Positions 1 to 64,000 of a DNA stretch of 64,000 bases are shown here, piece by piece. The position numbers and the translations under genes were made by a program. The notes below the pieces were generated by a model that saw only the letters and a program-made list of their open reading frames with translations, was not told the origin of the DNA and did no database searches. The DNA is from a virus, in IMG/VR virus record IMGVR_UViG_3300044701_003175, positions 62,001 through 126,000 of that record; one strand, given 5' to 3'. Numbering within the stretch: position 1 is the first letter of the stretch; each line of letters opens with the position of its first letter.

Positions 1-1656
1 CACCGCTTCAGTTGTAATTGCTTCAGCTACCACCGCTTCTTGTGTCTCAACGGCTGCGGTTGTATTAGCTAACACTTGAGTCTTGTCTGCTACTACTTCC
101 TGAGCAGCCTCTACTGTTGAAGCTGAAGAAACAAGAGTTTGAGCCGTGCTCATATCTGCTTGAGCCTGTGTTATTGCTGCTTGTGCTTCAGAAACTTGTG
201 TTGTTGCGTTTAAAACTGCCTCTGTAACTGCTGTTGTAGGTTCAAGAGTGTTTGCTGTTAATACAACTGCTTCTAGGGTTTGAGCGACTACTTCTATAGC
301 TTCTGCAGATACTGCAACCTGAGCTTCTGCAACTTCTACCTCGGCTTCATCTATTTCAGTTTCTGCGATTTCTATTGCAGTTTCTGTGGCGATAACAGAT
401 GATGCAAGAGATAGTCCCGCTGAAACAGCAACATCTTGAGCTGTGGATTGAAATGTTTGTGCTGTAGCAAGAGTCTCCTGCTCGGATGTTAGTGTCGCTG
501 TGGCATTAGTTTCTGCAGCTTGAAGAGTTGTAAGAGTTGTTTGCTCTGTAGCTAAAGTAGTTGCCGCTTCTTCAGCTGCTTCTGTAAGAGCAGGGTCAGA
601 GCTAGTTGTAGTCACACGTATGTTGTCAATAATGTAAATATCACTATCTGGTTGAATAGTGACACTATCTATAGCTTTTCCATCAGGTGCTGTAATTGTT
701 TCTACATATGTATGATCTGGGTTTGAAACACCATTGTGGTACATAACTCCATTTTCAAGAGTTCCTGTTGAAGTACTTCCATCCGTTGCAACAATGGTTT
801 CTACTGCGTCACCATTTTTTGCATAAATATCAAACTCAATAGCAGTTACATTTTGATCTGTTGGATTAATAGTTATAGGAGATGTGCCGTTTGTGTAAAG
901 AGCGTTTCCTTGAACACCTTCTGAGTTCCAACCGCCACTTATTTGAGCGCCAGTTCCAACTGTAATTTGAGGGTCTATTTGTCCATCAGTGAAATTTTCA
1001 ATAACTGTTGTAGTAGAACTGTTTGCTGCATCTGCCGCGGTTTGAGCTGCTGAAGCATCTGCTTCTGCTTGAGTCACTACTGATTCTTGAGTCGTTACTG
1101 CATTTGTCGCTTCTGTTACTGCTGTTTGAGCTTCTGCTACTACTGCTGTTTGGGCCTCAACTGTGGCGGTTGCTTGGGCCAAAGTTTGATTGGCAATTTC
1201 CGATACTGCAAGTGCTGTTTCTGCAGATTGAACTGCTGAACCTGCTTCTTGTGTAGCACTAGAAGCTTCTGCTACCTGTGTCTGAGCATTAGATACTGAT
1301 TCTGTGACGTCCGCTGTTGGTTCTGATATTGATGATGTTACCTCCGAAATCTGATTAATTTTTGTTTCTAAGCTTGCTACTTCAGATTCCGCCGTTGCTA
1401 CAGCGGTTGCCGCTTCTGTGATTTGCTCTTGCGTTGAGCCACTGGAAGAAGCTTGTGGATCACCTCCCGACGACGCATTTGTATCAGTGGATGTACTGTT
1501 TGGGTCTGGTGCTGGTTGCACCCCCTCTTCGTCGGCAGCGTATGCAGTTTGTGGAGTTAAAACTCCGATGAAAAAAATTATAAAAGGGGTAGCAGAAAGT
1601 GATAGCCAAAATCTTGTTAAGAATTGACTCGGTCTTCCAGTAAAACGACGCGACAC
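1..1656 (-). CDS. Secreted or surface-exposed coiled-coil protein, C-terminus outside window
   Basis: An open frame of 552 codons runs off the left edge, so the C-terminus is missing. The GTG start at 1656 has GGAGG about seven bases upstream. Residues 1-40 look like a signal peptide: basic start MSRRFTGRPSQF, a hydrophobic stretch, and a likely cleavage after TAYA. Residues ~55-210 are Ala/Thr/Glu/Val-rich with heptad character. Residues ~215-345 form a Gly/Asn/Thr-rich beta domain ending YIIDNIRV, as jelly-roll carbohydrate-binding modules often do. A second Ala/Thr/Glu coil follows. A signal peptide is unusual for a virion fibre, so this may be an exported protein that acts on or coats the infected cell. 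Function not recognised. Confidence 0.7.
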   Translation of the reverse strand, partial: MSRRFTGRPSQFLTRFWLSLSATPFIIFFIGVLTPQTAYAADEEGVQPAPDPNSTSTDTNASSGGDPQASSSGSTQEQITEAATAVATAESEVASLETKINQISEVTSSISEPTADVTESVSNAQTQVAEASSATQEAGSAVQSAETALAVSEIANQTLAQATATVEAQTAVVAEAQTAVTEATNAVTTQESVVTQAEADASAAQTAADAANSSTTTVIENFTDGQIDPQITVGTGAQISGGWNSEGVQGNALYTNGTSPITINPTDQNVTAIEFDIYAKNGDAVETIVATDGSTSTGTLENGVMYHNGVSNPDHTYVETITAPDGKAIDSVTIQPDSDIYIIDNIRVTTTSSDPALTEAAEEAATTLATEQTTLTTLQAAETNATATLTSEQETLATAQTFQSTAQDVAVSAGLSLASSVIATETAIEIAETEIDEAEVEVAEAQVAVSAEAIEVVAQTLEAVVLTANTLEPTTAVTEAVLNATTQVSEAQAAITQAQADMSTAQTLVSSASTVEAAQEVVADKTQVLANTTAAVETQEAVVAEAITTEAV

Positions 1657-1751
1657 TTTGATGCCTCCAGCGCACGGCAATTAAAGGCGGCAAAAACCGA
1701 CCCTTTTCAGCTTGGTGTCCAGTCAAGCTGTATGTAAATTTTATCGTATTG

Positions 1752-2429
1752 CTAAATGTCTAAAATGCTTTTCTCTTTTGAGTACATCAAAAAAATGTGT
1801 CTTACGTTTGCTGCGTACCAGTCACTACCACCTCTTGGTGGAACAACACCATCACTCTTTAAACCTTCAGCAATTTTTCCGTACGAAAGTCCAGCTGTAC
1901 GTTCGTCATAAATTCTTTTTCTAATTTCAAGAGGTAGTGGGGATTTTGGTCCAATATTAACCCCCCAAACCTTTCCAGCGTCTCTACGGTCCTTATGGAC
2001 ATCTTTCTGACGCATAGAAATCATTCCACGCTCCATTTCAGCCATTGCTGACATGATGGTTACAACAAAACGTCCTTGATAAGTTCCTGTGTCCAATCCC
2101 AAATCAAGAAGTGCTAAACGCCATTCGTATTTATGTGAACGATCAACAATACTTAAAAAATCACGAGTGGAGCGTGCAAGCCTGTCTAAGCGTGTAACAA
2201 AAAGTGCTTGCGCCTTTCCTGCATCTAACTCATCTAATGCTTTTCGCAAAACAGGTCTACCAGTAATACTTTTACCAGACTTACCCTCTTCACGAAGAAT
2301 TACAGCTACATAACCAGCAGACTCTGCAGCTGCAATTAGCTGACGCTCTTGTGCATCAAGTGACACGCCTTCCTCTGCTTGCATTTGAGTAGACACTCGC
2401 GCATAGCAGTAGGCAATACCCTCACTCAT
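1752..2429 (-). CDS. Small serine recombinase (resolvase/invertase family)
   Basis: 225 residues. The N-terminal catalytic domain has YARVSTQMQ with the nucleophilic Ser near residue 13, LFVTRLDRLARS, and an AEMER-type helix at the end of the domain. The C-terminal part (ERTAGLSYGKIAEGL) is a helix-turn-helix of Hin/resolvase type. The length fits small resolvases or invertases, not the large serine integrases. I chose ATG 2429, which overlaps the upstream stop (ATGAGTGA) and follows GAGGG; a TTG two codons upstream is possible. It could invert or resolve phage DNA, such as tail-fibre segments. No obvious inverted crossover pair was seen beside it. Confidence 0.88.
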   Translation of the reverse strand: MSEGIAYCYARVSTQMQAEEGVSLDAQERQLIAAAESAGYVAVILREEGKSGKSITGRPVLRKALDELDAGKAQALFVTRLDRLARSTRDFLSIVDRSHKYEWRLALLDLGLDTGTYQGRFVVTIMSAMAEMERGMISMRQKDVHKDRRDAGKVWGVNIGPKSPLPLEIRKRIYDERTAGLSYGKIAEGLKSDGVVPPRGGSDWYAANVRHIFLMYSKEKSILDI

Positions 2430-2628
2430 ATCCAATGCCCTCTTTTTTCAAACTAATTATTGCTTGGTCTAGTCTGTCGTTTGGACAATTCCTTACAGAC
2501 TCTTCGTATGTATTACCGCAATCTCCACACTTCCAAGTCATCTCTGCAATAGCGTCGTAGTGTCCTACGACATATCCTTTGTCATAACCTATGTCATAAC
2601 CTTCCTGATAAAGATTTTTCTTTCTCAT
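2422..2628 (-). CDS. Small protein with YxxGYxxGY repeats and a Cys cluster
   Basis: 68 residues. The N-terminal half is a Gly/Tyr repeat (YDIGYDKGYVVGHYDA). It is followed by CGDCGNTYEESVRNC, which looks like a half zinc ribbon (CxxC plus one Cys). The ATG overlaps the thyX stop (TAATG), and its own end overlaps the recombinase start, so the three genes are translationally coupled. No known function. Confidence 0.7.
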   Translation of the reverse strand: MRKKNLYQEGYDIGYDKGYVVGHYDAIAEMTWKCGDCGNTYEESVRNCPNDRLDQAIISLKKEGIGYE

Positions 2629-3362
2629 TAAGGAGATACTCTTCCGTTATCTACAAAAGCTTTGTGAGTTACTGGCATGTGATACTCAAAAATCTCTTCA
2701 TACCTTTCAGCAACCATTTCAATCTCTCTTTGAGGATATGAAGGAAAGCTCTGACCTTCAACATTCCTACGGAGACTTAGGAAGTTCATCAAAGAGCGAG
2801 CATTCATGGTGACATAAGCAGAAGAATAAATTGTCACTGGGAGCACTCCTCGAGCGACTTCTCGAGCAACACCATTAGAAAGCATCTCTTTGTAGTTGTA
2901 GTACGCCTCTGTACATGTCTTTTTATAATTATTAACAGTTATTGCGTACTGCTGGTCAGTGCCTTCTTCAAAAACATAAGCACCTGGTTTGCCAACTTGA
3001 ACTAGTTTTCTGTCCTGATTAGGGACATAGAACTCTGGTTCAAGCTCCCTATAACGCCCAGACTCTTCGTTGTAGGAAGCGATGCGATGACGCATATGCT
3101 CGCGCCAGACAAAGATAGGTGCTTTGACGTAGAACGTGAAATATGAATGCTCAAATGGAGTGCCATGACGCTCTCTCATCAAGAAGTTAATCAGGCCTTG
3201 TTCTCTTTTAGATAACTCATTAGTTTCATCAAAAGAGGCTGTGTAGTCTCGAGTTCTTTCTCCCTCGGTGCTTACTCGAGCGGAAAAGATGACATCCATG
3301 TCTTCAGCACTACATTTAACAAGTTCTACGTCAACATCAGAACTGAACAGAATTTCAGACAA
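2628..3362 (-). CDS. thyX: Flavin-dependent thymidylate synthase ThyX
   Basis: 244 residues. The signature RHRxxSxNExSxRY is complete at residues 91-104 (RHRIASYNEESGRY), with the preceding FVWREHM typical of the family. ThyX methylates dUMP to dTMP using methylene-tetrahydrofolate, FAD and NADPH, and supplies thymidylate for phage DNA synthesis. It belongs with the window's ribonucleotide reductase and NrdH-like redoxin. The stop overlaps the next start (TAATG). Confidence 0.97.
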   Translation of the reverse strand: MSEILFSSDVDVELVKCSAEDMDVIFSARVSTEGERTRDYTASFDETNELSKREQGLINFLMRERHGTPFEHSYFTFYVKAPIFVWREHMRHRIASYNEESGRYRELEPEFYVPNQDRKLVQVGKPGAYVFEEGTDQQYAITVNNYKKTCTEAYYNYKEMLSNGVAREVARGVLPVTIYSSAYVTMNARSLMNFLSLRRNVEGQSFPSYPQREIEMVAERYEEIFEYHMPVTHKAFVDNGRVSP

Positions 3363-3371
3363 AAGACTCTC

Positions 3372-3605
3372 CTAGTCCACTGGCTTTAGATGATTTGGCT
3401 TTGGCTCTTCCTTCTTTTTTGTCTTAACTGAATCCCTAGATTCAACGTTTGCCTTGGCTCTAGCAAAAGCTTGAAAGAAGGTCTTAACAAGTGCATAGAG
3501 CACCAGAAGGCAGAATCCAACAATTAACACGACTATCAATGAACCGATCAAAAACAGACCTAGTTCAAATGCCAGTTCGAATGGAGCTTTCCAATTGATA
3601 TCCAT
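3372..3605 (-). CDS. Single- or double-pass membrane protein
   Basis: 77 residues. A long hydrophobic segment (about residues 13-42: LGLFLIGSLIVVLIVGFCLL and on) is followed by a basic Lys/Arg-rich cytoplasmic-type tail. It lies nine bases upstream of thyX in the same transcript. No family recognised. Confidence 0.6.
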   Translation of the reverse strand: MDINWKAPFELAFELGLFLIGSLIVVLIVGFCLLVLYALVKTFFQAFARAKANVESRDSVKTKKKEEPKPNHLKPVD

Positions 3606-3619
3606 AACTTACCTTTCTA

Positions 3620-4111
3620 TTAGCCTTTAGGTCTCATGACCACAAGGGCGCTGGGGAAGGGGGCTGCGTTGGTGGAATTACCAAACTTCAGCCGTCCACG
3701 AATAAAACGAACTTCGTGGTGTATTGCATAGTCGTGAAACCAAGCAGTGTCAGTTCTTGCTGGCACTAGGCACACAACCGTGGCTCCTTTTTGAGATTCA
3801 GCGTCAGCCTTTCTCATCCAGTCCTTGATGGTCTTGCCATAAGGAGGATTGAGCCAAATAGCACCACCCTGAGCATCGGTAGTCCAGTCGCGTGTAAAAG
3901 CGTCTTGTCTATTCGTCTCTGGGTGGTCTGGTCCATACCAGTTGCCTACAACCAAAGTAGAAGACTGCAGGGCTGCTGCATCCAAAGCAAAGTTAAACTC
4001 TGCATCTACCTTGGCGTAATAACTTCTTGGCGTAGACCAAGTGTCATCAAGCGATGACATCGCTGTTGAGCTTGAATAAAAGCCCGTGCTCTTCTCGTAA
4101 GGTTCTACCAC
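3620..4111 (-). CDS. Phage Dam-like DNA N6-adenine methyltransferase
   Basis: The frame contains DDTWSTPRSYYAKVDAEF near the N-terminus, then LDAAAL, and the amino-methylase motif LNPPYGKTIKDWMRKA. This order matches the phage DNA N-6-adenine-methyltransferase (Dam) family, which marks phage DNA against restriction. The start is uncertain. GTG 4111 sits six bases after a TATGAT box (4118-4123) with TTGCAA 18 bp further upstream, suggesting a leaderless transcript. ATG 4057 (MSSLDD) is the other reasonable choice, but neither has a Shine-Dalgarno sequence. Confidence 0.82.
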   Translation of the reverse strand: MVEPYEKSTGFYSSSTAMSSLDDTWSTPRSYYAKVDAEFNFALDAAALQSSTLVVGNWYGPDHPETNRQDAFTRDWTTDAQGGAIWLNPPYGKTIKDWMRKADAESQKGATVVCLVPARTDTAWFHDYAIHHEVRFIRGRLKFGNSTNAAPFPSALVVMRPKG

Positions 4112-4117
4112 GCTGAT

Positions 4118-4147
4118 ATCATATAGTAACTTAATTCTAAATTGCAA
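4118..4147 (-). promoter_or_regulatory. Promoter for the Dam-like gene, possibly leaderless
   Basis: Minus strand: -35 TTGCAA (4142-4147), 18-bp spacer, -10 TATGAT (4118-4123), then six bases to GTG 4111. The geometry matches the stronger leaderless promoters at 4900, 17264 and 30719. Confidence 0.45.
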
Positions 4148-4184
4148 CACCCAAAACAGGCGTTTCTAAAAGGTATGATAAAGT

Positions 4185-4355
4185 TCAGGCCGTACGAACT
4201 CGCCCTTTTAGGACGTGCCAAGCGTTGCATTTATCGCATCCGTGTAAGAAATAGCTCTCTGGACGCCCTTTTTTGGTTTCCGAGTAGTTTTTCATCTGGA
4301 CAAACCTACTAGCCAACTCTCGATTGGCAAAACCCTTTTTAACGCAAGTTGCCAT
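4185..4355 (-). CDS. Small zinc-finger-like protein
   Basis: 56 residues starting MATCVKKGFANRELA, with a later GCDKCNAWHV (CxxC and His). ATG 4355 directly follows the SAS-like element GGAATGGGAGCCCGGAAA, so the start is clear even though an upstream in-frame codon exists. It is the last gene of the run of overlapping tiny genes that begins at 4893. Similar CDKCxxWH proteins are common in actinophages; the function is unknown. Confidence 0.68.
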   Translation of the reverse strand: MATCVKKGFANRELASRFVQMKNYSETKKGRPESYFLHGCDKCNAWHVLKGRVRTA

Positions 4356-4376
4356 TTTCCGGGCTCCCATTCCGTT
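4355..4376 (-). promoter_or_regulatory. SAS-like start-associated sequence, copy 1
   Basis: Minus strand TAACGGAATGGGAGCCCGGA followed by AAATG: it spans from the upstream stop codon to the start codon of the 4185-4355 gene. GGAATGGGAGCCC matches 11 of 13 positions of the cluster K mycobacteriophage SAS (GGGATAGGAGCCC, from memory). It contains a GGGAG Shine-Dalgarno eight bases before ATG. Confidence 0.7.
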
Positions 4377-4512
4377 ATTTGAATCTGCGTCGAACATCGT
4401 TAGTGATAAGTCTGCCTTGGAACGTAGATAAGCGAGTAATAACCTTACTGATGAGGTCGATTAAATGACCCCTCCATGTCTGGGTCTTTTTGTGTCGTGA
4501 CGTAGTTCTCAT
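4375..4512 (-). CDS. 45-residue basic protein
   Basis: Begins MRTTSRHKKTQTWRG and ends NDVRRRFK; strongly basic with a short hydrophobic middle (LIDLISKVI). The ATG overlaps the stop of the preceding gene (ATGA) and directly follows the second SAS-like copy. The stop TAA abuts the first SAS-like copy. Position and start signals make it credible despite its size; nothing is known about function. Confidence 0.5.
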   Translation of the reverse strand: MRTTSRHKKTQTWRGHLIDLISKVITRLSTFQGRLITNDVRRRFK

Positions 4513-4646
4513 TTTTCCGGGCTCCCGTTCCGTTCTGAGACCTTTGCGCAGTTGATGCAGATGTCGTAGTCCTTACCAGTGAAGGGACAGGAGGACTGGG
4601 TGGTGAGTTGATGCTTACAGAAAAGTTGTTTGAGGAGATTAAGCAT
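4509..4646 (-). CDS. 45-residue zinc-ribbon protein
   Basis: MLNLLKQLFCKH, then SSCPFTGKDYDICINCAKV: a C-H...C...C-x2-C arrangement that could bind zinc. ATG 4646 has GGAGGAAG just upstream and overlaps the end of the preceding gene. The last codons (ERNGSPEK) are encoded by the SAS-like element that also drives the next gene, so one stretch of DNA serves as coding tail and as ribosome-loading site. Confidence 0.65.
   Translation of the reverse strand: MLNLLKQLFCKHQLTTQSSCPFTGKDYDICINCAKVSERNGSPEK
4513..4533 (-). promoter_or_regulatory. SAS-like start-associated sequence, copy 2
   Basis: Minus strand CGGAACGGGAGCCCGGAAAA immediately before ATG 4512. It lies inside the 3' end of the zinc-ribbon gene 4509-4646. 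Confidence 0.7.
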
Positions 4647-4893
4647 CTACTTCCTCCAGTTCGGCTGTGAAGTCGGTGATTTCAAGGACATGGGTGGTTT
4701 CTCTGAGTTTAGGCTTGTCTCCATGCATGAAAGCCATATGCATGGATGAGCCTACCTCTGGGTAAGTCATATCTGTGCACTCAATCCATTGGAAAGCAGG
4801 GGCAATCGTATTCGGAGTGTCCTTGCCTATCTTGAGGAACCGCTTTGGGTAATCAACCAGATACACGCTGGTTTCGGTGCGAACTGTCAACAT
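4639..4893 (-). CDS. Hypothetical 84-residue acidic protein
   Basis: First gene of the small-gene cluster read toward 4185. Starts MLTVRTETSVYLVDYP and ends TAELEEVDA. The mixed beta-like composition has no recognisable motif. ATG 4893 lies six bases after a TAGTCT box with a perfect TTGACA 17 bp upstream, so the mRNA is probably leaderless. Confidence 0.65.
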   Translation of the reverse strand: MLTVRTETSVYLVDYPKRFLKIGKDTPNTIAPAFQWIECTDMTYPEVGSSMHMAFMHGDKPKLRETTHVLEITDFTAELEEVDA

Positions 4894-4899
4894 AATAAA

Positions 4900-4928
4900 A
4901 GACTAAGGGTTAACAGTTGCTGTGTCAA
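4900..4928 (-). promoter_or_regulatory. Leaderless promoter for the small-gene cluster
   Basis: Minus strand: TTGACA (4923-4928), 17-bp spacer, TAGTCT (4900-4905), six bases, ATG 4893. No Shine-Dalgarno sequence fits in between, so transcription would start at or beside the A of ATG. Confidence 0.7.
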
Positions 4929-5064
4929 ATACAATAAAAAGGGGTTGGGGTGAAAACCTAGTACTCGCTTTCGCTTTCCCACCTGCGCTGCCCCAAGGCG
5001 TTACTCAGGTCGTCCCAAGCTTTCGCTCTGCAGGTTGGTTCTGTGGACTCTGCAGTAAAGGGTC
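4929..5064. other. Non-coding stretch, possibly structured
   Basis: No convincing gene. Together with the doubtful frame 5065-5310 it forms a GC-richer block than its surroundings, with several short complementary segments such as TCTGGTAG/CTACAGA and CGGCTC/GAGCCG (in 5100-5180). It may hold a structured RNA, but no tRNA, tmRNA or RNase P signature is present. Confidence 0.3.
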
Positions 5065-5310
5065 TTAAAAGTGAGTAGGTGGACTGCTTTTTACCACCAA
5101 GGCCAAGCTATTACGGCTCTGTAGTACCGCTTTTAGGCCTACCAGACGTTCGGTCGCTAACCACTCTGCTAAGAGCCGCCTGTGCTTTACCCTCCCCATA
5201 TAGCTTTGAGAGTGTTCAGCCATACTCCACGCAGCCCGTCGGCTTTGTGTTGAAAAAATCCTAACACATAAATCAGACATTTTGCTAACTTTATTTAGCA
5301 AAAATCCCAA
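5065..5310 (-). CDS. Doubtful small basic ORF downstream of an SAS-like site
   Basis: 81 residues, starting with TTG 5310 directly after the third SAS-like copy. The composition is Arg/Ser-rich (STQSRRAAWSMAEHSQSYMG) with no recognisable motif, and the block may instead be non-coding RNA. Its only support is the start signal. Confidence 0.3.
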   Translation of the reverse strand: MGFLLNKVSKMSDLCVRIFSTQSRRAAWSMAEHSQSYMGRVKHRRLLAEWLATERLVGLKAVLQSRNSLALVVKSSPPTHF

Positions 5311-5330
5311 TTTTCCGGGCTCCCATTCCC
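5311..5330 (-). promoter_or_regulatory. SAS-like start-associated sequence, copy 3
   Basis: Minus strand GGGAATGGGAGCCCGGAAAA followed by TTG. It is also about 30 bp upstream of the divergent plus-strand gene at 5361, where TAGAGT stands six bases before that gene's ATG. Confidence 0.6.
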
Positions 5331-5360
5331 TTTTTCTCCAAAGCAGCGTAGAGTAGGGGT

Positions 5361-5669
5361 ATGGAACTAAAAGAGTTTGTGATTAGGGATGAGGGTTGGG
5401 CTACCGACCTACAACAAGGGCTAGAGATGTACATGATGGCTCTATATGACTCTGTGGACGCTGAGGAGGGTACTCCTGAAGCTGAAATAGAAACCGAAAG
5501 CGGTTTAATCTTCTGTGGGTGCCACACATGTGAAGCAAGAGAAATTCTAAGCTTTATCGTGCCACGAGCCATTAAAGGCTACTTAGATGAAAAAGTTGGA
5601 TTTGAAGATGCACCAGAGGGGTTTGTAGGTAAATTGGCTAAAGTGCCAAGCAACCTAAAACACGATTAA
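5361..5669 (+). CDS. Hypothetical acidic protein with a CxC-x2-C motif
   Basis: 102 residues, isolated on the plus strand. Acidic first half (MELKEFVIRDEGWATDLQQG), then FCGCHTCEAREILSF and a helical tail. ATG 5361 has no Shine-Dalgarno but TAGAGT six bases upstream, so it may be leaderless. The stop overlaps the stop of the convergent nuclease gene (TTAA). Confidence 0.65.
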   Translation: MELKEFVIRDEGWATDLQQGLEMYMMALYDSVDAEEGTPEAEIETESGLIFCGCHTCEAREILSFIVPRAIKGYLDEKVGFEDAPEGFVGKLAKVPSNLKHD

Positions 5670-6070
5670 GCAGCTTTTGATCTACGCTCTTTCAACAAAT
5701 CAAAGTCTTTAATCTTGGTTTCACCCATGTAATCCCAAGCATAACCACCTGCAATAAGAGCATGGTTGACTGACTGTTCCGCATCATCGAGGAACAACCA
5801 GCCAAGAATACGACCATACTTTTCAGTTGAGTCTGGCTTCTCAGTTTTAATAACAATCTTTTCGGCGCTCGCAAGAAGTTCGCCTAGCTTTTTCTTGACC
5901 TCAAGACCTAGTTGCTTTTCGTAAGCATCTTTAGTGCGAGACTCTGGGGTATCAATACCAGCAAGTCTTACTCGTTGAAAAAAGCTGACGTTAAAGCCCA
6001 AATCAATGTCGACATCTATTGTGTCCCCATCTACTACTTTATGAACTTTTTTAACTCGATAGGTATACAA
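5666..6070 (-). CDS. Thermonuclease-like (SNase) nuclease
   Basis: 134 residues. VVDGDTIDVDID is the calcium-site strand of the staphylococcal nuclease fold; RLAGIDTPESRTKD carries the catalytic Arg and the IDTPE motif; YGRILGWLF supplies the second Arg region. No signal peptide, so it acts inside the cell or is released at lysis. It could degrade host DNA. It lies directly downstream of the endolysin. Confidence 0.9.
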   Translation of the reverse strand: MYTYRVKKVHKVVDGDTIDVDIDLGFNVSFFQRVRLAGIDTPESRTKDAYEKQLGLEVKKKLGELLASAEKIVIKTEKPDSTEKYGRILGWLFLDDAEQSVNHALIAGGYAWDYMGETKIKDFDLLKERRSKAA

Positions 6071-6649
6071 CTACTTAATGTCCTGTCCGCAAGCGTGGCA
6101 GACTTTCTTTTCTACTGTTGTTGCAGGAGCATCTGCCTTTACCCCAGCACCTTTAAATTTAGGGCGACCAAACCCAACGATTGAGACCATTACTCCAGCC
6201 TTGTTCTTCTTATAAGCACGAAGCTGCTTGCAAACTTCTCCACCATTTCTTTGGCTTCCGCCCTTGCGATTTGTAGTGTTTCCTTCAATACACCAAACGG
6301 TCCCATCTTCATTGTCTTTAATAACAATTCCAACGTGACTAATGCGATCAACACCATCTGCCGGGAAATCAAAATAGGCAATATCTCCTGGCTCTGGGTC
6401 ACAAATTTGTGCGTCATACCAACGATTAACTTTTTTAAATGCTGCTGCACCACTTGGAGTGTAAACAGTGTTAGGAATTTTTACTCCTGCTTGGTCTCCA
6501 CACCAATTAACAAATGAACCGCACCATGGTTGAAAGTTAGCTCCAGACCACTTGCCATACTTTGTTTCGTTGTCTTTTGGACCTTCAATGGTTCCAAGCT
6601 CTGCTTTTGCAATCTCAATAAGACGAGCCGCTGTACCTTGCTCTGCCAT
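6071..6649 (-). CDS. CHAP-domain endolysin
   Basis: 192 residues. WCGSFVNWCGDQAGV gives the catalytic Cys of a CHAP amidase/endopeptidase, and RISHVGIVI the catalytic His. The C-terminal tail (KKVCHACGQDIK) looks like a tiny zinc ribbon. It cleaves peptidoglycan cross-links or amide bonds. The start overlaps the stop of the holin-like gene, giving a classic holin-endolysin pair. Confidence 0.9.
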   Translation of the reverse strand: MAEQGTAARLIEIAKAELGTIEGPKDNETKYGKWSGANFQPWCGSFVNWCGDQAGVKIPNTVYTPSGAAAFKKVNRWYDAQICDPEPGDIAYFDFPADGVDRISHVGIVIKDNEDGTVWCIEGNTTNRKGGSQRNGGEVCKQLRAYKKNKAGVMVSIVGFGRPKFKGAGVKADAPATTVEKKVCHACGQDIK

Positions 6650-7047
6650 TAGTCTTTATCCCATTCTTCATCGATTGGTTGTTCTTCAGGCATTTCGCCT
6701 TCTGGCTTTCCTGTTGTTGGGGCATCTTCAGTTGGTGTTGGGTCAACTGGTGCTGCTGTAGGAGCAGAGTCTTCTGGTGTGCCAAAATCAATTGGTGCTG
6801 GTGAATCTCCACCTTTACTACCAATCAAAATACCTGCAAGAGTTCCTGTAATAAATGTTGCAATAGAACCTAGAACATTAAAAAACATTTTGTCGTTTTC
6901 TGACTGCTCACCGATTGGTTGAGTGACAAAAATAAGAGCATACAAAATACCCATAGCGGTAAAGAGAAGAATTAATCCTAGAATCACGCCAAGAATAAAT
7001 TTTAATCTAGCGTCTAAATCAGACGACGTATATCTAGCTCTACTCAT
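6649..7047 (-). CDS. Holin-like two-TM membrane protein
   Basis: 132 residues: a basic N-terminus, a hydrophobic segment at ~17-42, a loop, a second segment (FFNVLGSIATFITGTLAGIL), then a long Pro/Glu/Asp-rich acidic tail. Directly upstream of the endolysin and overlapping it by one base. Two-TM topology and location suggest a holin; sequence alone does not prove it. Confidence 0.7.
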   Translation of the reverse strand: MSRARYTSSDLDARLKFILGVILGLILLFTAMGILYALIFVTQPIGEQSENDKMFFNVLGSIATFITGTLAGILIGSKGGDSPAPIDFGTPEDSAPTAAPVDPTPTEDAPTTGKPEGEMPEEQPIDEEWDKD

Positions 7048-7252
7048 TTACAGCACCTTCTCCCTGATTAAAAATGTCTTCACCGACCAAATCTACAGGA
7101 CATGTGCCAGCCACAGAGCAGACTGGAGGCTTACATTCTTTGGTGTCCCAGTTATCTGGGTCTTGACATGGGTATCTATAGCCACCGTCATACCCACACC
7201 CCACTAAAGACAAAGCAAGAACAAGTGCTCCTGCAAATCGAGCAATCTTCAT
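7040..7252 (-). CDS. Small lipoprotein in the lysis cluster
   Basis: 70 residues. MKIARFAGALVLALSLVGCG is a lipoprotein signal peptide with lipobox LVGC. The mature part is Cys-rich (PCQDPDNW, ECKPPVCSVAGTCPVD). GGAGG precedes ATG 7252. It overlaps the holin-like gene by eight bases, so it could be a lysis accessory or superinfection factor on the outer face of the membrane. Confidence 0.8.
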   Translation of the reverse strand: MKIARFAGALVLALSLVGCGYDGGYRYPCQDPDNWDTKECKPPVCSVAGTCPVDLVGEDIFNQGEGAVNE

Positions 7253-7321
7253 TTTTCCTCCACAGTCTGTTGTCCTAGACAGCGTCTATTATAAATTCAC
7301 ATGGAAAAAGTCATTTTTACT

Positions 7322-7351
7322 TATAAAAAAGAAAACCCCCTATTCGGGGGC
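7322..7351 (-). terminator. Terminator with the stop codon in its loop
   Basis: Minus strand GCCCCCGAATAGGGGG followed by TTTTCTTTTTTAT. The loop GAATA spans the TAG stop of the M23 gene 7340-7759, so translation must finish inside the hairpin. Confidence 0.85.
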
Positions 7352-7759
7352 TTTCTCTTGAATTAAAGGCAAAGGATCAACGTCCTTATTTCCGTATCGC
7401 CATGGGGAGATACGAGCCTCTAGGTGAAGGTGGGGACCAGAACTGTTTCCAGTATTACCTGACAAACCAATAACTTGTCCTTCTTCCACCTTGTTGCCTT
7501 TTTTCACACTTGTCTTGCTTAAGTGTGCGTAGACTGCCCGTACACCTTTGCCATGGTCAATGACCACAGCGGTGCCGTAGGAAGGCCCCCAAGTAACACT
7601 TGGACCAGCCTCTAGTACTTTGCCCTTCTTAACTGCAGAGACTTCAGTCCCCGCTGGGCACGCATAGTCAACTCCCCCGTGGTAGCCAATTTTCCACATC
7701 TTGCCTGGCTTTTTGTAAGGAGTCGTGATTTTGAATTTCTTCGGTAGTGGAGAACCCAC
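7340..7759 (-). CDS. M23 metallopeptidase (lysostaphin-like), compact
   Basis: 139 residues, essentially one domain. HGGVDYACPAGTEV gives the HxxxD zinc ligands, AVYAHLSK the catalytic His, and GPHLHLEAR the HxH motif. No signal peptide. GTG start after GGGAGGAATA. Probably cuts peptide bridges in the wall, as part of the virion or at lysis; one of three M23 enzymes in the window. Confidence 0.9.
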   Translation of the reverse strand: MGSPLPKKFKITTPYKKPGKMWKIGYHGGVDYACPAGTEVSAVKKGKVLEAGPSVTWGPSYGTAVVIDHGKGVRAVYAHLSKTSVKKGNKVEEGQVIGLSGNTGNSSGPHLHLEARISPWRYGNKDVDPLPLIQEKAPE

Positions 7760-7812
7760 TATTCCTCCCGATTGTTGTTCCTATCTTCATATTATCCTCT
7801 GTCAAAAGGAAA

Positions 7813-7852
7813 GCGACTGGGTCGTTTATTATTGACCCAGCCGCTTTTTTTC
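7813..7852. terminator. Bidirectional terminator or insulator hairpin
   Basis: GCGACTGGGTC / GACCCAGCCGC arms around a 10-base loop, followed on plus by TTTTTTT and on minus by TTTCCTTTT. On the minus strand the lone mismatch becomes a G-U pair. It lies between divergent genes, so it more likely blocks minus-strand read-through from the B12 operon. Confidence 0.7.
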
Positions 7853-7937
7853 CTTCTTGTCGGGTAAGGAAACTTATTTGTGAATATTTTAAGGGTATTT
7901 CTAGTCTTTTATATTAAAAAGGTGTAAGTTAAGACTT

Positions 7938-8669
7938 ATGGGAAATGCTCCGATTGAGATAAAGTTTTTAGACATTGTAGGCGACTTGCCTGAAGAGACT
8001 AAGCCATACCCTGCCAAAAAGAACATTCCAAATTGGTATAAAAGTCTTCCTTCTTATATAGATGGTGAACAAGGACAAGTTTATTGGAATGATGTAGGTA
8101 TTAATCAAGGTACAGCGACTGGTAAAAAATGTATGCCTATGTTGGATGCTATGACTGCTGGATACATAATTCCCCTACCCACAGATATAAAAGTTTCAAG
8201 ACAAAATGGTCAGCAGCTGTTTCAATGGCCTGACCACGAAGTGTTGGGGTTTCATCCACCTCTTCAAATGACAACGCACCCGCATGTTGAAAAAAATTCA
8301 AATAACTCAATACCTAAATTTCACTCTCCTTGGACAATAGTTACTCCTCCTGGATATTCTGTTCTCTGTATTGCTCCGCTTAATAGAGACTCAGAACATA
8401 AAATTCTTGAGGCAATCCCTGGGGTTGTAGACACTGACACATACAACCACCCAATTAACTTTCCTTTTTTAATAGACCCGAATTGGACTGGAATAATCCC
8501 TGCTGGATATCCAATGGTTCAAGTAATACCTTTTAAAAGAGAGTCTTTTAAAATGGAGTTTGGTGGCAGAGAAGAATATCTGAAAATGCAGAAAAGCTTT
8601 AGAAGACTAAAAATGAGCTTTTACAATGGATATAAAGACCGATTTTGGTCACGCAAGGAATACAACTAA
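7938..8669 (+). CDS. Paralogue of the halogenase-adjacent protein
   Basis: 243 residues. Shares its layout with the protein at 21618-22322: (I/V)PxWYKxxPxxIDG near the N-terminus, KxCxPxxDxMxxGY, TPPGYSVLxxxPxNR, GxIPAGxPxxQxxPFKR, and the same ending RKEYN/KKEYN. No catalytic motif is known to me. It stands alone on the plus strand among minus-strand genes, behind an insulator hairpin, suggesting independent control. The other copy sits next to a flavin halogenase, so a role in the same chemistry is an inference. Confidence 0.8.
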   Translation: MGNAPIEIKFLDIVGDLPEETKPYPAKKNIPNWYKSLPSYIDGEQGQVYWNDVGINQGTATGKKCMPMLDAMTAGYIIPLPTDIKVSRQNGQQLFQWPDHEVLGFHPPLQMTTHPHVEKNSNNSIPKFHSPWTIVTPPGYSVLCIAPLNRDSEHKILEAIPGVVDTDTYNHPINFPFLIDPNWTGIIPAGYPMVQVIPFKRESFKMEFGGREEYLKMQKSFRRLKMSFYNGYKDRFWSRKEYN

Positions 8670-8765
8670 ACGACGCTTAATTGGGTCAAACTTCTTTGGA
8701 CGCTTTTTAAAAGCCTTTCCACACTTACGACTGTCGTTTGTAATTCTTGCTGTTTTTGCAGCCAT
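8649..8765 (-). CDS. 38-residue highly basic protein
   Basis: MAAKTARITNDSRKCGKAFK then KRPKKFDPIKRRLVVFLA. AGGAG lies just upstream of ATG 8765, and it is the next gene after the cobalamin adenosyltransferase. Its 3' end overlaps the end of the convergent gene 7938-8669. Could bind nucleic acid; function unknown. Confidence 0.5.
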   Translation of the reverse strand: MAAKTARITNDSRKCGKAFKKRPKKFDPIKRRLVVFLA

Positions 8766-8773
8766 GATGCTCC

Positions 8774-9382
8774 TTACGCTATATCGTCACTAAGACGTGT
8801 AGTTTCGTCATCTTTCACCTTAGCACCTGGCTCCCACAATATGTCTCCAGAAGTTCTGTTTTCATATCTTGCTAGAACAAAGAGCAAATCTGACAACCTA
8901 TTAAGGTATTTAGCAGTCATAAGATTTATGCTTCCCCAATGCTCTTCGGCAGCTTTCCAAGTTGCTCGCTCTGCTCTGCGAACTACGGTTCTGGCTACAT
9001 GAAGATCAGCTGATGCTTTAGTTCCAGATGGAAGAACAAATGAACGAAGTGGTTCAAGATTGAAGTTAATTTTATCTATCCACTTTTCTAGGTACTCAAC
9101 TTGTTCCTCTGTAATACGAAGTGGGGTTGTTTTTGAGTCCTCTACTACAGGAGTCGATAAGTCTGCTCCAACATCAAACAAGTGATTTTGTATATTACGC
9201 ATAACTGACATTAACCTGCTGCTAACCATAGAAGACATAGCAACGCCAATAAATGAGTTTGCTTCATCTACTGTTGCGTAAGCTTCAATACGAGAGTCTG
9301 TCTTGGGAACCCTACTAAGGTCTCCAAGAGAGGTTGTCCCCTCGTCTCCAGTCTTTGTATAAATGCGAGTTAGATTTACCAT
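8774..9382 (-). CDS. ATP:cob(I)alamin adenosyltransferase, PduO type
   Basis: 202 residues. The N-terminal YTKTGDEGTTSLGDLSRVPK is the ATP-binding signature, followed by RIEAYATVDEANSFIG, and AERATW/LNRLSDLLF later, all as in PduO-type enzymes. It transfers the adenosyl group of ATP to cob(I)alamin, making adenosylcobalamin, the cofactor of the class II reductase at 26139-28187. ATG 9382 follows AGGACACTA and overlaps the upstream stop (TAATG). Confidence 0.93.
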   Translation of the reverse strand: MVNLTRIYTKTGDEGTTSLGDLSRVPKTDSRIEAYATVDEANSFIGVAMSSMVSSRLMSVMRNIQNHLFDVGADLSTPVVEDSKTTPLRITEEQVEYLEKWIDKINFNLEPLRSFVLPSGTKASADLHVARTVVRRAERATWKAAEEHWGSINLMTAKYLNRLSDLLFVLARYENRTSGDILWEPGAKVKDDETTRLSDDIA

Positions 9383-9528
9383 TAGTGTCCTGTCAGCGAG
9401 CGCCAAATTTGAAGAGTTATCAGATGTGATAAATAAAGTGCAGCCGCATTAAATGCAATGTTTGCAATAACATTCAGCCAAGGACTGACTTTTGTCTGCA
9501 CTTCTAACTTCTCTTCAAGAAGAATCAC
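9382..9528 (-). CDS. 48-residue one-TM protein coupling two B12 genes
   Basis: MILLEEKLEVQTKVSPWLNV then one membrane helix of about 20 residues (VIANIAFNAAALYLSHLITL) and a short basic tail. GTG 9528 overlaps the upstream stop (GTGA) and its stop overlaps the adenosyltransferase start (TAATG), so both neighbours are coupled to it. It may be a membrane tether or partner for B12 uptake; that is inference. Confidence 0.72.
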   Translation of the reverse strand: MILLEEKLEVQTKVSPWLNVIANIAFNAAALYLSHLITLQIWRSLTGH

Positions 9529-9986
9529 GGGAATGGAACCTCTCCATTATCTGCAAATACAAGTCCAAGAGATTCACCTGGATGTAGGTGCACTTGGTCT
9601 ATCCCTGTTTGAGCCCACCCCCACTCACCCTGTAAATCAAAAGGCCAAGGAATGATTTCGTTTTCTTTTACTAAGACTGCCCAATACGACTCTGCTGGTG
9701 GCATATCCGTGCAAGACTCTACTGATGCATCAGGGAACCCACCAAGACGACAGAGCACTGCGCTGCCATACTTTAGAGTTCCCTCGGTTGATAGATTAAC
9801 ACTGCTAAGAAGGTCCAATGCCATGACATCACCTGTGACTGGCACGCATTGCTCTACAACCGCCCCATTATTTAGCGGTCCATAATCAATATATAAATTT
9901 ACGCAATCTGCTTTTGCCTGTTGAGTAAAAGCCAGTATTCCTAGAGCCGAGACAATTAAAACAAATCCTGCTATTAACTTTTTCAC
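9525..9986 (-). CDS. Secreted transcobalamin-like (DUF4430-like) protein
   Basis: 153 residues with a clear signal peptide ending QQAKA, mature part starting DCVNLYIDYG. The order of motifs (VxxDYG, Cys, ALDLL, CRLGGFPD..C, ESYWAVLV, W...G.WGW..TG) resembles actinobacterial secreted proteins with a DUF4430/transcobalamin-like domain. Such proteins are thought to handle cobalamin outside the membrane. Coupled through the 48-residue protein to the adenosyltransferase. The match is from memory of the pattern. Confidence 0.65.
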   Translation of the reverse strand: MKKLIAGFVLIVSALGILAFTQQAKADCVNLYIDYGPLNNGAVVEQCVPVTGDVMALDLLSSVNLSTEGTLKYGSAVLCRLGGFPDASVESCTDMPPAESYWAVLVKENEIIPWPFDLQGEWGWAQTGIDQVHLHPGESLGLVFADNGEVPFP

Positions 9987-10040
9987 TATGCCTTTCTTTA
10001 GTGTTTCTTATTCTTTACACTAACGTACTTAATGTATAAA

Positions 10041-10262
10041 TTAAGAAACATTATCTATAGGTTTCCAAAGGTATTGACCATCCATAAAAGGGTTAAGTTC
10101 GCTTGAGCCCTGATAAACCTGATTGGTTTCTCTATCTATTAAAAGCCATTTCTCTGGACATTTTGTTGTAATTGAAAGAGTGATTGCTTCTGGAAGTGTA
10201 GGAGCAGTGAAACTTCCCCAAGCCTGTGCTATAGACCCGCTTTGGATGTCTCTGTAGTTCAC
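10041..10262 (-). CDS. Hypothetical 73-residue protein
   Basis: GTG 10262 follows the fourth SAS-like copy directly. MNYRDIQSGSIAQAWGSF, a Cys in TTKCPEKW, and an aromatic C-terminus. No recognised family. Between the cytidylyltransferase gene and the B12 operon on the same strand. Confidence 0.6.
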   Translation of the reverse strand: MNYRDIQSGSIAQAWGSFTAPTLPEAITLSITTKCPEKWLLIDRETNQVYQGSSELNPFMDGQYLWKPIDNVS

Positions 10263-10282
10263 TTTTCCGGGCTCCCTTTCCG
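10263..10282 (-). promoter_or_regulatory. SAS-like start-associated sequence, copy 4
   Basis: Minus strand CGGAAAGGGAGCCCGGAAAA then GTG. It fills the whole gap between the TAA of gene 10283-10732 and the start of gene 10041-10262. Confidence 0.7.
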
Positions 10283-10732
10283 TTAACTTCTTCGGACGCG
10301 CTCTATAAGTTCTGTAGAGGAGAAGTTGTGTTTGCGACTATTGTAGTAAATCTCTATGTTGTGAGTTATACAGTAGTCCCTACCTGTGAAGTCTTTACCT
10401 ATGTAGTCTTCCCCGATAATTCGAACATCTATGGGCAATGTCTTAAGTAAGTTGAGCAAGTCTTCTTCAGTCTCATAAATGACAATCTCATCTACATACT
10501 TAACTGCTTTCAGCTGCAACTGACGCTCAATTAAAGACTGTATAGGTTTGCGCTTTTCTGGTCTATCAAGACTTGGGTCTGTTTGAAGAGCGACTATAAG
10601 ATGATCGCATGCGGACTTTGCCTCTTCAAGCATGAGAATGTGACCTGCGTGTAGGAGGTCAAAACAAGAAGCGGTAAAACCAACTTTGTTGTGTTTGAAC
10701 ATACGCTCTAGTTCGAGTAGTGCTGATTCCAT
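10283..10732 (-). CDS. Cytidylyltransferase-like nucleotidyltransferase
   Basis: 149 residues. FDLLHAGHILMLEEAK holds the HxGH motif, and HNFSSTELIERVR the C-terminal ISSTxI-like motif. RIIGEDY resembles the xKGxDY region of sugar- and glycerol-phosphate nucleotidylyltransferases. It would activate a phosphorylated alcohol or sugar with CTP or ATP. A pyruvyltransferase-like gene lies nearby on the other strand, so glycan or cell-surface chemistry is possible. Confidence 0.85.
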   Translation of the reverse strand: MESALLELERMFKHNKVGFTASCFDLLHAGHILMLEEAKSACDHLIVALQTDPSLDRPEKRKPIQSLIERQLQLKAVKYVDEIVIYETEEDLLNLLKTLPIDVRIIGEDYIGKDFTGRDYCITHNIEIYYNSRKHNFSSTELIERVRRS

Positions 10733-11476
10733 TTAATCCTCCAACACTGCTTCTTTAATTTTGCGAAGGACTATGTCTTTTGTTCTAGATTTAGTAAAGG
10801 TTTCATATCTATAAGCTAAAGACTTAAACTTCCCAAAACTGTTCTTTGTGTCAGCAACGCTTTCTGCTAGCTTGTAGATTTCATGAGTCATTTCAAATCG
10901 TTTTAGGTTGACCTTTTTGTCAGTTATAAAACGTGCATATAAAACTGGCTCTTCTGCTAAATGAAACCTGTTTACACCCTTCCGTAGAATCATTTCAACT
11001 AAGCAAGGTCTAAACCACTTTGAGATGTTGAACCTACCTGGTGTAATACTTCCGTAATTCTGGTGGATTGTGTCGTGAAGTATTGGAGGCATTATCTCCA
11101 TCTCGAGGTCTTCTTCAGAGAAGAACACCCAACCTAATGGCATCCAAATAACTTTCCTATCTTCCATAAAAGTTTCCATTGTTCTAGATAAGACAATTTG
11201 ATGCTCTTGAAGAGGAACAAACTTTTGTAAAACAGGGTCAAACTCAAACTTGCTATCTACAACATTTGAAAAGACATAGGTGTTAGAAAACATGTTTTTA
11301 TATGCTGGGCAAAAGAAAATACTATTATTTGGGTCAGCGTCTTCTTTTTTAAACTTCTTTAGAGACTGAGAAACTGGCTCTGGATCGTGGTACATCATGT
11401 TCCAGTCATACCGCTCTTCTGGTCTAATTGGGTAGAATGGAGACCAGTAAACAGTAACTTCGTCTTTGCGTGCCAT
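10733..11476 (-). CDS. Hypothetical 247-residue protein
   Basis: Starts MARKDEVTVYWSPFYPIRPE. Rich in aromatic residues, with several Pro-Trp-Met-Pro turns (VIWMPLGWVFFSEEDLEMEI). No catalytic motif recognised. It overlaps the start of the cytidylyltransferase gene, so the two are co-translated. Loosely reminiscent in size and N-terminus of the 7938/21618 pair, but not clearly related. Confidence 0.65.
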   Translation of the reverse strand: MARKDEVTVYWSPFYPIRPEERYDWNMMYHDPEPVSQSLKKFKKEDADPNNSIFFCPAYKNMFSNTYVFSNVVDSKFEFDPVLQKFVPLQEHQIVLSRTMETFMEDRKVIWMPLGWVFFSEEDLEMEIMPPILHDTIHQNYGSITPGRFNISKWFRPCLVEMILRKGVNRFHLAEEPVLYARFITDKKVNLKRFEMTHEIYKLAESVADTKNSFGKFKSLAYRYETFTKSRTKDIVLRKIKEAVLED

Positions 11477-11501
11477 GTATTTATCATAGTAGAGATTTCA
11501 A

Positions 11502-11523
11502 TTTTCCGGGCTCTCTTTCCGTT
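11502..11523 (-). promoter_or_regulatory. SAS-like start-associated sequence, copy 5 (diverged)
   Basis: Minus strand TAACGGAAAGAGAGCCCGGA then AAATTG, in the divergent gap 11477-11578. One substitution (GGG to GAG) and only a five-codon frame after TTG, so it may be a relic or act at DNA level. Confidence 0.5.
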
Positions 11524-11578
11524 AAAAGCAGCGGCGCGTTGAGAAATTAAGGGTTGGGGAAGAAGGTAGGGTTGTGGA

Positions 11579-12310
11579 GTGATTTATGAGTGGAAAATGG
11601 ATGGGGTTGTCCGAAATTACGGAGATGCCTTAGCTGAGCTAGTTACGCCCCCTTCTGTCTATGCTGCTTGGGCTGCAGATACTGAACACATGTTCTTCCC
11701 TATGGGAAGTGTGATATGTAATGAAATAATGAATGAAACAATTCAAAGAAGATTAAAACCAGTATTTGTTGCATGTGGGTGGCGTGGGGAAGAATTAAAT
11801 CCGACACTAGTTGGGATGTCACAGTTTGTAGGAGCAAGAGGACCACACACCCAAGCAGAACTTGCAAAACATGGGGTAGATGTAGAGGTAACTATGGACC
11901 CTGGTTATGTAGTACCAGACTTACTATCAAAAGCATCTCCAACAGGTCTAGCTATTGTCATTCGTCATATAAAAGACCCCTCTGATTACAACGAATTTAC
12001 AAAGCACGAGTATGGAGCCGATGAAGTCATAAGCGCAGCTATTAATACAATAGATGACACCATTGCGCTAACTCACCAAATCTCTGGCTCAAGATTCGTT
12101 TTGGCGGGTGCTATGCATGCTGCAATTGTGGCTCATGCTTATAACATTCCGTTTGCTCTACTAAACGGACCCTACATCGACTGCCTGCCTAAATGGTATG
12201 ACTGGTTTGCTTCGGTAAACTTAGGAGAGCCAGTCTTCGTCTCAAACGTAGCCGAAGGGCGTAAGTGGTACAACGACAACGTAAGGAATAGGAATACAGA
12301 TGGCATTTGA
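11579..12310 (+). CDS. Polysaccharide pyruvyl transferase-like protein
   Basis: 243 residues. NYGDALAELVT near the start, VGARGPHTQAEL, DPGYVVPDLL, and GSRFVLAGAMHAAIVAHAYN near the end follow the WcaK/polysaccharide pyruvyl transferase pattern (GD, RG, SGRxHxxIxA). Such enzymes put pyruvate ketals on surface sugars. GTG start is weakly supported. The stop overlaps the next gene by 11 bases. Confidence 0.8.
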   Translation: MIYEWKMDGVVRNYGDALAELVTPPSVYAAWAADTEHMFFPMGSVICNEIMNETIQRRLKPVFVACGWRGEELNPTLVGMSQFVGARGPHTQAELAKHGVDVEVTMDPGYVVPDLLSKASPTGLAIVIRHIKDPSDYNEFTKHEYGADEVISAAINTIDDTIALTHQISGSRFVLAGAMHAAIVAHAYNIPFALLNGPYIDCLPKWYDWFASVNLGEPVFVSNVAEGRKWYNDNVRNRNTDGI

Positions 12311-12710
12311 ATACAGCAAAGAAGAATGGATGCGCCATGCCGAATATGAACTTGATTTGGCTGGGGATGAGCCAGCTCTAAAAGAATTTTATTTAAAAAT
12401 GGTAGATCTTTTTACAAACTATCCACACACTGAACACACTTTATATTTTATGCCAGAAGCTTTAGAAAAACTTTTTCGCCATGAAAATCTACGTCATCTA
12501 ACAGAACACCCTAATGAATGGGTAAAAGTTGCAGATGATGTTTGGAGAAATAAAAGAAATCCTCGTGCATTTTCAAACGATGGGGGTATGACAACTGTTA
12601 TGTTCCCAAGATTTCAAGAAAACTCTACAAACAACAACATAAAACTAACTAACACCCCAGAGAATGTGCTTGAGTTGTTTAATAAACTAGGCGAAGTTAA
12701 AAACTTTTAA
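12300..12710 (+). CDS. Hypothetical 136-residue protein
   Basis: MAFEYSKEEWMRHAEYELDL and a mostly helical, acidic first half; Asn-rich end. No family recognised. Co-transcribed with the pyruvyltransferase-like gene; its end overlaps the convergent gene 12707-12946. Confidence 0.65.
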   Translation: MAFEYSKEEWMRHAEYELDLAGDEPALKEFYLKMVDLFTNYPHTEHTLYFMPEALEKLFRHENLRHLTEHPNEWVKVADDVWRNKRNPRAFSNDGGMTTVMFPRFQENSTNNNIKLTNTPENVLELFNKLGEVKNF

Positions 12711-12946
12711 TTAGATTTAGAAGGATAGTTTTCAGCATCATCTGCCCAAAGTAGGTCGAAGATGTTTGATGGCATAGAGTCACCCTTTTTCTGGTGCGCC
12801 TTGAGATGGTCAACCATTTCTTGAGTTGATTCTGCTTTATAGAAGCTATCTATCATGTCACCAAAACTACACATAGTGCAGACCACTCCACCCCGAGCAT
12901 CTGCGTAAACATAAACATCATCGCTAAAAAATCTTGCGTATGCCAT
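12707..12946 (-). CDS. Small actinophage-type protein with CTMC
   Basis: 79 residues: DDVYVYADARGGVVCTMCSF, then a helix EMVDHLKAHQKKGDSMP. This layout (a beta segment, CxxC, then DHLxxHxxxGD) is common in actinophage small proteins of unknown function. AGGAGACA precedes the ATG. Confidence 0.7.
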   Translation of the reverse strand: MAYARFFSDDVYVYADARGGVVCTMCSFGDMIDSFYKAESTQEMVDHLKAHQKKGDSMPSNIFDLLWADDAENYPSKSN

Positions 12947-12955
12947 TACTGTCTC

Positions 12956-13204
12956 CTATTTGCTTTTATTCTCTTTTGATTTTGGTTTAAATTTAGTCAG
13001 CCAAGATTTGTCAGAGTATTTAACCCACTCATACACAAAGATACACCCAGCGATTAGAAGCCCGAGTGAAAGCGACTGCACGATGTAGTAAGTGCTTGGG
13101 TCAATAAGGTATGTGTCCCAAGGGAAGGTATAAGCGACTACTGGAAATGCAATTACATTTCCAAATACAACTGAGATTACGATGCTTTTATATACGTTTG
13201 TCAT
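12956..13204 (-). CDS. Two-TM membrane protein
   Basis: 82 residues with two hydrophobic segments (IVISVVFGNVIAFPVVAYTF and YIVQSLSLGLLIAGCIFVYE) and a basic Lys-rich C-terminus. Next to a secreted NlpC/P60 hydrolase, so a second holin or an anti-holin is possible. Confidence 0.65.
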   Translation of the reverse strand: MTNVYKSIVISVVFGNVIAFPVVAYTFPWDTYLIDPSTYYIVQSLSLGLLIAGCIFVYEWVKYSDKSWLTKFKPKSKENKSK

Positions 13205-13240
13205 TATGTCCTTTCTAATTATTCTTTTATTGTATCGAAT

Positions 13241-14026
13241 TTAATTATTAGTTTCAACAATCCGAGTGTACTTAATTCCACTGCCACCATTGTCTTTAGC
13301 CCAGCCGCTGATAGAGCGTATTTCGGTTCTATCTCCTGGCTTACCGCCAGCATGAATCATCTCATCGGGGCCTACATAGATTCCAATATGGTAGGCGCTT
13401 CCGTAGCTTTTGTGGTTGAAGGACACTAAGTCGCCAATTTTTGGCTCCGTGACAAACTCACCTGAGATTCTTTGCTTTGTTGCACTATGTTCTAGGTCAA
13501 TACCGAGGTGGGCGTATGTCCAGCGAACAAGCCCTGAGCAATCCCAAGACCTTGTAGTGGAGCCAGCAAATACCCAAGGGGTTATGCCAATTTGATTTTT
13601 TACTAAGACAAGAGTCTCGTTTAGGGTTTTAGTGTTTTTGGCTATTTCTTCTAGCCTAGCAATTTCTGCTTCTAGTTCGGCTTGCACTTTTGCAGCCTCT
13701 GCCTCGATGGCAGCTTGCTTACGCTCTGCGTCAGATTTGAGTTTATCTTTTGCAGCTTTTTCCTGAGCCATCCAATCTAAGGAACCAACTAGTGGTGCAT
13801 CCGAGCTAAATATGGGTCCAGCTTGGAGGACTTGTTTTTGTACAGGACCAGAAATAACAGTCTCTCTTTGTACAGGAGAGTTAATAGTTGGAGATAGTTT
13901 TGTTACTTGTCCTGAGATTACTTTGCTGTTAGCTGAGCGATCTACATCCGCTGTGGCCTCCGCGAAAGCAATCGTGGAGCTTGTCGTAATTAATCCAATA
14001 GCAATTACTAATAGAAGCTTTTTCAT
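13241..14026 (-). CDS. Secreted NlpC/P60 peptidase with coiled coil
   Basis: 261 residues. Signal peptide (MKKLLLVIAIGLITTSSTIA), a linker, a coiled coil at ~85-125 (AKDKLKSDAERKQAAIEAEA and on), and a C-terminal NlpC/P60 domain: WDCSGLVRWTY (catalytic Cys), SAYHIGIYVG (His) and MIHAGG. Domain order matches actinobacterial RipA/RpfB-like cell-wall endopeptidases. Export through the Sec route would let it cut the wall before lysis or remodel it. It may derive from a host gene. Confidence 0.88.
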   Translation of the reverse strand: MKKLLLVIAIGLITTSSTIAFAEATADVDRSANSKVISGQVTKLSPTINSPVQRETVISGPVQKQVLQAGPIFSSDAPLVGSLDWMAQEKAAKDKLKSDAERKQAAIEAEAAKVQAELEAEIARLEEIAKNTKTLNETLVLVKNQIGITPWVFAGSTTRSWDCSGLVRWTYAHLGIDLEHSATKQRISGEFVTEPKIGDLVSFNHKSYGSAYHIGIYVGPDEMIHAGGKPGDRTEIRSISGWAKDNGGSGIKYTRIVETNN

Positions 14027-14148
14027 TTGGCGACCTACCTTTCCTTGGTAGTTAGTACTCGGTCGTTGAGTGTTGAGCTATATTCAGTTTTATAGTGGAA
14101 ATTCCATTATAAGCAATTTATTATTTCTTTTTCATAAAATGAACAATA

Positions 14149-14167
14149 ATTTTCAAATATTGAAAAT
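14149..14167. promoter_or_regulatory. AT-rich palindrome, possible operator
   Basis: ATTTTCAA-ATA-TTGAAAAT, in the 180-bp gap upstream of the NlpC/P60 gene. The same gap has TATAAT on the minus strand near 14107-14112. Confidence 0.4.
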
Positions 14168-14206
14168 GTCATTCATCTTTATGTCATTTAAACACTAGCC
14201 TAATTA

Positions 14207-14551
14207 CTACATTTCATCAAGAAAAACCTGAATAAAAGCCCTTTCTTCCTGTGAAAGTAGGTGTTTTAGCTCTAAATACTTCCTGTAATTATGCTCTCGA
14301 AAGTATACAGATTCGCCTTTTGGGGTCAGATTTATCTCTATAAGACCCTTCTGCCATAGGGTATTAGCCGTTTCTCCAACATCAGCTAATTGCATTTTCC
14401 ATAGTTCTGGAAAAAGGTGCTCGCAGTCTGAAGTCACTCTATATACAGGTTCCCCTGTCTCCTCGGAAACTCCATATAACTCTATGGCACCCATCTCTAA
14501 AAAGAGATTGAAAAGATAATCTAACCTGTCTTCACTTGGATTTTCTGACAC
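14207..14551 (-). CDS. Hypothetical 114-residue protein
   Basis: Helical acidic protein (DRLDYLFNLFLEMGAIELYG) with YREHNYRKYLEL. The fold of the first half resembles a winged-helix or adaptor, but no motif is definitive. Two bases downstream of its partner 14554-14859. Confidence 0.6.
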   Translation of the reverse strand: MSENPSEDRLDYLFNLFLEMGAIELYGVSEETGEPVYRVTSDCEHLFPELWKMQLADVGETANTLWQKGLIEINLTPKGESVYFREHNYRKYLELKHLLSQEERAFIQVFLDEM

Positions 14552-14553
14552 TT

Positions 14554-14859
14554 TTACTCTTCTTCGTCAGCGTCAAAATCTAAGTCTTCTAGGTCCATCT
14601 CCTCTGTATTTTCGGGGTCTAATTGAAAAACTATGGTGTCTTCTAAAACATCATGTTCGGTAATAATGAGGGCTACCAATCTAATAGCTTGACGGTCTTT
14701 AAATCCAGCTTTTATAAGTGACTTATAAAGCTCGAACATTTGCATGGCATCTTCGTCCATAGACGAAATACCAAGGTCAACCTCTAGTCTATTGAATAAA
14801 TCGTTAGACTCTGATTCACTCTTTTCCCGAGGTTCTTCGGGAGAGTTTTCCTCACTCAT
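14554..14859 (-). CDS. Hypothetical acidic 101-residue protein
   Basis: Very acidic at both ends (MSEENSPEEPREKSESE; DLEDLDFDADEEE) with a helical middle. No motif. TAAACT stands six bases before ATG 14859, so the start could be leaderless, though the -35 is poor. Confidence 0.6.
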   Translation of the reverse strand: MSEENSPEEPREKSESESNDLFNRLEVDLGISSMDEDAMQMFELYKSLIKAGFKDRQAIRLVALIITEHDVLEDTIVFQLDPENTEEMDLEDLDFDADEEE

Positions 14860-14884
14860 AAATACAGTTTAGACCTGTACTTGT

Positions 14885-15964
14885 TTATCTATTTTCTCCT
14901 ACATATTCGTGAGAATAAGACCAACGATTTGGGTTTAATTGCCACCTCATGTTTGCACGTTCAACAAGACCATCAGAGCGTTTCATATGGTTTTTTGATG
15001 TTGGTTTCCACAATTTAGAAGTGTCTCTATACTCCCCCAAGCGGGGGTGAGAAGTCTTTGAAAAATATCTTTTTCCTTGATTTATATAATACTCTGCAAC
15101 TGCTTCTGAAATTCTTGGACCAAACCCAAGGCCTTGATAATCAGGATGTACAACTAAACGATGCTCACGCCAAGCATTTTGTATAGTGCCAGACGGATAA
15201 GTCATTGCTGCTACATAACCAACTAACTGTTGTTCCCAGACAGCCACGTAGCTGTGTGAGGCCTTATTGAGCTTTTCGGAGAGATAGTGGTGCGAAGCGA
15301 AGTATCCCCAAACGCTGTTGTGGGCAGGGTATATGTCGAGTACCAGTTCAGGTCGGTGAAGATACCTTCCCGAGGTCCATTCGCCGCGGTCAGTGTCAAT
15401 AACCCAATCTGGCTCAAGGAACTCAAGGATGTCGCGGTGGACAGTTGCCAATACGACTCCTTTTATGTTGTTTCGACGAATGTATTTAGACATTGAAGTT
15501 GATGCAGCTTTGGCAACATTACGGTCTACAACCGAGGTGTACTCGTCAATGACAGCACCACTTTGTAAAGATATTGCTAAGTCAGCGCGAAACTTTTGTC
15601 CATTAGATAAAACCTGATAAGGCTTTACCCACTCGGGCACCGACATCAGCCCAGCGGCTGAAAGGCGCTCGCTGGCATCTACAGGGTCTTTAAAGTGAGA
15701 TGCAATTGATTTGTTGTGGTCCCAAATTGGGACTACAGGATTTCCAAAAGATTGTAGGAGAGTTGACTTGCCTGTCCCAGAGGCACCAACGATTACTCCA
15801 ATTCCAAAGTCACTAGGAAGCTTTGGAAGAACAAACGGGTGAAAGGTTGAAAGACCGTTTGTTTCGTAATCGAAGGGACGAACTAGCTCTCGCGTAAGGC
15901 TGTCCATCTCAACTGTGGAGGTCAAGGGGGTAGATGACCTATCTAGTTTTTGCCAACTCTCCAT
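14885..15964 (-). CDS. ABC-type ATPase fused to a GNAT acetyltransferase
   Basis: 359 residues. ATPase half: Walker A GASGTGKST, signature LSNGQKFRADLA, Walker B AVIDEYTSV, switch His in ATVHRD. The GNAT half has RLVVHPDYQGLGFGPRISEA, the acetyl-CoA loop. The fusion is known from phages and mobile elements without an established substrate. It has no membrane domain, so it is not a transporter. It may acetylate a host protein or a modified base in an ATP-gated way. Confidence 0.88.
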   Translation of the reverse strand: MESWQKLDRSSTPLTSTVEMDSLTRELVRPFDYETNGLSTFHPFVLPKLPSDFGIGVIVGASGTGKSTLLQSFGNPVVPIWDHNKSIASHFKDPVDASERLSAAGLMSVPEWVKPYQVLSNGQKFRADLAISLQSGAVIDEYTSVVDRNVAKAASTSMSKYIRRNNIKGVVLATVHRDILEFLEPDWVIDTDRGEWTSGRYLHRPELVLDIYPAHNSVWGYFASHHYLSEKLNKASHSYVAVWEQQLVGYVAAMTYPSGTIQNAWREHRLVVHPDYQGLGFGPRISEAVAEYYINQGKRYFSKTSHPRLGEYRDTSKLWKPTSKNHMKRSDGLVERANMRWQLNPNRWSYSHEYVGENR

Positions 15965-16002
15965 AGCTCCAGGCTATCAGAGAAAGTTAAAAAAGTCCAG
16001 GC

Positions 16003-17235
16003 TTAGAGCAAATCTGACCAGCTGATTGCGCCAATTGCAGATTGAGTTCCACCAAGAGAACGAATAGCAAGAGTTAAAGAGTCACTGACAGGGACATCTG
16101 CGTTTGTACGTCCAAGCTGAAGGTCCCAGCGTTGTAGGTTGCCATCCAAAGTTACAGCGGTGTTTGCTTGATTTGATGAAGACATCAATCCTTCTAAAAC
16201 AGCTATACCTCCACTTAGACTGGTTGGAGAGATGTTGTATTCAACATTTCCAGTAGATGGGGTGTGAGATATCCATGTTCCACCAGTAACGGTTGCATTA
16301 CGAAGAAGTGCCCACTCGTAGTTGCCTTGAGCTATAGGAAGGACTGTCAAACCAGTGGGAATAATAACTGAGTCAGTTCTGCCTGTAGCCATTCTAATAG
16401 AAACCAATGGATAGTAAGAAGAGCTTACGTTTACTGTTTCACTTCTGGCAGCACTCCATGATTCAGTGTGTCTTTGGTAGCCACCATTTGAAACTACCGT
16501 AGCGCAGATTTGCTTCATAGAACTAGATGAAGAAGTTGTTCCTGTATTTTCAATTTCATATCGAATAGGTAAAGAAGCAGTTGTTATGTAGACAGAGTCA
16601 ACTCTGTTTGCGTGGTTAAATTGATGAGCAACAATAAAAAGACCGTCAACAGCAAAACCTAAACGTACAGACCCCGCCCCAAGCCATTCATACTCTGAAA
16701 AAAAGATTTGAGCTTTAGTAAGGTCAAGAGCAACATCGCTAGGACCCGTGCCATTTAGTTTGTCTACATTCCATTCAGACTGTGGAATGCGAGTTTCTAT
16801 TACTTCTCCAGTAACAAAACTTCTACGAACAAAAGAAACGCTGGTTCCATCTAACTCTAGGTAGTAACCGTTTTGGCGACTAAAATATCCAGCTCTTTGT
16901 CGGAGGTTTGCTTTTGCTGGAGCAAAGACAAAAGTCTGCATAACCTGTAGAGATTTGCCAGGTTGGTAAGGAAAGACGCGTCTTGACTCGCGGGTGACCG
17001 CATCCCCAGAAGCTGTGCCAACAGTCAATATCTCTGTACTTTGGTTTGCATTGTAAGAAATAGAAGCAGTTCCTGTAGTAGTGTCACTATAGTCACCTGA
17101 TGGTTTATAACGATGTTGGGAGTCAAAAAGAGTCACTGGTTCAGAGACTTTTGTGCGTCCAAACATATCCGTGCGAAACGCGTTTATAAGATCACGAGAT
17201 GGCTTGGATACGTTATTCAATGGTGACGATGACAT
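16003..17235 (-). CDS. Conserved virion structural protein
   Basis: 410 residues. Stretches such as LINAFRTDMFGRTKVSEP, LFDSQHRY, YQPGKSLQVMQTFVF, GYFSRQNGYYLELDG, EYEWLGAGSVRLGF and LPIRYEI match a structural protein I recall from many marine and freshwater tailed phages. It is beta-rich and lectin-like. Probably a tail or head-decoration component, separated here from the main structural module. Confidence 0.75.
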   Translation of the reverse strand: MSSSPLNNVSKPSRDLINAFRTDMFGRTKVSEPVTLFDSQHRYKPSGDYSDTTTGTASISYNANQSTEILTVGTASGDAVTRESRRVFPYQPGKSLQVMQTFVFAPAKANLRQRAGYFSRQNGYYLELDGTSVSFVRRSFVTGEVIETRIPQSEWNVDKLNGTGPSDVALDLTKAQIFFSEYEWLGAGSVRLGFAVDGLFIVAHQFNHANRVDSVYITTASLPIRYEIENTGTTSSSSSMKQICATVVSNGGYQRHTESWSAARSETVNVSSSYYPLVSIRMATGRTDSVIIPTGLTVLPIAQGNYEWALLRNATVTGGTWISHTPSTGNVEYNISPTSLSGGIAVLEGLMSSSNQANTAVTLDGNLQRWDLQLGRTNADVPVSDSLTLAIRSLGGTQSAIGAISWSDLL

Positions 17236-17263
17236 GTATAAATTATCTCAGTAAGAAGCTATA

Positions 17264-17292
17264 TTGACTTTTAGATAGTAAGAAGGTATGAT
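17264..17292 (+). promoter_or_regulatory. Leaderless promoter
   Basis: TTGACT (17264-17269), 17-bp spacer, TATGAT (17287-17292), then ACATAA and ATG 17299. Six bases between -10 and ATG leave no room for a Shine-Dalgarno sequence. Confidence 0.7.
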
Positions 17293-17298
17293 ACATAA

Positions 17299-17619
17299 AT
17301 GGGCAGAAAGAAAAAAACGACAGAGCAAGTTGCTGCAGCCCCAAGTCCGACTGCTCACTGGATTACTTCTCAAGAAGTTGTCATTCACGGTAGGCATGTA
17401 GTCTCTGGGTCAGAACTTTCTATCAAAGGTGAGCGAGGCAGATTCAATTTCATCAGACACGTAATCAACCCAAAAACTGGTTCTGAGTGGGTAGATGTAG
17501 TGGGTGGTCCGAGCGGATATAAGACCCTGAGGTCCTTCCACGTTGATAAGATTCGTAGGGTTCACAATAAAGTCAAGACCCGTGCTGGGCGTAAGGCTAA
17601 AGGATTGGATGTAGAATAA
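17299..17619 (+). CDS. Basic SH3-like small protein
   Basis: 106 residues. Lys-rich N-terminus (MGRKKKTTEQ), then a beta-rich body (VVSGSELSIKGERGRFNFIR; WVDVVGGPSGYKTLRSFHVD) and a basic C-terminus. This composition recurs in actinophage genomes, possibly nucleic-acid binding. Start placed by the leaderless promoter. Confidence 0.7.
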   Translation: MGRKKKTTEQVAAAPSPTAHWITSQEVVIHGRHVVSGSELSIKGERGRFNFIRHVINPKTGSEWVDVVGGPSGYKTLRSFHVDKIRRVHNKVKTRAGRKAKGLDVE

Positions 17620-17623
17620 AACT

Positions 17624-17908
17624 ATGAAATGTCTTTGCGGATTTGACCAGATGCCCAACAATGGGCGAGTCTTGGCTAACCATGTCCAAGCATGCATGAT
17701 TGACGGTCCTTGTAAGGACATTCTTCCTGTACCTACAGTTGTGTGGCGTGATGGCGGGTTCTCCGTCGTACGGGCCGCTGAAGAGGGCGAACAGACCTAT
17801 GAAATCGGTCTTGTCCGTTATAACCCTCCTGTTGAGGAAGAAGAAGAAGAGGCAGTTGTTGTCGTAGAAGAAACACCTGCTGAAAAAGCCCCTGCTTCAG
17901 AGGAATAA
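17624..17908 (+). CDS. Small zinc-finger protein with acidic tail
   Basis: 94 residues. MKCLCGFDQMPNNGRVLANH followed by QAC: a C-x-C...H...C finger. The middle is beta-like and the end is Glu/Val/Pro-rich. Four bases after the previous gene, same operon. Confidence 0.68.
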   Translation: MKCLCGFDQMPNNGRVLANHVQACMIDGPCKDILPVPTVVWRDGGFSVVRAAEEGEQTYEIGLVRYNPPVEEEEEEAVVVVEETPAEKAPASEE

Positions 17909-17933
17909 TTACTTTCTGCTGTAGGCTTTAGTT

Positions 17934-18320
17934 ATGCCTTTACACAACCATTTACTAGTAAACGGGTGGACACTTAACCCGCCGACAGAAGAAAAAGTCG
18001 TTATCGACTGGATGCGCTCATTAGTTGAATCCATCGATATGAAGGTCATTCAAGGACCTTATGCCTCCTACGTAACAGCAGAAGGTAACCGCGGTCTAAC
18101 TGCAGTAGTTATGATCGAAACCTCTCACATCGCTATGCACATCTGGGATGAGAATAAACCTTCTAAAGTCCAGTTTGATTTGTATACATGTGGAGAGCTT
18201 CCTGTAAAACAGGTCTTAGATAATCTTGAAAGCAACCTTGGTCTTATTGACTACACCTATGTAGTTCTTGAGAGAACCGATGGATTTACAATCGAAGACT
18301 TTACAAAGCCTTCAAAGTAA
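17934..18320 (+). CDS. S-adenosylmethionine decarboxylase-like protein (SpeD)
   Basis: 128 residues, the length of bacterial SpeD. ETSHIAMHIWDE aligns with the processing site of SpeD (xESHxSIHTWPE): the pyruvoyl-precursor Ser and the two His remain, but the Glu next to the Ser is Thr here. VQFDLYTCG provides the catalytic Cys. It would make decarboxylated AdoMet for spermidine, which could neutralise packaged DNA. Another AdoMet-using pyruvoyl enzyme remains possible. Confidence 0.82.
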   Translation: MPLHNHLLVNGWTLNPPTEEKVVIDWMRSLVESIDMKVIQGPYASYVTAEGNRGLTAVVMIETSHIAMHIWDENKPSKVQFDLYTCGELPVKQVLDNLESNLGLIDYTYVVLERTDGFTIEDFTKPSK

Positions 18321-18524
18321 TTCAGACTCGTCAACAATATCTAAAGCTTTTTCAAAGAAGACATCTTCTTGTTTCATGTAATGATGCCGACAGAAGAATA
18401 AATCCCCTGCTTCAAAACTAACTCGATAATAAGCTTGATGATTACAAACATCACAACGCTCACGCAGAGTTACATACTCAAGTGGCGTATTGTCTAATTT
18501 TATAATTTGAGTAGTTTCACTCAT
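18312..18524 (-). CDS. DUF7455-like zinc protein
   Basis: 70 residues. CDVCNHQAYYRVSFEAGDL then FFCRHHYMKQED: CxxC plus CRHH. This is a very common small protein in actinobacteria and their phages. Converges with the SpeD gene. Confidence 0.78.
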   Translation of the reverse strand: MSETTQIIKLDNTPLEYVTLRERCDVCNHQAYYRVSFEAGDLFFCRHHYMKQEDVFFEKALDIVDESELL

Positions 18525-18753
18525 GGTTCATTTGCTCGTAAATTTCTTTGCACATAGGGCAAACAGGAAATTTTTTAGGGTCTCTAGATGGAACCCAAAT
18601 TTTTCCACATAGAGCCATAATTGGAGTCCCGTTTACAAGGGCTTCCATAATTTCATCTTTAGGGGCATAGTGGGCGTAGCGCTCATGGTCACCCTGCTCA
18701 TAGAGCGTGCGGGTGTCCTCTTGATGCTGGGTTCCAGAACCGAGTAAGGTCAT
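18517..18753 (-). CDS. DUF3039-like protein
   Basis: 78 residues. ERYAHYAPKDEIMEALVNGT, PIMALCGKIWVPSRDP, CPMCKEIYEQM: the typical actinobacterial DUF3039 order with Cys residues for zinc. It supports an actinobacterial host. Overlaps the next gene by eight bases. Confidence 0.8.
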   Translation of the reverse strand: MTLLGSGTQHQEDTRTLYEQGDHERYAHYAPKDEIMEALVNGTPIMALCGKIWVPSRDPKKFPVCPMCKEIYEQMNHE

Positions 18754-18762
18754 ATAGAGAGT

Positions 18763-19704
18763 TTAGTACTGGACTGGAACCATCATTTCAAAAACCATGC
18801 TCTTTGGTAAAACAGCTATATGACTGGACACATCTTCTCTTCCAAAAGATATTAGGAAGTTGTCTTTGTGATCTGTTAGCCCAGCTGCAAACTCAACCCC
18901 AGGGCGGAAAAACTTAAAACCTTCAGAAACCGCAATAATCATGCCTTGAGAGTCATACTTAACAAAGTAGTGGACATAATCCCTTATTGCAGAAGTACTC
19001 TGAGAAAAGGTGTTGGCTGACCAGTTAGTCATATTCTTAGTGAAAGTTCTATGACAAACTCCCAAATAAGTCCCATCTCCTAAAGCAAACAAATTGCTCC
19101 CACCTCTAAGCAAAGATACCTTTGGATTGTCAGTAAAAATCTGGGTCAATAGATTGTTTTGAACGGTGGCATTTGGCCCGTAAATAAAGTCAAAGTGCTC
19201 GCTTGGCTCGTTGGGGACCATCCAGTTCTTTTCTGGTCGTTGAGCGTCCATTCCTGCCATAATCTTGTAGTCGACAACTTTTGTACATTTTGAGTCAAGC
19301 CTTGCTATGCCAAAACGTGCATATGGAAAGTCTCCCTTTTCCATAACCACAAAGCTAAAATGCCACGCATTATCGCGATAGAAAACTTTTGGGTCTTCTA
19401 TGCCACGACGGAGCGCTCCAAGTTTTGATATGTCTATTTGACGCAAGTGTTTGAGCTTAAACTCTTTATCAAGTTCTGCCCACCAAACGTTAGATTTAAC
19501 TACATCACCAACTGTTACGTTGAGACCGCCAGTAGCTGTGAGTAAGTAGTTTGAAGAGCGAATCGCAACGACATACTTGTTTTTATGTTTGCCAATAGAT
19601 GCGTTAGTAGCAGACCATTTATTATCTTTAGGGTCTACTAAACGACACAAATCGATTATGTGACCGCCCAAGTCTGTGACAAATGGGAACTTTGATGGGT
19701 CCAT
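18763..19704 (-). CDS. Five-bladed beta-propeller, GH130/GH43-like
   Basis: 313 residues. GIEDPKVFYRDNAWHFSFV, RPEKNWMVPNEPSEHFDFIY and a GRED-type end resemble GH130 mannoside phosphorylases and related propellers (EKNWxP...xIYG). No signal peptide. It may cleave or phosphorolyse a glycan intracellularly, or bind sugar. First in line after the halogenase and a small membrane protein, so it could act on the same product. Confidence 0.68.
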   Translation of the reverse strand: MDPSKFPFVTDLGGHIIDLCRLVDPKDNKWSATNASIGKHKNKYVVAIRSSNYLLTATGGLNVTVGDVVKSNVWWAELDKEFKLKHLRQIDISKLGALRRGIEDPKVFYRDNAWHFSFVVMEKGDFPYARFGIARLDSKCTKVVDYKIMAGMDAQRPEKNWMVPNEPSEHFDFIYGPNATVQNNLLTQIFTDNPKVSLLRGGSNLFALGDGTYLGVCHRTFTKNMTNWSANTFSQSTSAIRDYVHYFVKYDSQGMIIAVSEGFKFFRPGVEFAAGLTDHKDNFLISFGREDVSSHIAVLPKSMVFEMMVPVQY

Positions 19705-20052
19705 TTATAGTCCTGTAAAGTGTTTGACCAAAAAAGTAGTAGCAAGAGCTATCCAAAGAATGTTGAACCAAATAAGAGTTGGCATTGTTTTGATAGTTGC
19801 AGACCAAACTAGTAAAAAACTGGTTACAAGAGCAATAATATAAAGCCACCAAATAGACACACCAAACAACAAACCTGGAATAATGATTACAGCTTTTGTT
19901 GTAAAAGCAAGAAACTCAACTGTGTTAGGTGCATTCCAATAGGCTTTGGTTCCCATTGTCTTAAGAGCTGTAGCCCACTGGAAGTGTTTACGCCAGTTGC
20001 CATCAAAAACTTCTTTGTTAGTAAAAAAGTTAGGGTCTTTGTAATTTTTCAT
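19705..20052 (-). CDS. Membrane protein of the halogenase cluster
   Basis: 115 residues with about three hydrophobic helices (TKAVIIIPGLLFGVSIWWLY; IIALVTSFLLVWSATI; LIWFNILWIALATTFL). It directly abuts the halogenase stop and the propeller start. No family recognised; it could tether the enzymes or export a product. Confidence 0.68.
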   Translation of the reverse strand: MKNYKDPNFFTNKEVFDGNWRKHFQWATALKTMGTKAYWNAPNTVEFLAFTTKAVIIIPGLLFGVSIWWLYIIALVTSFLLVWSATIKTMPTLIWFNILWIALATTFLVKHFTGL

Positions 20053-21618
20053 CTACTCTTCCCTCATTAGTTTTATAAACTCATTGTGAGTTACTGATTC
20101 AGTGTCTGCAACTACTTTTATTAAATGTTTAAAGTTGTTATACCTATGCTCCATAAAAGACCTTGTAAAAGTGTAGAACTCGAAAAGCTTACTATTTTCT
20201 ACAAAATCTTTATTTTTTAAGCCTAAGAGAATATATGACCAAGAATCAATTTCAAAGAAGTGGTGATTTAAAAAGTCATTAAGAATAAAAGCTCTTCTTT
20301 TATTTATCCCTAAATAATGTTTTGCTTTGTCTGGGGCATTTTCCATTGTGTAATGCTCCCAAAACTCCGTGTCAGTTCTACCTCCCATATAATGAGCGTA
20401 GACAAAACCTATTGTTTCTTCTTGATAGTCTCGCCAATAAGCATTAAATTCATCAATAACAGTTTGGTCCTTTAAATACATCAACTCTGAGTTAGCCAAC
20501 AAATGACTTACCCAGTTGACAATTGTTGTCCAAATAGAAGTTGCTTCTAGCGGTTCAATAAACCCTGCAGAAAGACCTACCGTATAAACATTCTTTTTCC
20601 AAGGCTCTTTTAAATAACCAGGAGTCCAAGAGAATGATGTTTCTCTAGGCCATGTTGGTTCATACCCAAGCCATTCAATAATCTCTGCTTTTGCTTGTTC
20701 ATCGTCAATCATTCGACTATTAAAGACATAGCCGCAGCCGTATCTACTTTGTAGAGGGATTTTCCACACCCATCCATACTTCATGGCAATAGCTTCCGTG
20801 TATGGAGGTATTTCTTCATCCATGTCTAAGAAAAATGGCATAGCCGCATTTACAGTTAAATGGTTTTCATGAGACACCCACTCTGACTCAAACTTCTTTG
20901 CAAAGAAGGAGTTAAACCCAGAACAGTCGAACACAAAGTCTGTTTCTATAACTTTCCCTGTTTCCATAACTAAAGTATTTACGTAGCCTTCTTCATCAGT
21001 TGTGAAGTCTTGAACTACTCCTTCAACACGGTTGATTCCTCTTTCTTCTCCTGTTTTAGATAGAAAGGCCGCAAGCTTGCGAGCATCAAAGTGCAAAGAA
21101 AAGGAGCCCATCTTTTCAAACTGATAAATCGGGTCATCATCTGGATACAGCTCATTTGTTTTCTTTTTAAATGAAACTTTTTTAGCTTCCCCGAGTCTGC
21201 TCATAAAACACCAGTCTGCTTGAGAATCTTGTGTTTTTGCAGCCATAGTAAAAATACTTGGAGTTCCAGCTAGAAGTCTTTCAAAACTTAGCTCGGTGGC
21301 AGCGCAGTTTCCAAAAGCAACAAACGGGTGATAGAACCAATCATCTTTTCCTTCATTTCGCCAGTTTGTAAACTTAATAGACTGCTTTAAAGTTACGTCT
21401 GCTTCTTTCATCAATTCAGAGACTGGGATTTGAAGTACATCTAAAAACTGAATTAACTGAGGAGTAGAGCCTTCTCCAGCACCAAGAATCCCGACTTTGT
21501 CGGATTCAATTAAAGTAATTCTTTTAGTTGGCAGCATGGTCTTTGCGTATAAAGCAGTAAGCCATCCAGCAGTTCCGCCACCTAAAATAGTGACATTCTT
21601 TATATCTCTAAGATCCAT
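20053..21618 (-). CDS. Flavin-dependent (tryptophan-type) halogenase
   Basis: 521 residues. GGGTAGWLTALYAK is the FAD-binding GxGxxG motif; GAGEGSTPQL and ADVTLKQSIKF contain the conserved Glu and Lys regions; WVWKIP is the WxWxIP motif that separates halogenases from monooxygenases. These enzymes chlorinate or brominate aromatic rings using FADH2. Tryptophan-halogenase-like genes are known in cyanophages, function unknown. The stop overlaps the next gene and the start the previous (TAATG). Confidence 0.92.
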   Translation of the reverse strand: MDLRDIKNVTILGGGTAGWLTALYAKTMLPTKRITLIESDKVGILGAGEGSTPQLIQFLDVLQIPVSELMKEADVTLKQSIKFTNWRNEGKDDWFYHPFVAFGNCAATELSFERLLAGTPSIFTMAAKTQDSQADWCFMSRLGEAKKVSFKKKTNELYPDDDPIYQFEKMGSFSLHFDARKLAAFLSKTGEERGINRVEGVVQDFTTDEEGYVNTLVMETGKVIETDFVFDCSGFNSFFAKKFESEWVSHENHLTVNAAMPFFLDMDEEIPPYTEAIAMKYGWVWKIPLQSRYGCGYVFNSRMIDDEQAKAEIIEWLGYEPTWPRETSFSWTPGYLKEPWKKNVYTVGLSAGFIEPLEATSIWTTIVNWVSHLLANSELMYLKDQTVIDEFNAYWRDYQEETIGFVYAHYMGGRTDTEFWEHYTMENAPDKAKHYLGINKRRAFILNDFLNHHFFEIDSWSYILLGLKNKDFVENSKLFEFYTFTRSFMEHRYNNFKHLIKVVADTESVTHNEFIKLMREE

Positions 21619-22322
21619 TAGTTGTACTCTTTCTTGTGCCAGATGTTATTTCGATAGTGACCAAACATTTTGGTCATACCATCCCACATGCGTTTTGAGG
21701 CTTTGTCACCTAAAGTCTCGTCGTACTCTGACTCCCATGCATCTCGTTTGAATGGGAAGATTTGGTAGATAGGAGTTCCTGCTGGAATTACTCCTTCAAA
21801 ATTATCTTTCATGTAAAAAGGTAAATGTCCATGAGGCATTATTGCGTCAGAGTCATGAATACCATTCAATGTTGTGAATGGCAGGTCATAGCGATTAAAC
21901 GGATGAGTAATTAATACGCTATAGCCTGGAGGAGTTTGAATAGAAAAGGGTGTTACCCAAGCGTACTGCTGGGGGTTATGCCCTGCTGGTATTGGTAGTA
22001 ATTCCATACCATGATTGCTTCTATCATTAATTGGAGTAGGGTCAACAAGCCAATCTAGTTTTAAACCGTCTGGTCGTCTTGTAACCTGAACATCTTGCCA
22101 CAATGTGGCTGTATAACCTGAAATCATGGTATCAAAGAAGGGGACGCACATTTTCATGCTGATGTTGGAGCGAGCGCCTCTATCGGTATAAATAATAGAA
22201 GCTTCTTTGCCATCTATAAATCTAGGAGATTTTTTATACCAATCTGGAACTACATTTCTGATAGGTATAGGTGTTTCAGGGTACTCATGACTTTTACCGA
22301 ATTTGATTAGCTTTTTTCCCAT
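21618..22322 (-). CDS. Halogenase-linked protein, paralogue of 7938-8669
   Basis: 234 residues. VVPDWYKKSPRFIDGKEASI, TPPGYSVLITHPFNR, GVIPAGTPIYQIFPFKR and a KKEYN end. It overlaps the halogenase start by one base, so the two proteins are made together. It could be a partner, a substrate carrier or the substrate itself. Confidence 0.8.
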   Translation of the reverse strand: MGKKLIKFGKSHEYPETPIPIRNVVPDWYKKSPRFIDGKEASIIYTDRGARSNISMKMCVPFFDTMISGYTATLWQDVQVTRRPDGLKLDWLVDPTPINDRSNHGMELLPIPAGHNPQQYAWVTPFSIQTPPGYSVLITHPFNRYDLPFTTLNGIHDSDAIMPHGHLPFYMKDNFEGVIPAGTPIYQIFPFKRDAWESEYDETLGDKASKRMWDGMTKMFGHYRNNIWHKKEYN

Positions 22323-22336
22323 AATGACAGCCTATC

Positions 22337-22519
22337 CTACTTAGTTTCTAAACCATCAAGGACATCCACTTCATTGACAAAAGTAATTACACAATTCCAT
22401 GAGCAAAAGTGTTTATCAATGTTTTTGTGGCTCAAAACTATGTAGTTTTGTTTATTGGCGTAAGTATTCTCGGTCCACGTTTCGCAAGATGGGCCGTCGC
22501 AGTGTAAGGCTAATGACAT
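22337..22519 (-). CDS. Small Cys-rich zinc protein
   Basis: 60 residues. LHCDGPSCETW, then DKHFCSWNCVITFV: two Cys pairs typical of actinophage zinc mini-proteins (treble-clef-like). 14 bases upstream of the halogenase operon. Confidence 0.65.
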   Translation of the reverse strand: MSLALHCDGPSCETWTENTYANKQNYIVLSHKNIDKHFCSWNCVITFVNEVDVLDGLETK

Positions 22520-22556
22520 GTCTTTTGTCTTTCTTGTCGTTTTATTATTTCTTAGT

Positions 22557-22853
22557 TTATAGCTCGCCTATGTCCATGTCAAGAGGTTTGCTGTAGTGAG
22601 AGTCGTGAACCCGCTCCGAACTCACACGCTGAGCCAAAGACTTGATTTTCTCGTAACTAAAGCCAGACCAGACTTCGATGTCTGTTGCGACTATAGGCGC
22701 GGTGGTGTACCCCTGCTCGATAAACTCTTTAGCTTTATCTGGATGGTCTTGTAGGGCTACCTCGGTGAACTCGACGCCTTCTACTCGTAGCATGCGCTTA
22801 GTGCTCTCGCACTGGACGCAATTGGGTAAGGTATAAACGTTTACATTAATCAT
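22557..22853 (-). CDS. NrdH-like glutaredoxin
   Basis: 98 residues. VYTLPNCVQCESTKRML is the CxxC active site (CVQC), and YTTAPIV supplies the cis-Pro. NrdH-type redoxins reduce ribonucleotide reductase. Fits as electron donor for the class II enzyme at 26139. A TATAGT box six bases before ATG 22853 suggests a leaderless mRNA. Confidence 0.88.
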   Translation of the reverse strand: MINVNVYTLPNCVQCESTKRMLRVEGVEFTEVALQDHPDKAKEFIEQGYTTAPIVATDIEVWSGFSYEKIKSLAQRVSSERVHDSHYSKPLDMDIGEL

Positions 22854-22873
22854 TGTAAAACTATACTCTAGGG

Positions 22874-23656
22874 CTAGGACAGTTTAATAATCTGACCAGC
22901 ATAAATTTTATTTGGATCCTTAATGCCGTTCAGCTTTACTAATGCAGCGACAGTTGTTTTGTTTCTTGCTGCAATTCTAGTAAGAGTGTCTCCACGCACA
23001 ACCGTATAGGTTTTAGCAGTTGGCGCAGCCGCAGCTGTGGAAGATGGTTTTGCTTTCGCAGGCGCAGTTGCTGATGGCTTCGTGGCTGGAGCTTTCTCGT
23101 GCGTCGGTGCTGGTGCCACAGGTGCATCCTCTGGAGTCGGTAGGGGTGCAGCTGCAACTACCTTCTCGCTCGCAATTACAGACTTGATGAACTCGATTGG
23201 CTCCAAAAATCCTGATCCATCTGCTGACCATCCGTGTTTCTTTCCTTTCCAAAACTCAAGGTGTAAATGTACACCAGTACTCATTCCGCTGGTGCCCATG
23301 ACACCAATTACTGTTCCAGCTTCCACCTTCTGACCAGACTTAACTTGAATTGAGCCTTTCTCAAGGTGGGCATAAAGATGGCTAATCCACTGACCATTTA
23401 CTTGGCTAGTGATTTTGACATAATAACCAAATCCGCCTGGCTCGCCGCCATTACCTTTTGCATTCGATGCACCTGCAAAATCTACCTTGCCATCAAAGCA
23501 AGCTTCGACATAGGTCTTCTTACCCTTACCAACAATGTCAGTTCCATTGTGGTGCTTCTTATCTTTTGTAACTGGATGAATTCTCCAGCCCATGTGACTG
23601 GTTACCTTCCAGTCTTTGTTTGGAACTCCATCGATGGGGAATTGTGACTTAGCCAT
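22874..23656 (-). CDS. M23 endopeptidase with C-terminal LysM
   Basis: 260 residues. M23 domain: MGWRIHP, HHNGTDI (HxxxD), HLYAHLEKG, GVHLHLEFW (HxH). Then a Pro/Ala-rich linker and a LysM (YTVVRGDTLTRIAARN through IYAGQIIKLS). No signal peptide, consistent with a virion-borne or tail-associated hydrolase. Paralogue of the next gene upstream (23744). Confidence 0.93.
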   Translation of the reverse strand: MAKSQFPIDGVPNKDWKVTSHMGWRIHPVTKDKKHHNGTDIVGKGKKTYVEACFDGKVDFAGASNAKGNGGEPGGFGYYVKITSQVNGQWISHLYAHLEKGSIQVKSGQKVEAGTVIGVMGTSGMSTGVHLHLEFWKGKKHGWSADGSGFLEPIEFIKSVIASEKVVAAAPLPTPEDAPVAPAPTHEKAPATKPSATAPAKAKPSSTAAAAPTAKTYTVVRGDTLTRIAARNKTTVAALVKLNGIKDPNKIYAGQIIKLS

Positions 23657-23666
23657 TAAAGTGAAT

Positions 23667-23712
23667 CTTTCTAGTTGGGAAGTTATATAAAAATACTAAG
23701 CCAACTAGAAAG
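23667..23712 (-). promoter_or_regulatory. Inverted repeat upstream of the M23-LysM gene
   Basis: Perfect 12-bp arms CTTTCTAGTTGG / CCAACTAGAAAG around 22 AT-rich bases. On the minus strand the distal arm ends AGAAAG, ten bases before ATG 23656, so folding could hide the ribosome site. Compare 32621-32653. Confidence 0.55.
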
Positions 23713-23743
23713 ACACGACTTTAAATTAGAACGCATGTACTAG

Positions 23744-24400
23744 TTACGGTTTTTTCTTAGTGGGCTTTGAATTGAAGCTTGGGACGGGGTTCACAAGCTT
23801 TCCTGTTGGTTTCTTTTTTGCTTTTAAATTACTGGTATCAAAGCTAGGAGGTGTAGTGTTTATGTCTGCATCTTCAGGAGTGATTTCCTGAGCAGAGCTT
23901 TTTAACTTTTCAAACGCCATAACAGCTTCAACAAAAGCAATAGGACTGACAAAACCTTTTCCGTTTAGGTCCCAGCGGTGGGTTTTTCCTTCAACAATTT
24001 CAAAGTGAAGATGTCTTCCAGCAGAAGCTCCAGTGTTTCCCATGATGCCAAGGATTGTTCCAGCTTCGACTTTTTGACCAGTCTTTACTTTTAATGAACC
24101 CTCTGCCATATGACCAGAACGAGTTACATACCACTTGCCATCAATCTTTGAGCGGATGTCGACGTAGTACCCAATGCCACCTAGAGAGCCATCAGAGTTT
24201 TTTAACTTTGAGGGTCCTGCATATACCACTGTGCCGTCGTGCCATGCTTCGATGTAAATCTTTGGGTTTGATCCCCAAATGTCGTCACCGTTATGATGCT
24301 TTTTTGTTTTTTCGATGGGATGTATGCGCCATCCAAACGGACTTGTAATTTTCCAAGCCTTGCCTTTTTTCCCGTCAATCGGGTACTGAGTTTTAGCCAA
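23744..24400 (-). CDS. M23 endopeptidase paralogue without LysM
   Basis: 218 residues. FGWRIHP, HHNGDDI, SGHMAEGSLKVK, GRHLHFEIV. Same design as 22874-23656, but the usual HLYAH is SGHMA and the C-terminal LysM is replaced by a basic Pro/Lys tail (KKKPTGKLVNPVP). Possibly a divergent duplicate with different substrate or a virion location. Confidence 0.88.
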   Translation of the reverse strand: MAKTQYPIDGKKGKAWKITSPFGWRIHPIEKTKKHHNGDDIWGSNPKIYIEAWHDGTVVYAGPSKLKNSDGSLGGIGYYVDIRSKIDGKWYVTRSGHMAEGSLKVKTGQKVEAGTILGIMGNTGASAGRHLHFEIVEGKTHRWDLNGKGFVSPIAFVEAVMAFEKLKSSAQEITPEDADINTTPPSFDTSNLKAKKKPTGKLVNPVPSFNSKPTKKKP

Positions 24401-24446
24401 TTTGTTCCTTACACTAACAAAACAGGGAATATCCCTAATTTCATTA

Positions 24447-24953
24447 TTACAAGGTGTCTGGATAAGTTTTATAGATTAGATGTAAAACTGAGTCGTTTAC
24501 TGGGGTCTTAGCTTTGTAAAGTGATTCTGTTTTGACGAATTCTGACTTCTCTAAAACTCTTATACTCTTCTTATTTTCTCGCTGTACATAAGCCTCTAAA
24601 TAGTTAAGCTTCAAAGCATCAAATGCGTGCTGTCTCAGTAAACGAGTTGCAGTGGTTGCAATATTTCTATTAGACAGTTGTGAGTCAACCCAGTAGCTAA
24701 CTAACGCGCTGTTAGTTGCCTTATCTATTTGAAGAATAATTTGACCACAAGGGTAGTTTTGCCAAGAGATAGTAAAAATTTTTGCTTCAACATCTTCTCT
24801 TGGTGCAATCCTATATTGCTCAATATAATGAGCGTTTCTGTCGTATGCGTCTTTTATGCTGGCTGAGTCAACGGTAGTAGCCGTAGAAACAGAAACCAGA
24901 CCCTGCGATAAACTCACAAGGTCTGGCTCTATAAATTCTTTGGTGCGTTCCAA
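24447..24953 (-). CDS. GNAT acetyltransferase (RimJ/RimL-like)
   Basis: 168 residues. SYWVDSQLSNRNIATTATRL is the acetyl-CoA-binding motif A region, and YVQRENKKSIRVLEKSEF is typical of RimJ-like enzymes. The substrate may be a protein N-terminus or a small molecule. Overlaps nothing; directly after the 95-residue gene. Confidence 0.82.
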   Translation of the reverse strand: MERTKEFIEPDLVSLSQGLVSVSTATTVDSASIKDAYDRNAHYIEQYRIAPREDVEAKIFTISWQNYPCGQIILQIDKATNSALVSYWVDSQLSNRNIATTATRLLRQHAFDALKLNYLEAYVQRENKKSIRVLEKSEFVKTESLYKAKTPVNDSVLHLIYKTYPDTL

Positions 24954-25211
24954 CTACTCGGTTGGTTCAGCGGGTGGTGCTAGTACTTCCGTGACAAAAA
25001 CATCATCGTAAGTAGGTGGATGTAGATTCTCTTTTGGTTCCCAGTTTTGAAGACCTGCTTCTTCAAGAGCTGCAAAATATGGAGCCTCTAGGCTTGCCCT
25101 ATCTGCTTCTACAGCTGGATTGTCGTGGTCTGTTGCTAGTTCTAGCATCTTTGCACGCAGCCAAGCAATCTTCTCCTTCGGGTCATCGAAGTGAGGAATT
25201 TGAACTGCCAT
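24954..25211 (-). CDS. Hypothetical 85-residue acidic protein
   Basis: MAVQIPHFDDPKEKIAWLRA with a helical first half and Pro/Glu-rich end. ATG 25211 was chosen because AGGAAGG lies six bases upstream; an upstream in-frame start exists at 25241. No family. Confidence 0.62.
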   Translation of the reverse strand: MAVQIPHFDDPKEKIAWLRAKMLELATDHDNPAVEADRASLEAPYFAALEEAGLQNWEPKENLHPPTYDDVFVTEVLAPPAEPTE

Positions 25212-25283
25212 CGTGGTCCTTCCTTGTGCTTTGGTATTCAATCATAGCATTACTACGTATATAGAATACTTTTTACTTTTTAC

Positions 25284-25439
25284 CTACACGCCGTCTGATT
25301 TGAATTGAAATAGACGCCTTCTGAGCTCTATGTTCTCTTTTTGTAAGGCTATGTTCTGTCTCCAGAATATGCCCATAACTGTTAAACAACCTAGTAGTGC
25401 AATTATTATCGCGATTACATCGCCTTGGGTAAGTGTCAT
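25284..25439 (-). CDS. 51-residue one-TM protein with coiled tail
   Basis: MTLTQGDVIAIIIALLGCLT continuing as a membrane helix, then RQNIALQKENIELRRRLFQ, a short coiled coil. Resembles small accessory membrane proteins of lysis or superinfection exclusion. A stable hairpin (25453-25486) sits just upstream of the ATG. Confidence 0.6.
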   Translation of the reverse strand: MTLTQGDVIAIIIALLGCLTVMGIFWRQNIALQKENIELRRRLFQFKSDGV

Positions 25440-25452
25440 GGGGTAAGTATGT

Positions 25453-25486
25453 GGGCAAGCCTATTGGCACGTCAATAGGCTCGCCC
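25453..25486 (-). promoter_or_regulatory. 14-bp hairpin before a small membrane gene
   Basis: GGGCGAGCCTATTG / CAATAGGCTTGCCC on the minus strand, complete if one G-U pair is allowed, six-base loop. No U-run follows, so it is not a classic terminator. Confidence 0.55.
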
Positions 25487-25509
25487 AACGGAGTATTTCA
25501 CATTTATGC

Positions 25510-25920
25510 CTATTTGATGAGAAAACTCTTGATTTGTCTGCCATCAATAATTATTGGAGCTTTTCCATCATGCCAGACCAAAAAGCCAACTGGCATTTTT
25601 AATTGATTTTCGAGAAAGTGGTCCCAGTGGTGGTGTCTGGTTAGCCCAGCTATGGGATTCACATCGTTGTGCCCAGTTTGGTCAGCTTTAGTGGTTTGAG
25701 GCCACCTAACAAATCTGCCTCGAAGGGTGGAGGGGCATCCATTTAATGGATACTCGACTCGAAGGATTACGTTGAAAAGAAGCTTTCCAGCTCCTACTGT
25801 TGTGAAAGATGTTTGCTTCTTTGCGCCAAATCTGACAAGAGTCCATTTATCTGGCTCTATTGTTTGCTTATCTTTTCCTGATTCAGTTTTTGCTAACAAG
25901 GGTGTTCCTAGGTACTGCAA
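25510..25920 (-). CDS. Hypothetical 136-residue protein
   Basis: TTG start. Beta-rich, with RWPQTTKADQTGHND and GLTRHHHWDHFLEN (His-rich) and GRQIKSFLIK at the end. No family identified; it could be a virion component. A palindrome AGTAAAAGAATTTCTTTTACT-like (25924-25944) lies just upstream. Confidence 0.6.
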   Translation of the reverse strand: MQYLGTPLLAKTESGKDKQTIEPDKWTLVRFGAKKQTSFTTVGAGKLLFNVILRVEYPLNGCPSTLRGRFVRWPQTTKADQTGHNDVNPIAGLTRHHHWDHFLENQLKMPVGFLVWHDGKAPIIIDGRQIKSFLIK

Positions 25921-25968
25921 GTAGTAAAAGAATTTCTTTTACTGATTACACTATAGAACAGTAAAGAC

Positions 25969-26139
25969 TTACCTACTTGAGTAAAACCCTTTTGCTTTAA
26001 ACACGATTGGCGGGGCAGAGAAAACCCTAGTCATCTCTTCCCCGCACTCCGTGCAAGTCACTTGTTCTTCTTCAGCAGTCATAGAACGAACGACTTCTTT
26101 GTAATGTTCTTTAGAACATTTGTAGTCGTAAGTTGCCAC
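25969..26139 (-). CDS. FmdB-family zinc ribbon
   Basis: 56 residues: MATYDYKCSKEH, QVTCTECGEEM, then PPIVFKAKGFYSS. This is the FmdB regulatory-protein pattern (xTYxYxC...C-x2-CG...PPIxFKGxGFY). GTG 26139 overlaps the ribonucleotide reductase stop (TAGTG), so it is coupled to it. Confidence 0.82.
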   Translation of the reverse strand: MATYDYKCSKEHYKEVVRSMTAEEEQVTCTECGEEMTRVFSAPPIVFKAKGFYSSR

Positions 26140-28187
26140 TACTTATCCTTTTGATTCTCCACAATAAGCTTAATCTCGCAAGCGTCTGTGGTGCAGTAAG
26201 CGTCTCCAATAGCATCAGCTGCAAGACCTGCGTACACTCCAGAAAAATCAATTGGGAAGAGCTTCATCAATGAAGCCTCGTACTCTTCTTCGGTGATTTG
26301 GGTGTAAGGCATTTGTGGGTAGGTAAAGTTTCCTGAAGGTAGGAAAGATACAGTCTTAAGCTGTCCGTCGTACATGTGAAGGACTGTGCCTACATGTTGA
26401 CCTTCTGTCTCAGGATCAAATGAAACTGTTACAGATACAGAGTTGTCTGACCAATAGTGCTGAGCCATTGCAGCCAATGACATCTTCTCAAAGATAGTAA
26501 CGTCGCGTTCTGCACGTTCTGCATCTGATTTGATTGGGAAGTAAACAACAGAAGTTGTCTCAGGAGATTCAGATGCTGGTTCTACTGTGTAGTTAGCCAT
26601 CTTGAAAAGTGGAAGCATTGGGTCATTGTTTCCAAAACGAATTGCTCGCTTGAAGAACTTTCCACCTGGAGTCCAGTGAACTCCTGGAGACTCTCCTGCA
26701 AGAATTGAGACAGTGCCAGAAGGCTTAACGGTTGTGGTCTTAATAGACTCACGGACACCTAGCCACTCTGAGTAAACGGTGTCGTACTTTTTAATAACTG
26801 CATAGCCTTCATCCATCCACTGACGAAGAGTAGGTAGACCAACTCTGTCTGCGAAGTTTGCAACACCTGACATAGATGTTCCGATGCGACGGTTACGCTG
26901 CATGATTGCGTTTGTCTCTTCCCAGTGGGTTGGAAGAAGAGTTACAGTCTTAGCGTAAAGGTATGCGAACTTTAATGTGCGCTTGTAATCTTCGAGTGAG
27001 TCGTGACGGTTGAGGTAAGTTTCAACGAGCGTACACATTTCATATGATTCGAGAGACTGTTCTGCACAAGGGTTGTAACCTGCGATTCGCCAGTCCTTGT
27101 TATTGATTGGGTCTGCCAAGCGTCCGTACTGACGAGACGTGTCCATCCAGATAACACCAGGCTCACCATTGCGGACAATTCCATCAATGATTGGGTTGAA
27201 GTCAGTTCCAACTTCAACTGCGACTGAGTTGTTTGACATCCATGCCCAACCTGGGTTTTCTGCGTCGTATGAGTTGCGCTCAGGGAAACGCTCTGCATTC
27301 TTGAGGTTGAGGAACTCTTCATCATTGATGTCACCAATGAGGATTTCTGCGCTTCGACGAACATTGCCAGAGACTACACAACGACCAATCAAATTGCCAA
27401 TATCAGCAATATCTGTACGAGTTAGTTTTTCACCTGCACGTCCAGTAAACATTTTACGAATAATGTCATGAAGAAGAACTAGTGGGTCTGGACCAGATGC
27501 TGTTCCACCAAAGGTTGCAATAGGTGCGCCGTATGGGCGAATCTCTGAGTAATCAAAAGTTAGCGCCTTCTGTCCTTCTTTAAGGAAAGAGTTAATAAGT
27601 GCAACCGTCGACTCCTGCCAGCCTTCGCGGGTGTCGGGGATGAGATAGAAATCCTCACCTGTTGGCTCATAGATAGTGAAGTCTTTGTCAGCGCCAAGTT
27701 GGTCAAAACCAACACCAACACCAAGCATCGATGCTTCCATAAGGAATGCAAAAGGTTTTGCTGGATTTAGCTTTGTCATCTCTGCAGTTGAAACAAATGC
27801 ACAGTTTTGAAGTGCAGCAGAGTTTTTCTGCTCATTAACAATTGGAGTTCCCATAACCCAAAGTCCACGTCCTGGTGGAGTCCACTTCAAGTTGAAGAGA
27901 CGGTCAAAAAATTCTTTTGCGGATGATTGAGCTTTTGAATCATTCCAAGGGAGACGCTGTGACTTTGCGTAATCCTTCTGAAGTGAGTATGTACCGTTAG
28001 TTACGCGCTCGCAGACATCTGCCCAAGTCTCTTTACTTCCATCTTCTTTCTTACGTGAGTATGTACGTAAGAAGGTGATTTCACCTACGGAGTTACCTGC
28101 TGAGTCTGTATAACCAAAAGGTGCTTTCTTATCCTTGTACGTTGCAACATAGTCTTTTGACAGGGAAAAAGAGAAAGCAATACTCAC
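26139..28187 (-). CDS. nrdJ: Adenosylcobalamin-dependent (class II) ribonucleotide reductase
   Basis: 682 residues. PPGRGLWVMGT, LQNCAFVSTAEM (first redox Cys), NPCAEQSLESYEMCTLVETY (radical Cys, Glu and partner Cys), and KTTTVKPSGTVSILAGESPG are class II signatures, closest to the monomeric triphosphate-reductase type. It makes deoxynucleotides and needs adenosylcobalamin, which the module at 8774-9986 could supply. NrdH-like 22557 could supply electrons. No ATP-cone is obvious. Confidence 0.95.
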   Translation of the reverse strand: MSIAFSFSLSKDYVATYKDKKAPFGYTDSAGNSVGEITFLRTYSRKKEDGSKETWADVCERVTNGTYSLQKDYAKSQRLPWNDSKAQSSAKEFFDRLFNLKWTPPGRGLWVMGTPIVNEQKNSAALQNCAFVSTAEMTKLNPAKPFAFLMEASMLGVGVGFDQLGADKDFTIYEPTGEDFYLIPDTREGWQESTVALINSFLKEGQKALTFDYSEIRPYGAPIATFGGTASGPDPLVLLHDIIRKMFTGRAGEKLTRTDIADIGNLIGRCVVSGNVRRSAEILIGDINDEEFLNLKNAERFPERNSYDAENPGWAWMSNNSVAVEVGTDFNPIIDGIVRNGEPGVIWMDTSRQYGRLADPINNKDWRIAGYNPCAEQSLESYEMCTLVETYLNRHDSLEDYKRTLKFAYLYAKTVTLLPTHWEETNAIMQRNRRIGTSMSGVANFADRVGLPTLRQWMDEGYAVIKKYDTVYSEWLGVRESIKTTTVKPSGTVSILAGESPGVHWTPGGKFFKRAIRFGNNDPMLPLFKMANYTVEPASESPETTSVVYFPIKSDAERAERDVTIFEKMSLAAMAQHYWSDNSVSVTVSFDPETEGQHVGTVLHMYDGQLKTVSFLPSGNFTYPQMPYTQITEEEYEASLMKLFPIDFSGVYAGLAADAIGDAYCTTDACEIKLIVENQKDK

Positions 28188-28257
28188 GGTAATCTCCTTA
28201 TGAGATGAAAGGTTGGGGTGTGATTGTATAGTTTAGCGCAGATAAAACAAGATGAAA

Positions 28258-28413
28258 CTAGGACTTAGGTTTATTCCAACCAGAGTGTTGTCCTGCACAT
28301 CCTTGTCGAGGACATCTTGGACGACCATGACCGTCGTCATACTCTCTAGGACGTCCACAATATGGACACTTGTCGCGCATGTTTTCTGGAAGCTTCTCAG
28401 GGGTGGGTCTCAT
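28258..28413 (-). CDS. 51-residue zinc-ribbon protein
   Basis: MRPTPEKLPENMRDKCPYCG, then RPRCPRQGCAGQHSGW: C-x2-C plus C-x4-C. GGAG precedes ATG 28413. Between the DUF4406-like gene and nrdJ on the same strand. Confidence 0.66.
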   Translation of the reverse strand: MRPTPEKLPENMRDKCPYCGRPREYDDGHGRPRCPRQGCAGQHSGWNKPKS

Positions 28414-28795
28414 TGTGGCTCCTCTCTAGGCTATTATCTCCTAAAAAGAAAACGTTCATTTCCAATTCTTGAGCAATAGCCAGCTCTAATCGAGCACCAG
28501 CAGAATTTTCCCAACCGTTAATCATTACTATAGATTCACACTTTAAAAGTGCTTCAATGTCTCGACGCATATAAATCTTGCGTGGGTAGATGTAGTTCTC
28601 GTCAAACTCTTCTGCAGGATTCCATACGGTATATCCCTGTTTTCTGAGGAATTCTGCTGCTTTATTAAACGCTGGACGGTTGTAATCTGGAAGCCCTGTC
28701 ATCGGACCAGAAAGATAGTAAATACTCATTGTTGGTTTTAGAGTCTTTTCTTTTTGGTCTTTAGCAAGAAGATGGGCCATTCGTGGTGACAACAT
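28397..28795 (-). CDS. DUF4406-like nucleoside deoxyribosyltransferase-fold protein
   Basis: 132 residues. IYYLSGPMTGLPDYNRPAFN, VWNPAEEF, YMRRDIEALLKCESIVMING, GARLELAIAQELEM match DUF4406, related to nucleoside 2-deoxyribosyltransferases. Probably nucleotide salvage. ATG 28795 overlaps the upstream stop (TAATG); an internal start (MSIYYLSG) is possible. Confidence 0.83.
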   Translation of the reverse strand: MLSPRMAHLLAKDQKEKTLKPTMSIYYLSGPMTGLPDYNRPAFNKAAEFLRKQGYTVWNPAEEFDENYIYPRKIYMRRDIEALLKCESIVMINGWENSAGARLELAIAQELEMNVFFLGDNSLERSHNETHP

Positions 28796-29322
28796 TAGTG
28801 CTCGTGGTTAGAGACAATCATGTCGTACTTTCCACACTCCCCACACTCGATTCTCTCTATTGGACCTTCAATATCATAATCCAAATACAACTGACCATCA
28901 ATTTCAGTGTCATCTGGGATTCCTGCCTTGTCTACTGCTTCAAGCCACTGACGAACATCTGAGACATATCTTGGATTACCAGTACCTGCATCCATAAAAA
29001 TAAACAAAGACGCTGAAGTTGTATTGGTTTTAGTACGACGAATATGCCCATACTCATCTAGGAAAGAGTCTTCTGGATTTTCTTCATCATCGAAGTCATA
29101 AAGTCTTTGAGGTTTTTCCTCTTCTTCTGGGTCTTCGATTGTCATAAGTTGAGCAAGTAGAAAGTCAGTCATATGAGACGCTTGTTCAAGACAAAGTGAA
29201 TATTGACTATCTGGTCGAGACAGGTCCCATTCAATAGGGAACTGTTCTGGGTGATCGGGGTCCCATCCACCTTGGCGCATTAGTTCTACAGCCATGTGCT
29301 GCTTCAACTCTTCTACATTCAT
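28795..29322 (-). CDS. Hypothetical 175-residue acidic protein
   Basis: EELKQHMAVELMRQGGWDPD at the start, an acidic linker, a middle domain with FMDAGTGNPRYVSDVRQWLE, and a CGECGKYD zinc pair at the C-terminus. Coupled at both ends (TAATG). No named family. Confidence 0.65.
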   Translation of the reverse strand: MNVEELKQHMAVELMRQGGWDPDHPEQFPIEWDLSRPDSQYSLCLEQASHMTDFLLAQLMTIEDPEEEEKPQRLYDFDDEENPEDSFLDEYGHIRRTKTNTTSASLFIFMDAGTGNPRYVSDVRQWLEAVDKAGIPDDTEIDGQLYLDYDIEGPIERIECGECGKYDMIVSNHEH

Positions 29323-29675
29323 TAGCCTTGTTTCCTTAAATCTTTACGAACGATAAGTTTTGCTGGCGGTCTACAACAGCCGTCACATCCGTGAATTGCT
29401 ACATAGATGTCTTTACTAAGCATAAACTCGTCTGGGTCTGGATGGCCTACGCCATGCGGACAAGTTCTTTCCATAATTCCAAGGTCGCTTCTCCAATACT
29501 GTGGGTATGAGCGCATGTGGTGTTCTGAGCGGTTATGGACAGTGCAAAACGGTCCAATACATTCTTCAGGGTTATGGACATTGTTGATAACAATATCTGT
29601 GTGCTCTAGAACAGCTGAGTCATATGGCAGTTCGTCGTTAAAAAGTTTTGAGTCTTGTTTCTTTTTCCTAGCCAT
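29322..29675 (-). CDS. Hypothetical 117-residue Cys/His-rich protein
   Basis: NPEECIGPFCTVHNRSEHHM, RTCPHGVGHPDPDE and HGCDGCCRPP give many potential zinc ligands. The GxxHPD stretch and CxxC tail are typical of actinophage small metal proteins. First gene of the minus operon running to nrdJ; GGACGC before the ATG. Confidence 0.68.
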   Translation of the reverse strand: MARKKKQDSKLFNDELPYDSAVLEHTDIVINNVHNPEECIGPFCTVHNRSEHHMRSYPQYWRSDLGIMERTCPHGVGHPDPDEFMLSKDIYVAIHGCDGCCRPPAKLIVRKDLRKQG

Positions 29676-29722
29676 GAGCGTCCTTTTCTCTTTATGAGTA
29701 CATCCTACTGTAGAGTCATTCT

Positions 29723-30379
29723 ATGGTCCCGCATTACAACATTGTGATTGCAACTCCTGCTGGAAGTTTCAAACCAGATTATGTAAAGAGTTTGGTCGAG
29801 ACAACCAAGTGGATGAATAAAAAAGGCTACTCATATCACTTCGTATCGCAGTACTCATCCTTTGTTCCAAACGCTAGGGAAAATACCGCTACAGATTCTG
29901 CAGGGGCAGACTGGGATGCGGTGGACTTTGGCGGTGGCTCATTTACCTGCGAAAAGGTCGTATGGATAGATTCAGACATCTCTTGGTCAGTCGAAGCTTT
30001 TGAGACCCTGATTCAAGGCGATAAAGACATTGTTTCGGGGATGTATGCGGTGGGGAGAGATGGTCGGATTGCCGCTATGCGTTTAGGGGAAAGTGGAGCG
30101 CCTATGTCTTTAAATGCCATGGATTTCCTAGTTGAGGGAGAGCCTGTGCTAGTTGATGGGGTTGGCTTCGGGTTTGTGGCTATCAAGGCTGAGGTCTTTA
30201 GAAAGATGCCTAGACCTTGGTTCAAAATCCGAGAGGTTGGGATTGAAGGGGCAGACTTTCCTGTCATGTTAGGGGAAGACTACTCTTGGTGTGTGGGGGC
30301 AAAAGAGGCTGGATTTAGAATTTGGCTGCACCCTTTGGTGAGGGTTGAACACCATAAATCTGCAATTTTTACTGTTTAA
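29723..30379 (+). CDS. GT-A fold glycosyltransferase
   Basis: 218 residues. NIVIATPAGSFKPDYVKSLV at the N-terminus, KVVWIDSDISW with the DxD metal motif, DIVSGMYAVGR, GFGFVAIKAEVF, and GEDYSWCVGAKEAGFRIWLH match family-2-like transferases found in phages. It could glycosylate DNA or surface structures. Divergent from the minus-strand operon; TAGAGT six bases before ATG. Confidence 0.82.
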   Translation: MVPHYNIVIATPAGSFKPDYVKSLVETTKWMNKKGYSYHFVSQYSSFVPNARENTATDSAGADWDAVDFGGGSFTCEKVVWIDSDISWSVEAFETLIQGDKDIVSGMYAVGRDGRIAAMRLGESGAPMSLNAMDFLVEGEPVLVDGVGFGFVAIKAEVFRKMPRPWFKIREVGIEGADFPVMLGEDYSWCVGAKEAGFRIWLHPLVRVEHHKSAIFTV

Positions 30380-30718
30380 AGACCTTCCTGCACTTTAGAA
30401 CGAAACTAGTGTATAGTGTTAGGTGTATATTCTTACTATGCCGAAAAATAAAAAAACTTAGAAAAAAACTTGATAGTACTGTTTTTTGCAGGAAAATCGC
30501 TACTATCATGGAAAATTCAAAAACTTTTTAAAAATCTTGATAGTAAGAATAAAAACTATACTTAATATTTTAATATTCAACCTATTTCCTATACGTGTAT
30601 GAAAAAAACATTCCACCCCCCAAGAAAATGGGTTGAGAATTAGAATATTAAGAACTAGTGTATAGTCTTTAGTGTATAGTGTATACTCTTAGAAAAGATC
30701 AAAAAGAGGGAGATTAGG
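30380..30718. other. AT-rich non-coding control region
   Basis: No gene. It holds a direct repeat of ACTAGTGTATAGT...CTTA (about 30406-30437 and 30655-30691), TTGATAGTA twice with one inverted TACTATCA, TTCCTGCA/TGCAGGAA words and several A-tracts. It separates the two opposite transcription blocks; likely operators, possibly a replication start. Confidence 0.55.
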
Positions 30719-30747
30719 TTGACAAGTTCTCTAGTGTTAGGTAATAA
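30719..30747 (+). promoter_or_regulatory. Strong leaderless promoter
   Basis: TTGACA (30719-30724), 17-bp spacer, TAATAA (30742-30747), then TACTTTT and ATG 30755. Best -35/-10 pair in the region. Confidence 0.78.
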
Positions 30748-30754
30748 TACTTTT

Positions 30755-30946
30755 ATGAATGACAAAATGACAGTGACTCCTGAGAGAGTCAAATATGTGA
30801 TTGCTGGTCGTTTGATGAAAGATTGGTTTCCAACAAGGATTCCAGTTGATGCAGACGAGTGGTTAAAAATAGCAACTAGAGATGCTGAGTCTGTGGTTGA
30901 TGAATTAATGGCTCATGGACTTTTGAAAGTTGAAGGTGCCAAATGA
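30755..30946 (+). CDS. Small winged-helix-like protein
   Basis: 63 residues: MNDKMTVTPERVKYVIAGRL, then a helical segment DEWLKIATRDAESVVDELMA and GLLKVEG, reminiscent of a short DNA-binding or winged-helix unit. Start at ATG 30755 by the leaderless promoter; ATG 30767 is the alternative. First gene of the run to 32441. Confidence 0.62.
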   Translation: MNDKMTVTPERVKYVIAGRLMKDWFPTRIPVDADEWLKIATRDAESVVDELMAHGLLKVEGAK

Positions 30947-31173
30947 GTTGGGAACAAGTAGCAGTTCTTGCTTTAGTTAATTTTCTAAGTGTGTTCATGG
31001 CGATGTTTATTATTTCTGCCATAAACGCATACAGAGAAGCACGACGAAAGAATGAGTTTCTAGAAACTATGTTTGGGAACTTAATTCAAAAAGCTGAAAC
31101 AGATGTCCAGTTCAGGAACATCATGGGCTGGAACTTTATGAGAGACGAAAGAGACAACAATGACGGACGCTAG
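30943..31173 (+). CDS. Membrane protein with N-terminal TM
   Basis: 76 residues, one helix at ~5-27 (VAVLALVNFLSVFMAMFIIS), then a charged cytosolic tail. The ATG overlaps the previous stop (ATGA). Confidence 0.65.
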   Translation: MSWEQVAVLALVNFLSVFMAMFIISAINAYREARRKNEFLETMFGNLIQKAETDVQFRNIMGWNFMRDERDNNDGR

Positions 31174-31639
31174 AAACGCACTAGCCCTACTGGGTATAAG
31201 TGCCGAAGAAGCAGTCGAGACAGATGAAAAGCTGACTCGCAAACCAAGTCGTGACAAACGGATTTGCCTTTGTGGTCACGCAGTAAACAAACACTCGACT
31301 GATGCAGGTCTTGTGATATGTGTACCAAGCCGATACAACTGCCCATGTAAAAATATTCGAGCAGTTGTACAAGCTGAAGACACCAGACTGTTCTTGAGAA
31401 AGACCAGTGGTCCTGGAGCAGAACACGCTCTAACTCGTGGACTAGCCGCTTCCTTTAGTGCAGACAAAGGGGTCGAATGGATAGAAACTCCTAAGTGTGA
31501 CAAATGTGGGATTGAAGCAACTCCAGCAGGTGACGTGAGAATTAGTCCTGTTGCTGTCACTGAATATAAAACAGTTTCTAATGAAGCCACTGGATACGAT
31601 GCTCTTCTATGTGATACTTGCCTTGAGGAGATACGATGA
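31160..31639 (+). CDS. Double zinc-ribbon protein
   Basis: 159 residues. First zinc unit ICLCGHAVNKHS with CPCKN, second PKCDKCGIEATPAG with LLCDTCLEEIR at the end. The GHxxxxH pair near the start resembles actinophage proteins of unknown function. Overlaps its neighbours by 14 and 4 bases. Confidence 0.7.
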   Translation: MTDARNALALLGISAEEAVETDEKLTRKPSRDKRICLCGHAVNKHSTDAGLVICVPSRYNCPCKNIRAVVQAEDTRLFLRKTSGPGAEHALTRGLAASFSADKGVEWIETPKCDKCGIEATPAGDVRISPVAVTEYKTVSNEATGYDALLCDTCLEEIR

Positions 31640-31926
31640 AAGAAGACATTAGAAGAGTTCTTCTGAACTATGTGATAAACCAAAAACTAAACGAACAAGT
31701 CATGCTTGAACTTGACGTTGCCCTTAAACAAATCATTGACAACTGGATGGAGTCTAAAACAGACAAACTCCAAGAAATGATAAAAACTTGGGAAGACTCC
31801 ATTGGGAGTGAGGATGGCAGTCTCTACAGTTTGGGGTTAAGACGAGCAGTTGACATCATCACTGACACTGACGTCTTTGCCCAATTACCTGTTTTAGAGA
31901 AGCCAGACACTCCTGATGAAGCCTAG
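31636..31926 (+). CDS. Hypothetical helical 96-residue protein
   Basis: Long amphipathic helices (QVMLELDVALKQIIDNWMES; DKLQEMIKTWEDSIG), acidic end. Coupled to the zinc-ribbon gene (ATGA overlap). No family recognised. Confidence 0.65.
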   Translation: MKEDIRRVLLNYVINQKLNEQVMLELDVALKQIIDNWMESKTDKLQEMIKTWEDSIGSEDGSLYSLGLRRAVDIITDTDVFAQLPVLEKPDTPDEA

Positions 31927-32227
31927 CTGCCCTAACTGTCAAAACGGTAGTTGCTACCACATCGAAGACAGTAAAAAACTTGCCAAACAAGAAATCACCT
32001 ATGACGGTGACGTTCAATTTAACATCCGACAAGTTCACTACTTGGAGGAGTTTTCCCACTGGGAGGGTGAGCTTTTGGTCAAAGGTGAAGTCTTCTGTGA
32101 GGGCACTGCTCCAACCTTCTGGGGAGTTCATGACATCTTGACCGAGTACATTTTCGATCAAACGGTTAAAGACGACCATCCAGTTCTAGACCACAATTGG
32201 TTCAAAGAAGACGCTAATGCCAATTGA
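31916..32227 (+). CDS. Hypothetical 103-residue protein with CxxC
   Basis: MKPSCPNCQNGSCYHIEDSK begins with a Cys cluster; then beta-rich GEVFCEGTAPTFWGVHDILT. Overlaps the previous gene by 11 bases and the next by 11. No family recognised. Confidence 0.65.
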   Translation: MKPSCPNCQNGSCYHIEDSKKLAKQEITYDGDVQFNIRQVHYLEEFSHWEGELLVKGEVFCEGTAPTFWGVHDILTEYIFDQTVKDDHPVLDHNWFKEDANAN

Positions 32228-32441
32228 AATTTGGTCTTGGATTCTGGCAATCATCGGTGTAGCAGGAATATACTTTGTCGGTAAGAGAACCCTTTGGGGA
32301 TGGTTCGTCCTTCTTTTGAATGAGGTCCTTTGGACAATTTATGCCATCCTCACCGACCAGTATGGGTTTATTTTTTCAGCAATCGCTTACGCTGTTGTCT
32401 ACATCAAGTCTTGGCACTCATGGCGAAAAGAAGACGTTTGA
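32217..32441 (+). CDS. Three-TM small membrane protein (PnuC-like fold)
   Basis: 74 residues: IWSWILAIIGVAGIYFVGKR, then GWFVLLLNEVLWTIYAILTD, then AIAYAVVYIKSWHSW. The Trp-rich WxxxLxNExLW pattern recalls a half PnuC transporter, as seen in other phages. Last gene of the run before the terminator at 32563. Confidence 0.68.
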   Translation: MPIEIWSWILAIIGVAGIYFVGKRTLWGWFVLLLNEVLWTIYAILTDQYGFIFSAIAYAVVYIKSWHSWRKEDV

Positions 32442-32562
32442 CCCTTAGACACGCCGAGTGAAATCACTTTTTATTTAGACCCCTCACGCTTAACTTCAAA
32501 ACCAAAAACCCTAATAACTCACGCTTATTTTTGACAATTGACCCGACAATTTGTTTATAAAG

Positions 32563-32586
32563 GGTGTGTTTCTCACACCATTTTTG
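32563..32586 (+). terminator. Rho-independent terminator
   Basis: GGTGTG-TTTCT-CACACC followed by ATTTTTG, 120 bases after the last gene of the 30755-32441 operon. Confidence 0.72.
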
Positions 32587-32620
32587 AAAAAAACTTTTTG
32601 ACTAGTCGTGCTATTTTGTA

Positions 32621-32653
32621 TTCCAAGTAGAAACTAAAAAACCCTACTTGGAA
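32621..32653 (+). promoter_or_regulatory. 10-bp inverted repeat covering an RBS
   Basis: TTCCAAGTAG / CTACTTGGAA, perfect arms separated by 13 bases. The right arm ends GGAA, which with AAG is the likely Shine-Dalgarno for ATG 32664. A TTGACT box lies at 32598-32603. Could be an operator or a leader hairpin that blocks ribosomes. Confidence 0.6.
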
Positions 32654-32663
32654 AGATAACGTG

Positions 32664-32969
32664 ATGAACAAAGCAGCAATCGAGTCCTACCTCCGCAACC
32701 TTGCGGGTCAGGTCATCGGCGCAGTAATGATTGTCAGCCAGACCAGCGGTGTGGGCTCCCCACTCGACTTCTCTGGTTCAGAATGGCTCCTTGTAGCCAA
32801 CGCACTTTGGGCCTCTATCATCCCAACCGCACTTCGCTGGTTGAACAAGAAGGACCCAGCCTTCGGACGTATCGCAGCAGTTGCGGCAGCCGAAGTAACC
32901 AAGAAGCTAGCCGCCGAAGCTGAGAAGGCGAAAGCCCCAGCCAAGAAGGCTCCAGCCAAGAAGAAGTAA
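32664..32969 (+). CDS. Holin-like protein with AK-rich tail
   Basis: 101 residues. One or two hydrophobic helices (LRNLAGQVIGAVMIVSQTSG; WLLVANALWASIIPTALRWL), then a Lys/Ala/Pro-rich tail (KAPAKKAPAKKK). Similar in design to 51259-51528. Start at ATG 32664 (a GTG precedes it). Possibly a holin or a membrane anchor. Confidence 0.65.
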   Translation: MNKAAIESYLRNLAGQVIGAVMIVSQTSGVGSPLDFSGSEWLLVANALWASIIPTALRWLNKKDPAFGRIAAVAAAEVTKKLAAEAEKAKAPAKKAPAKKK

Positions 32970-32972
32970 ATT

Positions 32973-33155
32973 ATGCCAATGACACCAGAGGAACTAGAAG
33001 CTCACGTAGCAACAGAGCTTGAACTTAAAGCCGAGATTGAGGCTTTGGTGGAACGGCTGCGTAACTCGGAGTACCGAACCAAAACTGAAAAAGCGTACTA
33101 CGCAGACCTATTGGCTTCCAAGCGTCAGGAGCTCAGGGTTCACTTGGGCTTGTAG
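32973..33155 (+). CDS. Small coiled-coil protein
   Basis: 60 residues: MPMTPEELEAHVATELELKA, then leucine-rich helices (EIEALVERLRNSEYRTKTEK). Its TAG is followed directly by GGGGGTAAAA and the next gene in the same frame. No family. Confidence 0.62.
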   Translation: MPMTPEELEAHVATELELKAEIEALVERLRNSEYRTKTEKAYYADLLASKRQELRVHLGL

Positions 33156-33164
33156 GGGGTAAAA

Positions 33165-34160
33165 ATTTCAGACAACGACCTCCAGCTTTTCAACGGCAAA
33201 AGCGAAGAAGAACCAAACGAACCGCTTATCGACACTCCTGTCGACATGCGGCCCGACCTGTCCGAATATGGTCTTATAGAACATGACCGCGGCATCGTCG
33301 AAGATACCTATGAGAACCGCTCCCTCTTGCGAGCGCACTCTTTCCAGTGGGTACCCGTCTATACAGAGAACGGACATCCAACTGGGTTAATCGAGGCCCG
33401 CTCCCTTGAGCAGATGAAGGAACGGCGACTGATGTCGCTGTCCAGCAAAAGGGCCCTTCTCACTGAGCCACTTCAGAATAACTCCGACTACTTGACGGGT
33501 CTGGATCTGGTTGTAGATTCCGAGGCCTGCAAACTTGTACCTCCTTGGGTACTCGGCGCGACCCGCGCCTATATAAAAGAGCAGGAAGATGGTGGCCCGC
33601 TAACGGCTCGGCGAGCGCCGAAAGCTCTACCCGCCCGCTGCCGTGCGTATACCTCTGAGGGTATCCGCTGTATGTTGTGGTCATCTGGACGTCTGAAAGA
33701 TGACGGCTTGTGTCGCCTACACCTCGGCGCGAACAAGAAGACGGGCGCGGACATTGAACGGGCTCGCAAGAAGCTAATGCAATCCGCACCTTACGCTGTG
33801 GACAAACTTGAAGAACTTATGGAGAACGCTGTTTCTGAGCCAGTCAAGCTCAAGGCGGCAACGGAGATTCTCGACCGTGCTGGTATTCGTGCTGGTATGG
33901 AAATTGATATCGGCGTGGAGCTTAAGGATGCTCGTACCCCCGCTGAGATTATCGCTGAACGGCTTGAGCGTCTGAAAGCTGGAGCGGTTGTGATTCAAGG
34001 CGAGCTCGTTGATCGAACTTCCACACAAGATGCGGAAGTTGTTCTGGAGCTGGATCAGGATCCCCCTAAAATTTTTACCCCCCAGGCTGAAGCGGCCTCG
34101 ACATCGGAACAACTTGAAACACCAGCCATATCGGCGGAGGAGCTAGAGGAGCTACAGTGA
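33165..34160 (+). CDS. Small-terminase-like DNA-binding protein, apparent ATT start
   Basis: The reading frame is open from 33156, and protein-like sequence (SDNDLQLFNGKSEEEPNEPL) begins right after ATT 33165. That ATT sits where ATG stands in other GGGGTAAAA-ATG starts of this phage. The first ATG, 33246, would cut 27 plausible residues. The body has GIRCMLWSSGRLKDDGLCRL (zinc-like), and EPVKLKAATEILDRAGIRAG. That pattern occurs in actinophage proteins I recall as small-terminase-like. 331 residues from ATT. Confidence 0.55.
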   Translation: MSDNDLQLFNGKSEEEPNEPLIDTPVDMRPDLSEYGLIEHDRGIVEDTYENRSLLRAHSFQWVPVYTENGHPTGLIEARSLEQMKERRLMSLSSKRALLTEPLQNNSDYLTGLDLVVDSEACKLVPPWVLGATRAYIKEQEDGGPLTARRAPKALPARCRAYTSEGIRCMLWSSGRLKDDGLCRLHLGANKKTGADIERARKKLMQSAPYAVDKLEELMENAVSEPVKLKAATEILDRAGIRAGMEIDIGVELKDARTPAEIIAERLERLKAGAVVIQGELVDRTSTQDAEVVLELDQDPPKIFTPQAEAASTSEQLETPAISAEELEELQ

Positions 34161-34357
34161 CAAACGAACAACTTCTTGAATTGGCGCAGCGGCACGCAGA
34201 GCGTCTGGAAAATGACATCAAGCTGGCCCGCACAAGAGATGAACATATCCGTGTAACGGCACGGGCTAATGAAGCCGCTGAGATGGTAAACGGCTTGCTG
34301 GGAATTAAAGACGGTGAGCCTGACCGCAATAGTCGCGGCATGGGATTTATAGATTAA
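34157..34357 (+). CDS. Hypothetical helical 66-residue protein
   Basis: Helical (LLELAQRHAERLENDIKLAR; ANEAAEMVNGLLGIKDG). ATGA overlap with the terminase-like gene. The stop lies within the long hairpin 34353-34398. Possibly a partner of the gene before it. Confidence 0.65.
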   Translation: MTNEQLLELAQRHAERLENDIKLARTRDEHIRVTARANEAAEMVNGLLGIKDGEPDRNSRGMGFID

Positions 34358-34398
34358 TTACTAAACTATGCTAGGTGCTAGCATAGTTAGTAATTAAT
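34353..34398 (+). terminator. 22-bp-arm hairpin at an operon end
   Basis: Left arm 34353-34374 and right arm 34378-34398 match over 21 pairs with one bulged A and a three-base loop (GTG). It includes the stop codon of 34157-34357. Little U-run follows, so it may be an RNase III-type processing or cruciform site rather than a simple terminator. Confidence 0.55.
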
Positions 34399-34420
34399 AG
34401 TTTGTCAAGAGGAGAACGGC

Positions 34421-34498
34421 ATGGCTTACGCAGACGGTGACTGTACGAGAGAGCCTATGCCAAAAGACGGCGTGTCAGATATGGATGACCTGCTATGA
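34421..34498 (+). CDS. 25-residue acidic leader peptide
   Basis: MAYADGDCTREPMPKDGVSD then MDDLL. A strong GAGGAGAACGGC precedes the ATG, and its stop overlaps the next start (ATGA). Good signals but very short; it may function mainly to couple translation. Confidence 0.45.
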   Translation: MAYADGDCTREPMPKDGVSDMDDLL

Positions 34499-34596
34499 CA
34501 ACGGATTGCTTCTGGTGCGGCGAGGAAGTTAATCGGGACGGCGTGTGCAAAAGCTGCGCAGCAGCCCCATTGCCCGATGCCACCACTTCCGAATAA
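34495..34596 (+). CDS. 33-residue zinc-ribbon mini-protein
   Basis: MTTDCFWCGEEVNRDGVCKS with CxxC...CxxC, a complete four-Cys zinc site. Translationally coupled to the 25-residue ORF. Its 3' end (ACTTCCGAATAAC) is nearly identical to the intergenic repeat AACTTCCAAATAAC found downstream. Confidence 0.6.
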   Translation: MTTDCFWCGEEVNRDGVCKSCAAAPLPDATTSE

Positions 34597-34684
34597 CGGC
34601 TCGCCCTACAACGAGGTATGCACCCACACTTCCTGTGAAAGCGGCGAGCAACGGCAAGAGATGATGCAGACCCCAGTCACCTGA
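34577..34684 (+). CDS. Possible 35-residue overlapping ORF
   Basis: MPPLPNNGSPYNEVCTHTSC then ESGEQRQEMMQTPVT. It overlaps the zinc mini-protein in another frame with no clear Shine-Dalgarno. Plausible only from its neighbourhood. Confidence 0.25.
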   Translation: MPPLPNNGSPYNEVCTHTSCESGEQRQEMMQTPVT

Positions 34685-35337
34685 CGGGTCGGCATGCGCA
34701 AGAATTGAAATCATTCTTTAATACTAACGGTATGCACGTAGAACTTAGCCCGTAAGTACAACGGTATGTCGTGTAGTAATTTACACCTAAATTACAACGG
34801 TAATACTGCAGGAAGGTTTAGCTGCAGCTTAAGATCCGATCCCAACTTCCAAATAACTTTGCCAAGCTAGCGGCCTGGCGTTTTCGCATGAACGCACGAA
34901 AAAAGTGCAGGAAAATGTAACCGCTCGGTGACAACAGCAGGTGTACGTACACTCAACATCCAAATAACTTTTATGCAGCCGCAGCGGATCAGAGCTGTAG
35001 GGGGTAAAAATTTCTGATCCATCGGGCCCGAAGCTGTTGAACTTCCAAATAACTTTGGGTAACGGCCCGCCGCCAGATCAGATTTTTTTACCCCTGAAGC
35101 TGCAGCAGCTCCAGATCAGATTCAACATCCAAATAACTCAGTGCACAAAAAATCCGCTGTTCAAAAATCCTTGACAAGACTTGACAAGGGGTAGTAGGCT
35201 AGGTTTCGCAACGCGGGCGCCGCGAAACTAAAAAGGGCCCGATCAGATCTAACTTCCAAATAACTTTTACCATCTCAAGCTGCAGCACCAGGTGCACGCC
35301 ACTTGCGCAGATAAAAAATTTATAATAGAGTTGCGGC
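34685..35337 (+). repeat. Non-coding repeat region, possible replication origin
   Basis: No credible gene in ~650 bp. Five copies of AAC(T/A)TCCAAATAACT start near 34844, 34956, 35037, 35123 and 35249. Between them lie palindromes (GCTGCAGC, AGATCAGATCT-like, GGGCCC), TGCAGGAA words and GGGGTAAAAAT. AACGGTATG-like words occur three times at 34729-34800. An iteron-type origin or an array of decayed promoter/leader cassettes are both possible. Confidence 0.55.
35171..35200 (+). promoter_or_regulatory. Promoter
   Basis: TTGACA (35171-35176), 18-bp spacer, TAGGCT (35195-35200), with a second TTGACA overlapping the spacer. Lies ~140 bp before gene 35338. Confidence 0.5.
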
Positions 35338-35634
35338 ATGATAGAGACGCTCATACTGTGGAAGCTTTGGAACATAGAAGACAAAATTGAAGGCGAGCCT
35401 TCTGGGGAAGATGGGTATCTCTGGATGGTGATGCTCGGTTCTTTGCTCTGGCCTGTTGGTATCTACTTTGTTGTACGTGAATACTTTGGCAGGTCTAAGT
35501 GGCTCGCTCTTTTTGCGGCGGCAGGGATTGGGTTGCTTACCATCCTTGTGCTACCCGTGTATTTACTCATCTCTTTGATTCTGGTTATTTACGGATTTTC
35601 TTTTCTAGATAAGCTTGACAAAGATGTCAGGTAG
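35338..35634 (+). CDS. Two- or three-TM membrane protein
   Basis: 98 residues with hydrophobic segments (LWMVMLGSLLWPVGIYFVVR; WLALFAAAGIGLLTILVLPV; YLLISLILVIYGFSFL). Charged N-terminus. Isolated gene behind the repeat region; no family. Confidence 0.65.
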   Translation: MIETLILWKLWNIEDKIEGEPSGEDGYLWMVMLGSLLWPVGIYFVVREYFGRSKWLALFAAAGIGLLTILVLPVYLLISLILVIYGFSFLDKLDKDVR

Positions 35635-35689
35635 GTAATAGAATAACTAACGGAACAAGAGTTCCATACAAAACGATGAAAGGACACCC

Positions 35690-35992
35690 ATGTCAACGAT
35701 TACAAAAGTAGCGGCTTTACCCCAGTGTGATTTCTGCACAGAGAAGGCCCGCTTTGACGGCATGACTATTTACGGCCCGTGGGGCAATATGTGTGAACCA
35801 CACTTTGATACATACGGCGTCGGACTTGGACTCGGCAAGGGCCAGCGGCTCGTCGAAGAAGGAGAAGATGTTGTGATGTCGTGGGGCGAGCTCGCGGATC
35901 TCAATCACGGCAAGCAGGTAGAACTGTTTGGGTTTTGCACCTGTGAAGACGGCCCGTCTGTGTATGAGGACTGCAACGGAGGGAGGGACTAA
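35690..35992 (+). CDS. Zinc-binding actinophage protein
   Basis: 100 residues. LPQCDFCTEKARFDGMTIYG, NMCEPHFDTYGVGLGLGKGQ: CxxC...CxxH zinc fold followed by GxGxGxGQ, a motif order seen in many actinophages. GAAAGGACACCC before ATG. The stop shares bases with the next start (TAATG). Confidence 0.72.
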   Translation: MSTITKVAALPQCDFCTEKARFDGMTIYGPWGNMCEPHFDTYGVGLGLGKGQRLVEEGEDVVMSWGELADLNHGKQVELFGFCTCEDGPSVYEDCNGGRD

Positions 35993-36126
35993 TGCGCGGA
36001 TACGTTGAATGGCTTGAGAGCCAAGAGCGAGACGGCTTGGGAACAAGCCACGAAGATTGGATTGACTCGCACCTAGAGAAAGCGGATGCGGCACGGGATA
36101 GGGAGACGGATGAGACTACCGAATAA
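35992..36126 (+). CDS. 44-residue acidic protein
   Basis: MRGYVEWLESQERDGLGTSH then EDWIDSHLEKADAARD. Coupled to the zinc protein (TAATG) and overlapping the next gene by 17 bases in another frame. Function unknown. Confidence 0.55.
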   Translation: MRGYVEWLESQERDGLGTSHEDWIDSHLEKADAARDRETDETTE

Positions 36127-36526
36127 GTTGTACCACGCCGCACCTGAGTGCGTGCTCATAAATATTCAAACGGAGGGATTGAAATCTAACTTCGGAGAAA
36201 TCTATGCGGCAAGCACTCCAGCGGATGCAATGAACTTTATGTGGTTCAGACTTCTTGACCACCCGCACTACCAGTTCGAGAACGGCAAGGTAGTCGGCAT
36301 GGAACTAGAACGGCATGACCGTATCTACGTATTTGAAATTTCAACTAACCGCACAAACAAAGAACGTTGGGAAGTTGGGACGGATCACAGCTCAAAATTT
36401 TTTGGCGGCGCGGAGAGTTGGGTGTACGGAGGTAAAAATATCGAACGGCGTGCCATAAGCGACATCACATACTTCTCACGAGAGATGATTGAAACGGCAA
36501 GCAGATCCGCTGCAGCGTCGAACTAA
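36110..36526 (+). CDS. ADP-ribosyltransferase-fold-like protein
   Basis: 138 residues: NKLYHAAPECVLINIQTEGL, GEIYAASTPADAMNFM, IYVFEISTN. The YH...I..EGL...IYAA...A..F order recalls the KptA/RES-type ART fold of small phage proteins. GGGAGACGG precedes ATG 36110; the upstream start at 36086 is less likely. Activity not established. Confidence 0.55.
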   Translation: MRLPNKLYHAAPECVLINIQTEGLKSNFGEIYAASTPADAMNFMWFRLLDHPHYQFENGKVVGMELERHDRIYVFEISTNRTNKERWEVGTDHSSKFFGGAESWVYGGKNIERRAISDITYFSREMIETASRSAAASN

Positions 36527-36544
36527 CATTCAAATAACTACGGT

Positions 36545-36587
36545 AAGCCCGTGGAGCTCACATTGAGCCCACGGGTTTATTATTTTG
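36545..36587 (+). terminator. Rho-independent terminator
   Basis: CCCGTGG / CCACGGG arms (36548-36554 and 36569-36575) followed by TTTATTATTTT, at the end of the 35690-36526 operon. Confidence 0.78.
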
Positions 36588-36589
36588 TC

Positions 36590-36781
36590 ATGGGTAAAAA
36601 AGAACGGGATGAACTCAAGCGTCGCATCAAAGGCGTGCCTGGGAACTACGTGCAGAACCAGAAGGCACAGGTCTTTGAAGACCGCCGCACAAAGCGGCTT
36701 CGTACCCGTGGGGTAAAAAACGATAACGCAATTCAAGAATCGTTGATGTCTGATCGCGATCCGCGTCCAACTTCTGAATAA
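36590..36781 (+). CDS. Small basic actinophage protein
   Basis: 63 residues from ATG 36590: MGKKERDELKRRIKGVPGNY, then RRTKRLRTRGVKN. The GVPxxYxxNxxAxxxEDRRTKR pattern is common in actinophage genomes. It begins three bases after the terminator tail with no Shine-Dalgarno, so expression is unclear. Confidence 0.6.
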   Translation: MGKKERDELKRRIKGVPGNYVQNQKAQVFEDRRTKRLRTRGVKNDNAIQESLMSDRDPRPTSE

Positions 36782-36893
36782 CTTGGCAATGCCGCCAGGG
36801 CCCTCCAGGTTGATGGAACTTCCAAATAACTTTCGCTTTTCAAATCTCGCATTTGCTGACTGAACGACACGCCCAAAAAGTTTGACAAAGAAC

Positions 36894-36921
36894 TTGACAA
36901 AGTGCAGGAAAATAATAGAAT
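36894..36921 (+). promoter_or_regulatory. TGCAGGAA-family promoter
   Basis: TTGACA (36894-36899), TGCAGGAA in a 16-bp spacer, TAGAAT (36916-36921). A second TTGACA at 36882 and GACACGCC at 36867 lie upstream. Confidence 0.78.
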
Positions 36922-36968
36922 GTATTTTGTCTAGGGTTTCCTAGAAAAGTAGAGTAAGGAAAATAAAA

Positions 36969-37211
36969 ATGGCGACAGTTCAAGACCTAATCAAGATGCT
37001 TCAAAAAGAATACGACCCAACTCAGGCAATCGTCTTTCAATACTTCACAGCAGAGCACGCTGGACTGGAGGAAGAAGAGTTTGTAGAAGTTGCAGACTAT
37101 CTAATGGATAACGACTCATTCGGAGAAGAAACTTCAGAGATGTTTAGTGGCTGGATTACCGAAGCCCAAGATGTTCTAGCAACAGTAGAAGATGAAGAAG
37201 AGGAGGATTAA
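36969..37211 (+). CDS. Hypothetical acidic 80-residue protein
   Basis: MATVQDLIKMLQKEYDPTQA, aromatic middle, very acidic end (VEDEEEED). TAAGGAAAATAAAA before ATG. Driven by the promoter at 36894. No family recognised; could mimic DNA. Confidence 0.68.
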   Translation: MATVQDLIKMLQKEYDPTQAIVFQYFTAEHAGLEEEEFVEVADYLMDNDSFGEETSEMFSGWITEAQDVLATVEDEEEED

Positions 37212-37213
37212 AA

Positions 37214-37384
37214 ATGACAAATTACAAAATCTATGCGACCCTCACCAGAGAGTATGTGGTTGAGGTAGGCGAAGCACAGAGCGAAGATGACGCTATCAAC
37301 AAACTTGATGACTGGATTTCAGATGACTTCGAGGATTATGAAATCACAGCCAAGTGGGACTTTGTTGCTGTTCCCTCTGAATAA
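37214..37384 (+). CDS. 56-residue acidic protein
   Basis: MTNYKIYATLTREYVVEVGE, AINKLDDWISDDFEDYEITA. Two bases after the previous gene with GAGGAGG upstream. Similar in layout to 44817-44993 (xYxVxxxxxYVVEVxEAxSEDDA), so the two may be distant paralogues. Confidence 0.65.
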   Translation: MTNYKIYATLTREYVVEVGEAQSEDDAINKLDDWISDDFEDYEITAKWDFVAVPSE

Positions 37385-37387
37385 CAC

Positions 37388-37415
37388 TTGACAAATAGTC
37401 ATAAATAAGTAATAA
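37388..37415 (+). promoter_or_regulatory. Promoter without the TGCAGGAA box
   Basis: TTGACA (37388-37393), 16-bp AT-rich spacer, TAATAA (37410-37415). Precedes gene 37462. Confidence 0.7.
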
Positions 37416-37461
37416 TAGTTTCATCCCGAAAGGGATTTCCAAAACGACGAAAAGAGGAAAA

Positions 37462-38184
37462 ATGCCAAACTGGGTATTCAATACTATGTCTATCACAGGA
37501 AAAGAAGAAGACCTCAAGAAGTTTGTTGAGAAGGCGAAGAAGCCTCACAACACTTATTGGGAAGACTGGAAAACAAAAGAAATCAAAGAAGAAATCGACG
37601 ACAGAGTTATTTCTTTTTGGAACTTCATCAAACCAGAAAACGAGCAACTTTATTTTGGGGCGAGCGATTACAAGCCAGAGGGTTATGACCAACTGACTGA
37701 TGCCGAGAAGATGGCTCTTTCAATGTCATTCAAATCAGATGGTTGGTATGACTGGAACATCCGCAACTGGGGAACTAAGTGGGATACAAGCGACCCATAC
37801 CTTGAAGACAACAGCAAGAAGGGCGAGGTTCAATACCAGTTCTCTACGGCTTGGAGTCCTGCCGAAGGTGCTTACCGAGCAATGGTTGAGCAACACCCAG
37901 AACTGACTTTTGATTTCCACTGTGAAGAAGAGCAAGGCTGGGGCGTGAAGTATGCTGGCGAGAGTGGCGAGTTGGTTGTAGTTGAAGAGTGGGACATCCC
38001 GAACAGCCACGCCGACTACAAAGAGCGTGATAACGAGGACGGATGTGTCTGCTCTTGGGATGCCGACGACCCCGAGAACTGGTATGACGACTGCCCAAAC
38101 AAGGCGGAGCAGGTAGCCAAGTTAGTTGAAGGCACGGAGGAAGTTGTTGCTAAGTTTGAAGACATCAGCGAGATGATTGTCTAA
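37462..38184 (+). CDS. DUF1281/YubB-like protein
   Basis: 240 residues. MPNWVFNTMSITGKEEDLKK is the characteristic N-terminus of the YubB/api92 ferredoxin-like family found on phages and plasmids; WGTKWD and FSTAWSPAEGAYRAM are also typical. Cys residues near the end (DGCVCSW). Role unknown; often next to anti-restriction or conjugation genes. GACGAAAAGAGG before ATG. Confidence 0.8.
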   Translation: MPNWVFNTMSITGKEEDLKKFVEKAKKPHNTYWEDWKTKEIKEEIDDRVISFWNFIKPENEQLYFGASDYKPEGYDQLTDAEKMALSMSFKSDGWYDWNIRNWGTKWDTSDPYLEDNSKKGEVQYQFSTAWSPAEGAYRAMVEQHPELTFDFHCEEEQGWGVKYAGESGELVVVEEWDIPNSHADYKERDNEDGCVCSWDADDPENWYDDCPNKAEQVAKLVEGTEEVVAKFEDISEMIV

Positions 38185-38198
38185 AGACGGCACGGCGT

Positions 38199-38222
38199 GG
38201 GGTGGGGTAAAAAGCCCCACCC
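38199..38222 (+). terminator. GC-rich hairpin with TAAAAA loop
   Basis: GGGTGGGG-TAAAAA-GCCCCACCC, followed by a second small hairpin (CTGCCGACGGCAG). There is no U-run, so termination is uncertain. The loop holds the GGTAAAAA word. Confidence 0.5.
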
Positions 38223-38275
38223 TCTGCCGACGGCAGGGTAGGATTGGATTTACAAACGGAAGGGTAAAAAACGGC

Positions 38276-38617
38276 ATGTCTAAAGAAGAAAACATTGTTG
38301 ATGCGGAGCTCGTCGCAGGCGAGGATTTCGAGGTAAAAATTATCGATCCGCAGCCTATCGAGCGTAGCTTGCACTACTTCGCGCTTGACGGGAACTACGG
38401 TAACGCGAGTGGCATGCTCGTGCTAGAGACTACGTACTGGAGAGATGTCGACTGGGAGATTCTGGAGTCAGCATCTGATGACCAGCGCGCCAATGTCGCA
38501 CGGTTGATTACTGAGTCATACGAGAAGCCTGAAGACATGACGGTGCTGTATGACAAGTTCGAGCAGTACGGTATTGACCTTGATGATTTTATGCCGCGAG
38601 ACCAGCTTGACAGCTAG
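38276..38617 (+). CDS. Hypothetical 113-residue acidic protein
   Basis: From ATG 38276 (after GGAAGGGTAAAAAACGGC): MSKEENIVDAELVAGEDFEV, ERSLHYFALDGNYGNASGML, DFMPRDQLDS. Upstream in-frame start at 38177 would run through the hairpin and is rejected. No family recognised. Confidence 0.63.
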   Translation: MSKEENIVDAELVAGEDFEVKIIDPQPIERSLHYFALDGNYGNASGMLVLETTYWRDVDWEILESASDDQRANVARLITESYEKPEDMTVLYDKFEQYGIDLDDFMPRDQLDS

Positions 38618-38781
38618 GCCTCACGTAGGGTAAAAATATAGAACTGCCGCGGGTTTCTTCGTCGTTATCCCGTGTGCCACACCTGAGCATGTGTAAAAAC
38701 TGCTCACTATCCTTTTCTGGCGAGCGCCGATGTCCCCCAAAGAGGGGACAGGAAATAAATCAAAAAGTTATTGCGTTCTAC

Positions 38782-38810
38782 TTGACACGATTGCAGGAAG
38801 ATGCAATAAT
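38782..38810 (+). promoter_or_regulatory. TGCAGGAA-family promoter
   Basis: TTGACA (38782-38787), 17-bp spacer containing TTGCAGGAA, AATAAT (38805-38810). Drives gene 38850. Confidence 0.78.
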
Positions 38811-38849
38811 TATCTCAATGCGAAAGCAGAAACGACGAAAGGAAAAATT

Positions 38850-39338
38850 ATGGGATACACCCACTACTATAAAAGAAGTCTTGATAGCAACGACCCAGAA
38901 CTTTACGACAAGGTTCGTAAAGGTTTCACAGAGTTAGTAAAAAATGCCGAACTCAATGGCATTACAGTTGCAGATGCTTTTGGAGAAAAAGCTGGCGCAT
39001 GGCAAGCAGATGGCGAGCGCATCGCTTTCAATGGTCTTGGAGAAGAGAGTTGCGAAACTTTTTCTTTCTCTCAGATTGTTCCACCTCAACCTCATTGGCG
39101 CGAAAACGAAAAAACTTTTTTCGATTTCACAAAGACTAATTATCGTCCATACGATGCTCTAGTCTGCGCGACCCTAATCCTTATCAAAGAGGTTTATGGT
39201 TCACAGGTTGAGATTTCCTCAGATGGTGGTTGGGACGATTGGGCAGATGGCTATGAACTTTACTTCTCAACCTTTAGAAACCCAATGACACCTGAAAAAC
39301 TTTTTGCCGAAGAACTTGCTTTTTTGGCAGGAAAGTAG
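38850..39338 (+). CDS. Hypothetical 162-residue protein
   Basis: MGYTHYYKRSLDSNDPELYD, FNGLGEESCETFSFSQ, DGGWDDWADGYELYFSTFRN. The MGYTHYxxR start is a recurring hallmark of phage proteins of unknown role. Begins at ATG 38850 after GACGAAAGGAAAAATT; the upstream frame crosses the promoter. Its 3' end contains the next promoter. Confidence 0.72.
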   Translation: MGYTHYYKRSLDSNDPELYDKVRKGFTELVKNAELNGITVADAFGEKAGAWQADGERIAFNGLGEESCETFSFSQIVPPQPHWRENEKTFFDFTKTNYRPYDALVCATLILIKEVYGSQVEISSDGGWDDWADGYELYFSTFRNPMTPEKLFAEELAFLAGK

Positions 39339-39344
39339 TAGATT
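39316..39344 (+). promoter_or_regulatory. TGCAGGAA-like promoter inside a gene end
   Basis: TTGCTT (39316-39321), spacer with GGCAGGAAAG, TAGATT (39339-39344). The last 16 bases match the promoter at 45157 (GCAGGAAAGTAGTAGATTAG). Confidence 0.62.
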
Positions 39345-39379
39345 AGTTTTCACTAGCACCAACGACGAAAGGACACCCA

Positions 39380-39838
39380 ATGCTAGATAACACGAAAGAT
39401 GTTCAGGGCGTAGGCGTTTACGCCGAGTTCCGTAAGCCCGGAGCAACAATGCAAATCATTGTCACACCTGATGGATACACAACTGATGGGAAAGATGTTC
39501 CTGCCAATTTGTTCCGTCGAGTAGTGACACCAGCATCACCTAAGAAACAATGGCGCAACAATGCAATTCCTAATCACGCGATTACAGAATTGAGTGGAGT
39601 GGCACTTGGTGATGAAAAGAAAGAGGCTTTTGCTTCCCAGCGTTTGTTTTTTGCGATTGACTTGTTTGATGCAATAAACAATGGTGGGTGGGAAATTGTC
39701 AAAGACGCTTTTCTTGTTGAAGTTTCCAAAAAAGATTTGGAAGATGTTCGGACAGGAAAGACACCCAACAAACTTCTCTATCGCATTGGTTTGGTTAGAG
39801 AAGCCAACGAGTTCCCACAAGAACTAATACCAGCGTAA
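39380..39838 (+). CDS. Hypothetical 152-residue protein
   Basis: MLDNTKDVQGVGVYAEFRKP, a beta/alpha middle, FPQELIPA end. GACGAAAGGACACCCA before ATG. It precedes the AAA ATPase in the same transcript, so it may be an accessory subunit of that pair. Confidence 0.63.
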   Translation: MLDNTKDVQGVGVYAEFRKPGATMQIIVTPDGYTTDGKDVPANLFRRVVTPASPKKQWRNNAIPNHAITELSGVALGDEKKEAFASQRLFFAIDLFDAINNGGWEIVKDAFLVEVSKKDLEDVRTGKTPNKLLYRIGLVREANEFPQELIPA

Positions 39839-39863
39839 AGACGACGAAAGGACATAGGGAAAA

Positions 39864-40907
39864 ATGGAAAACACAAATCTTAGAGAGAGATACAACTCTC
39901 TCGGTGGTAGTAAAACTTTGTGGCAGATGGTTGAAGAAGTTGTTGCTCAGGCAGTATCTGAAACTTCAACAACAAATCTATCTGCACAAGTTGTATCTGC
40001 GGGGCGTTATGTTGCTCGCGCTAGTGGCTCAGATAGAGCGCCACGAAAGTCAAAGCAAGTAATTTCCGTAGATAGCATGGAAGGTGAAGAGTCTTACGAA
40101 AGACCAAATGGCGAAATGTATTTTGGTCGCATGTGGGGCGAACACTCAGATGTGATGGCACTTCGCAAAGCGAGAGAAATGACTATGAAGTCTTTCTCAG
40201 GTGAAGGTGGCTCTCCAATGTTTGCACTTATCTATGGCGCTCCGGGTTGCGGTAAAACTGCGATGGTTGAAGCCGCTTTTGGTGATGATGTTGTCACACT
40301 CATTGGAACAGGTGACACCGAAGTTGCTGACATGGTTGGTGGTTATGTTCAAACTCCAAGTGGTGGTTTCGATTGGGTTGATGGTGGTTTAGTAGATGCC
40401 GCCGTCAATGGCAAAGTTTATTTCATTGACGAAATTGGTTTGATTGACCCAAAGGTTTTGTCACTTGCTTATGGTTTGATGGACGGACGACGCGAGTTAG
40501 TTGTCACCGCAAATCCAGAGCGTGGCACTATCAAGGCTCACCCAAACTTCTATGTAGTTGCCGCGACTAACCCAAATGCTCCGGGAGTTCGTTTGTCTGA
40601 GGCGTTGCTATCTCGTTTCACTCTTCAAGTTGAAATGACAACAGATTGGGCGCTCGCAAAAAAGCTCGGAGTTCCAACTGCGATAGTTACTGCATCACAG
40701 AACCTTGCTAAGAAGCAAGTGTCTAATGAAGTTTCATGGTCTCCACAATTCCGTGAGTTGCTTGCTTTCCGAGATGTTGCGAAAACTTTTGGCAATACTT
40801 TCGCTATCTCGAACCTACTTGCCTCTGCCCCCGAAATAGACAGACCTGTCGTTGCCGATGTGCTGACAAGGGCTTATGGGGAAGAGGTAAAGCCAGCGAA
40901 AATCTAA
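39864..40907 (+). CDS. MoxR/CobS-like AAA+ ATPase
   Basis: 347 residues. Walker A GAPGCGKTAM (~126), Walker B VYFIDEIGLI (~188), sensor AATNPNAPGVRLSEALLSRF with an arginine finger. The layout matches MoxR and the CobS chelatase subunit. Such ATPases work with VWA proteins like the next gene. It may load metal or remodel a protein complex. GACGAAAGGACA before ATG. Confidence 0.9.
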   Translation: MENTNLRERYNSLGGSKTLWQMVEEVVAQAVSETSTTNLSAQVVSAGRYVARASGSDRAPRKSKQVISVDSMEGEESYERPNGEMYFGRMWGEHSDVMALRKAREMTMKSFSGEGGSPMFALIYGAPGCGKTAMVEAAFGDDVVTLIGTGDTEVADMVGGYVQTPSGGFDWVDGGLVDAAVNGKVYFIDEIGLIDPKVLSLAYGLMDGRRELVVTANPERGTIKAHPNFYVVAATNPNAPGVRLSEALLSRFTLQVEMTTDWALAKKLGVPTAIVTASQNLAKKQVSNEVSWSPQFRELLAFRDVAKTFGNTFAISNLLASAPEIDRPVVADVLTRAYGEEVKPAKI

Positions 40908-40936
40908 CCCCTATGTCGGATTTTCGCTGAGGGGTA

Positions 40937-40964
40937 GGGGGCGCTTCATGGGTGTCGCGCCCCC
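40937..40964 (+). terminator. GC-rich hairpin after the AAA gene
   Basis: GGGGGCGC / GCGCCCCC with a 12-base loop; no U-run. It sits just before the promoter of the VWA gene, so the two genes are not simply read through. Confidence 0.55.
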
Positions 40965-40975
40965 CACTTCCCTAC

Positions 40976-41005
40976 TTGACACCCAAAGATGTTTTATTGT
41001 ATTAT
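40976..41005 (+). promoter_or_regulatory. Promoter of the VWA-metallopeptidase gene
   Basis: TTGACA (40976-40981), 18-bp spacer, TATTAT (41000-41005). TGCAGGAA absent. GACGAA precedes ATG 41054. Confidence 0.65.
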
Positions 41006-41053
41006 TTTCATGTCGAGGACAACGACATAAAGACAAATGGAAGGAACGACGAA

Positions 41054-42823
41054 ATGGCACACATAAAGGTTTCTGCAACTAGAGCAGAGTCCACTCCCCC
41101 TGAGTGGTTAGCAACAGGCGCACAGATAGGCGAACTTGTAAACACTTGGTCTGGAAGGTCAGACATAATCGCTTATGTAGGTGAAGGTGCAGGTGGTATC
41201 GCACCAGCATGTTTCAACCCACCATTAGCAGAGGTTGAAGTAAATACAAAGGTCGCGTTTGGTGGCGCAACAACTCCAGCGATGGTTGGAGATTTGAGAG
41301 AGCGCAAACAACAGTTTGAGTTTCCAAAAGCGATAGGTGCAATTTTGCACGAAGCCTTTCACGCAAAGTTTTCTATCTTTGACATGGAAAGTGCATACAA
41401 GGCGCTCGCAAAAGATGAATACGAAGCCTTGATACTTTTGGAAGAGGGTCGTATTGAAACTCAGGGTCTATGGCACATGCCTGAGTCTTTGAACTTTCTA
41501 CGCGCTTGCGCGATGGAACTTGTTATCGCAGATGCAAAAGAAATGGAAGCCAGCACTTCAACAACTCAAACTTGCGCCAGCGCAGTTGGATTGGTCTTGG
41601 CTCGCGTTGATGCGGGGATTGTAGATGCTCATGAAGTTGCAAATGTTGAAAAAGAAGTTTCAGCTTTTTTAGGTGAAGAAGTTATTTCAAAGTTGCGAGA
41701 GATTTCTAAAAACTTTCGCGAAACTATTATTGACTTTCCAACTCAGGCAGAGACTCACCTTTACCCATTAGCAAAAGAGTGGGCAAAGATTATTCGTGAT
41801 GTGAAAGAAGAGAAGGGCGAGAAAGATGAGCAGATGGCTCAGGCTTTCGCGCAGATGATGATGGAAGCGATTAGCGAAGCATCAGAGGAAATGGAAGTTT
41901 CAACAGGTATGGCGCTCGCAGACCAGCAGATGTCAGAAGAGATGGCAGAGGAAGCAAAGTCAAAAGCCAACCAAGCCAAAGAAGAAAACGAAAACAAAGA
42001 TGTATCAGAAAAAGTTTTCTCAAAATCCACAACAGAAACAGGTGGAAGCACAAACTCGACTCTAGTAGAAGTTCGTAAGCCAACCAGCGCAGAGCGCATC
42101 GCGGCAGTTACGATTTCTAAGATGTTAGAAAAAGCAAAGTATCGTGACAGAGATGCGATTGAAATTAGTTCAATTATTCCTCCCGGAAGATTGCGCTCTC
42201 GCGCTATTGTTCAAAATGCCGCGATGAAGTCACGCGGGATTGTCCAGCAGACAGAAGCATGGCGTCGCACAGTTCGTAAGCAGACAGATGAAACAAGTCT
42301 TACAGTTGGTGTGATGGTGGACATTTCAGGTTCAATGGGAAGTGCCATGAAACCAATGGCGACAACTGCGTGGGTAATGTCAGAAGCAGTTCGCAGAGTG
42401 CAGGGTCGTTGCGCGATGGTTTACTACGGCTCAGATGTTTTTCCAACTTTGAAGGCAGGGCAACACCTTGAAGAGGTTCGAGTCTATTCAGCGATGGATA
42501 ATACTGAAAAGTTTGACAAAGCCTTTAGAGCCTTAGATGGCGCACTAAATCTGCTCAATGGTAGTGGCGCTCGATTGCTTGTCATTGTGTCCGATGGACA
42601 ATACACAGGTGAAGAGCGTGGCAAGGCTCGCCATTGGACAAAGCGTTGCGCCGAGTCAGGTGTTGCGGTTTTGTGGCTTCCGTTCGACTCAGGGCATTAC
42701 GCCAAATCACTACTAGAAAGTAGCGCGGGTGTAGTAATGTCAGGAGTGCTTGACCCTGTATCGGCTTCCGTCGAGATTGGAAAAACGGCAGAGCGAGTCC
42801 TAACAAATGTGGGCATGCGGTAG
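41054..42823 (+). CDS. VWA protein with N-terminal HExxH metallopeptidase-like domain
   Basis: 589 residues. ILHEAFHAKFS (HExxH, ~99-108) with downstream EEGRIE is the DUF2201-type metallopeptidase-like domain. A Glu/Lys-rich helical linker (~240-340) follows, then VWA: VDISGSMGS (MIDAS DxSxS, ~423), VIVSDGQYTG. Also like the CobT subunit of cobaltochelatase. Pairs with the AAA+ protein upstream. ATG 41054 chosen since the upstream frame crosses the promoter. Confidence 0.88.
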   Translation: MAHIKVSATRAESTPPEWLATGAQIGELVNTWSGRSDIIAYVGEGAGGIAPACFNPPLAEVEVNTKVAFGGATTPAMVGDLRERKQQFEFPKAIGAILHEAFHAKFSIFDMESAYKALAKDEYEALILLEEGRIETQGLWHMPESLNFLRACAMELVIADAKEMEASTSTTQTCASAVGLVLARVDAGIVDAHEVANVEKEVSAFLGEEVISKLREISKNFRETIIDFPTQAETHLYPLAKEWAKIIRDVKEEKGEKDEQMAQAFAQMMMEAISEASEEMEVSTGMALADQQMSEEMAEEAKSKANQAKEENENKDVSEKVFSKSTTETGGSTNSTLVEVRKPTSAERIAAVTISKMLEKAKYRDRDAIEISSIIPPGRLRSRAIVQNAAMKSRGIVQQTEAWRRTVRKQTDETSLTVGVMVDISGSMGSAMKPMATTAWVMSEAVRRVQGRCAMVYYGSDVFPTLKAGQHLEEVRVYSAMDNTEKFDKAFRALDGALNLLNGSGARLLVIVSDGQYTGEERGKARHWTKRCAESGVAVLWLPFDSGHYAKSLLESSAGVVMSGVLDPVSASVEIGKTAERVLTNVGMR

Positions 42824-42839
42824 CGCGGTAGCGAAACCC

Positions 42840-42926
42840 ATGAACTCAATAGCCCCCGAAACAAGTGCGTCCTTCCAGCGCGTTGTCCAACTTGTGGCAG
42901 GGGCAAAAATTGGAAGCCCCGTCTGA
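42840..42926 (+). CDS. Possible 28-residue ORF
   Basis: MNSIAPETSASFQRVVQLVA then GAKIGSPV, protein-like but with a weak start and overlapping the terminator. It could be a peptide read with the VWA gene or chance. Confidence 0.25.
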   Translation: MNSIAPETSASFQRVVQLVAGAKIGSPV

Positions 42927-42946
42927 AACCAAGAGGCGGGGCTTTC
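42914..42946 (+). terminator. Rho-independent terminator
   Basis: AAGCCCCG / CGGGGCTT arms followed by TTCAACC, ending the VWA transcript. Confidence 0.68.
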
Positions 42947-42980
42947 AACCTAAAAACAAAACGACGAAAGGCGGGTAAAA

Positions 42981-43430
42981 ATGGACGGCATACAACCACT
43001 TCTTGACCATGTAGGTGCAGAGGTCGAGTGGGATAGCGGATTACCGATGCACGAAGATAAACGCGATGCGATGTTTTATTGCGATGGCGGTTCGTCACGA
43101 TTTGTGGCGAGGGTAAAAATAGCTGAGTTTGCGGTTGATGTTTATTGCGATGGCATCACCGATGTGCGGGACAGAACAAATGGCGAGCGCTACCGATACG
43201 GCGGTGACTTGATAATGAACAACTACACAACGGACGAGTTGCTAAATCAGGCAACCGAAAGCGGAGACCTTGATGTTGTCAATAACAGTTGGTTCGATTT
43301 GTATTGCGAAGGCGAACACCTTGATACGGTAAGCCACGATGTGTGGGACGCGCTAAGAGATGCAATTACTTTTCTTCAAACGGAAAAGCAAAACGCTCAG
43401 GCGATTGAAAACGTCGGCGTGGATTTCTAA
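42981..43430 (+). CDS. Hypothetical 149-residue protein
   Basis: Starts MDGIQPLLDHVGAEVEWDSG; acidic, with DAMFYCDGGSSRFVARVKIA and repeated Cys-Asp turns (VDVYCDGITD, DLYCEGEHL). GGCGGGTAAAA immediately before ATG. No family. Confidence 0.65.
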   Translation: MDGIQPLLDHVGAEVEWDSGLPMHEDKRDAMFYCDGGSSRFVARVKIAEFAVDVYCDGITDVRDRTNGERYRYGGDLIMNNYTTDELLNQATESGDLDVVNNSWFDLYCEGEHLDTVSHDVWDALRDAITFLQTEKQNAQAIENVGVDF

Positions 43431-43440
43431 GGGGTAAAAA

Positions 43441-43926
43441 ATGTCGAGAGTTATTCAGTTGATGTTGGTGGAAGCAGAAACAGCAGAAGAAGCGGCGAAC
43501 CATGTGTCAGGCCTTCTTGATAATGAAACCCCTACACCCCATTGGTCGGACTACCATGACCTTGTTGATGAGTTTGATGGTAAGAGTGCGGTTGCGTATT
43601 CAGAAACCATTGGTCAGATAAAACTCAAAGAGTTCCTCGCTTATCGCGAAGCTGATCTGAAAAGATACTATGACAGGGTAAAAAATTTCGATCTTGCCAA
43701 AGCAGTTGAGAATTACGATCCGTTCCGAGCAGGGCATAGTTTTACGGAAGACGATTTCCGAACTTATGAACTACGCAAACTTGCAGGTATCTTGGAAGAC
43801 AGTTGGACTATGGACACAGGCGTCTATGATTTGGAAACTTGGTCAGCAAATCTCAAAGCCTTCAGAGAGCGTTGCCAACTCGCCCCTGAGATGCAATTCC
43901 TAGTTGCGGTGAGTTTCCACCACTAG
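43441..43926 (+). CDS. Hypothetical 161-residue protein
   Basis: Helical (LMLVEAETAEEAANHVSGLL; LKRYYDRVKNFDLAKAVENY). GGGGTAAAAA directly precedes the ATG. Co-transcribed with the previous gene. No family recognised. Confidence 0.65.
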   Translation: MSRVIQLMLVEAETAEEAANHVSGLLDNETPTPHWSDYHDLVDEFDGKSAVAYSETIGQIKLKEFLAYREADLKRYYDRVKNFDLAKAVENYDPFRAGHSFTEDDFRTYELRKLAGILEDSWTMDTGVYDLETWSANLKAFRERCQLAPEMQFLVAVSFHH

Positions 43927-43949
43927 GCGACACGCCCAGCAAAATGTCT

Positions 43950-43978
43950 TTGACAAGATGTCAGGAAAATGCAAGAAT
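43950..43978 (+). promoter_or_regulatory. TGCAGGAA-family promoter
   Basis: TTGACA (43950-43955), 17-bp spacer with TGTCAGGAA, AAGAAT (43973-43978). GACACGCC lies at 43929-43936. Confidence 0.72.
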
Positions 43979-44003
43979 ACTTTCAACGACGAAAGGAGCA
44001 GAA

Positions 44004-44111
44004 ATGCCAAAGAAGCCAGTAATGATTTACATACATTGTTGGAGATGCGGTGCGCCGTTCTCTATCAAGGAAAGTGATTACACCCATCACGCGGGGTGCG
44101 GAAAGTGCTAA
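44004..44111 (+). CDS. 35-residue zinc mini-protein
   Basis: MPKKPVMIYIHCWRCGAPFS, then YTHHAGCGKC: C-x2-C, H-H and C-x2-C ligands. GACGAAAGGAG before ATG; the stop overlaps the next start (TAATG). Confidence 0.65.
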   Translation: MPKKPVMIYIHCWRCGAPFSIKESDYTHHAGCGKC

Positions 44112-44248
44112 TGACTATCTGCGCCAGATGCGGTTGGGCTATCCATCAGGATTTTGGGTGGGTAGATGGGTATGGCTATTTAGATTGCGGTGGCAAGCCC
44201 CATGTGCCATCAAAAGTTGTTACCAATTCGTTATCAAAAAGTGCTTGA
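44111..44248 (+). CDS. 45-residue zinc mini-protein
   Basis: MTICARCGWAIHQDFGWVDG, YGYLDCGGKPHVPSK: CxxC...H...C..H. Coupled to the gene before it. Its stop is embedded just before the next promoter's TTGACT/TTGACA. Confidence 0.62.
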   Translation: MTICARCGWAIHQDFGWVDGYGYLDCGGKPHVPSKVVTNSLSKSA

Positions 44249-44254
44249 CTTGAC

Positions 44255-44284
44255 TTGACAGATGTCAGGAAGGTCGTGTAATGT
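44255..44284 (+). promoter_or_regulatory. TGCAGGAA-family promoter
   Basis: TTGACA (44255-44260), 18-bp spacer with TGTCAGGAAGG, TAATGT (44279-44284). Confidence 0.72.
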
Positions 44285-44362
44285 TTTATCTATCAGGGAA
44301 ACCTGAGAACCTCTCTGAGGGAGTCTCCGAGAGAAATGACATAAAGATAAGGAGTCTTAGTT

Positions 44363-44725
44363 ATGTCTAAGGCATCAGTTACAAAAGCAGTATCAACCCC
44401 AGCAGTTGTTGAGGTTGTAACCACAGCAGAGGTAAAGGCAGACGCCGTTTATCTCGACAAGGCAACACAGATTGTCATTGACGACTTCATCGCGACTCGC
44501 GACATGATTACGAAGTTGGAAAAGACAAAGAAGGAACTAGAGGCAAAAATCAAGGATTATCTTGGTGAGGCTACTAAGGGACTTCTCCCAGACGGAACTC
44601 TCCGTATCGAGGCGTCAAATCGCGAGCGTCGCGGAATTGACACCGAAGCCCTAAAGACAGCCTTCCCAGAGGCATACGAGGCAACACAGACTCTTAGCAA
44701 GTATGTTGTCTTGGTCGCTAAGTAA
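44363..44725 (+). CDS. Hypothetical 120-residue protein with coiled helix
   Basis: Ala/Val-rich N-terminus, helix MITKLEKTKKELEAKIKDYL, then a beta hairpin (LPDGTLRIEASNRERRGIDT) and FPEAYEATQTLSKYVVLVAK. This end resembles the accessory domain found beside YqaJ/RecB-type phage exonucleases, but no nuclease motif is present. Confidence 0.65.
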   Translation: MSKASVTKAVSTPAVVEVVTTAEVKADAVYLDKATQIVIDDFIATRDMITKLEKTKKELEAKIKDYLGEATKGLLPDGTLRIEASNRERRGIDTEALKTAFPEAYEATQTLSKYVVLVAK

Positions 44726-44751
44726 GACCTAATCCCCCCATTAGGAGCAAG

Positions 44752-44783
44752 CCCCTCACCCCTCAGGGGTGGGGGGTTTCTTA
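44752..44783 (+). terminator. Rho-independent terminator
   Basis: CCCCTCACCC-CTCA-GGGGTGGGG followed by GGTTTCTT. Preceded by a small hairpin CCTAA-TCCCCCCA-TTAGG. Confidence 0.75.
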
Positions 44784-44816
44784 GTGGAAAAAAATAAAAG
44801 ACGAAGAGAGGTAAAA

Positions 44817-44993
44817 ATGACGAAGAGGTATGTTGTTCAGTATTCAGGTTGGGCAGTTGTAGAAGCCAAAGATGAGAAACAGGCTTCCTATGATGTTGGA
44901 ACTCTACTTGCCGATAGTGGCTTACCGAACGATGGTGGCGAAGGTGAGTGGCTAATTGACGAAGTCGAACTTGAAGAAGAGGACGAAGAGTAG
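44817..44993 (+). CDS. 58-residue acidic protein
   Basis: MTKRYVVQYSGWAVVEAKDE, then AWEL-free acidic tail ending VELEEEDEE. AGAGAGGTAAAA before ATG 44817; the longer upstream frame overlaps the terminator. Similar in shape to 37214-37384. Confidence 0.65.
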   Translation: MTKRYVVQYSGWAVVEAKDEKQASYDVGTLLADSGLPNDGGEGEWLIDEVELEEEDEE

Positions 44994-45000
44994 TAAGAAG

Positions 45001-45039
45001 AAAAAAAAGCCCCCGCGAAGATGCGGGGGTTTTCTTTTT
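45001..45039 (+). terminator. Strong rho-independent terminator
   Basis: CCCCCGC-GAAGAT-GCGGGGG, A-tract before and TTTTCTTTTT after. Confidence 0.88.
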
Positions 45040-45156
45040 GCTTAGATGCGGGGTAAAAATTCCAGGAGCTGCGGCAGCAACAGCAAATACCTGCACCAGG
45101 TGCAAATAACTTTTCAATGATGCGCCGCTATTTGGTGACATGAACGAACTAGATGC

Positions 45157-45185
45157 TTGACAAAGATGCAGGAAAGTAGTAGATT
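45157..45185 (+). promoter_or_regulatory. TGCAGGAA-family promoter
   Basis: TTGACA (45157-45162), 17-bp spacer with ATGCAGGAAAG, TAGATT (45180-45185). Text between 45040 and here is non-coding and holds GGGGTAAAAATTCC and CAAATAACTTTT. Confidence 0.8.
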
Positions 45186-45217
45186 AGTTTTTGTCAGAAG
45201 GACGAAAGGACAAACAA

Positions 45218-45601
45218 ATGCAAACTCTCGACAAGCAAGTAGTAGAACTCGACTCCAGTTGTGTATGCGCCGAAGAAGATGGCACATGGACAGAGTGTTG
45301 GGGTTGTTGGGACGACTCGAAGGAACTCTATGCAGAAATGCTAGAGGCTTGGAAGCGTGCCATTAGTTTCGATGAAGGCAAACAAGTAGTGCGGATAGAT
45401 GGCAGGGCTATGACTTGGCTACGCCGTGATGGGTATGCCGTAGTTGAGGCAGACAAGGTTTTAGATGCCTTGCAGATAAATGGCGACTTCCGCTTGGTAT
45501 TCACACTTGAAGAAACAGAACTGAAGTGCGTGCGGTATTCACATGATGAGCCAGTAGGTGCGTCGTTTACTTTCTCTGCGATGGAACAGCAAGAAGACTA
45601 A
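45218..45601 (+). CDS. Hypothetical 127-residue protein with Cys turns
   Basis: Starts MQTLDKQVVELDSSCVCAEE, then TWTECWGCWDDSKELYAEML, WLRRDGYAVVEADKVLDALQ. GACGAAAGGACAAACAA before ATG. The Trp/Cys cluster could bind metal. No family recognised. Confidence 0.63.
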   Translation: MQTLDKQVVELDSSCVCAEEDGTWTECWGCWDDSKELYAEMLEAWKRAISFDEGKQVVRIDGRAMTWLRRDGYAVVEADKVLDALQINGDFRLVFTLEETELKCVRYSHDEPVGASFTFSAMEQQED

Positions 45602-45617
45602 GCACAAACTCCAGAAG

Positions 45618-45655
45618 ACTCCCGTATCGCAAGATGCGGGAGTTTTTCTTTTGTT
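45618..45655 (+). terminator. Rho-independent terminator
   Basis: ACTCCCG-TATCGCAAGATG-CGGGAGT followed by TTTTCTTTT. Confidence 0.85.
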
Positions 45656-45826
45656 GAAGATGCAGCGGATCGCGATCAGTTTTGAGCTAGGGGTAAAAAT
45701 TTTGTCCTGGCGGGCCAGGCGCGGATCGTAGATGCAAATAACTTTTCGATCAGACCCTGCGGACCTTGTGGTCCCTGCGGACCTTGTGGTCCCTGTTGCG
45801 CTCGCCGACACGCCAGAAAAATAAAC
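45656..45826 (+). repeat. Non-coding stretch with GGGGTAAAAAT and an 18-bp tandem repeat
   Basis: No gene. It contains GGGGTAAAAATTTT, CAAATAACTTTT, hairpin CCTGGCGGGCCAGG, and two copies of CTGCGGACCTTGTGGTCC (45756-45795), each with GGACC/GGTCC arms. On minus this would read GPQGPQ, on plus CGPCGP. GACACGCC precedes the promoter. Confidence 0.5.
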
Positions 45827-45855
45827 TTGACAAAGTTGCAGGAAGGTGAAATGAT
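45827..45855 (+). promoter_or_regulatory. TGCAGGAA-family promoter
   Basis: TTGACA (45827-45832), 17-bp spacer with GTTGCAGGAAGG, AATGAT (45850-45855). Confidence 0.75.
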
Positions 45856-45861
45856 TCTTTT

Positions 45862-45937
45862 ACACACGGAGTCCAGCAGTGGTCACCTGAACGACTTGAA
45901 CTCTAGAGGGTCGGAAACAAGATGTTGCTCCGTGTGT
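45862..45937 (+). promoter_or_regulatory. Structured 5' leader closed by a 10-bp helix
   Basis: ACACACGGAG (45862-45871) pairs with CTCCGTGTGT (45928-45937), enclosing 56 bases with internal pairs (CGAC/GTCG, ACTC/GGGT, AACA/TGTT). It starts at about the predicted transcription start and ends 22 bases before ATG 45960. It looks like a folded leader or a riboswitch-like element of no class known to me. Confidence 0.5.
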
Positions 45938-45959
45938 ATCTAAAATGACGAAAGGACAA

Positions 45960-46205
45960 ATGATGGCACAAATGGAAATTACAGAAAAAGAAGCAGAACT
46001 ATCTGCGATGGGTATGGCTATGTTGCTTACCTTTATGCAAGAACAAATCAACAAGCACAAGAACCACAAAGATTATTCAATGGACAAGTTGTTTGCGTTG
46101 ATGGAGATGTATGCAACGATTGGTGATTTATGGGTGCGGTATCAAATGATTACTGGACTTACAAGAGAAGAAATTGCAGAGTATCTGCAAGAGCAGGAAG
46201 GATAA
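45960..46205 (+). CDS. Hypothetical helical 81-residue protein
   Basis: MMAQMEITEKEAELSAMGMA, then YSMDKLFALMEMYATIGDLW, TREEIAEYLQEQEG. ATG 45960 after AAAGGACAA. No family recognised. Its mRNA has the structured leader. Confidence 0.65.
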   Translation: MMAQMEITEKEAELSAMGMAMLLTFMQEQINKHKNHKDYSMDKLFALMEMYATIGDLWVRYQMITGLTREEIAEYLQEQEG

Positions 46206-46207
46206 AA

Positions 46208-46339
46208 ATGGACGACATACTAAGAACTGTTTTGCAAGAGGCGAACCAAATTTGTATTGAGTGCGGAAGAAAGTTTGACTTGTTTGATGAGGAACAAGCA
46301 GCAGAGTGGCACGCTGGACACGATTGTGAGGTGGAGTAA
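46208..46339 (+). CDS. 43-residue zinc mini-protein
   Basis: MDDILRTVLQEANQICIECG, then AEWHAGHDCE: C-x2-C...H...H-x-C. GGAAGGATAAAA precedes ATG 46208. Same transcript as its neighbours. Confidence 0.65.
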   Translation: MDDILRTVLQEANQICIECGRKFDLFDEEQAAEWHAGHDCEVE

Positions 46340-46341
46340 AA

Positions 46342-46581
46342 ATGGCAGAGCAGGAGAAGCGCGAGTATCACTTCGTAGTTCGCTACGACGCGGACACAGA
46401 TGAGTTTGACATGGACTACGACACTTTGATGGCAAAGTTTCATGACAGTCCTATCTATGACCCTGAAACAGGAGAGTGGATTAGATTGAAGGACACAGAC
46501 TGGGAGAACGAGGGAACTAATTACAACAACGCGGGTGACGCAATTTGGGACGCGGTAAAAAATCTGAAGTTAAGGAGTTGA
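46342..46581 (+). CDS. Hypothetical acidic 79-residue protein
   Basis: MAEQEKREYHFVVRYDADTD, beta-rich and Asp-rich with DTDWENEGTNYNNAGDAIWD. GTGGAGTAAAA before ATG. No family. Confidence 0.65.
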   Translation: MAEQEKREYHFVVRYDADTDEFDMDYDTLMAKFHDSPIYDPETGEWIRLKDTDWENEGTNYNNAGDAIWDAVKNLKLRS

Positions 46582-46582
46582 G

Positions 46583-46801
46583 ATGGAAGAAGCGATTGAC
46601 GAGATAAATCTTTCTCGAACAGTTTTGTTTGTTGGTGACTACTTCTCAATGATGACAACAGTTGTCCTCGCCGAAGAAAAGCGCGAGAAAGATGAAGATG
46701 ACGATGAGTTTGCCATTAGGTTGGCAAAGCAGTTTATGCAGGAGTATTACGGCTGGGACTTAGAAGCAGTATCAAATGAAATAGGGATTGTTGAGGAGTA
46801 G
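46583..46801 (+). CDS. Hypothetical acidic 72-residue protein
   Basis: MEEAIDEINLSRTVLFVGDY, KREKDEDDDEFAIRLAKQFM. Two bases after the previous gene, AAGGAG before ATG. No family recognised. Confidence 0.65.
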   Translation: MEEAIDEINLSRTVLFVGDYFSMMTTVVLAEEKREKDEDDDEFAIRLAKQFMQEYYGWDLEAVSNEIGIVEE

Positions 46802-46980
46802 CGGCGCTCGCAGCAGTAAATAGAGGGTAAAAATCTGGCTTATTCTAGAACTCCAGCGTCGCGTAGTTGGAGCCTAGCTCGCACGCCGCTGATGAGGCGG
46901 GATTGCTACCCCCTGCCGCACCCTCCTTTGCACCCCCTAGCAGGGGAGGAGTGTCGAGTCCTTCCACATCATCTGCCTGT

Positions 46981-47247
46981 ATGAGGTTTAGTATTGATGG
47001 TATGGCTGAGATTGAAATCCTTGACTCCTCTGTTCACCCAAACCCTGAAGGGGAGAAGTTTGTTGCGGCGTTGATTGATGACGCTAATGATGGTCGAGTC
47101 AAGTTGGTAATTATGTTTGAGGAAGAAGGCTACACGGCTGTTCTTGACTTGGACTCACTAATTGAAGAAGAAGACATCTCTGCAAAAAAGCACACACATC
47201 TAGGCGGCAGATACGACGCACTCCTGCGTGACCTGCTCTGGGAGTAA
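46981..47247 (+). CDS. Hypothetical 88-residue acidic protein
   Basis: Start uncertain: ATG 46981 (MRFSIDGMAEIEIL) or 47002 (MAEIEILDSS). The body is beta-rich (GRVKLVIMFEEEGYTAVLDL). The preceding ~180 bp (46802-46980) is non-coding and GC-rich with CCCCTAGCAGGGG. Coupled to the HslV-like gene downstream. Confidence 0.55.
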   Translation: MRFSIDGMAEIEILDSSVHPNPEGEKFVAALIDDANDGRVKLVIMFEEEGYTAVLDLDSLIEEEDISAKKHTHLGGRYDALLRDLLWE

Positions 47248-47250
47248 AAA

Positions 47251-47832
47251 TTGACAACGATGGTTGCGGTTCAAGGACCGACATGGGCTGTTGTTGGCTG
47301 CGATAGCCAAGTTACTGAAGATAATCGCATTTTTGTTCTTCCAAAAGATAATCCAAAGATTGTGAAGAACGGTCCTTTCTTGTTTGGCGCTGCGGGTGAC
47401 ATGAGAGCAATAAATCTTCTTGCTTATCAGTTCAAGCCACCTGCGCCGCCTGTAAGTTGTTCAGTCAGCAGATTAGATAAGTTCATCTCCACAAAGTTCA
47501 TACCTGAGTTGAAAACCCTGTTTGATGAAGTTCAGTATGGAGAAAAGGGGACGCAAGATTCAGAAATTCTCTGCGTTGTTCATGGACACATCTACGAAAT
47601 TGGGTCTGGATACGATTGGTGTCGCGATCAGACTGGGATTTACGCGTTCGGATCTGGTGGTCAATACGCGTTGGGATCGCTCTACAACCAGCTAGAGGGT
47701 AAAAAATTGTCCATCACTGCCGCCCGTGCCGCTGTGCGGCGCTCGCTAGAGGTCGCAACAACCTTAGACCCCAACACAGGTGGGTCGTTCCTCATCACAG
47801 TTCAACAAGATGAGTGCCGTCAGCCCAGGTAA
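47251..47832 (+). CDS. HslV/proteasome-like Ntn hydrolase
   Basis: 193 residues with TTG start. MTTMVAVQGPTWAVVGCDSQ places a Thr as the first processed residue, then a KIVKNGPFLFGAAGD strand and YAFGSGGQYALGSLYN. That is the HslV/beta-subunit pattern (TTIVAV...GDGQ; GSGGxYA). It may form a protease ring or an inactive decoy. No HslU-type ATPase sits beside it. GGAGTAAAAATTG is its start. Confidence 0.82.
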   Translation: MTTMVAVQGPTWAVVGCDSQVTEDNRIFVLPKDNPKIVKNGPFLFGAAGDMRAINLLAYQFKPPAPPVSCSVSRLDKFISTKFIPELKTLFDEVQYGEKGTQDSEILCVVHGHIYEIGSGYDWCRDQTGIYAFGSGGQYALGSLYNQLEGKKLSITAARAAVRRSLEVATTLDPNTGGSFLITVQQDECRQPR

Positions 47833-47932
47833 CTTTCGTTCCTGCTCTTCTAAACAACTTTTCTAAGTTCCTGCTGGTGCGTCCCCCATTTGTGATGTTT
47901 ATCAAATTGTTACATTTTCCTGCATTTTGGAC

Positions 47933-47960
47933 TTGACTTTCCTGCATTTCTGAGTATTGT
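47933..47960 (+). promoter_or_regulatory. Promoter with inverted TTCCTGCA box
   Basis: TTGACT (47933-47938), 16-bp spacer with TTCCTGCATTT (the reverse of TGCAGGAA), TATTGT (47955-47960). A second TTTCCTGCATTT lies upstream of the -35. Confidence 0.65.
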
Positions 47961-47996
47961 TATCTATGTAAGGAAAAAACGACGAAAGGAAAGACA

Positions 47997-48170
47997 ATGC
48001 GAGGATTACCAGATAGTGCGGTGTATGGCACATACAAGCGCATAGCAGGTGGCGGTCGCCGTAAGCCAAAGGCTCAGGTCAGTTTGCTTGAGGTCATTAT
48101 TGAGTGGCTTGATGGCTACGAGGCTCGCGTAAGAGAAGAAGCAAAACTAAGAAAAATTAGAGGCTACTAA
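47997..48170 (+). CDS. 57-residue basic protein
   Basis: MRGLPDSAVYGTYKRIAGGG, RRKPKAQVSLLEVIIEWLDG, then a charged helix. GACGAAAGGAAAGACA before ATG. Basic linker plus helix suggests DNA or protein binding. Confidence 0.63.
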   Translation: MRGLPDSAVYGTYKRIAGGGRRKPKAQVSLLEVIIEWLDGYEARVREEAKLRKIRGY

Positions 48171-48173
48171 GAC

Positions 48174-48200
48174 TTGACAAAGTGCAGGAAGATGTAATAA
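48174..48200 (+). promoter_or_regulatory. TGCAGGAA-family promoter
   Basis: TTGACA (48174-48179), 15-bp spacer with AGTGCAGGAAG, TAATAA (48195-48200). It begins within three bases of the previous stop. Confidence 0.76.
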
Positions 48201-48237
48201 ACTTATCCAGTAAGACAAAATGACGAAAGGAAACAAA

Positions 48238-48453
48238 ATGTTTGACAAAGCGATTGAGTTCGTAGGACTAGCAGACACTTCCAAGTGGAAGCAAGAGCGT
48301 AAGTATGTAGTTCGCCGTAATGTGGTGTTCTCTGTCGCGCTCGCGGTTGTGCTATTTGCGGTGTGGCAAGTGTCCACTAATTTGTGGTGGACAGAAAATG
48401 GCTACTGCTGGGGAGATTTGATTTCCTGCAACTTCCCTGAAGAAGGGAAGTGA
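48238..48453 (+). CDS. Membrane protein with one TM
   Basis: 71 residues: basic N-terminus then VVFSVALAVVLFAVWQVSTN, and an acidic Trp/Cys tail (WTENGYCWGDLISCNFPEEG). GACGAAAGGAAACAAA before ATG 48238. Possibly holin-like or exclusion. Confidence 0.68.
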   Translation: MFDKAIEFVGLADTSKWKQERKYVVRRNVVFSVALAVVLFAVWQVSTNLWWTENGYCWGDLISCNFPEEGK

Positions 48454-48454
48454 T

Positions 48455-48946
48455 GTGGCAAAGGGTAAAAAAGCTGGAACAACAGCGCCGACATGGGACG
48501 AATTTGTTGAGTGCACGCCGATGGTTGATGGGAAGCCACGACCTGAGTTGTTGCAGGAAGGCGAGACCATGTGGCAGAACAGGTTTTATGTTGTTTTTAG
48601 AACTTACCTAATACCTCATCAGGGACATGATGGACCTATCCATCTAAGCATTAGGCATCAGCAACGCAAGGCGATTAGGGACTGGCGTCATTTCCAGCGC
48701 ATCAAAAACGAACTTGCGGGAGCACAAAGAGAAGCAATAGAGATTTTCCCACCAGAAGCCTTGCTGGTTGATGGTGCGAATCAGTATCACCTCTTCGTTT
48801 TGTCGATGGGAGATACAACCCCCTTCACTTGGAAATCAGGTCGTGCGGTTTCAGGAGAAGAAGGTGGAGAAGAGTTAGAAAGAAAAATGCGCGACATGGG
48901 TTTTGACCCAAAGCAAACAGTTCAAAGACCAAGAGACGAAGGGTAA
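48455..48946 (+). CDS. DUF7694-like phage protein
   Basis: 163 residues. YVVFRTYLIPHQGHDGPIHL, RHQQRKAIRDWRHFQRIKNE, PEALLVDGANQYHLFVL: the IRDWRxxQRIKNELxG and NQYHLxV blocks are common in phage genomes. GTG start overlaps GGGTAAAAAAGC. Unknown role. Confidence 0.74.
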   Translation: MAKGKKAGTTAPTWDEFVECTPMVDGKPRPELLQEGETMWQNRFYVVFRTYLIPHQGHDGPIHLSIRHQQRKAIRDWRHFQRIKNELAGAQREAIEIFPPEALLVDGANQYHLFVLSMGDTTPFTWKSGRAVSGEEGGEELERKMRDMGFDPKQTVQRPRDEG

Positions 48947-48948
48947 AA

Positions 48949-49146
48949 ATGAAGAGTCAGCGCATCGCTGAAGAAGCAGCAAAGTTGTATGTAGATGGTT
49001 TGGCAGTTGAGGCAGTAGCCCAGAAGTTGGGCGTTGCCTACAGAACAGCACGCAAAGCCATAAAAGCAAGTGGGATTGAGTTTAGAGACCCGTCCCAGCG
49101 TTTGGTGGGCAGAACCCGCCCAGATAGGAGTATTACCAATGCCTAA
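48949..49146 (+). CDS. Helix-turn-helix DNA-binding protein
   Basis: 65 residues with a clear HTH (AKLYVDGLAVEAVAQKLGVA then YRTARKAIKASG), like the C-terminus of Hin/resolvase or a small repressor. GGGTAAAA directly before ATG. A candidate regulator of the repeated motifs in this region. Confidence 0.78.
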   Translation: MKSQRIAEEAAKLYVDGLAVEAVAQKLGVAYRTARKAIKASGIEFRDPSQRLVGRTRPDRSITNA

Positions 49147-49285
49147 GAACATTGTTTGGACAGCGCTGATTTCGGCGCTCGCAGGGGCAGGTGCAGTCAT
49201 CTCTGCATTTGTAGGAGCATCAGATTTCGTGATGGCGTTTGGTGCAGTAGCAATTTCGTCTGCCATCTTGAGTGGAAGAGAGTAA
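49139..49285 (+). CDS. 48-residue two-TM protein
   Basis: MPKNIVWTALISALAGAGAV then FVGASDFVMAFGAVAISSAI, two short hydrophobic helices, holin-like. ATG 49139 overlaps the previous gene's last codons. Confidence 0.6.
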   Translation: MPKNIVWTALISALAGAGAVISAFVGASDFVMAFGAVAISSAILSGRE

Positions 49286-49292
49286 CTATTAG

Positions 49293-49688
49293 ATGTGGCT
49301 ATTTACTGATACAGGTTTTGTTAGTGCGGTCGTCTCGAAGGAGAACAGAGAGTTGATTTCTGTTCGTGCTCGCGACAAGAAGTCCCTTGAGTCATTTGTG
49401 AAGATGTTCAAGGTAAAAATCGTGGAACTCCAGAACAGGGACTACGAGTATCGTGTCTACATCACTAAAGAGCAATTGACCAAGTGGATTTCCACCCGCG
49501 TTGAGGAGTTGAACTACGATAACTTCAAGACGCAGGTGACAAAGACCCGTGGCTATGAGTTTGCCGAGCCTCTGCACGGAGTCTGGTATGAGATGCTCGA
49601 GGTGTCCGATAAGCGTAAAAAGACCAAAAAGGGGAGCAGTTTAGGCTCACGCTGGTATGAAGAAGAGCACAGTCTTCCTTACGCGTAG
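49293..49688 (+). CDS. Hypothetical 131-residue basic protein
   Basis: WLFTDTGFVSAVVSKENREL, EYRVYITKEQLTKWISTRVE, ELNYDNFKTQVTKTRGYEFA. Alpha/beta with a basic end (KRKKTKKGSSLGSR). Seven bases after the previous gene. No family recognised. Confidence 0.65.
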   Translation: MWLFTDTGFVSAVVSKENRELISVRARDKKSLESFVKMFKVKIVELQNRDYEYRVYITKEQLTKWISTRVEELNYDNFKTQVTKTRGYEFAEPLHGVWYEMLEVSDKRKKTKKGSSLGSRWYEEEHSLPYA

Positions 49689-49703
49689 TCGGAGTGTCGA
49701 GGT

Positions 49704-49836
49704 TTGACACCCTTTCTGACCCCTGTGCTATGGTTTTACAGATGAAACGACACATTAGACAAAACGAAGGGCGTCCTAGCCCATTGGTTGCGAGTAACTA
49801 GCAACCTGCCCATGTCCCCTAACAAAGGAGAAGCAA
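49704..49836 (+). promoter_or_regulatory. Promoter and structured leader of the transglycosylase gene
   Basis: TTGACA (49704-49709), 19-bp spacer, TATGGT (49729-49734), then ~100 bases with hairpins GGGC-GTCCTA-GCCC (49769-49782) and GGTTGC/GCAACC (49786-49806). A 19-codon frame starts at 49742. Ends in AAAGGAGAAGCAA before ATG 49837. A leader-peptide or riboregulated start is possible. Confidence 0.52.
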
Positions 49837-50490
49837 ATGCGAAACCCTTTATTTCGCCATGCCGAAACCACAGTGTTTGGTGTGATAGCAGCAGTGCTAG
49901 CAGGAGCAGTCGTGTGGAGCGCGGCAGCAAGTGCAGAAACTAATCGAGTAGATGCAGTAGAAGCAGCAGCCCCCGTTGTTGTTGTTAATGAAGAAGTGCG
50001 GCTATTCAAAGTAGTTGCGGCGAAGATTGACAGAGCTGCGACAGAAGAGAAGAAGCTGCAAGAGGTAAAAAATCTGAAAGCCGAGATACAGCTTGAGCTG
50101 TTTGAGGAACGAAAAGTCCCTCTAGCTGAGATAGAACTAAAGAACTTACTGAAGTTGGTAGGTTTTGAAGGTCAATCCCTCAAGGCAGCTTGGGCTATCG
50201 TGATGACTGAATCCAATGGTCGTCCAAAAGCACATAATGGGAACGCCTCAACAGGCGATAACTCATACGGACTATTCCAAATAAACATGATTGGTTCTCT
50301 TGGAGAGGCTCGTAGAGCCAAGTATGAACTCAAGTCCAATGATGATTTGTTTGACCCAGTAACTAACGCAACCATCGCATACAAGATGAGTGCGGGTGGA
50401 ACTGACTTCTCAGCGTGGAAGGTTAGAGGGTATAATCAAGGTAGTGAGAGATTTAGAACATTTCTCGCTGAATACCCATCAGATAAATAA
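49837..50490 (+). CDS. Exported lytic transglycosylase/lysozyme-like protein
   Basis: 217 residues. A membrane/signal segment (FGVIAAVLAGAVVWSAAASA) then a helical region and the SLT-like domain: WAIVMTESNGRPKA (catalytic Glu), SYGLFQINMIG, FDPVTNATIAYKMS, FSAWKVRGY. Cleaves glycan strands. Complements the CHAP, NlpC/P60 and M23 enzymes. Good Shine-Dalgarno. Confidence 0.87.
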   Translation: MRNPLFRHAETTVFGVIAAVLAGAVVWSAAASAETNRVDAVEAAAPVVVVNEEVRLFKVVAAKIDRAATEEKKLQEVKNLKAEIQLELFEERKVPLAEIELKNLLKLVGFEGQSLKAAWAIVMTESNGRPKAHNGNASTGDNSYGLFQINMIGSLGEARRAKYELKSNDDLFDPVTNATIAYKMSAGGTDFSAWKVRGYNQGSERFRTFLAEYPSDK

Positions 50491-50499
50491 AGGATAACC

Positions 50500-51156
50500 A
50501 TGAGCGATGAGAAAAACCTAAACGAGGGCACTCATCACCCTGACATTTTGGACCAGGGTGGCGTCAATGTCCCACAAGGTTTCAACCCAGATGCAACCGA
50601 TGGTGATGGTGATGGGTTCGTGCAAGATGGTACCGAGTGGGAGCGTCCCGTTGATGGGTTCAATCCAGATGCCAAAGATGGCGATGGAGATGGATTTGTT
50701 CAAGACGCAACCAAATGGGAACGCCCTGCGGAGCCTGTTGCTGTTGCGGTAGAGCCAGAAACTATTCCAGTAGTGATGGCAGCAGCTGTTGAAGAAGCAG
50801 CTCCAGTTGTAGAAGCAGCTCCAGCTGCACCTGCAAAGAGAAACAAGGGTAAAAAATCCAGCACATCAGCTGTGATCCCAACGGAAATCGAAGAAGGATC
50901 TGTTGTTCTTCTTTCTAAACTCGTATTTCAGTCAAACACTGAGCAGAACAGCAACTCCGTTCGTGTACTTCAGGCTCGTTTGATGGAGCATGGCTACATC
51001 ACTGCTGGTGATGACAAGCCAGGCTGGGTAAGTACGGGAACTGTTGAAGCCCTAGAAGACTACAAGAAAGATAATGGAATCGAAGCAGATAGTATTTACG
51101 CCGAGGACGTCATCAAGTCCTTGTTTGTAGGCACATCAGTTCAAGTTCTTCCATAG
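50500..51156 (+). CDS. Ca-binding-repeat protein with peptidoglycan-binding-like domain
   Basis: 218 residues. Two copies of FNPDAxDGDGDGFVQDxTxW followed by ERP: DGDGDG loops like dockerin/EF-hand calcium sites. A Pro/Ala linker (~80-115) then a C-terminal domain (SVRVLQARLMEHGYITAGDD; GWVSTGTVEALEDYKKDNGI) like PG_binding_1. Nine bases after the transglycosylase gene; probably works on the wall. Confidence 0.78.
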   Translation: MSDEKNLNEGTHHPDILDQGGVNVPQGFNPDATDGDGDGFVQDGTEWERPVDGFNPDAKDGDGDGFVQDATKWERPAEPVAVAVEPETIPVVMAAAVEEAAPVVEAAPAAPAKRNKGKKSSTSAVIPTEIEEGSVVLLSKLVFQSNTEQNSNSVRVLQARLMEHGYITAGDDKPGWVSTGTVEALEDYKKDNGIEADSIYAEDVIKSLFVGTSVQVLP

Positions 51157-51170
51157 TTTTACAAGTATCA

Positions 51171-51215
51171 ACGCCCAGTATCTCTGAGAAAATCGGAGTG
51201 CTGGGCGTTGGTGTT
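51171..51215 (+). terminator. Rho-independent terminator
   Basis: ACGCCCAG / CTGGGCGT arms (51171-51178, 51201-51208) with inner CTC/GAG pairs, then GGTGTTTT. Confidence 0.68.
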
Positions 51216-51258
51216 TTAACGCCAACGCATGGGTACGGACTATGGAAGGGCGGTTCTC

Positions 51259-51528
51259 ATGTCAGCATACAAAATGAGTAAGAAAACCTCTGGGATTATG
51301 AAAAGAATCCTTGCGGTGTTCTCTGCATCTGGGTTGTCTGTGATTGGTGCTGGTGCTATTGCTGGTGTCGAACTATGGCAAGCAGTCTTGATGGCAGGTA
51401 TTGGTGGTGTAGCAACAGTGGTTGAAGCCCTGAGTCGCGCATACCTTACCGATGGCAAGCTCACTGAAGATGAAATTAATGACATCTTCGTTGAGGCTGA
51501 AGCAAAAACATCTAAGAAAGCAAAGTAA
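51259..51528 (+). CDS. Holin-like membrane protein
   Basis: 89 residues from ATG 51259 after GAAGGGCGG: a basic start, two hydrophobic segments (VFSASGLSVIGAGAIAGVEL; AVLMAGIGGVATVVEALSRA), acidic-basic tail. Similar design to 32664-32969. Downstream of wall enzymes, so a holin is likely. Confidence 0.68.
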   Translation: MSAYKMSKKTSGIMKRILAVFSASGLSVIGAGAIAGVELWQAVLMAGIGGVATVVEALSRAYLTDGKLTEDEINDIFVEAEAKTSKKAK

Positions 51529-51538
51529 TTCAGATGTT

Positions 51539-51579
51539 GGAGGGCCTGGTGATCGGAATTTTTACCCTCCCAGGCCCTC
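51539..51579. terminator. Hairpin with GGTAAAAATT in its loop
   Basis: GAGGGCCTGG / CCAGGCCCTC perfect arms; the loop holds AATTTTTACCCT, the reverse complement of GGGTAAAAATT. Confidence 0.65.
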
Positions 51580-51594
51580 TACTCCCATAGCAAA

Positions 51595-51629
51595 AGAAAA
51601 ACCCCGCCGAAGCGGGGTTCTCTTTTTTA
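51595..51629. terminator. Bidirectional terminator
   Basis: AACCCCGC-CGAA-GCGGGGTT with TTTTTT on one side and AAAA on the other. Separates the converging plus and minus blocks. Confidence 0.88.
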
Positions 51630-51633
51630 GGTT

Positions 51634-51867
51634 CTATTCGACATTTCTTTCAATGTCGCGGGTTGCCCCACAAGTTGGACAAGCCCACTCGTAATACTCC
51701 ATGTCGTGATACAACTCAATGTCTACATCTGCCTCGACATCTTCAACCTCGAACATCTTACACTCTTCGTTGTAGCAAGCCTCTGCACGGACATCACTCC
51801 ACTCCCTCTGAGCCCCTGCGATTTGGTATTCGTTTCCTGTAACACCTGCTGGGTAGTAGCCTGACAT
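51634..51867 (-). CDS. Hypothetical acidic protein with CxxC
   Basis: 77 residues: MSGYYPAGVTGNEYQIAGAQ, EACYNEECKMFEVEDVEADV, WACPTCGATRDIE. Two Cys pairs (CxxxxC and CxxC) could bind zinc. Minus strand, driven by the promoter at 51903-51930. Confidence 0.68.
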   Translation of the reverse strand: MSGYYPAGVTGNEYQIAGAQREWSDVRAEACYNEECKMFEVEDVEADVDIELYHDMEYYEWACPTCGATRDIERNVE

Positions 51868-51902
51868 TTGTTTTCCTTTCGTCGTTTGCCTCTATACGGA
51901 TA

Positions 51903-51930
51903 ACTGTAGCACCTTCCTGCACTTTTGCAA
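51903..51930 (-). promoter_or_regulatory. TGCAGGAA-family promoter, minus strand
   Basis: TTGCAA (51925-51930), 16-bp spacer with AGTGCAGGAAGG, TACAGT (51903-51908). Confidence 0.7.
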
Positions 51931-51966
51931 GTAGACACGCCGTTTATTACATCACATTTAGGTAAC

Positions 51967-51999
51967 AAAAAACCCTCCCCAAGAAGGGAGGGAGGGTCT
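51967..51999 (-). terminator. Terminator for the minus-strand pair
   Basis: CCCTCCC-TTCTTG-GGGAGGG on minus, followed by TTTTTTG. Confidence 0.78.
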
Positions 52000-52013
52000 T
52001 TCGTTTGAGTTAT

Positions 52014-52343
52014 TTAGGAGGCAACTAATAACTCACGGACTCGTTGTGCGGTGTCTGTAGCCAGAGCAAGGGTCTGACCCTCATCATCTGTGCCACCCGT
52101 TAGGACGACATCACCAACGACGAAATCTGAACCCACCCAGAAAGTCTTATCCCAGAGTTTCTGTGCGGCTTGGTTGTGCGGTAGCCCTATGAGTTTGCCC
52201 TCTTCATTGAGCCACATTGTCAAGTCTGGTGCTAGGTCTACGGCTTGCACCCACCCACCAACTGCGGTCTGTAATTCTTGAAGCCCCACTTTATCTAGGG
52301 TTTCCATTGTGCCGTCTGCCTTGAGAACTAGTGCGGTAGTCAT
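52014..52343 (-). CDS. DUF3846-like protein
   Basis: 109 residues from ATG 52343: MTTALVLKADGTMETLDKVG, GGWVQAVDLAPDLTMWLNEE, GDVVLTGGTDDEGQTLALAT. This is the DUF3846 order found in actinobacteria, plasmids and phages. The ATG overlaps the upstream stop (TAATG); a longer upstream frame is rejected. Confidence 0.8.
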   Translation of the reverse strand: MTTALVLKADGTMETLDKVGLQELQTAVGGWVQAVDLAPDLTMWLNEEGKLIGLPHNQAAQKLWDKTFWVGSDFVVGDVVLTGGTDDEGQTLALATDTAQRVRELLVAS

Positions 52344-52555
52344 TAGGAAGCTCTCCCCCAGATAATGTCTTGCACTTCTTCTGCGGGCATCTCCCTGTGA
52401 GCGACACACCCGTCATTGGTGCGGGACTCTTCAGTCACCTGAAAGTCAGTCACATACCGTGACCCCGAGAACAACTCTCGAACATCTTTGATACGGTCTA
52501 CATGGAAGTGATACTTTGTTCCACCTGCGGTGATTGCTACACCATAAGTTTTCAT
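52343..52555 (-). CDS. Hypothetical 70-residue protein
   Basis: MKTYGVAITAGGTKYHFHVD, VTDFQVTEESRTND, PAEEVQDIIWGRAS. GACGAAAGAGG before ATG 52555. First gene of the two-gene operon; no family recognised. Confidence 0.65.
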   Translation of the reverse strand: MKTYGVAITAGGTKYHFHVDRIKDVRELFSGSRYVTDFQVTEESRTNDGCVAHREMPAEEVQDIIWGRAS

Positions 52556-52602
52556 CTTTGCCTCTTTCGTCATTTATGCGGTGAGCCTCTCACCACTCCT
52601 CT

Positions 52603-52630
52603 AATCTAGCACCTTCCTGCATAATGTCAA
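52603..52630 (-). promoter_or_regulatory. TGCAGGAA-family promoter, minus strand
   Basis: TTGACA (52625-52630), 16-bp spacer with TATGCAGGAAGG, TAGATT (52603-52608). Confidence 0.8.
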
Positions 52631-52672
52631 GCCCAACCTCAGTGAATTAGATAACAGTTTGGTAACAAGTTT

Positions 52673-52698
52673 TTAGCACTCTAAGCCTAGAGTGCTAA
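52673..52698. promoter_or_regulatory. CIRCE-like palindrome
   Basis: TTAGCACTC-N8-GAGTGCTAA; both half-sites match the HrcA/CIRCE consensus exactly but the spacer is 8 rather than 9. Perfect arms extend to 11 bp (TTAGCACTCTA / TAGAGTGCTAA). Confidence 0.6.
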
Positions 52699-53292
52699 TC
52701 CCAACATCACAATAACTCAGCCCCAGCCAGTAGCCCAGCCAGACTTAGCCAGGCACACATGTACCAGGTCAGACATTTGTAAGTTGTTTGTATCTGTCAG
52801 CACAACATTTGCTACTCGTCAGTAGCCACCACCTGACCCACCACCTGACCCACCACCTCCACCTGTCTAGTCATTGACCTAAGCACAAGTCTTGACCACT
52901 AGCACTAGACATTAGACATCAAGCCCACCTTGACAAGACATTGACTAGAAACTTTAGACAAGAACTAGTCATTGACTAGACACATTGACAACAAAAGAAC
53001 AACCTCCAGATTTACAACCTGCACAAAAAATAAAAAACATCTTTATTTGACACCCCCCCTCCCCCCTGCAGAATAAAAACAACATGCATTGACAAGCAGC
53101 AGCACATTTTTTGATTGACAGAAAAAAGCTCGACGACATCAAAAAAAGCCCGGAACGATTTGGAGAAAGGCTCCTAGCATGCAGAGCCGTCTCACAGGCC
53201 AAAACAAAAAAACGTTAAGGTTCATAAAAACGCTGCTGCCGTACAAAGATTTAGCTCCGTACGGCTCCTCTAAAAGCCTGTACACTAAGTAA
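52699..53292. repeat. G-poor, repeat-rich non-coding region before the late genes
   Basis: No gene in ~590 bp. Contains CCACCTGACCCA tandem units (~52832-52865), many TTGAC words (CATTGAC, CTTGAC), a C-tract near 53047, and an inverted repeat GCCGTAC / GTACGGC (53243-53269 area). Strong strand bias. It could be the replication origin, a packaging site or a late promoter region. Confidence 0.5.
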
Positions 53293-53787
53293 GTGGATAT
53301 CCCAACCTTGCCTGCAGATGAAGTAACCTTCATCAAATCTTTGCCACGCCCACAAGCTGAGGCCCGTATGCGAGCCCTCTGGGAGGTTGGCTGGTCCCTA
53401 CAATCAATCGGGTCCTCTCTCGTTCCTCAACGCCCTAAAACCACAATCCACTTCTGGGTCAAGCGAGCCACCCCTGAGGAGCAACATAGGCAGGTACCTT
53501 CACCGCCTCCACGCTCTCTGACAACCAGCGTTCCGACAAGGACTGCTCCTCGAGTTAGAACGATTTCTCCGGGCGTCCCCGAGCATCTAAAAAGCGAGAT
53601 TAAGCAGTTATCTCTACAAGCAAGACTCTACCGAGCAAAAACGCCGATGGGTCATCCTGTAGCCCTTGCTAACGATCAATTAACTACAATGGTTAAAACC
53701 CTCTACACAATGGGCGTTCCTGCACAAGCATTAGCCGATGCCGCTGGAGTTTCTTACAGAGCAATGATTCGAAGGATAACAAAATGA
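53293..53787 (+). CDS. Helix-turn-helix protein at the head of the late genes
   Basis: 164 residues, GTG start. MDIPTLPADEVTFIKSLPRP, WEVGWSLQSIGSSL, then a Pro/Arg-rich linker, and a C-terminal HTH (LYTMGVPAQALADAAGVSYR). Position ahead of the portal suits a small terminase or late regulator. Note that no large-terminase motif is found in the window. Confidence 0.68.
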   Translation: MDIPTLPADEVTFIKSLPRPQAEARMRALWEVGWSLQSIGSSLVPQRPKTTIHFWVKRATPEEQHRQVPSPPPRSLTTSVPTRTAPRVRTISPGVPEHLKSEIKQLSLQARLYRAKTPMGHPVALANDQLTTMVKTLYTMGVPAQALADAAGVSYRAMIRRITK

Positions 53788-53945
53788 CCCGTCTTAGATT
53801 CACTCGCTACAACAACAGTGGCAGCTTGGGCAACACCTACGTCTTCGGGTTTAATATCTACAGAGATGACCGACGTTTATTTACCATTGACCTAATTATC
53901 GGCAAACGAGTCTTTGTTTTCTACCTTGAGCGGAGAGACTCGTGA
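53784..53945 (+). CDS. 53-residue basic protein
   Basis: MTRLRFTRYNNSGSLGNTYV, then VFGFNIYRDDRRLFTIDLII, beta-rich. ATG overlaps the previous stop (ATGA) and its stop overlaps the next start (GTGA). Good coupling makes it credible. Confidence 0.63.
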   Translation: MTRLRFTRYNNSGSLGNTYVFGFNIYRDDRRLFTIDLIIGKRVFVFYLERRDS

Positions 53946-54265
53946 ACACCGTCTTTAAGAACAAGACTGGTTCCTACGCCCCCACCGAGCTGTCCATTGT
54001 TGTGTGGTCTAACCAAAAAGGCAGGGGTAGAGCCCTTGAGACTATGACTACCGACGATTCCACTATGCCAATCGTTTTCCCCACTGCCTATCTTAAGAAA
54101 AGGCGCGAGTGGGGCCTTGCCACATTTGTGTCCACACAGCAAGAGGTTTTTGACCTTCTACCTAAGAGCACCAAAAGAAGTCCTCTAATAATCCCAATGC
54201 CGATTGCCAAATCAGCCTTGGGCTGGGACAACTTCTATATCCCAACTGAATACGTAGAGGAATAA
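53942..54265 (+). CDS. Hypothetical 107-residue protein
   Basis: GTG start overlapping the previous stop. MNTVFKNKTGSYAPTELSIV, WGLATFVSTQQEVFDLLPKS, LGWDNFYIPTEYVEE. No family recognised. Ends one base into the next ATG (TAATG). Confidence 0.65.
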   Translation: MNTVFKNKTGSYAPTELSIVVWSNQKGRGRALETMTTDDSTMPIVFPTAYLKKRREWGLATFVSTQQEVFDLLPKSTKRSPLIIPMPIAKSALGWDNFYIPTEYVEE

Positions 54266-54636
54266 TGAGAAAACAACTAGATGTCTTTCCAGCAATCGTA
54301 AAAGTCATTTCTCCGGGCTCCCTTTCCGACCTAAGCCTCGCTAACGTCAAAGGGGATATGCCACAAGGGACAAGGAAGTTGGACCGTTGTAGGGTTGTGG
54401 TGCTTGGCGACACGATTGTGATTGCCGTTGACTCTCCTGAGGGGCCTCAGCTAGTCTTCCGCGAGCGGGTTGTTGAAATGCTCAATGAGAAGGGCTTAGA
54501 CAGGGTAAAAACCGAATCAGGCAAAATGCTGGCTTTTATCAAGGACAATAACTGCGGGTGTGGGTCTCGGCTTCGTAGTTGGAACCCTTTTGGAAACATC
54601 GTCTCATCTACGGAGGACCCAAGTGGAATTATTTGA
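54265..54636 (+). CDS. Hypothetical 123-residue protein
   Basis: MRKQLDVFPAIVKVISPGSL, RCRVVVLGDTIVIAVDSPEG, CGCGSRLRSWNPFGNIVSST. Beta-rich, Cys pair CGCGS. It carries an SAS-like sequence in antisense (54308-54328). No family. Confidence 0.65.
   Translation: MRKQLDVFPAIVKVISPGSLSDLSLANVKGDMPQGTRKLDRCRVVVLGDTIVIAVDSPEGPQLVFRERVVEMLNEKGLDRVKTESGKMLAFIKDNNCGCGSRLRSWNPFGNIVSSTEDPSGII
54308..54328 (-). promoter_or_regulatory. SAS-like sequence in antisense, copy 6
   Basis: Minus strand CGGAAAGGGAGCCCGGAGAA then ATG 54308, inside the plus-strand gene 54265-54636. A 48-codon antisense frame follows (to 54162), but nothing else supports it. Confidence 0.45.
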
Positions 54637-54907
54637 GTTTGTAATACTCGCCCTTGCAACCTTTCGTATCACCAGACTAATAACGCGAGACGTTATTACC
54701 GAACCAATAAGGAGTAGAGTCTGGAAAAAGCTACCCCCAGAGTCTTCCAAGATTGGCTACCTATTCACTTGCGAGTGGTGTATGTCGATTTGGGTAGCAT
54801 CACTTGTCTACGTATGCTTTATCATTACATCAGTAACTGTTATCCTTTTAGTGCCATTCGCACTATCAGCCGTAGCAGGACTGTTGACTGCGTATGAGGA
54901 CAAATAG
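54623..54907 (+). CDS. DUF1360-like membrane protein
   Basis: 94 residues from GTG 54623 after CGGAGG: FVILALATFRITRLITRD, PIRSRVWKKL, LFTCEWCMSIWVASLVYV, a final TM. The LAxFRxTRLIxxD...CxxC design matches DUF1360, seen in many actinophages beside the portal. Confidence 0.76.
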   Translation: MELFEFVILALATFRITRLITRDVITEPIRSRVWKKLPPESSKIGYLFTCEWCMSIWVASLVYVCFIITSVTVILLVPFALSAVAGLLTAYEDK

Positions 54908-54939
54908 CTCATGCTCCGTAACAAAGTGAAGGGTTAACA

Positions 54940-56709
54940 ATGGCGGTATTCAAAAAAGAAGAGCCAGTACAAGAGCCAGTTGTTTCTGAAACCAAGAAAC
55001 CACGTCCTCGTCGCCGTACTCGTACTAACCGCTCTACTCAAATTATTGAGAGAACAGTAGCTCCTCAGCCTTCTGGCATTCTTTCAGTTTTCACTTCACC
55101 AAACTCACCAGCTCCGCTTTCTTACAACACTCCTCGTTCTATGACTGCAGCAGCAGTTCAAGTCAAAGTAAATGACAAAGGCGAGTTCGAACAGTTTAAG
55201 CAACGTCGTAGCGCATCCTCATCTGCATGGCAGGCCGAAGCTTGGGAGTATTACGACGCAATTGGTGAAATTAAATACGCATTTAATCTTGTTGCATCTG
55301 TTGTCTCACGTATTCGTATATACGCAGCTGCAATTGATGACCCATCACAGGCTCCAGTTTCAGTACACGAGTCTCGAGTAATTGACCAACGTCTTGCATC
55401 AGCAGCAGAGCGTGCTCTTGACCGTCTTAACTCTGCATATGGAGGCCAAGCAGGTCTTCTTAAAGATGCAGCTCTTAATCTTTCAGTTGCTGGTGAATGT
55501 TATCTAGTACAAATGCCAGCTCGTCCAGGTTCAGGAATTCCTGAATCTTGGGACGTCCGTTCCGTTGACGAAGTTGTAACAGATGCACGTGGTGGATTTA
55601 ATGTTATTGGTCGCCGTGAGCAGGGTGCAGGTCAAGGTGGCGGTGCATCAATGGGAGTTAACAAACTTAATAAAGGTTCCTTTGTAGGACGTATCTGGCG
55701 TTCACATCCACGTTTCTCTGATGAAGCAGATTCTTCTCTACGCGGTCTTCTAGATCTTTGCGCAGAACTACTTCTCCTCAACAGAACATTCCGTGCAACT
55801 GCACGCTCTCGCCTCAACGCAGGAGCACTTTATCTTCCAGACGGACTTTCTGTTGCTGCACAAGCAGACCCTAACTATCCATACGATTCTGAAGACGGAA
55901 TGGGAGCGGGCTTTACTGCAGAAGAAGCAGAAGACGAATTTGAAGAGCAACTCATCGATGCGATGACAACTCCGATTCGTGATGAAGAATCTGCGAGCGC
56001 TGTTGTTCCTCTTATCATTCGCGGTCCTGCAGAACTTGGTGACCGCATCAAGCAATTTAAGTTTGAGCGTTCTTTCGACCCAGCACTTGCTGAGCGTTCA
56101 GACCGTGTACTAGAGCGCATTCTTCAAGGTCTTGATGTTCCAAAGGACATCGTCACAGGTCTTGCAAATGTTAAGTACTCCAACGCGATGCAAATCGACG
56201 AGTCTCTGTACAAGGCACACATCGAACCATTGATGCTTCTCATCTCAGACGCTCTTACAGTTGTCTACCTACGCCCATATCTAATGGCAAATGGTTTCAC
56301 CGAGTCTGAAGTAAATAGAATTGTTGTTTGGTACGACCCATCAGCAGTCTCAACACGTAACGACCGTGCTGCAGATGCAGATGCAGGTTACGACCGCATG
56401 GCAGTTTCTGCTGACACATGGCGTCGTGCTCACGGCTTCTCAGACCAAGATGCTCCTACTCCAACAGAAGTTGCTCTACGACTTCTACAAGAGCGTGGCG
56501 CAATCACACCAGAACTTACAGAGGCAATGCTTAAAGCTGTTGCACCAGATGTGATGCAAGCAGTTCAGCAAGTAAGCCAAGAAAGTTCTGTTGCTCCAAT
56601 GTCACCAGAGTTGCAAACTCTTCTTGACGGTGCAATTGGCGAAGCTCCAGCAGAGACTCCAACCGAGGAACCAGCAACACCTGCACCAACTGAGGAGGCT
56701 CAGCAGTAA
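54940..56709 (+). CDS. Portal protein
   Basis: 589 residues. Basic N-terminus, then WEYYDAIGEIKYAFNLVASV, a mid portal domain, FRATARSRLNAGALYLPDGL, and LQGLDVPKDIVTGLANVKYS with AMQIDESLYKAHIEPLMLLI, as in actinophage portals. The dodecameric gate of the capsid. The Pro/Glu-rich end is low complexity. Opens the structural module. Confidence 0.88.
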   Translation: MAVFKKEEPVQEPVVSETKKPRPRRRTRTNRSTQIIERTVAPQPSGILSVFTSPNSPAPLSYNTPRSMTAAAVQVKVNDKGEFEQFKQRRSASSSAWQAEAWEYYDAIGEIKYAFNLVASVVSRIRIYAAAIDDPSQAPVSVHESRVIDQRLASAAERALDRLNSAYGGQAGLLKDAALNLSVAGECYLVQMPARPGSGIPESWDVRSVDEVVTDARGGFNVIGRREQGAGQGGGASMGVNKLNKGSFVGRIWRSHPRFSDEADSSLRGLLDLCAELLLLNRTFRATARSRLNAGALYLPDGLSVAAQADPNYPYDSEDGMGAGFTAEEAEDEFEEQLIDAMTTPIRDEESASAVVPLIIRGPAELGDRIKQFKFERSFDPALAERSDRVLERILQGLDVPKDIVTGLANVKYSNAMQIDESLYKAHIEPLMLLISDALTVVYLRPYLMANGFTESEVNRIVVWYDPSAVSTRNDRAADADAGYDRMAVSADTWRRAHGFSDQDAPTPTEVALRLLQERGAITPELTEAMLKAVAPDVMQAVQQVSQESSVAPMSPELQTLLDGAIGEAPAETPTEEPATPAPTEEAQQ

Positions 56710-58053
56710 ATGGCTGAAGAGACTTGCCCTCCAGCAACTCAAGATGTTGCTTTGAATCTAAAAAATCGCAAGAACGCGATTGACACTGCAATGTATGGAC
56801 CACTCAATCCTGCAGAGCCAAACGAAGAGTATTGGACTGCACTTGGAAGCGAGTGGGGCGTAGATGCAGAAACTGCTAAAAAGCAGACTTGTGGCAATTG
56901 CGCTGTCTTTATTAAAACACCAGAGATGCTTTCATGCATTGAAAGCGGTTTGACCGACAACTCAGATGAGTTCGATTCAATTGATGCAGCTGGTGAACTA
57001 GGATATTGCGAAGCGTTTGATTTCAAATGTGCATCTGCACGTACATGTCGCGCTTGGGTTGCAGGTGGTCCTGTGACAGCTGCTGCTAAAAAGAAGATTG
57101 CACAAACCCCTGCCCCTAAAAAAGATCGCGTCAAAGGCTCTGACAAAAATACAAAGGGCTCAGCTGCAGGCGGTAAGAAAATCACTTTTACTCCTGCGAT
57201 TGAAGCTTCTCTTCGAAAGAAGGCACAGGAGCACAACGAGAAGGCACCTAAGGGTCGCAAGACTTCCGTCTCAACGCTCAAGGCGGTCTACCGCCGTGGT
57301 GCAGGAGCCTATTCAGTATCTCATCGACCTGGGATGACTCGTAACCAGTGGGCTATGGGTCGCGTTAACGCTTTCCTTCGTCTACTTAAGTCTGGTAAGC
57401 CAAAGAACTCTGCGTACAAAGCAGATAATGACCTTCTACCAGCATCACACCCTAAGTCTTCAAAAAAGAACGCATCTTCAAAAGCAATTACAGCTTCTGC
57501 GTTGATTCCTGAAGAGCAGGCACTAGCAGACGCTCTTGTTTCAATCACAGAGAAATATGGCAAGTTTGACCAAGACGGTGATGGAGTTTGGGCTGGCTAC
57601 ACACCTGCTTCTGAGAACGAAGTAAAAGATATCGGCGTTAAGTGCTCCAACTGCGTCTTCTACCAAGCAGGAGATGTATGTCGAATTATTTCTCTTCCAA
57701 TTGAAGATGATGGTAAGTGCCGTTTTGCTGTAATTCCAGAAGGCGTTGTAGATGTTTCGCAGGTTCCAGTTCGTGATGAAGAAGACCTAGAACTTCTTCT
57801 TGCATCTGCAGAGGCAGAAGCAGACCTAACCGTGGAGTTGAAGTCTGAAGAAGAGTACGAAACTCCAGAGTACGCAATTTTTGCCATGACAGAATATTCT
57901 GGACTTGGCTACGAAGCAGAGCCAGCTTTCCGTGCTGCTTGGCTTCGTGCAGTTCGCAACAATGAAAACCCATTTAAGCGAGCAGCAGTTCTTGCAGTAA
58001 TGACATACGACAGCATGGATTCAGACCTTCTGCCGAAAAGGAAGAACAAGTAA
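56710..58053 (+). CDS. Head accessory protein with a Cys cluster
   Basis: 447 residues directly after the portal stop. CGNCAVFIKTPEMLSCIESG, YCEAFDFKCASARTCRAWVA (six Cys, maybe a Fe-S or zinc site), TSVSTLKAVYRRGAGAYSVS with NQWAMGRVNAFLRLLKSGK and LLPASHP, then CSNCVFYQAGDVCRIISLPI. The second domain recurs in phage capsid or maturation proteins. Acidic C-terminus. Confidence 0.7.
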   Translation: MAEETCPPATQDVALNLKNRKNAIDTAMYGPLNPAEPNEEYWTALGSEWGVDAETAKKQTCGNCAVFIKTPEMLSCIESGLTDNSDEFDSIDAAGELGYCEAFDFKCASARTCRAWVAGGPVTAAAKKKIAQTPAPKKDRVKGSDKNTKGSAAGGKKITFTPAIEASLRKKAQEHNEKAPKGRKTSVSTLKAVYRRGAGAYSVSHRPGMTRNQWAMGRVNAFLRLLKSGKPKNSAYKADNDLLPASHPKSSKKNASSKAITASALIPEEQALADALVSITEKYGKFDQDGDGVWAGYTPASENEVKDIGVKCSNCVFYQAGDVCRIISLPIEDDGKCRFAVIPEGVVDVSQVPVRDEEDLELLLASAEAEADLTVELKSEEEYETPEYAIFAMTEYSGLGYEAEPAFRAAWLRAVRNNENPFKRAAVLAVMTYDSMDSDLLPKRKNK

Positions 58054-61000
58054 TGGCTGCCAAGAGCAAAATACAAGTACCAGTTATTTCTTATGAAGCG
58101 CAGAACCAGCGAATTATTGATGCTGGTCTTGAGCTAGTTAAAGAAGCAAACTCTAAGTTTTCTGGTTCTCGCATTGTTACTCGTAGAGCTGCTCTTGCTG
58201 TTCTAAACCGTTCTTTGACAAAGTATGAAGGTGAGTCTTACTCTCTTCGTCGTATTCGCTCCATCAAAGAGTTAAACAACTACATCCAACTTGCTCAATA
58301 CAACAAAGTTTTCTTTGGAACTGTAGATAACACAGACCTACTTCCAATCTCCCACCCACGTTCTACTCGCAAGCATGAGTTGAGCACTGCTGACCTTATG
58401 CGCCACCGCGCTCGCTGGATTGTTGACGACCCAAAGATTCAAGACGATGAGATTCGCTCTGTTCTAGCTTCTGCTCTAACTGCACACCCAGCTACCGCTG
58501 AGTACGAGTATTCAATCGCTCGCTTGCAGTCACTGCCACAGGGCACAGTCCCTTCTTACGCACTTCTAGCAGCTCTAGGTGATGGAAACTCATCTGCTGC
58601 ACGTCGCGCTCGTGCTTTGCTACAGCGTCGTGACCGTAAGGGTCGCTTTGCGTTCATGGGCGGTTCACTTCGTGCTTTGATTCGTAAAGCAAATGGTGTT
58701 GTTCAATCTCTAACTGGTAAGACTGTTGCTGCCGATGAGAACAGCGATACTTTTGACATTGAGTTGCCAAATGGTGACCTTGTTCGTGTCCCAGCCAAGT
58801 CTGCAGAAGGTGTCAAGGCAGTTCTTAAGTCTGCTCAAAATCCAGATGGATATAGCAAGACTCCTGCAAAGGTAAAAACTGGTGACCCAGTTGTTGATGA
58901 AAAAGATTTAATTAAGCTCGATGCTCCTGCAGGATTTAGCAAGGATGAAAGCTGGTCTCCAAGCGAAGACGACCAGAAGTACTACGGAACCAAGATTGAC
59001 CTTGGAACCAAGTACACAGATGATGCATACGACGTTATTAAAGTTTCTAGCCCTAACGCATTTGCTAAAGACCAATTCGAAGCAGCACAACAGCGCGAAG
59101 GAGAAGGTCAGAACGTTGTTACAGAAGGACTTGGAAAGAATGGCTCACTAGACCCAAATCTTCCTGTCTACTTTGTATCTCGCCGTGGAGAGAACGAGAA
59201 GTTCCCGTTTGCTGCTGTACAGCGTTGGTCTGATGTTCAGGACTACATTGCACAGGATGAACCAAAGTTTGAGAAGAACGAACTACCAGACCCATCAAAG
59301 ATGCTTGATGAAGGTCAAGAAGCTTCTGAGCCACAAGCCCCAGAGGCAACACCTGCTGAAGGTCTTGAAGGCAAGTTAGTTCCTAAATCTTCAAAGAAGA
59401 ATTTGAAGAAAGACCAGAAGAAGTATCAAAAGGCTCTTAAGGATTATGAGAAGAGTGGTGGAACATTCCCACTCGACCCGACCAAAGACCACATGCTTCT
59501 TCCAGATGGCACAGTTGTTGACGCTGAGACTGGTGAGGTTGTTCGTAATGCAGATGGAACCTCTGCAAAAATTAAGCCTGGAACTGAAGCATCTGAAGTT
59601 CCTGCTGGCGCATACAAGATGGACGATGCTCCATACACACCACAGGGAGCCGATGCAGATGTAGAGTCTGCTGACTACACAGATGACCCTGCTGAAATCG
59701 CACAAAAGTTTGATACTCCAGAAATTACTGATGCTTTGGAAAAAGCTGTTGATGGAGACGGAACTTCTCAGCTTCCATTTGAAGCAGGAGATGAGTCTGT
59801 ACCTGCTGAGGCTCTAAGAGATGCTCTTGATGAAAAGGGCGAAGACTCTAAAAGCATTCTTGCAAAAATTTACGACAAGATTAAAAACAAGCTTTCAGGT
59901 AAGAAAGAAGAAGCTACACCTGAAGTTCCTCAAGATGTTGTAGATGAATTAGGCAAAGACTTACCAGAGTCTCCAATGCCATCTGCTGATGCAGACCCAG
60001 CAAAATTGCCTGCACTGCTTGATGGATTGTCTGATGCAGAAAAAGACGAGTATGCCAAAACTGGCGATTACGCCAAGCATCTTCCAAAAAATAAAGATGA
60101 TTTTGATTTGCCAGAAGGTTACGGCTTCCTAGACGCAGAGCCTTTTAACAAAGACCTATTCACACTTCCAGAGGATGCTCCAGAAGGATTTAATTTCGAC
60201 CCAATCGATATTGCAAATAACTACGACACTGAAGCACTTAAGAAGGAGTTGCGTCGCGCTGTGGAACCAGGCGGCGATGGTTATGGAATTCTTTCTCAAG
60301 AGACTGATACTGGCGAAGATTACAATGGGTACGTTCCAGCAGAAGCGATTCGCGATGCGCTTCAACTACAAGGTGAAGACACTAATTCTCTTCTTAATGA
60401 CATTTACGAAGAAGGTATCGCTGGTCAAGAAGACCTAACCCCTGTAGAAATCAGTGACGCTCTGGAAGGAGAAGAACCTGAAACATCCGAAGGAACACCA
60501 ACCCCTGAGCAAGAAGCGCCTGCCGAAGCCCCGCAACAAGTTGCGACGGATGAAGCGGGACCCGAAACCGTTGCCAATATTGGAGAACCAAGCGGACCTG
60601 CAATCGTTGAATCAAAAGCAGGAGATCTCAAACCAGGAGATATAACTGTTGGTGACAACTTTACGATTGAAAACGTATTTTCTGATGAAGAGTCTGAGGC
60701 ACTAAAACCGGGTTCAGTTTGGGTTGAGGGTTACTATCCAGGTCACGTCACACAAAAGACTAAATTGTGGAACGCAGACACAAACATTTCTGTTTTCCGT
60801 AACGTCGAGCCTCCTGCAAAGGGAGACTTGCCAGAGCTGTCTAAGCCAAAGCCAAAAGAGTTTGACCCTGAAGGCAAGATTTACAAGGACAAGGTCCTTG
60901 GTGTTTTTGTTCCAAAAGATGGAGAAGCTCGCAGCAAGTTCCTCGATGCTCTAGACCAATACAACGCTCAGATGGCAGAGGCTAAAGCTAAGTGGCAAGA

Positions 61001-64000
61001 GCCAGAAGGTCTAGACAAGTGGCACAGTAAAGAAGACACTGTTTCTTCTGTTCCTGTTTCTAACCCTGTTGCCATTGTTGAAGTTCCTGCAGCTGAAGTA
61101 AAAGCTGGAGACATAACTTTCAAGAAAGAGAAAGACGCTCCAAACTACGAATTTTTTGTTGTTGAAGAGAACCTCGGCATTGACCCAGAAACAGGTCAGG
61201 CAAAACTAAAGGGATTCTATCCAGGACACGTCTCTCAGGAGAAGGCTTGGAACGCAGGAACTCTTATCAAAGTTATGCGTGGAACTCAGGACTTGCCTTC
61301 ACCTGGCGACAAGCCAGCTCTAGAGCGTCCAAAGTATGCAGACCCAGATTACAACTCTAAGAAGGCTGCTTTTGATAAAGCTAAAGCAGAGTCTGGTGCA
61401 GCTTTCACACCTCCAATTGACCCAGAAACAACCACAGCTGCAGTTCCTCCAAAGCCATCTCGCCCTGTTTACCCAATCTTTGGTGGCGGCGAGAAGCTCA
61501 AGTCGATTCTTGCTGAAGCTAATGGAGACCCAGCAAAGCTCAAGGAACTTCTTAATAATGAAGTTATTGTCAGCTTTGATTTTGAAACTGCTGCAAACAA
61601 GACAAAAGTATTTAACGAGCAAAAGCCAATTCAAGTTGCAGTTACAAAGACTAAGAATGGCGAGCTTGTAGAAGAGCCTCTAGTTCTTTGGATGAATCCT
61701 GAAGTACCTCTAGGCGATTTCTACAAGAAGGCTGACTCAGAAGGTATTCTCAAGGACACTGAAGGAAACCCAATCTCTGATGAGTGGCTCGCTAAGCAGC
61801 AATCTATTAGTGAAGCTTTTGCCAAGATTAAGGAATACCTTGGTGACGAGCCTGTAATTCTCATGGGCCATAACATCAGTGACTTTGATATCCCAATTCT
61901 TCAGCGCCACATGGAAGAAATCGGTGAGACTGTAAATATTGGTGGAACTATTGACACACTTCCACTTGCAAAGAAGTTAAAGTTCCTTGGAGATGGAAAC
62001 AAGCTTGCTGAAGTTTACGCAAAGTATTTCCCTGAGAAGGGAGACCTCAACTGGCACGACGCTGCAACTGATGTTTCAGTTCTTCCAGACATTCTCAACG
62101 CAATGCTTGATGAAACTGCGTTAACTAAGAATCCTCTAGTTTTAGAAGATTTCGACATTGATGCAGCAAAGGCTAAGTACGATGCAGCTGTAGCAGACTA
62201 CCTTGCTAGTAAGGCTAAGAAGTCTAAGGTTGAAACAGACCAGATTATGGCTGAGACTGTTGCTAAGGGCGGCGAAGGGGAGACTGTTGACTCTCTTATC
62301 GAGAAGGTCCCAGCTGAGCTTCCAACAAAAGATGACCTAACTTCTGCAACTATCTCTGAAGTCGTTACAACAGAGCCAGACATCGAGTCTGTCCTTGGTG
62401 GATTTGTTTCCAACAACTATGTAAATGACCCAGAAAACGTTACCTACCTAGGTGCAGTTCCTGTTGAAGAGTGGAAAGCAGGAGACTTTATTGCTGCACC
62501 AAACGGCGGATACTGGGAAGTCCTCTCAATTGAGCCAGACCCAGAAAACGATAAAAAAGTTTTTGTTAATCGACGTCTGCTTGCAAACGGTAACGTTTAC
62601 AGCGCCGAGAACGGAAAAATTAACAGCTGGGTTAAGTATGCGAAGTACGGTTTGTGGAGACGTAACTCTGCTACTACTGAAGTAGAACCAGAGCCAGAGC
62701 TAGAACAACCACAACTTGAAACCGATGAGGCCCCAAAGAAGGAGGAGTCCGCTGGTACTTGGGAGGGTTACAAGATTTCTCAAGGCACCGACGGTGTTTA
62801 CTATGCCGAAAACATTAAGTCTGAGGATGTACAGAAACTAAAGAGTGGTGAGCTAACACCTCCACAAACTCCATTCTTTGCACCACTTGGCGGCGGAAAT
62901 GATCAAGAGACTGGAGAAGGCTACTTCTTCACCACAGATGGCAAGCGCTTCTGGGGTAAGTATGGTGCCGCTGGTGCTTTGGTACGTCGCAAGAATGCAG
63001 ATGGAGAGTACGAGTACTTCTTAGCAAAGCGTTCTTCAAGCCTATCCCAAGGTGGTGGCAAGTGGGGCATCCCAGGTGGTGCTCACAAAGACCAACTTAT
63101 GGCGAAGACTCCACAAGCAACTTCCAAAGAAGAGTTTATGGAAGAAGTTGGTGGTGACCTCACTAACCTCACACCTATCTACACCGACATTAACAAGGTT
63201 GGGGCAGAGTGGGGCTACGAGACAGATGTTTATGAAGTAGGACCAAACCAATTCAAAGACCTTTCCAGCAAGGATGGAGAGAACACTGCAGTTGGTTGGT
63301 TCACCGCTGACCAAATTACCAAGATGGCAGATGAAGGAAAACTTCACTCAGACTTTGCTGACTCATTCCCAGGAATTATTGACTCTGTAAATCTTGATGC
63401 TCCTACCTCTGGTAAGCCAACTACCACTGAAACCGTATTTGCTGAAGATGTTTCAACAACATTCGACACCAGCAAGTGGGTCAAGTCAGGTGGACAAGGT
63501 GGTTCTAACCAAGGTGCTTTCTACACTGACCCACAAACTGGTCAGCAGTACTACGTAAAGAAGCCAAAGTCTGACAAGCACGCTGCGAATGAAGTTCTTG
63601 GCGGTGCATTATACGAAGCTGCAGGTGTTAAGTTCGGTCGTGCTTATCTAGGTGTAGACAAGAGTGGAAAAACTGTTTTAGTTTCTCCAGTTATTGACGG
63701 TTCAAAAGCTGATCTTGCTAGCAAGAAGAATGATGAAACAGTGAAAAAGAATGCTCAAGCAGATTTCGCTGTTGATGCATGGCTTGCTAACTACGATGCA
63801 GTAGGTCTTGAGTATGACAACATGCTTACCGACGGCGAAGGAAATGTCACCCGTGTTGATGCAGGTGGTTCACTTCTATTCCGTGCACAGGGTAAAAACA
63901 AAGAAAACTTTGGAGAAGAAGTAACTGAACTTGACAGCATGCTTGATTCTGATACGAATCCACAAGCTGCCGATATTTTCTCGGGTATGACTCCAGACGA
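58053..64000 (+). CDS. Giant multidomain head-associated protein, C-terminus outside window
   Basis: ATG 58053 overlaps the previous stop (TAATG); 1,982 codons to the right edge. It contains the TxLxDTDLLPxSHPR-like motif (near residue 95), a Pro/Ser/Glu-rich body, and two YPGH-type repeats (862-900 and 1016-1060). A DEDDh exonuclease-like domain follows (D1176/E1178, HN..D-F-D1279, H1335, D1340). Then come a Nudix-like box (near 1675, GGAHKDQLMA...EEVGG) and a kinase-like end (DAWLANYD 1908-1915; VDAGG 1935-1939). Probably packaged or ejected with DNA. Confidence 0.82.
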   Translation, partial: MAAKSKIQVPVISYEAQNQRIIDAGLELVKEANSKFSGSRIVTRRAALAVLNRSLTKYEGESYSLRRIRSIKELNNYIQLAQYNKVFFGTVDNTDLLPISHPRSTRKHELSTADLMRHRARWIVDDPKIQDDEIRSVLASALTAHPATAEYEYSIARLQSLPQGTVPSYALLAALGDGNSSAARRARALLQRRDRKGRFAFMGGSLRALIRKANGVVQSLTGKTVAADENSDTFDIELPNGDLVRVPAKSAEGVKAVLKSAQNPDGYSKTPAKVKTGDPVVDEKDLIKLDAPAGFSKDESWSPSEDDQKYYGTKIDLGTKYTDDAYDVIKVSSPNAFAKDQFEAAQQREGEGQNVVTEGLGKNGSLDPNLPVYFVSRRGENEKFPFAAVQRWSDVQDYIAQDEPKFEKNELPDPSKMLDEGQEASEPQAPEATPAEGLEGKLVPKSSKKNLKKDQKKYQKALKDYEKSGGTFPLDPTKDHMLLPDGTVVDAETGEVVRNADGTSAKIKPGTEASEVPAGAYKMDDAPYTPQGADADVESADYTDDPAEIAQKFDTPEITDALEKAVDGDGTSQLPFEAGDESVPAEALRDALDEKGEDSKSILAKIYDKIKNKLSGKKEEATPEVPQDVVDELGKDLPESPMPSADADPAKLPALLDGLSDAEKDEYAKTGDYAKHLPKNKDDFDLPEGYGFLDAEPFNKDLFTLPEDAPEGFNFDPIDIANNYDTEALKKELRRAVEPGGDGYGILSQETDTGEDYNGYVPAEAIRDALQLQGEDTNSLLNDIYEEGIAGQEDLTPVEISDALEGEEPETSEGTPTPEQEAPAEAPQQVATDEAGPETVANIGEPSGPAIVESKAGDLKPGDITVGDNFTIENVFSDEESEALKPGSVWVEGYYPGHVTQKTKLWNADTNISVFRNVEPPAKGDLPELSKPKPKEFDPEGKIYKDKVLGVFVPKDGEARSKFLDALDQYNAQMAEAKAKWQEPEGLDKWHSKEDTVSSVPVSNPVAIVEVPAAEVKAGDITFKKEKDAPNYEFFVVEENLGIDPETGQAKLKGFYPGHVSQEKAWNAGTLIKVMRGTQDLPSPGDKPALERPKYADPDYNSKKAAFDKAKAESGAAFTPPIDPETTTAAVPPKPSRPVYPIFGGGEKLKSILAEANGDPAKLKELLNNEVIVSFDFETAANKTKVFNEQKPIQVAVTKTKNGELVEEPLVLWMNPEVPLGDFYKKADSEGILKDTEGNPISDEWLAKQQSISEAFAKIKEYLGDEPVILMGHNISDFDIPILQRHMEEIGETVNIGGTIDTLPLAKKLKFLGDGNKLAEVYAKYFPEKGDLNWHDAATDVSVLPDILNAMLDETALTKNPLVLEDFDIDAAKAKYDAAVADYLASKAKKSKVETDQIMAETVAKGGEGETVDSLIEKVPAELPTKDDLTSATISEVVTTEPDIESVLGGFVSNNYVNDPENVTYLGAVPVEEWKAGDFIAAPNGGYWEVLSIEPDPENDKKVFVNRRLLANGNVYSAENGKINSWVKYAKYGLWRRNSATTEVEPEPELEQPQLETDEAPKKEESAGTWEGYKISQGTDGVYYAENIKSEDVQKLKSGELTPPQTPFFAPLGGGNDQETGEGYFFTTDGKRFWGKYGAAGALVRRKNADGEYEYFLAKRSSSLSQGGGKWGIPGGAHKDQLMAKTPQATSKEEFMEEVGGDLTNLTPIYTDINKVGAEWGYETDVYEVGPNQFKDLSSKDGENTAVGWFTADQITKMADEGKLHSDFADSFPGIIDSVNLDAPTSGKPTTTETVFAEDVSTTFDTSKWVKSGGQGGSNQGAFYTDPQTGQQYYVKKPKSDKHAANEVLGGALYEAAGVKFGRAYLGVDKSGKTVLVSPVIDGSKADLASKKNDETVKKNAQADFAVDAWLANYDAVGLEYDNMLTDGEGNVTRVDAGGSLLFRAQGKNKENFGEEVTELDSMLDSDTNPQAADIFSGMTPD

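Follow-up and report, generated by a model that had tools for sequence, protein, structure and literature searches.

The DNA analysed here carries what we read as a translationally coupled auxiliary operon, in which a catalytically active flavin-dependent halogenase would work with a membrane partner of three transmembrane stretches (the 3-TM protein), and in which the adjoining DUF6065 protein would not be a dedicated halogenase subunit. To this reading as a whole, which is built on sequence and model comparisons, we give a probability of roughly 0.4. It is favoured by the conserved catalytic and aromatic-cradle residues of the halogenase, by the recurrent adjacency of 3-TM and halogenase genes, and by the structural model of DUF6065. 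Counting against it are the 18 of 23 halogenase loci that lack a 3-TM gene and the weak sequence-level link between DUF6065 and dUTPases.

Operon layout and genomic setting

The window, by which we mean the whole stretch of 64,000 nucleotides that was analysed, comprises bases 62001–126000 of a 136-kb viral contig. A sequence-only reading had described a four-gene halogenase cluster at 18763–22322 with the halogenase gene overlapping the gene for a 234-residue protein, and both descriptions were borne out. The four open reading frames lie head to tail on the minus strand between 22322 and 18763, in the order DUF6065 protein A (234 aa, phrog_7084, predicted dUTPase/dCTP-deaminase fold; 21618..22322), flavin-dependent halogenase (521 aa; 20053..21618), 3-TM protein (115 aa; 19705..20052) and GH130-fold protein (313 aa; 18763..19704). 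The stop codon of DUF6065 A and the start codon of the halogenase overlap by one base (TAATG), and the halogenase/3-TM (TAGATG) and 3-TM/GH130 (TAAATG) junctions have no gap. One overlapping and two zero-gap junctions in a single direction fit a translationally coupled operon; promoter-like sites occurred at chance level.

The operon is preceded by a short unassigned reading frame, a glutaredoxin-like protein and an M23/LysM peptidase, and is followed by a DUF3039 protein. A virion structural protein (phrog_1645), an NlpC/P60 tail-type protein and a class II ribonucleotide reductase are also encoded in its vicinity, and an S-adenosylmethionine decarboxylase-like gene (17934–18320, plus strand) flanks it. 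The presence of a portal protein gene (54940–56709) identifies the virus as a tailed phage. Its host is probably a member of the Actinomycetota, as suggested, rather than proven, by the DUF3039 protein and by a WhiB-like neighbour of a second halogenase gene, the latter assignment being judged from the protein sequence.

The halogenase retains its catalytic residues

The operon halogenase matches the PF04820 profile with 337.7 bits (cut-off 21; E = 1.5e-100) and also phrog_2928, and its solved relatives include PrnA, Thal, RebH and the viral VirX1. The FAD and WxWxIP motifs had been noted as intact, and indeed both the GxGxxG region for FAD and WxWxIP (as WVWKIP) are evident in the sequence and in the alignment to PrnA. 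In this alignment, residues K79, H101, F103, W272, W274, P277 and E346 of PrnA correspond to K78, H97, F99, W283, W285, P288 and E358 of the phage enzyme. The active-site lysine and glutamate, the loss of which had been named as an outcome that would overturn the initial interpretation, are thus both kept. The enzyme shares with PrnA and Thal the fold family, the FAD motif, WxWxIP, the catalytic Lys and Glu, and the His/Phe/Trp aromatic cradle. It differs from PrnA in having Ala359 in place of S347, in remaining unaligned past residue ~421, and in being encoded in a phage operon; the HMMER alignment ends at PrnA residue 408, short of the C-terminal region that binds the amino acid part of tryptophan. 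VirX1 of cyanophage Syn10 (PDB 6qgm) is likewise a viral halogenase of this family (E = 1e-44), but it originates from a marine cyanophage; the 3-TM protein of our operon has no match among cultured phages.

Flavin-dependent halogenases use FADH2, oxygen and halide to form hypohalous acid, which a lysine relays to a bound aromatic substrate (PMC8407142). No Flavin_Reduct (PF01613) gene, the single reductase family searched for, was found in this virus or in six other halogenase-bearing viruses, so that the reduced flavin is probably derived from the host. By its sequence, the operon enzyme is a Trp-type flavin halogenase with a complete active site; it is most likely catalytically active and reductase-dependent, and would act with a membrane protein on an aromatic substrate.

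The virus has a second halogenase, which is 29% identical to the operon enzyme and is encoded outside the window (G000:C1:24342-25796; L010:9301-10806). Its gene adjoins collagen-like fibre, methyltransferase and GT2/TPR genes, a setting that resembles locus L011 and phage DSL-LC01, where collagen and glycosyltransferase genes are likewise present. There is no DUF6065 gene next to it. Two sister contigs also carry a second halogenase.

A 3-TM gene recurs beside divergent halogenases

The presence of a three-TM protein in the cluster, also proposed from the sequence, agrees with the hydrophobicity plot of the 115-aa product, which has three hydrophobic stretches, two of them merging. The protein gave no family match with a meaningful score in Pfam, PHROGs or NCBIfam, and among 346 genomes from the phylum of an Ilumatobacteraceae MAG its matches were marginal only.

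Loci were gathered from three separate seeds: the halogenase, DUF6065 and the 3-TM protein. Each seed scan comprised at most the best 80 loci, close relatives first, and the resulting counts are therefore samples and not a census. The 3-TM gene adjoins 5 of the 23 non-redundant halogenase-seeded genes, the other 18 loci being without it. Starting from the 3-TM seed, a halogenase adjoins 7 of 12 non-redundant genes (5 have none adjacent). The gene is found both upstream and downstream of halogenases, and 3-TM proteins are ~60% identical in cases where the neighbouring halogenases share only 34–42% identity. In a maximum likelihood tree of 50 halogenases, those with a 3-TM neighbour are spread over several well-supported clades, corresponding to at least seven gains or losses. 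This pattern suggests that halogenase and 3-TM genes have become associated repeatedly, although the two may instead have been transferred horizontally as a pair. As far as gene neighbourhoods can tell, the 3-TM gene is a better candidate than DUF6065 for a recurrent halogenase partner.

Among related viruses, comparative synteny showed that both the cluster and the lone DUF6065 paralogue are conserved. DUF6065, halogenase and GH130-fold genes are collinear in five contigs (73–74% halogenase identity) and in a sixth (57%). The 3-TM gene occupies the same place in four of these six; sister contigs L066 and L067 keep the cluster without it. The near-identical twin loci L063 (6705-8054) and L064 (6705-8273) differ by an exact in-frame deletion of 219 bases in the L063 halogenase, at the cost of some 73 residues in the region of the HFDA segment. 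This deletion should disable the L063 enzyme, unless it represents an assembly error.

DUF6065 has a predicted dUTPase fold

The paralogue of protein A that had been recognised at 7938..8669 (plus strand) is genuine: this protein B of 243 aa, which has no neighbouring halogenase, is 31% identical to protein A over 224 aa (E = 4e-33), and both match phrog_7084 (E = 9.6e-37 and 6.6e-51 for the two window proteins). With the Pfam profile DUF6065 (PF19541) protein B scored 26.0 bits, against a cut-off of 26.6, and protein A was unmatched. A literature search found no paper mentioning DUF6065.

An AlphaFold2 model based on a 100-sequence alignment reached a pLDDT of 95.7. Essentially all of the 50 PDB matches listed by Foldseek for this model were dUTPases, dCTP deaminases or dUTPase complexes (best E = 7.6e-4, probability 1.00). 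For the best match the TM score was 0.39 by query length and 0.71 by target, the highest target value, and the low query value points to large insertions, which add roughly 80–100 residues compared to dUTPases and dCTP deaminases. Against viral models, DUF6065-like unknowns came first, followed mainly by dUTPases. At the profile level the similarity is weak (hhalign probability 5.7%); in the hhalign register, GIHDSD and GTPIYQI of DUF6065 align with GLIDSD and GERIAQM of Escherichia coli dUTPase, which places Asp157 at motif 3 Asp90 and Gln187 at motif 4 Gln119. These are the only two catalytic motif positions that align: DUF6065 shows neither the Tyr of motif 3 nor the Arg-Ser of motif 2, and it lacks the glycine-rich motif 5 at the C-terminus. 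As modelled, DUF6065 is probably a dUTPase-fold family that is not itself a dUTPase, and probably binds a nucleotide or a nucleotide-sugar-like ligand.

We also considered whether DUF6065 is the true dUTPase of the phage. This idea found no support, as the motifs are incomplete and HF2 has DUF6065 in addition to a separate protein of the dUTPase/dCTP-deaminase family. A search of the virus contig (G000) with PF00692 (dUTPase) gave no match.

DUF6065 is not a general companion of halogenases

The sequence-only reading had taken DUF6065 to be a fixed halogenase companion in two versions. Within this virus group the idea holds, since the cluster is collinear and paralogue B is retained at 72–77% in four related contigs. 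As a general statement it fails: DUF6065 lies within two genes of a halogenase in none of the 23 non-redundant halogenase-seeded genes, and only 8 of 114 DUF6065-seeded genes, a count that takes in sister loci L063–L067, have a halogenase at this distance. In 53 of the 114, another DUF6065 gene is adjacent. Tandem pairs are common in L069–L147, where an unassigned family of ~240 aa (cluster 16) is often found between or beside the tandem genes. A halogenase-specific DUF6065 was rejected as a general rule on the basis of the three separately seeded samples, and the link looks like cassette sharing with no obligate partnership.

The distribution of DUF6065 is wide. It is carried by 52 phage records, mostly haloarchaeal viruses; the two DUF6065-bearing cultured haloviruses that were checked have no halogenase, and the two cyanophage records tested that contain DUF6065 together with a halogenase have these genes far apart. 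Among Pseudomonadota it was found in 13 of 349 genomes. In 5 of 7 re-found bacterial loci (L214, L216, L218, L219, L220) it adjoins a TPR-like gene, as judged from sequence, and none of the seven has a halogenase near DUF6065. Among the genes around it are those for glycosyltransferases, 2OG oxygenases and carbamoyltransferases. In HF2, HSTV-2 and S-RIM4 it has genes for ribonucleotide reductase or thymidylate synthase as neighbours, which might hint at a connection with nucleotide metabolism. Near paralogue B in the window, a patch resembling a sugar-modification locus (10283–12310) encodes an HldE-like adenylyltransferase, a phrog_17480 protein and a polysaccharide pyruvyl transferase. The phrog_17480 protein (247 aa; 10733..11476, minus strand) has relatives inside some phage halogenase/DUF6065 clusters, and its profile similarity to DUF6065 is very weak (hhalign probability 2.5%).

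The GH130-fold protein

The last gene of the operon had been described as encoding a GH130-like propeller, and this description gains backing from the structural model. The model, built on a seven-sequence alignment, has a moderate pLDDT of 73, and Foldseek matched it to GH130 mannoside phosphorylases such as 7fip (E = 2.4e-8); support from sequence profiles amounts to E = 0.013. The protein has a predicted five-bladed propeller fold and the GxEDP motif (as GIEDP, where D104 falls on the GxEDPR motif of GH130), but is only 8–14% identical to GH130 phosphorylases. It could instead be a mannosyltransferase, like the MPT proteins of Leishmania, which share this fold. A viral scan with the window's own protein gave no match, and a scan with its relative L122 gave at least 596 confirmed matches. 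GH130-fold relatives are abundant in viral contigs (L232–L311), and in the inspected examples they typically lie beside collagen-like or fibre-like and TPR-like genes.

Possible roles of the operon

In the preferred scheme, a host flavin reductase would supply FADH2, and the halogenase would form hypohalous acid at the FAD. Lys78 would relay the acid to an electron-rich aromatic ring, which His97, Phe99 and Trp283 would keep in place. During infection, the 3-TM protein may present the substrate or anchor the halogenase to the membrane. DUF6065, for its part, would be a dUTPase-fold protein of wide distribution that keeps company with genes for envelope- or fibre-related modification and is associated with halogenases in some lineages only.

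Three other roles have to be weighed against this scheme. The halogenase might have DUF6065 as its dedicated partner or as a protein substrate, with a second substrate for the other version of DUF6065, as the gene overlap, the collinearity in six related contigs and the presence of two halogenases and two DUF6065 genes in one virus would allow; DUF6065 also lies beside or near halogenases in other arrangements (L069, L073, L096, L098, L146, L152, L158). We nevertheless find this very doubtful, given the pairing in 0 of 23 and 8 of 114 genes, the more frequent adjacency of DUF6065 to another DUF6065 (53 of 114), the haloviruses and bacteria that have it with no adjacent halogenase, and the second halogenase with no DUF6065 beside it. 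Halogenation of small molecules is an unlikely role as well. Cyanophage halogenases are usually read as auxiliary metabolic enzymes that halogenate host aromatic metabolites. In line with such a role, VirX1 from cyanophage Syn10 takes a diverse range of aromatic compounds as substrates in vitro (PMC8407142), and the residues of the indole cradle are conserved in our enzyme. Biosynthetic genes are absent nearby, however, and specificity for free tryptophan is unsupported because the alignment to PrnA stops before the C-terminal region.

Another option, which we regard as somewhat doubtful, is that the halogenase modifies virion proteins or glycans, for instance in tail-fibre decoration, with the GH130-fold protein, glycosyltransferases and DUF6065 in the same pathway. 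The surroundings of the second halogenase, comparable to those in L011 and DSL-LC01, are suggestive in this respect, as are the collagen-like fibre and TPR genes adjoining GH130 relatives. Moreover, the halogenase gene of pelagiphage HTVC008M is surrounded by genes for neck, terminase and tail proteins and adjoins a 2OG-type oxygenase gene, and QhpG, to which NCBIfam gave a weak match here, provides the precedent of a flavoprotein that acts on protein-bound Trp (PMC7876137). Yet a collagen-like gene is found within 5 kb of only 6 of 86 halogenase loci, and the window cluster, although near a structural gene, has no collagen gene there. A fibre-modification role of the halogenase is thus weakly supported.

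Significance

Overall, the observation of the cluster is confirmed and its interpretation in terms of a companion protein is partly supported. What is new and most useful is the predicted fold of DUF6065 together with the recurrent 3-TM partner. Phage halogenases have no settled native role, and this includes the biochemically characterised VirX1; a membrane protein encoded time and again next to divergent halogenases provides a concrete and testable partner. A bolder version, decidedly improbable in our view, would have phage halogenases of this type and the previously undescribed 3-TM protein form a membrane-linked halogenating module, and DUF6065 represent a new non-dUTPase branch of the dUTPase fold, providing or recognising a nucleotide-linked substrate in a phage surface-modification pathway. 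For DUF6065 itself, a family that counts hundreds of members in viruses and some in bacteria, the predicted fold offers a binding pocket that can be tested.
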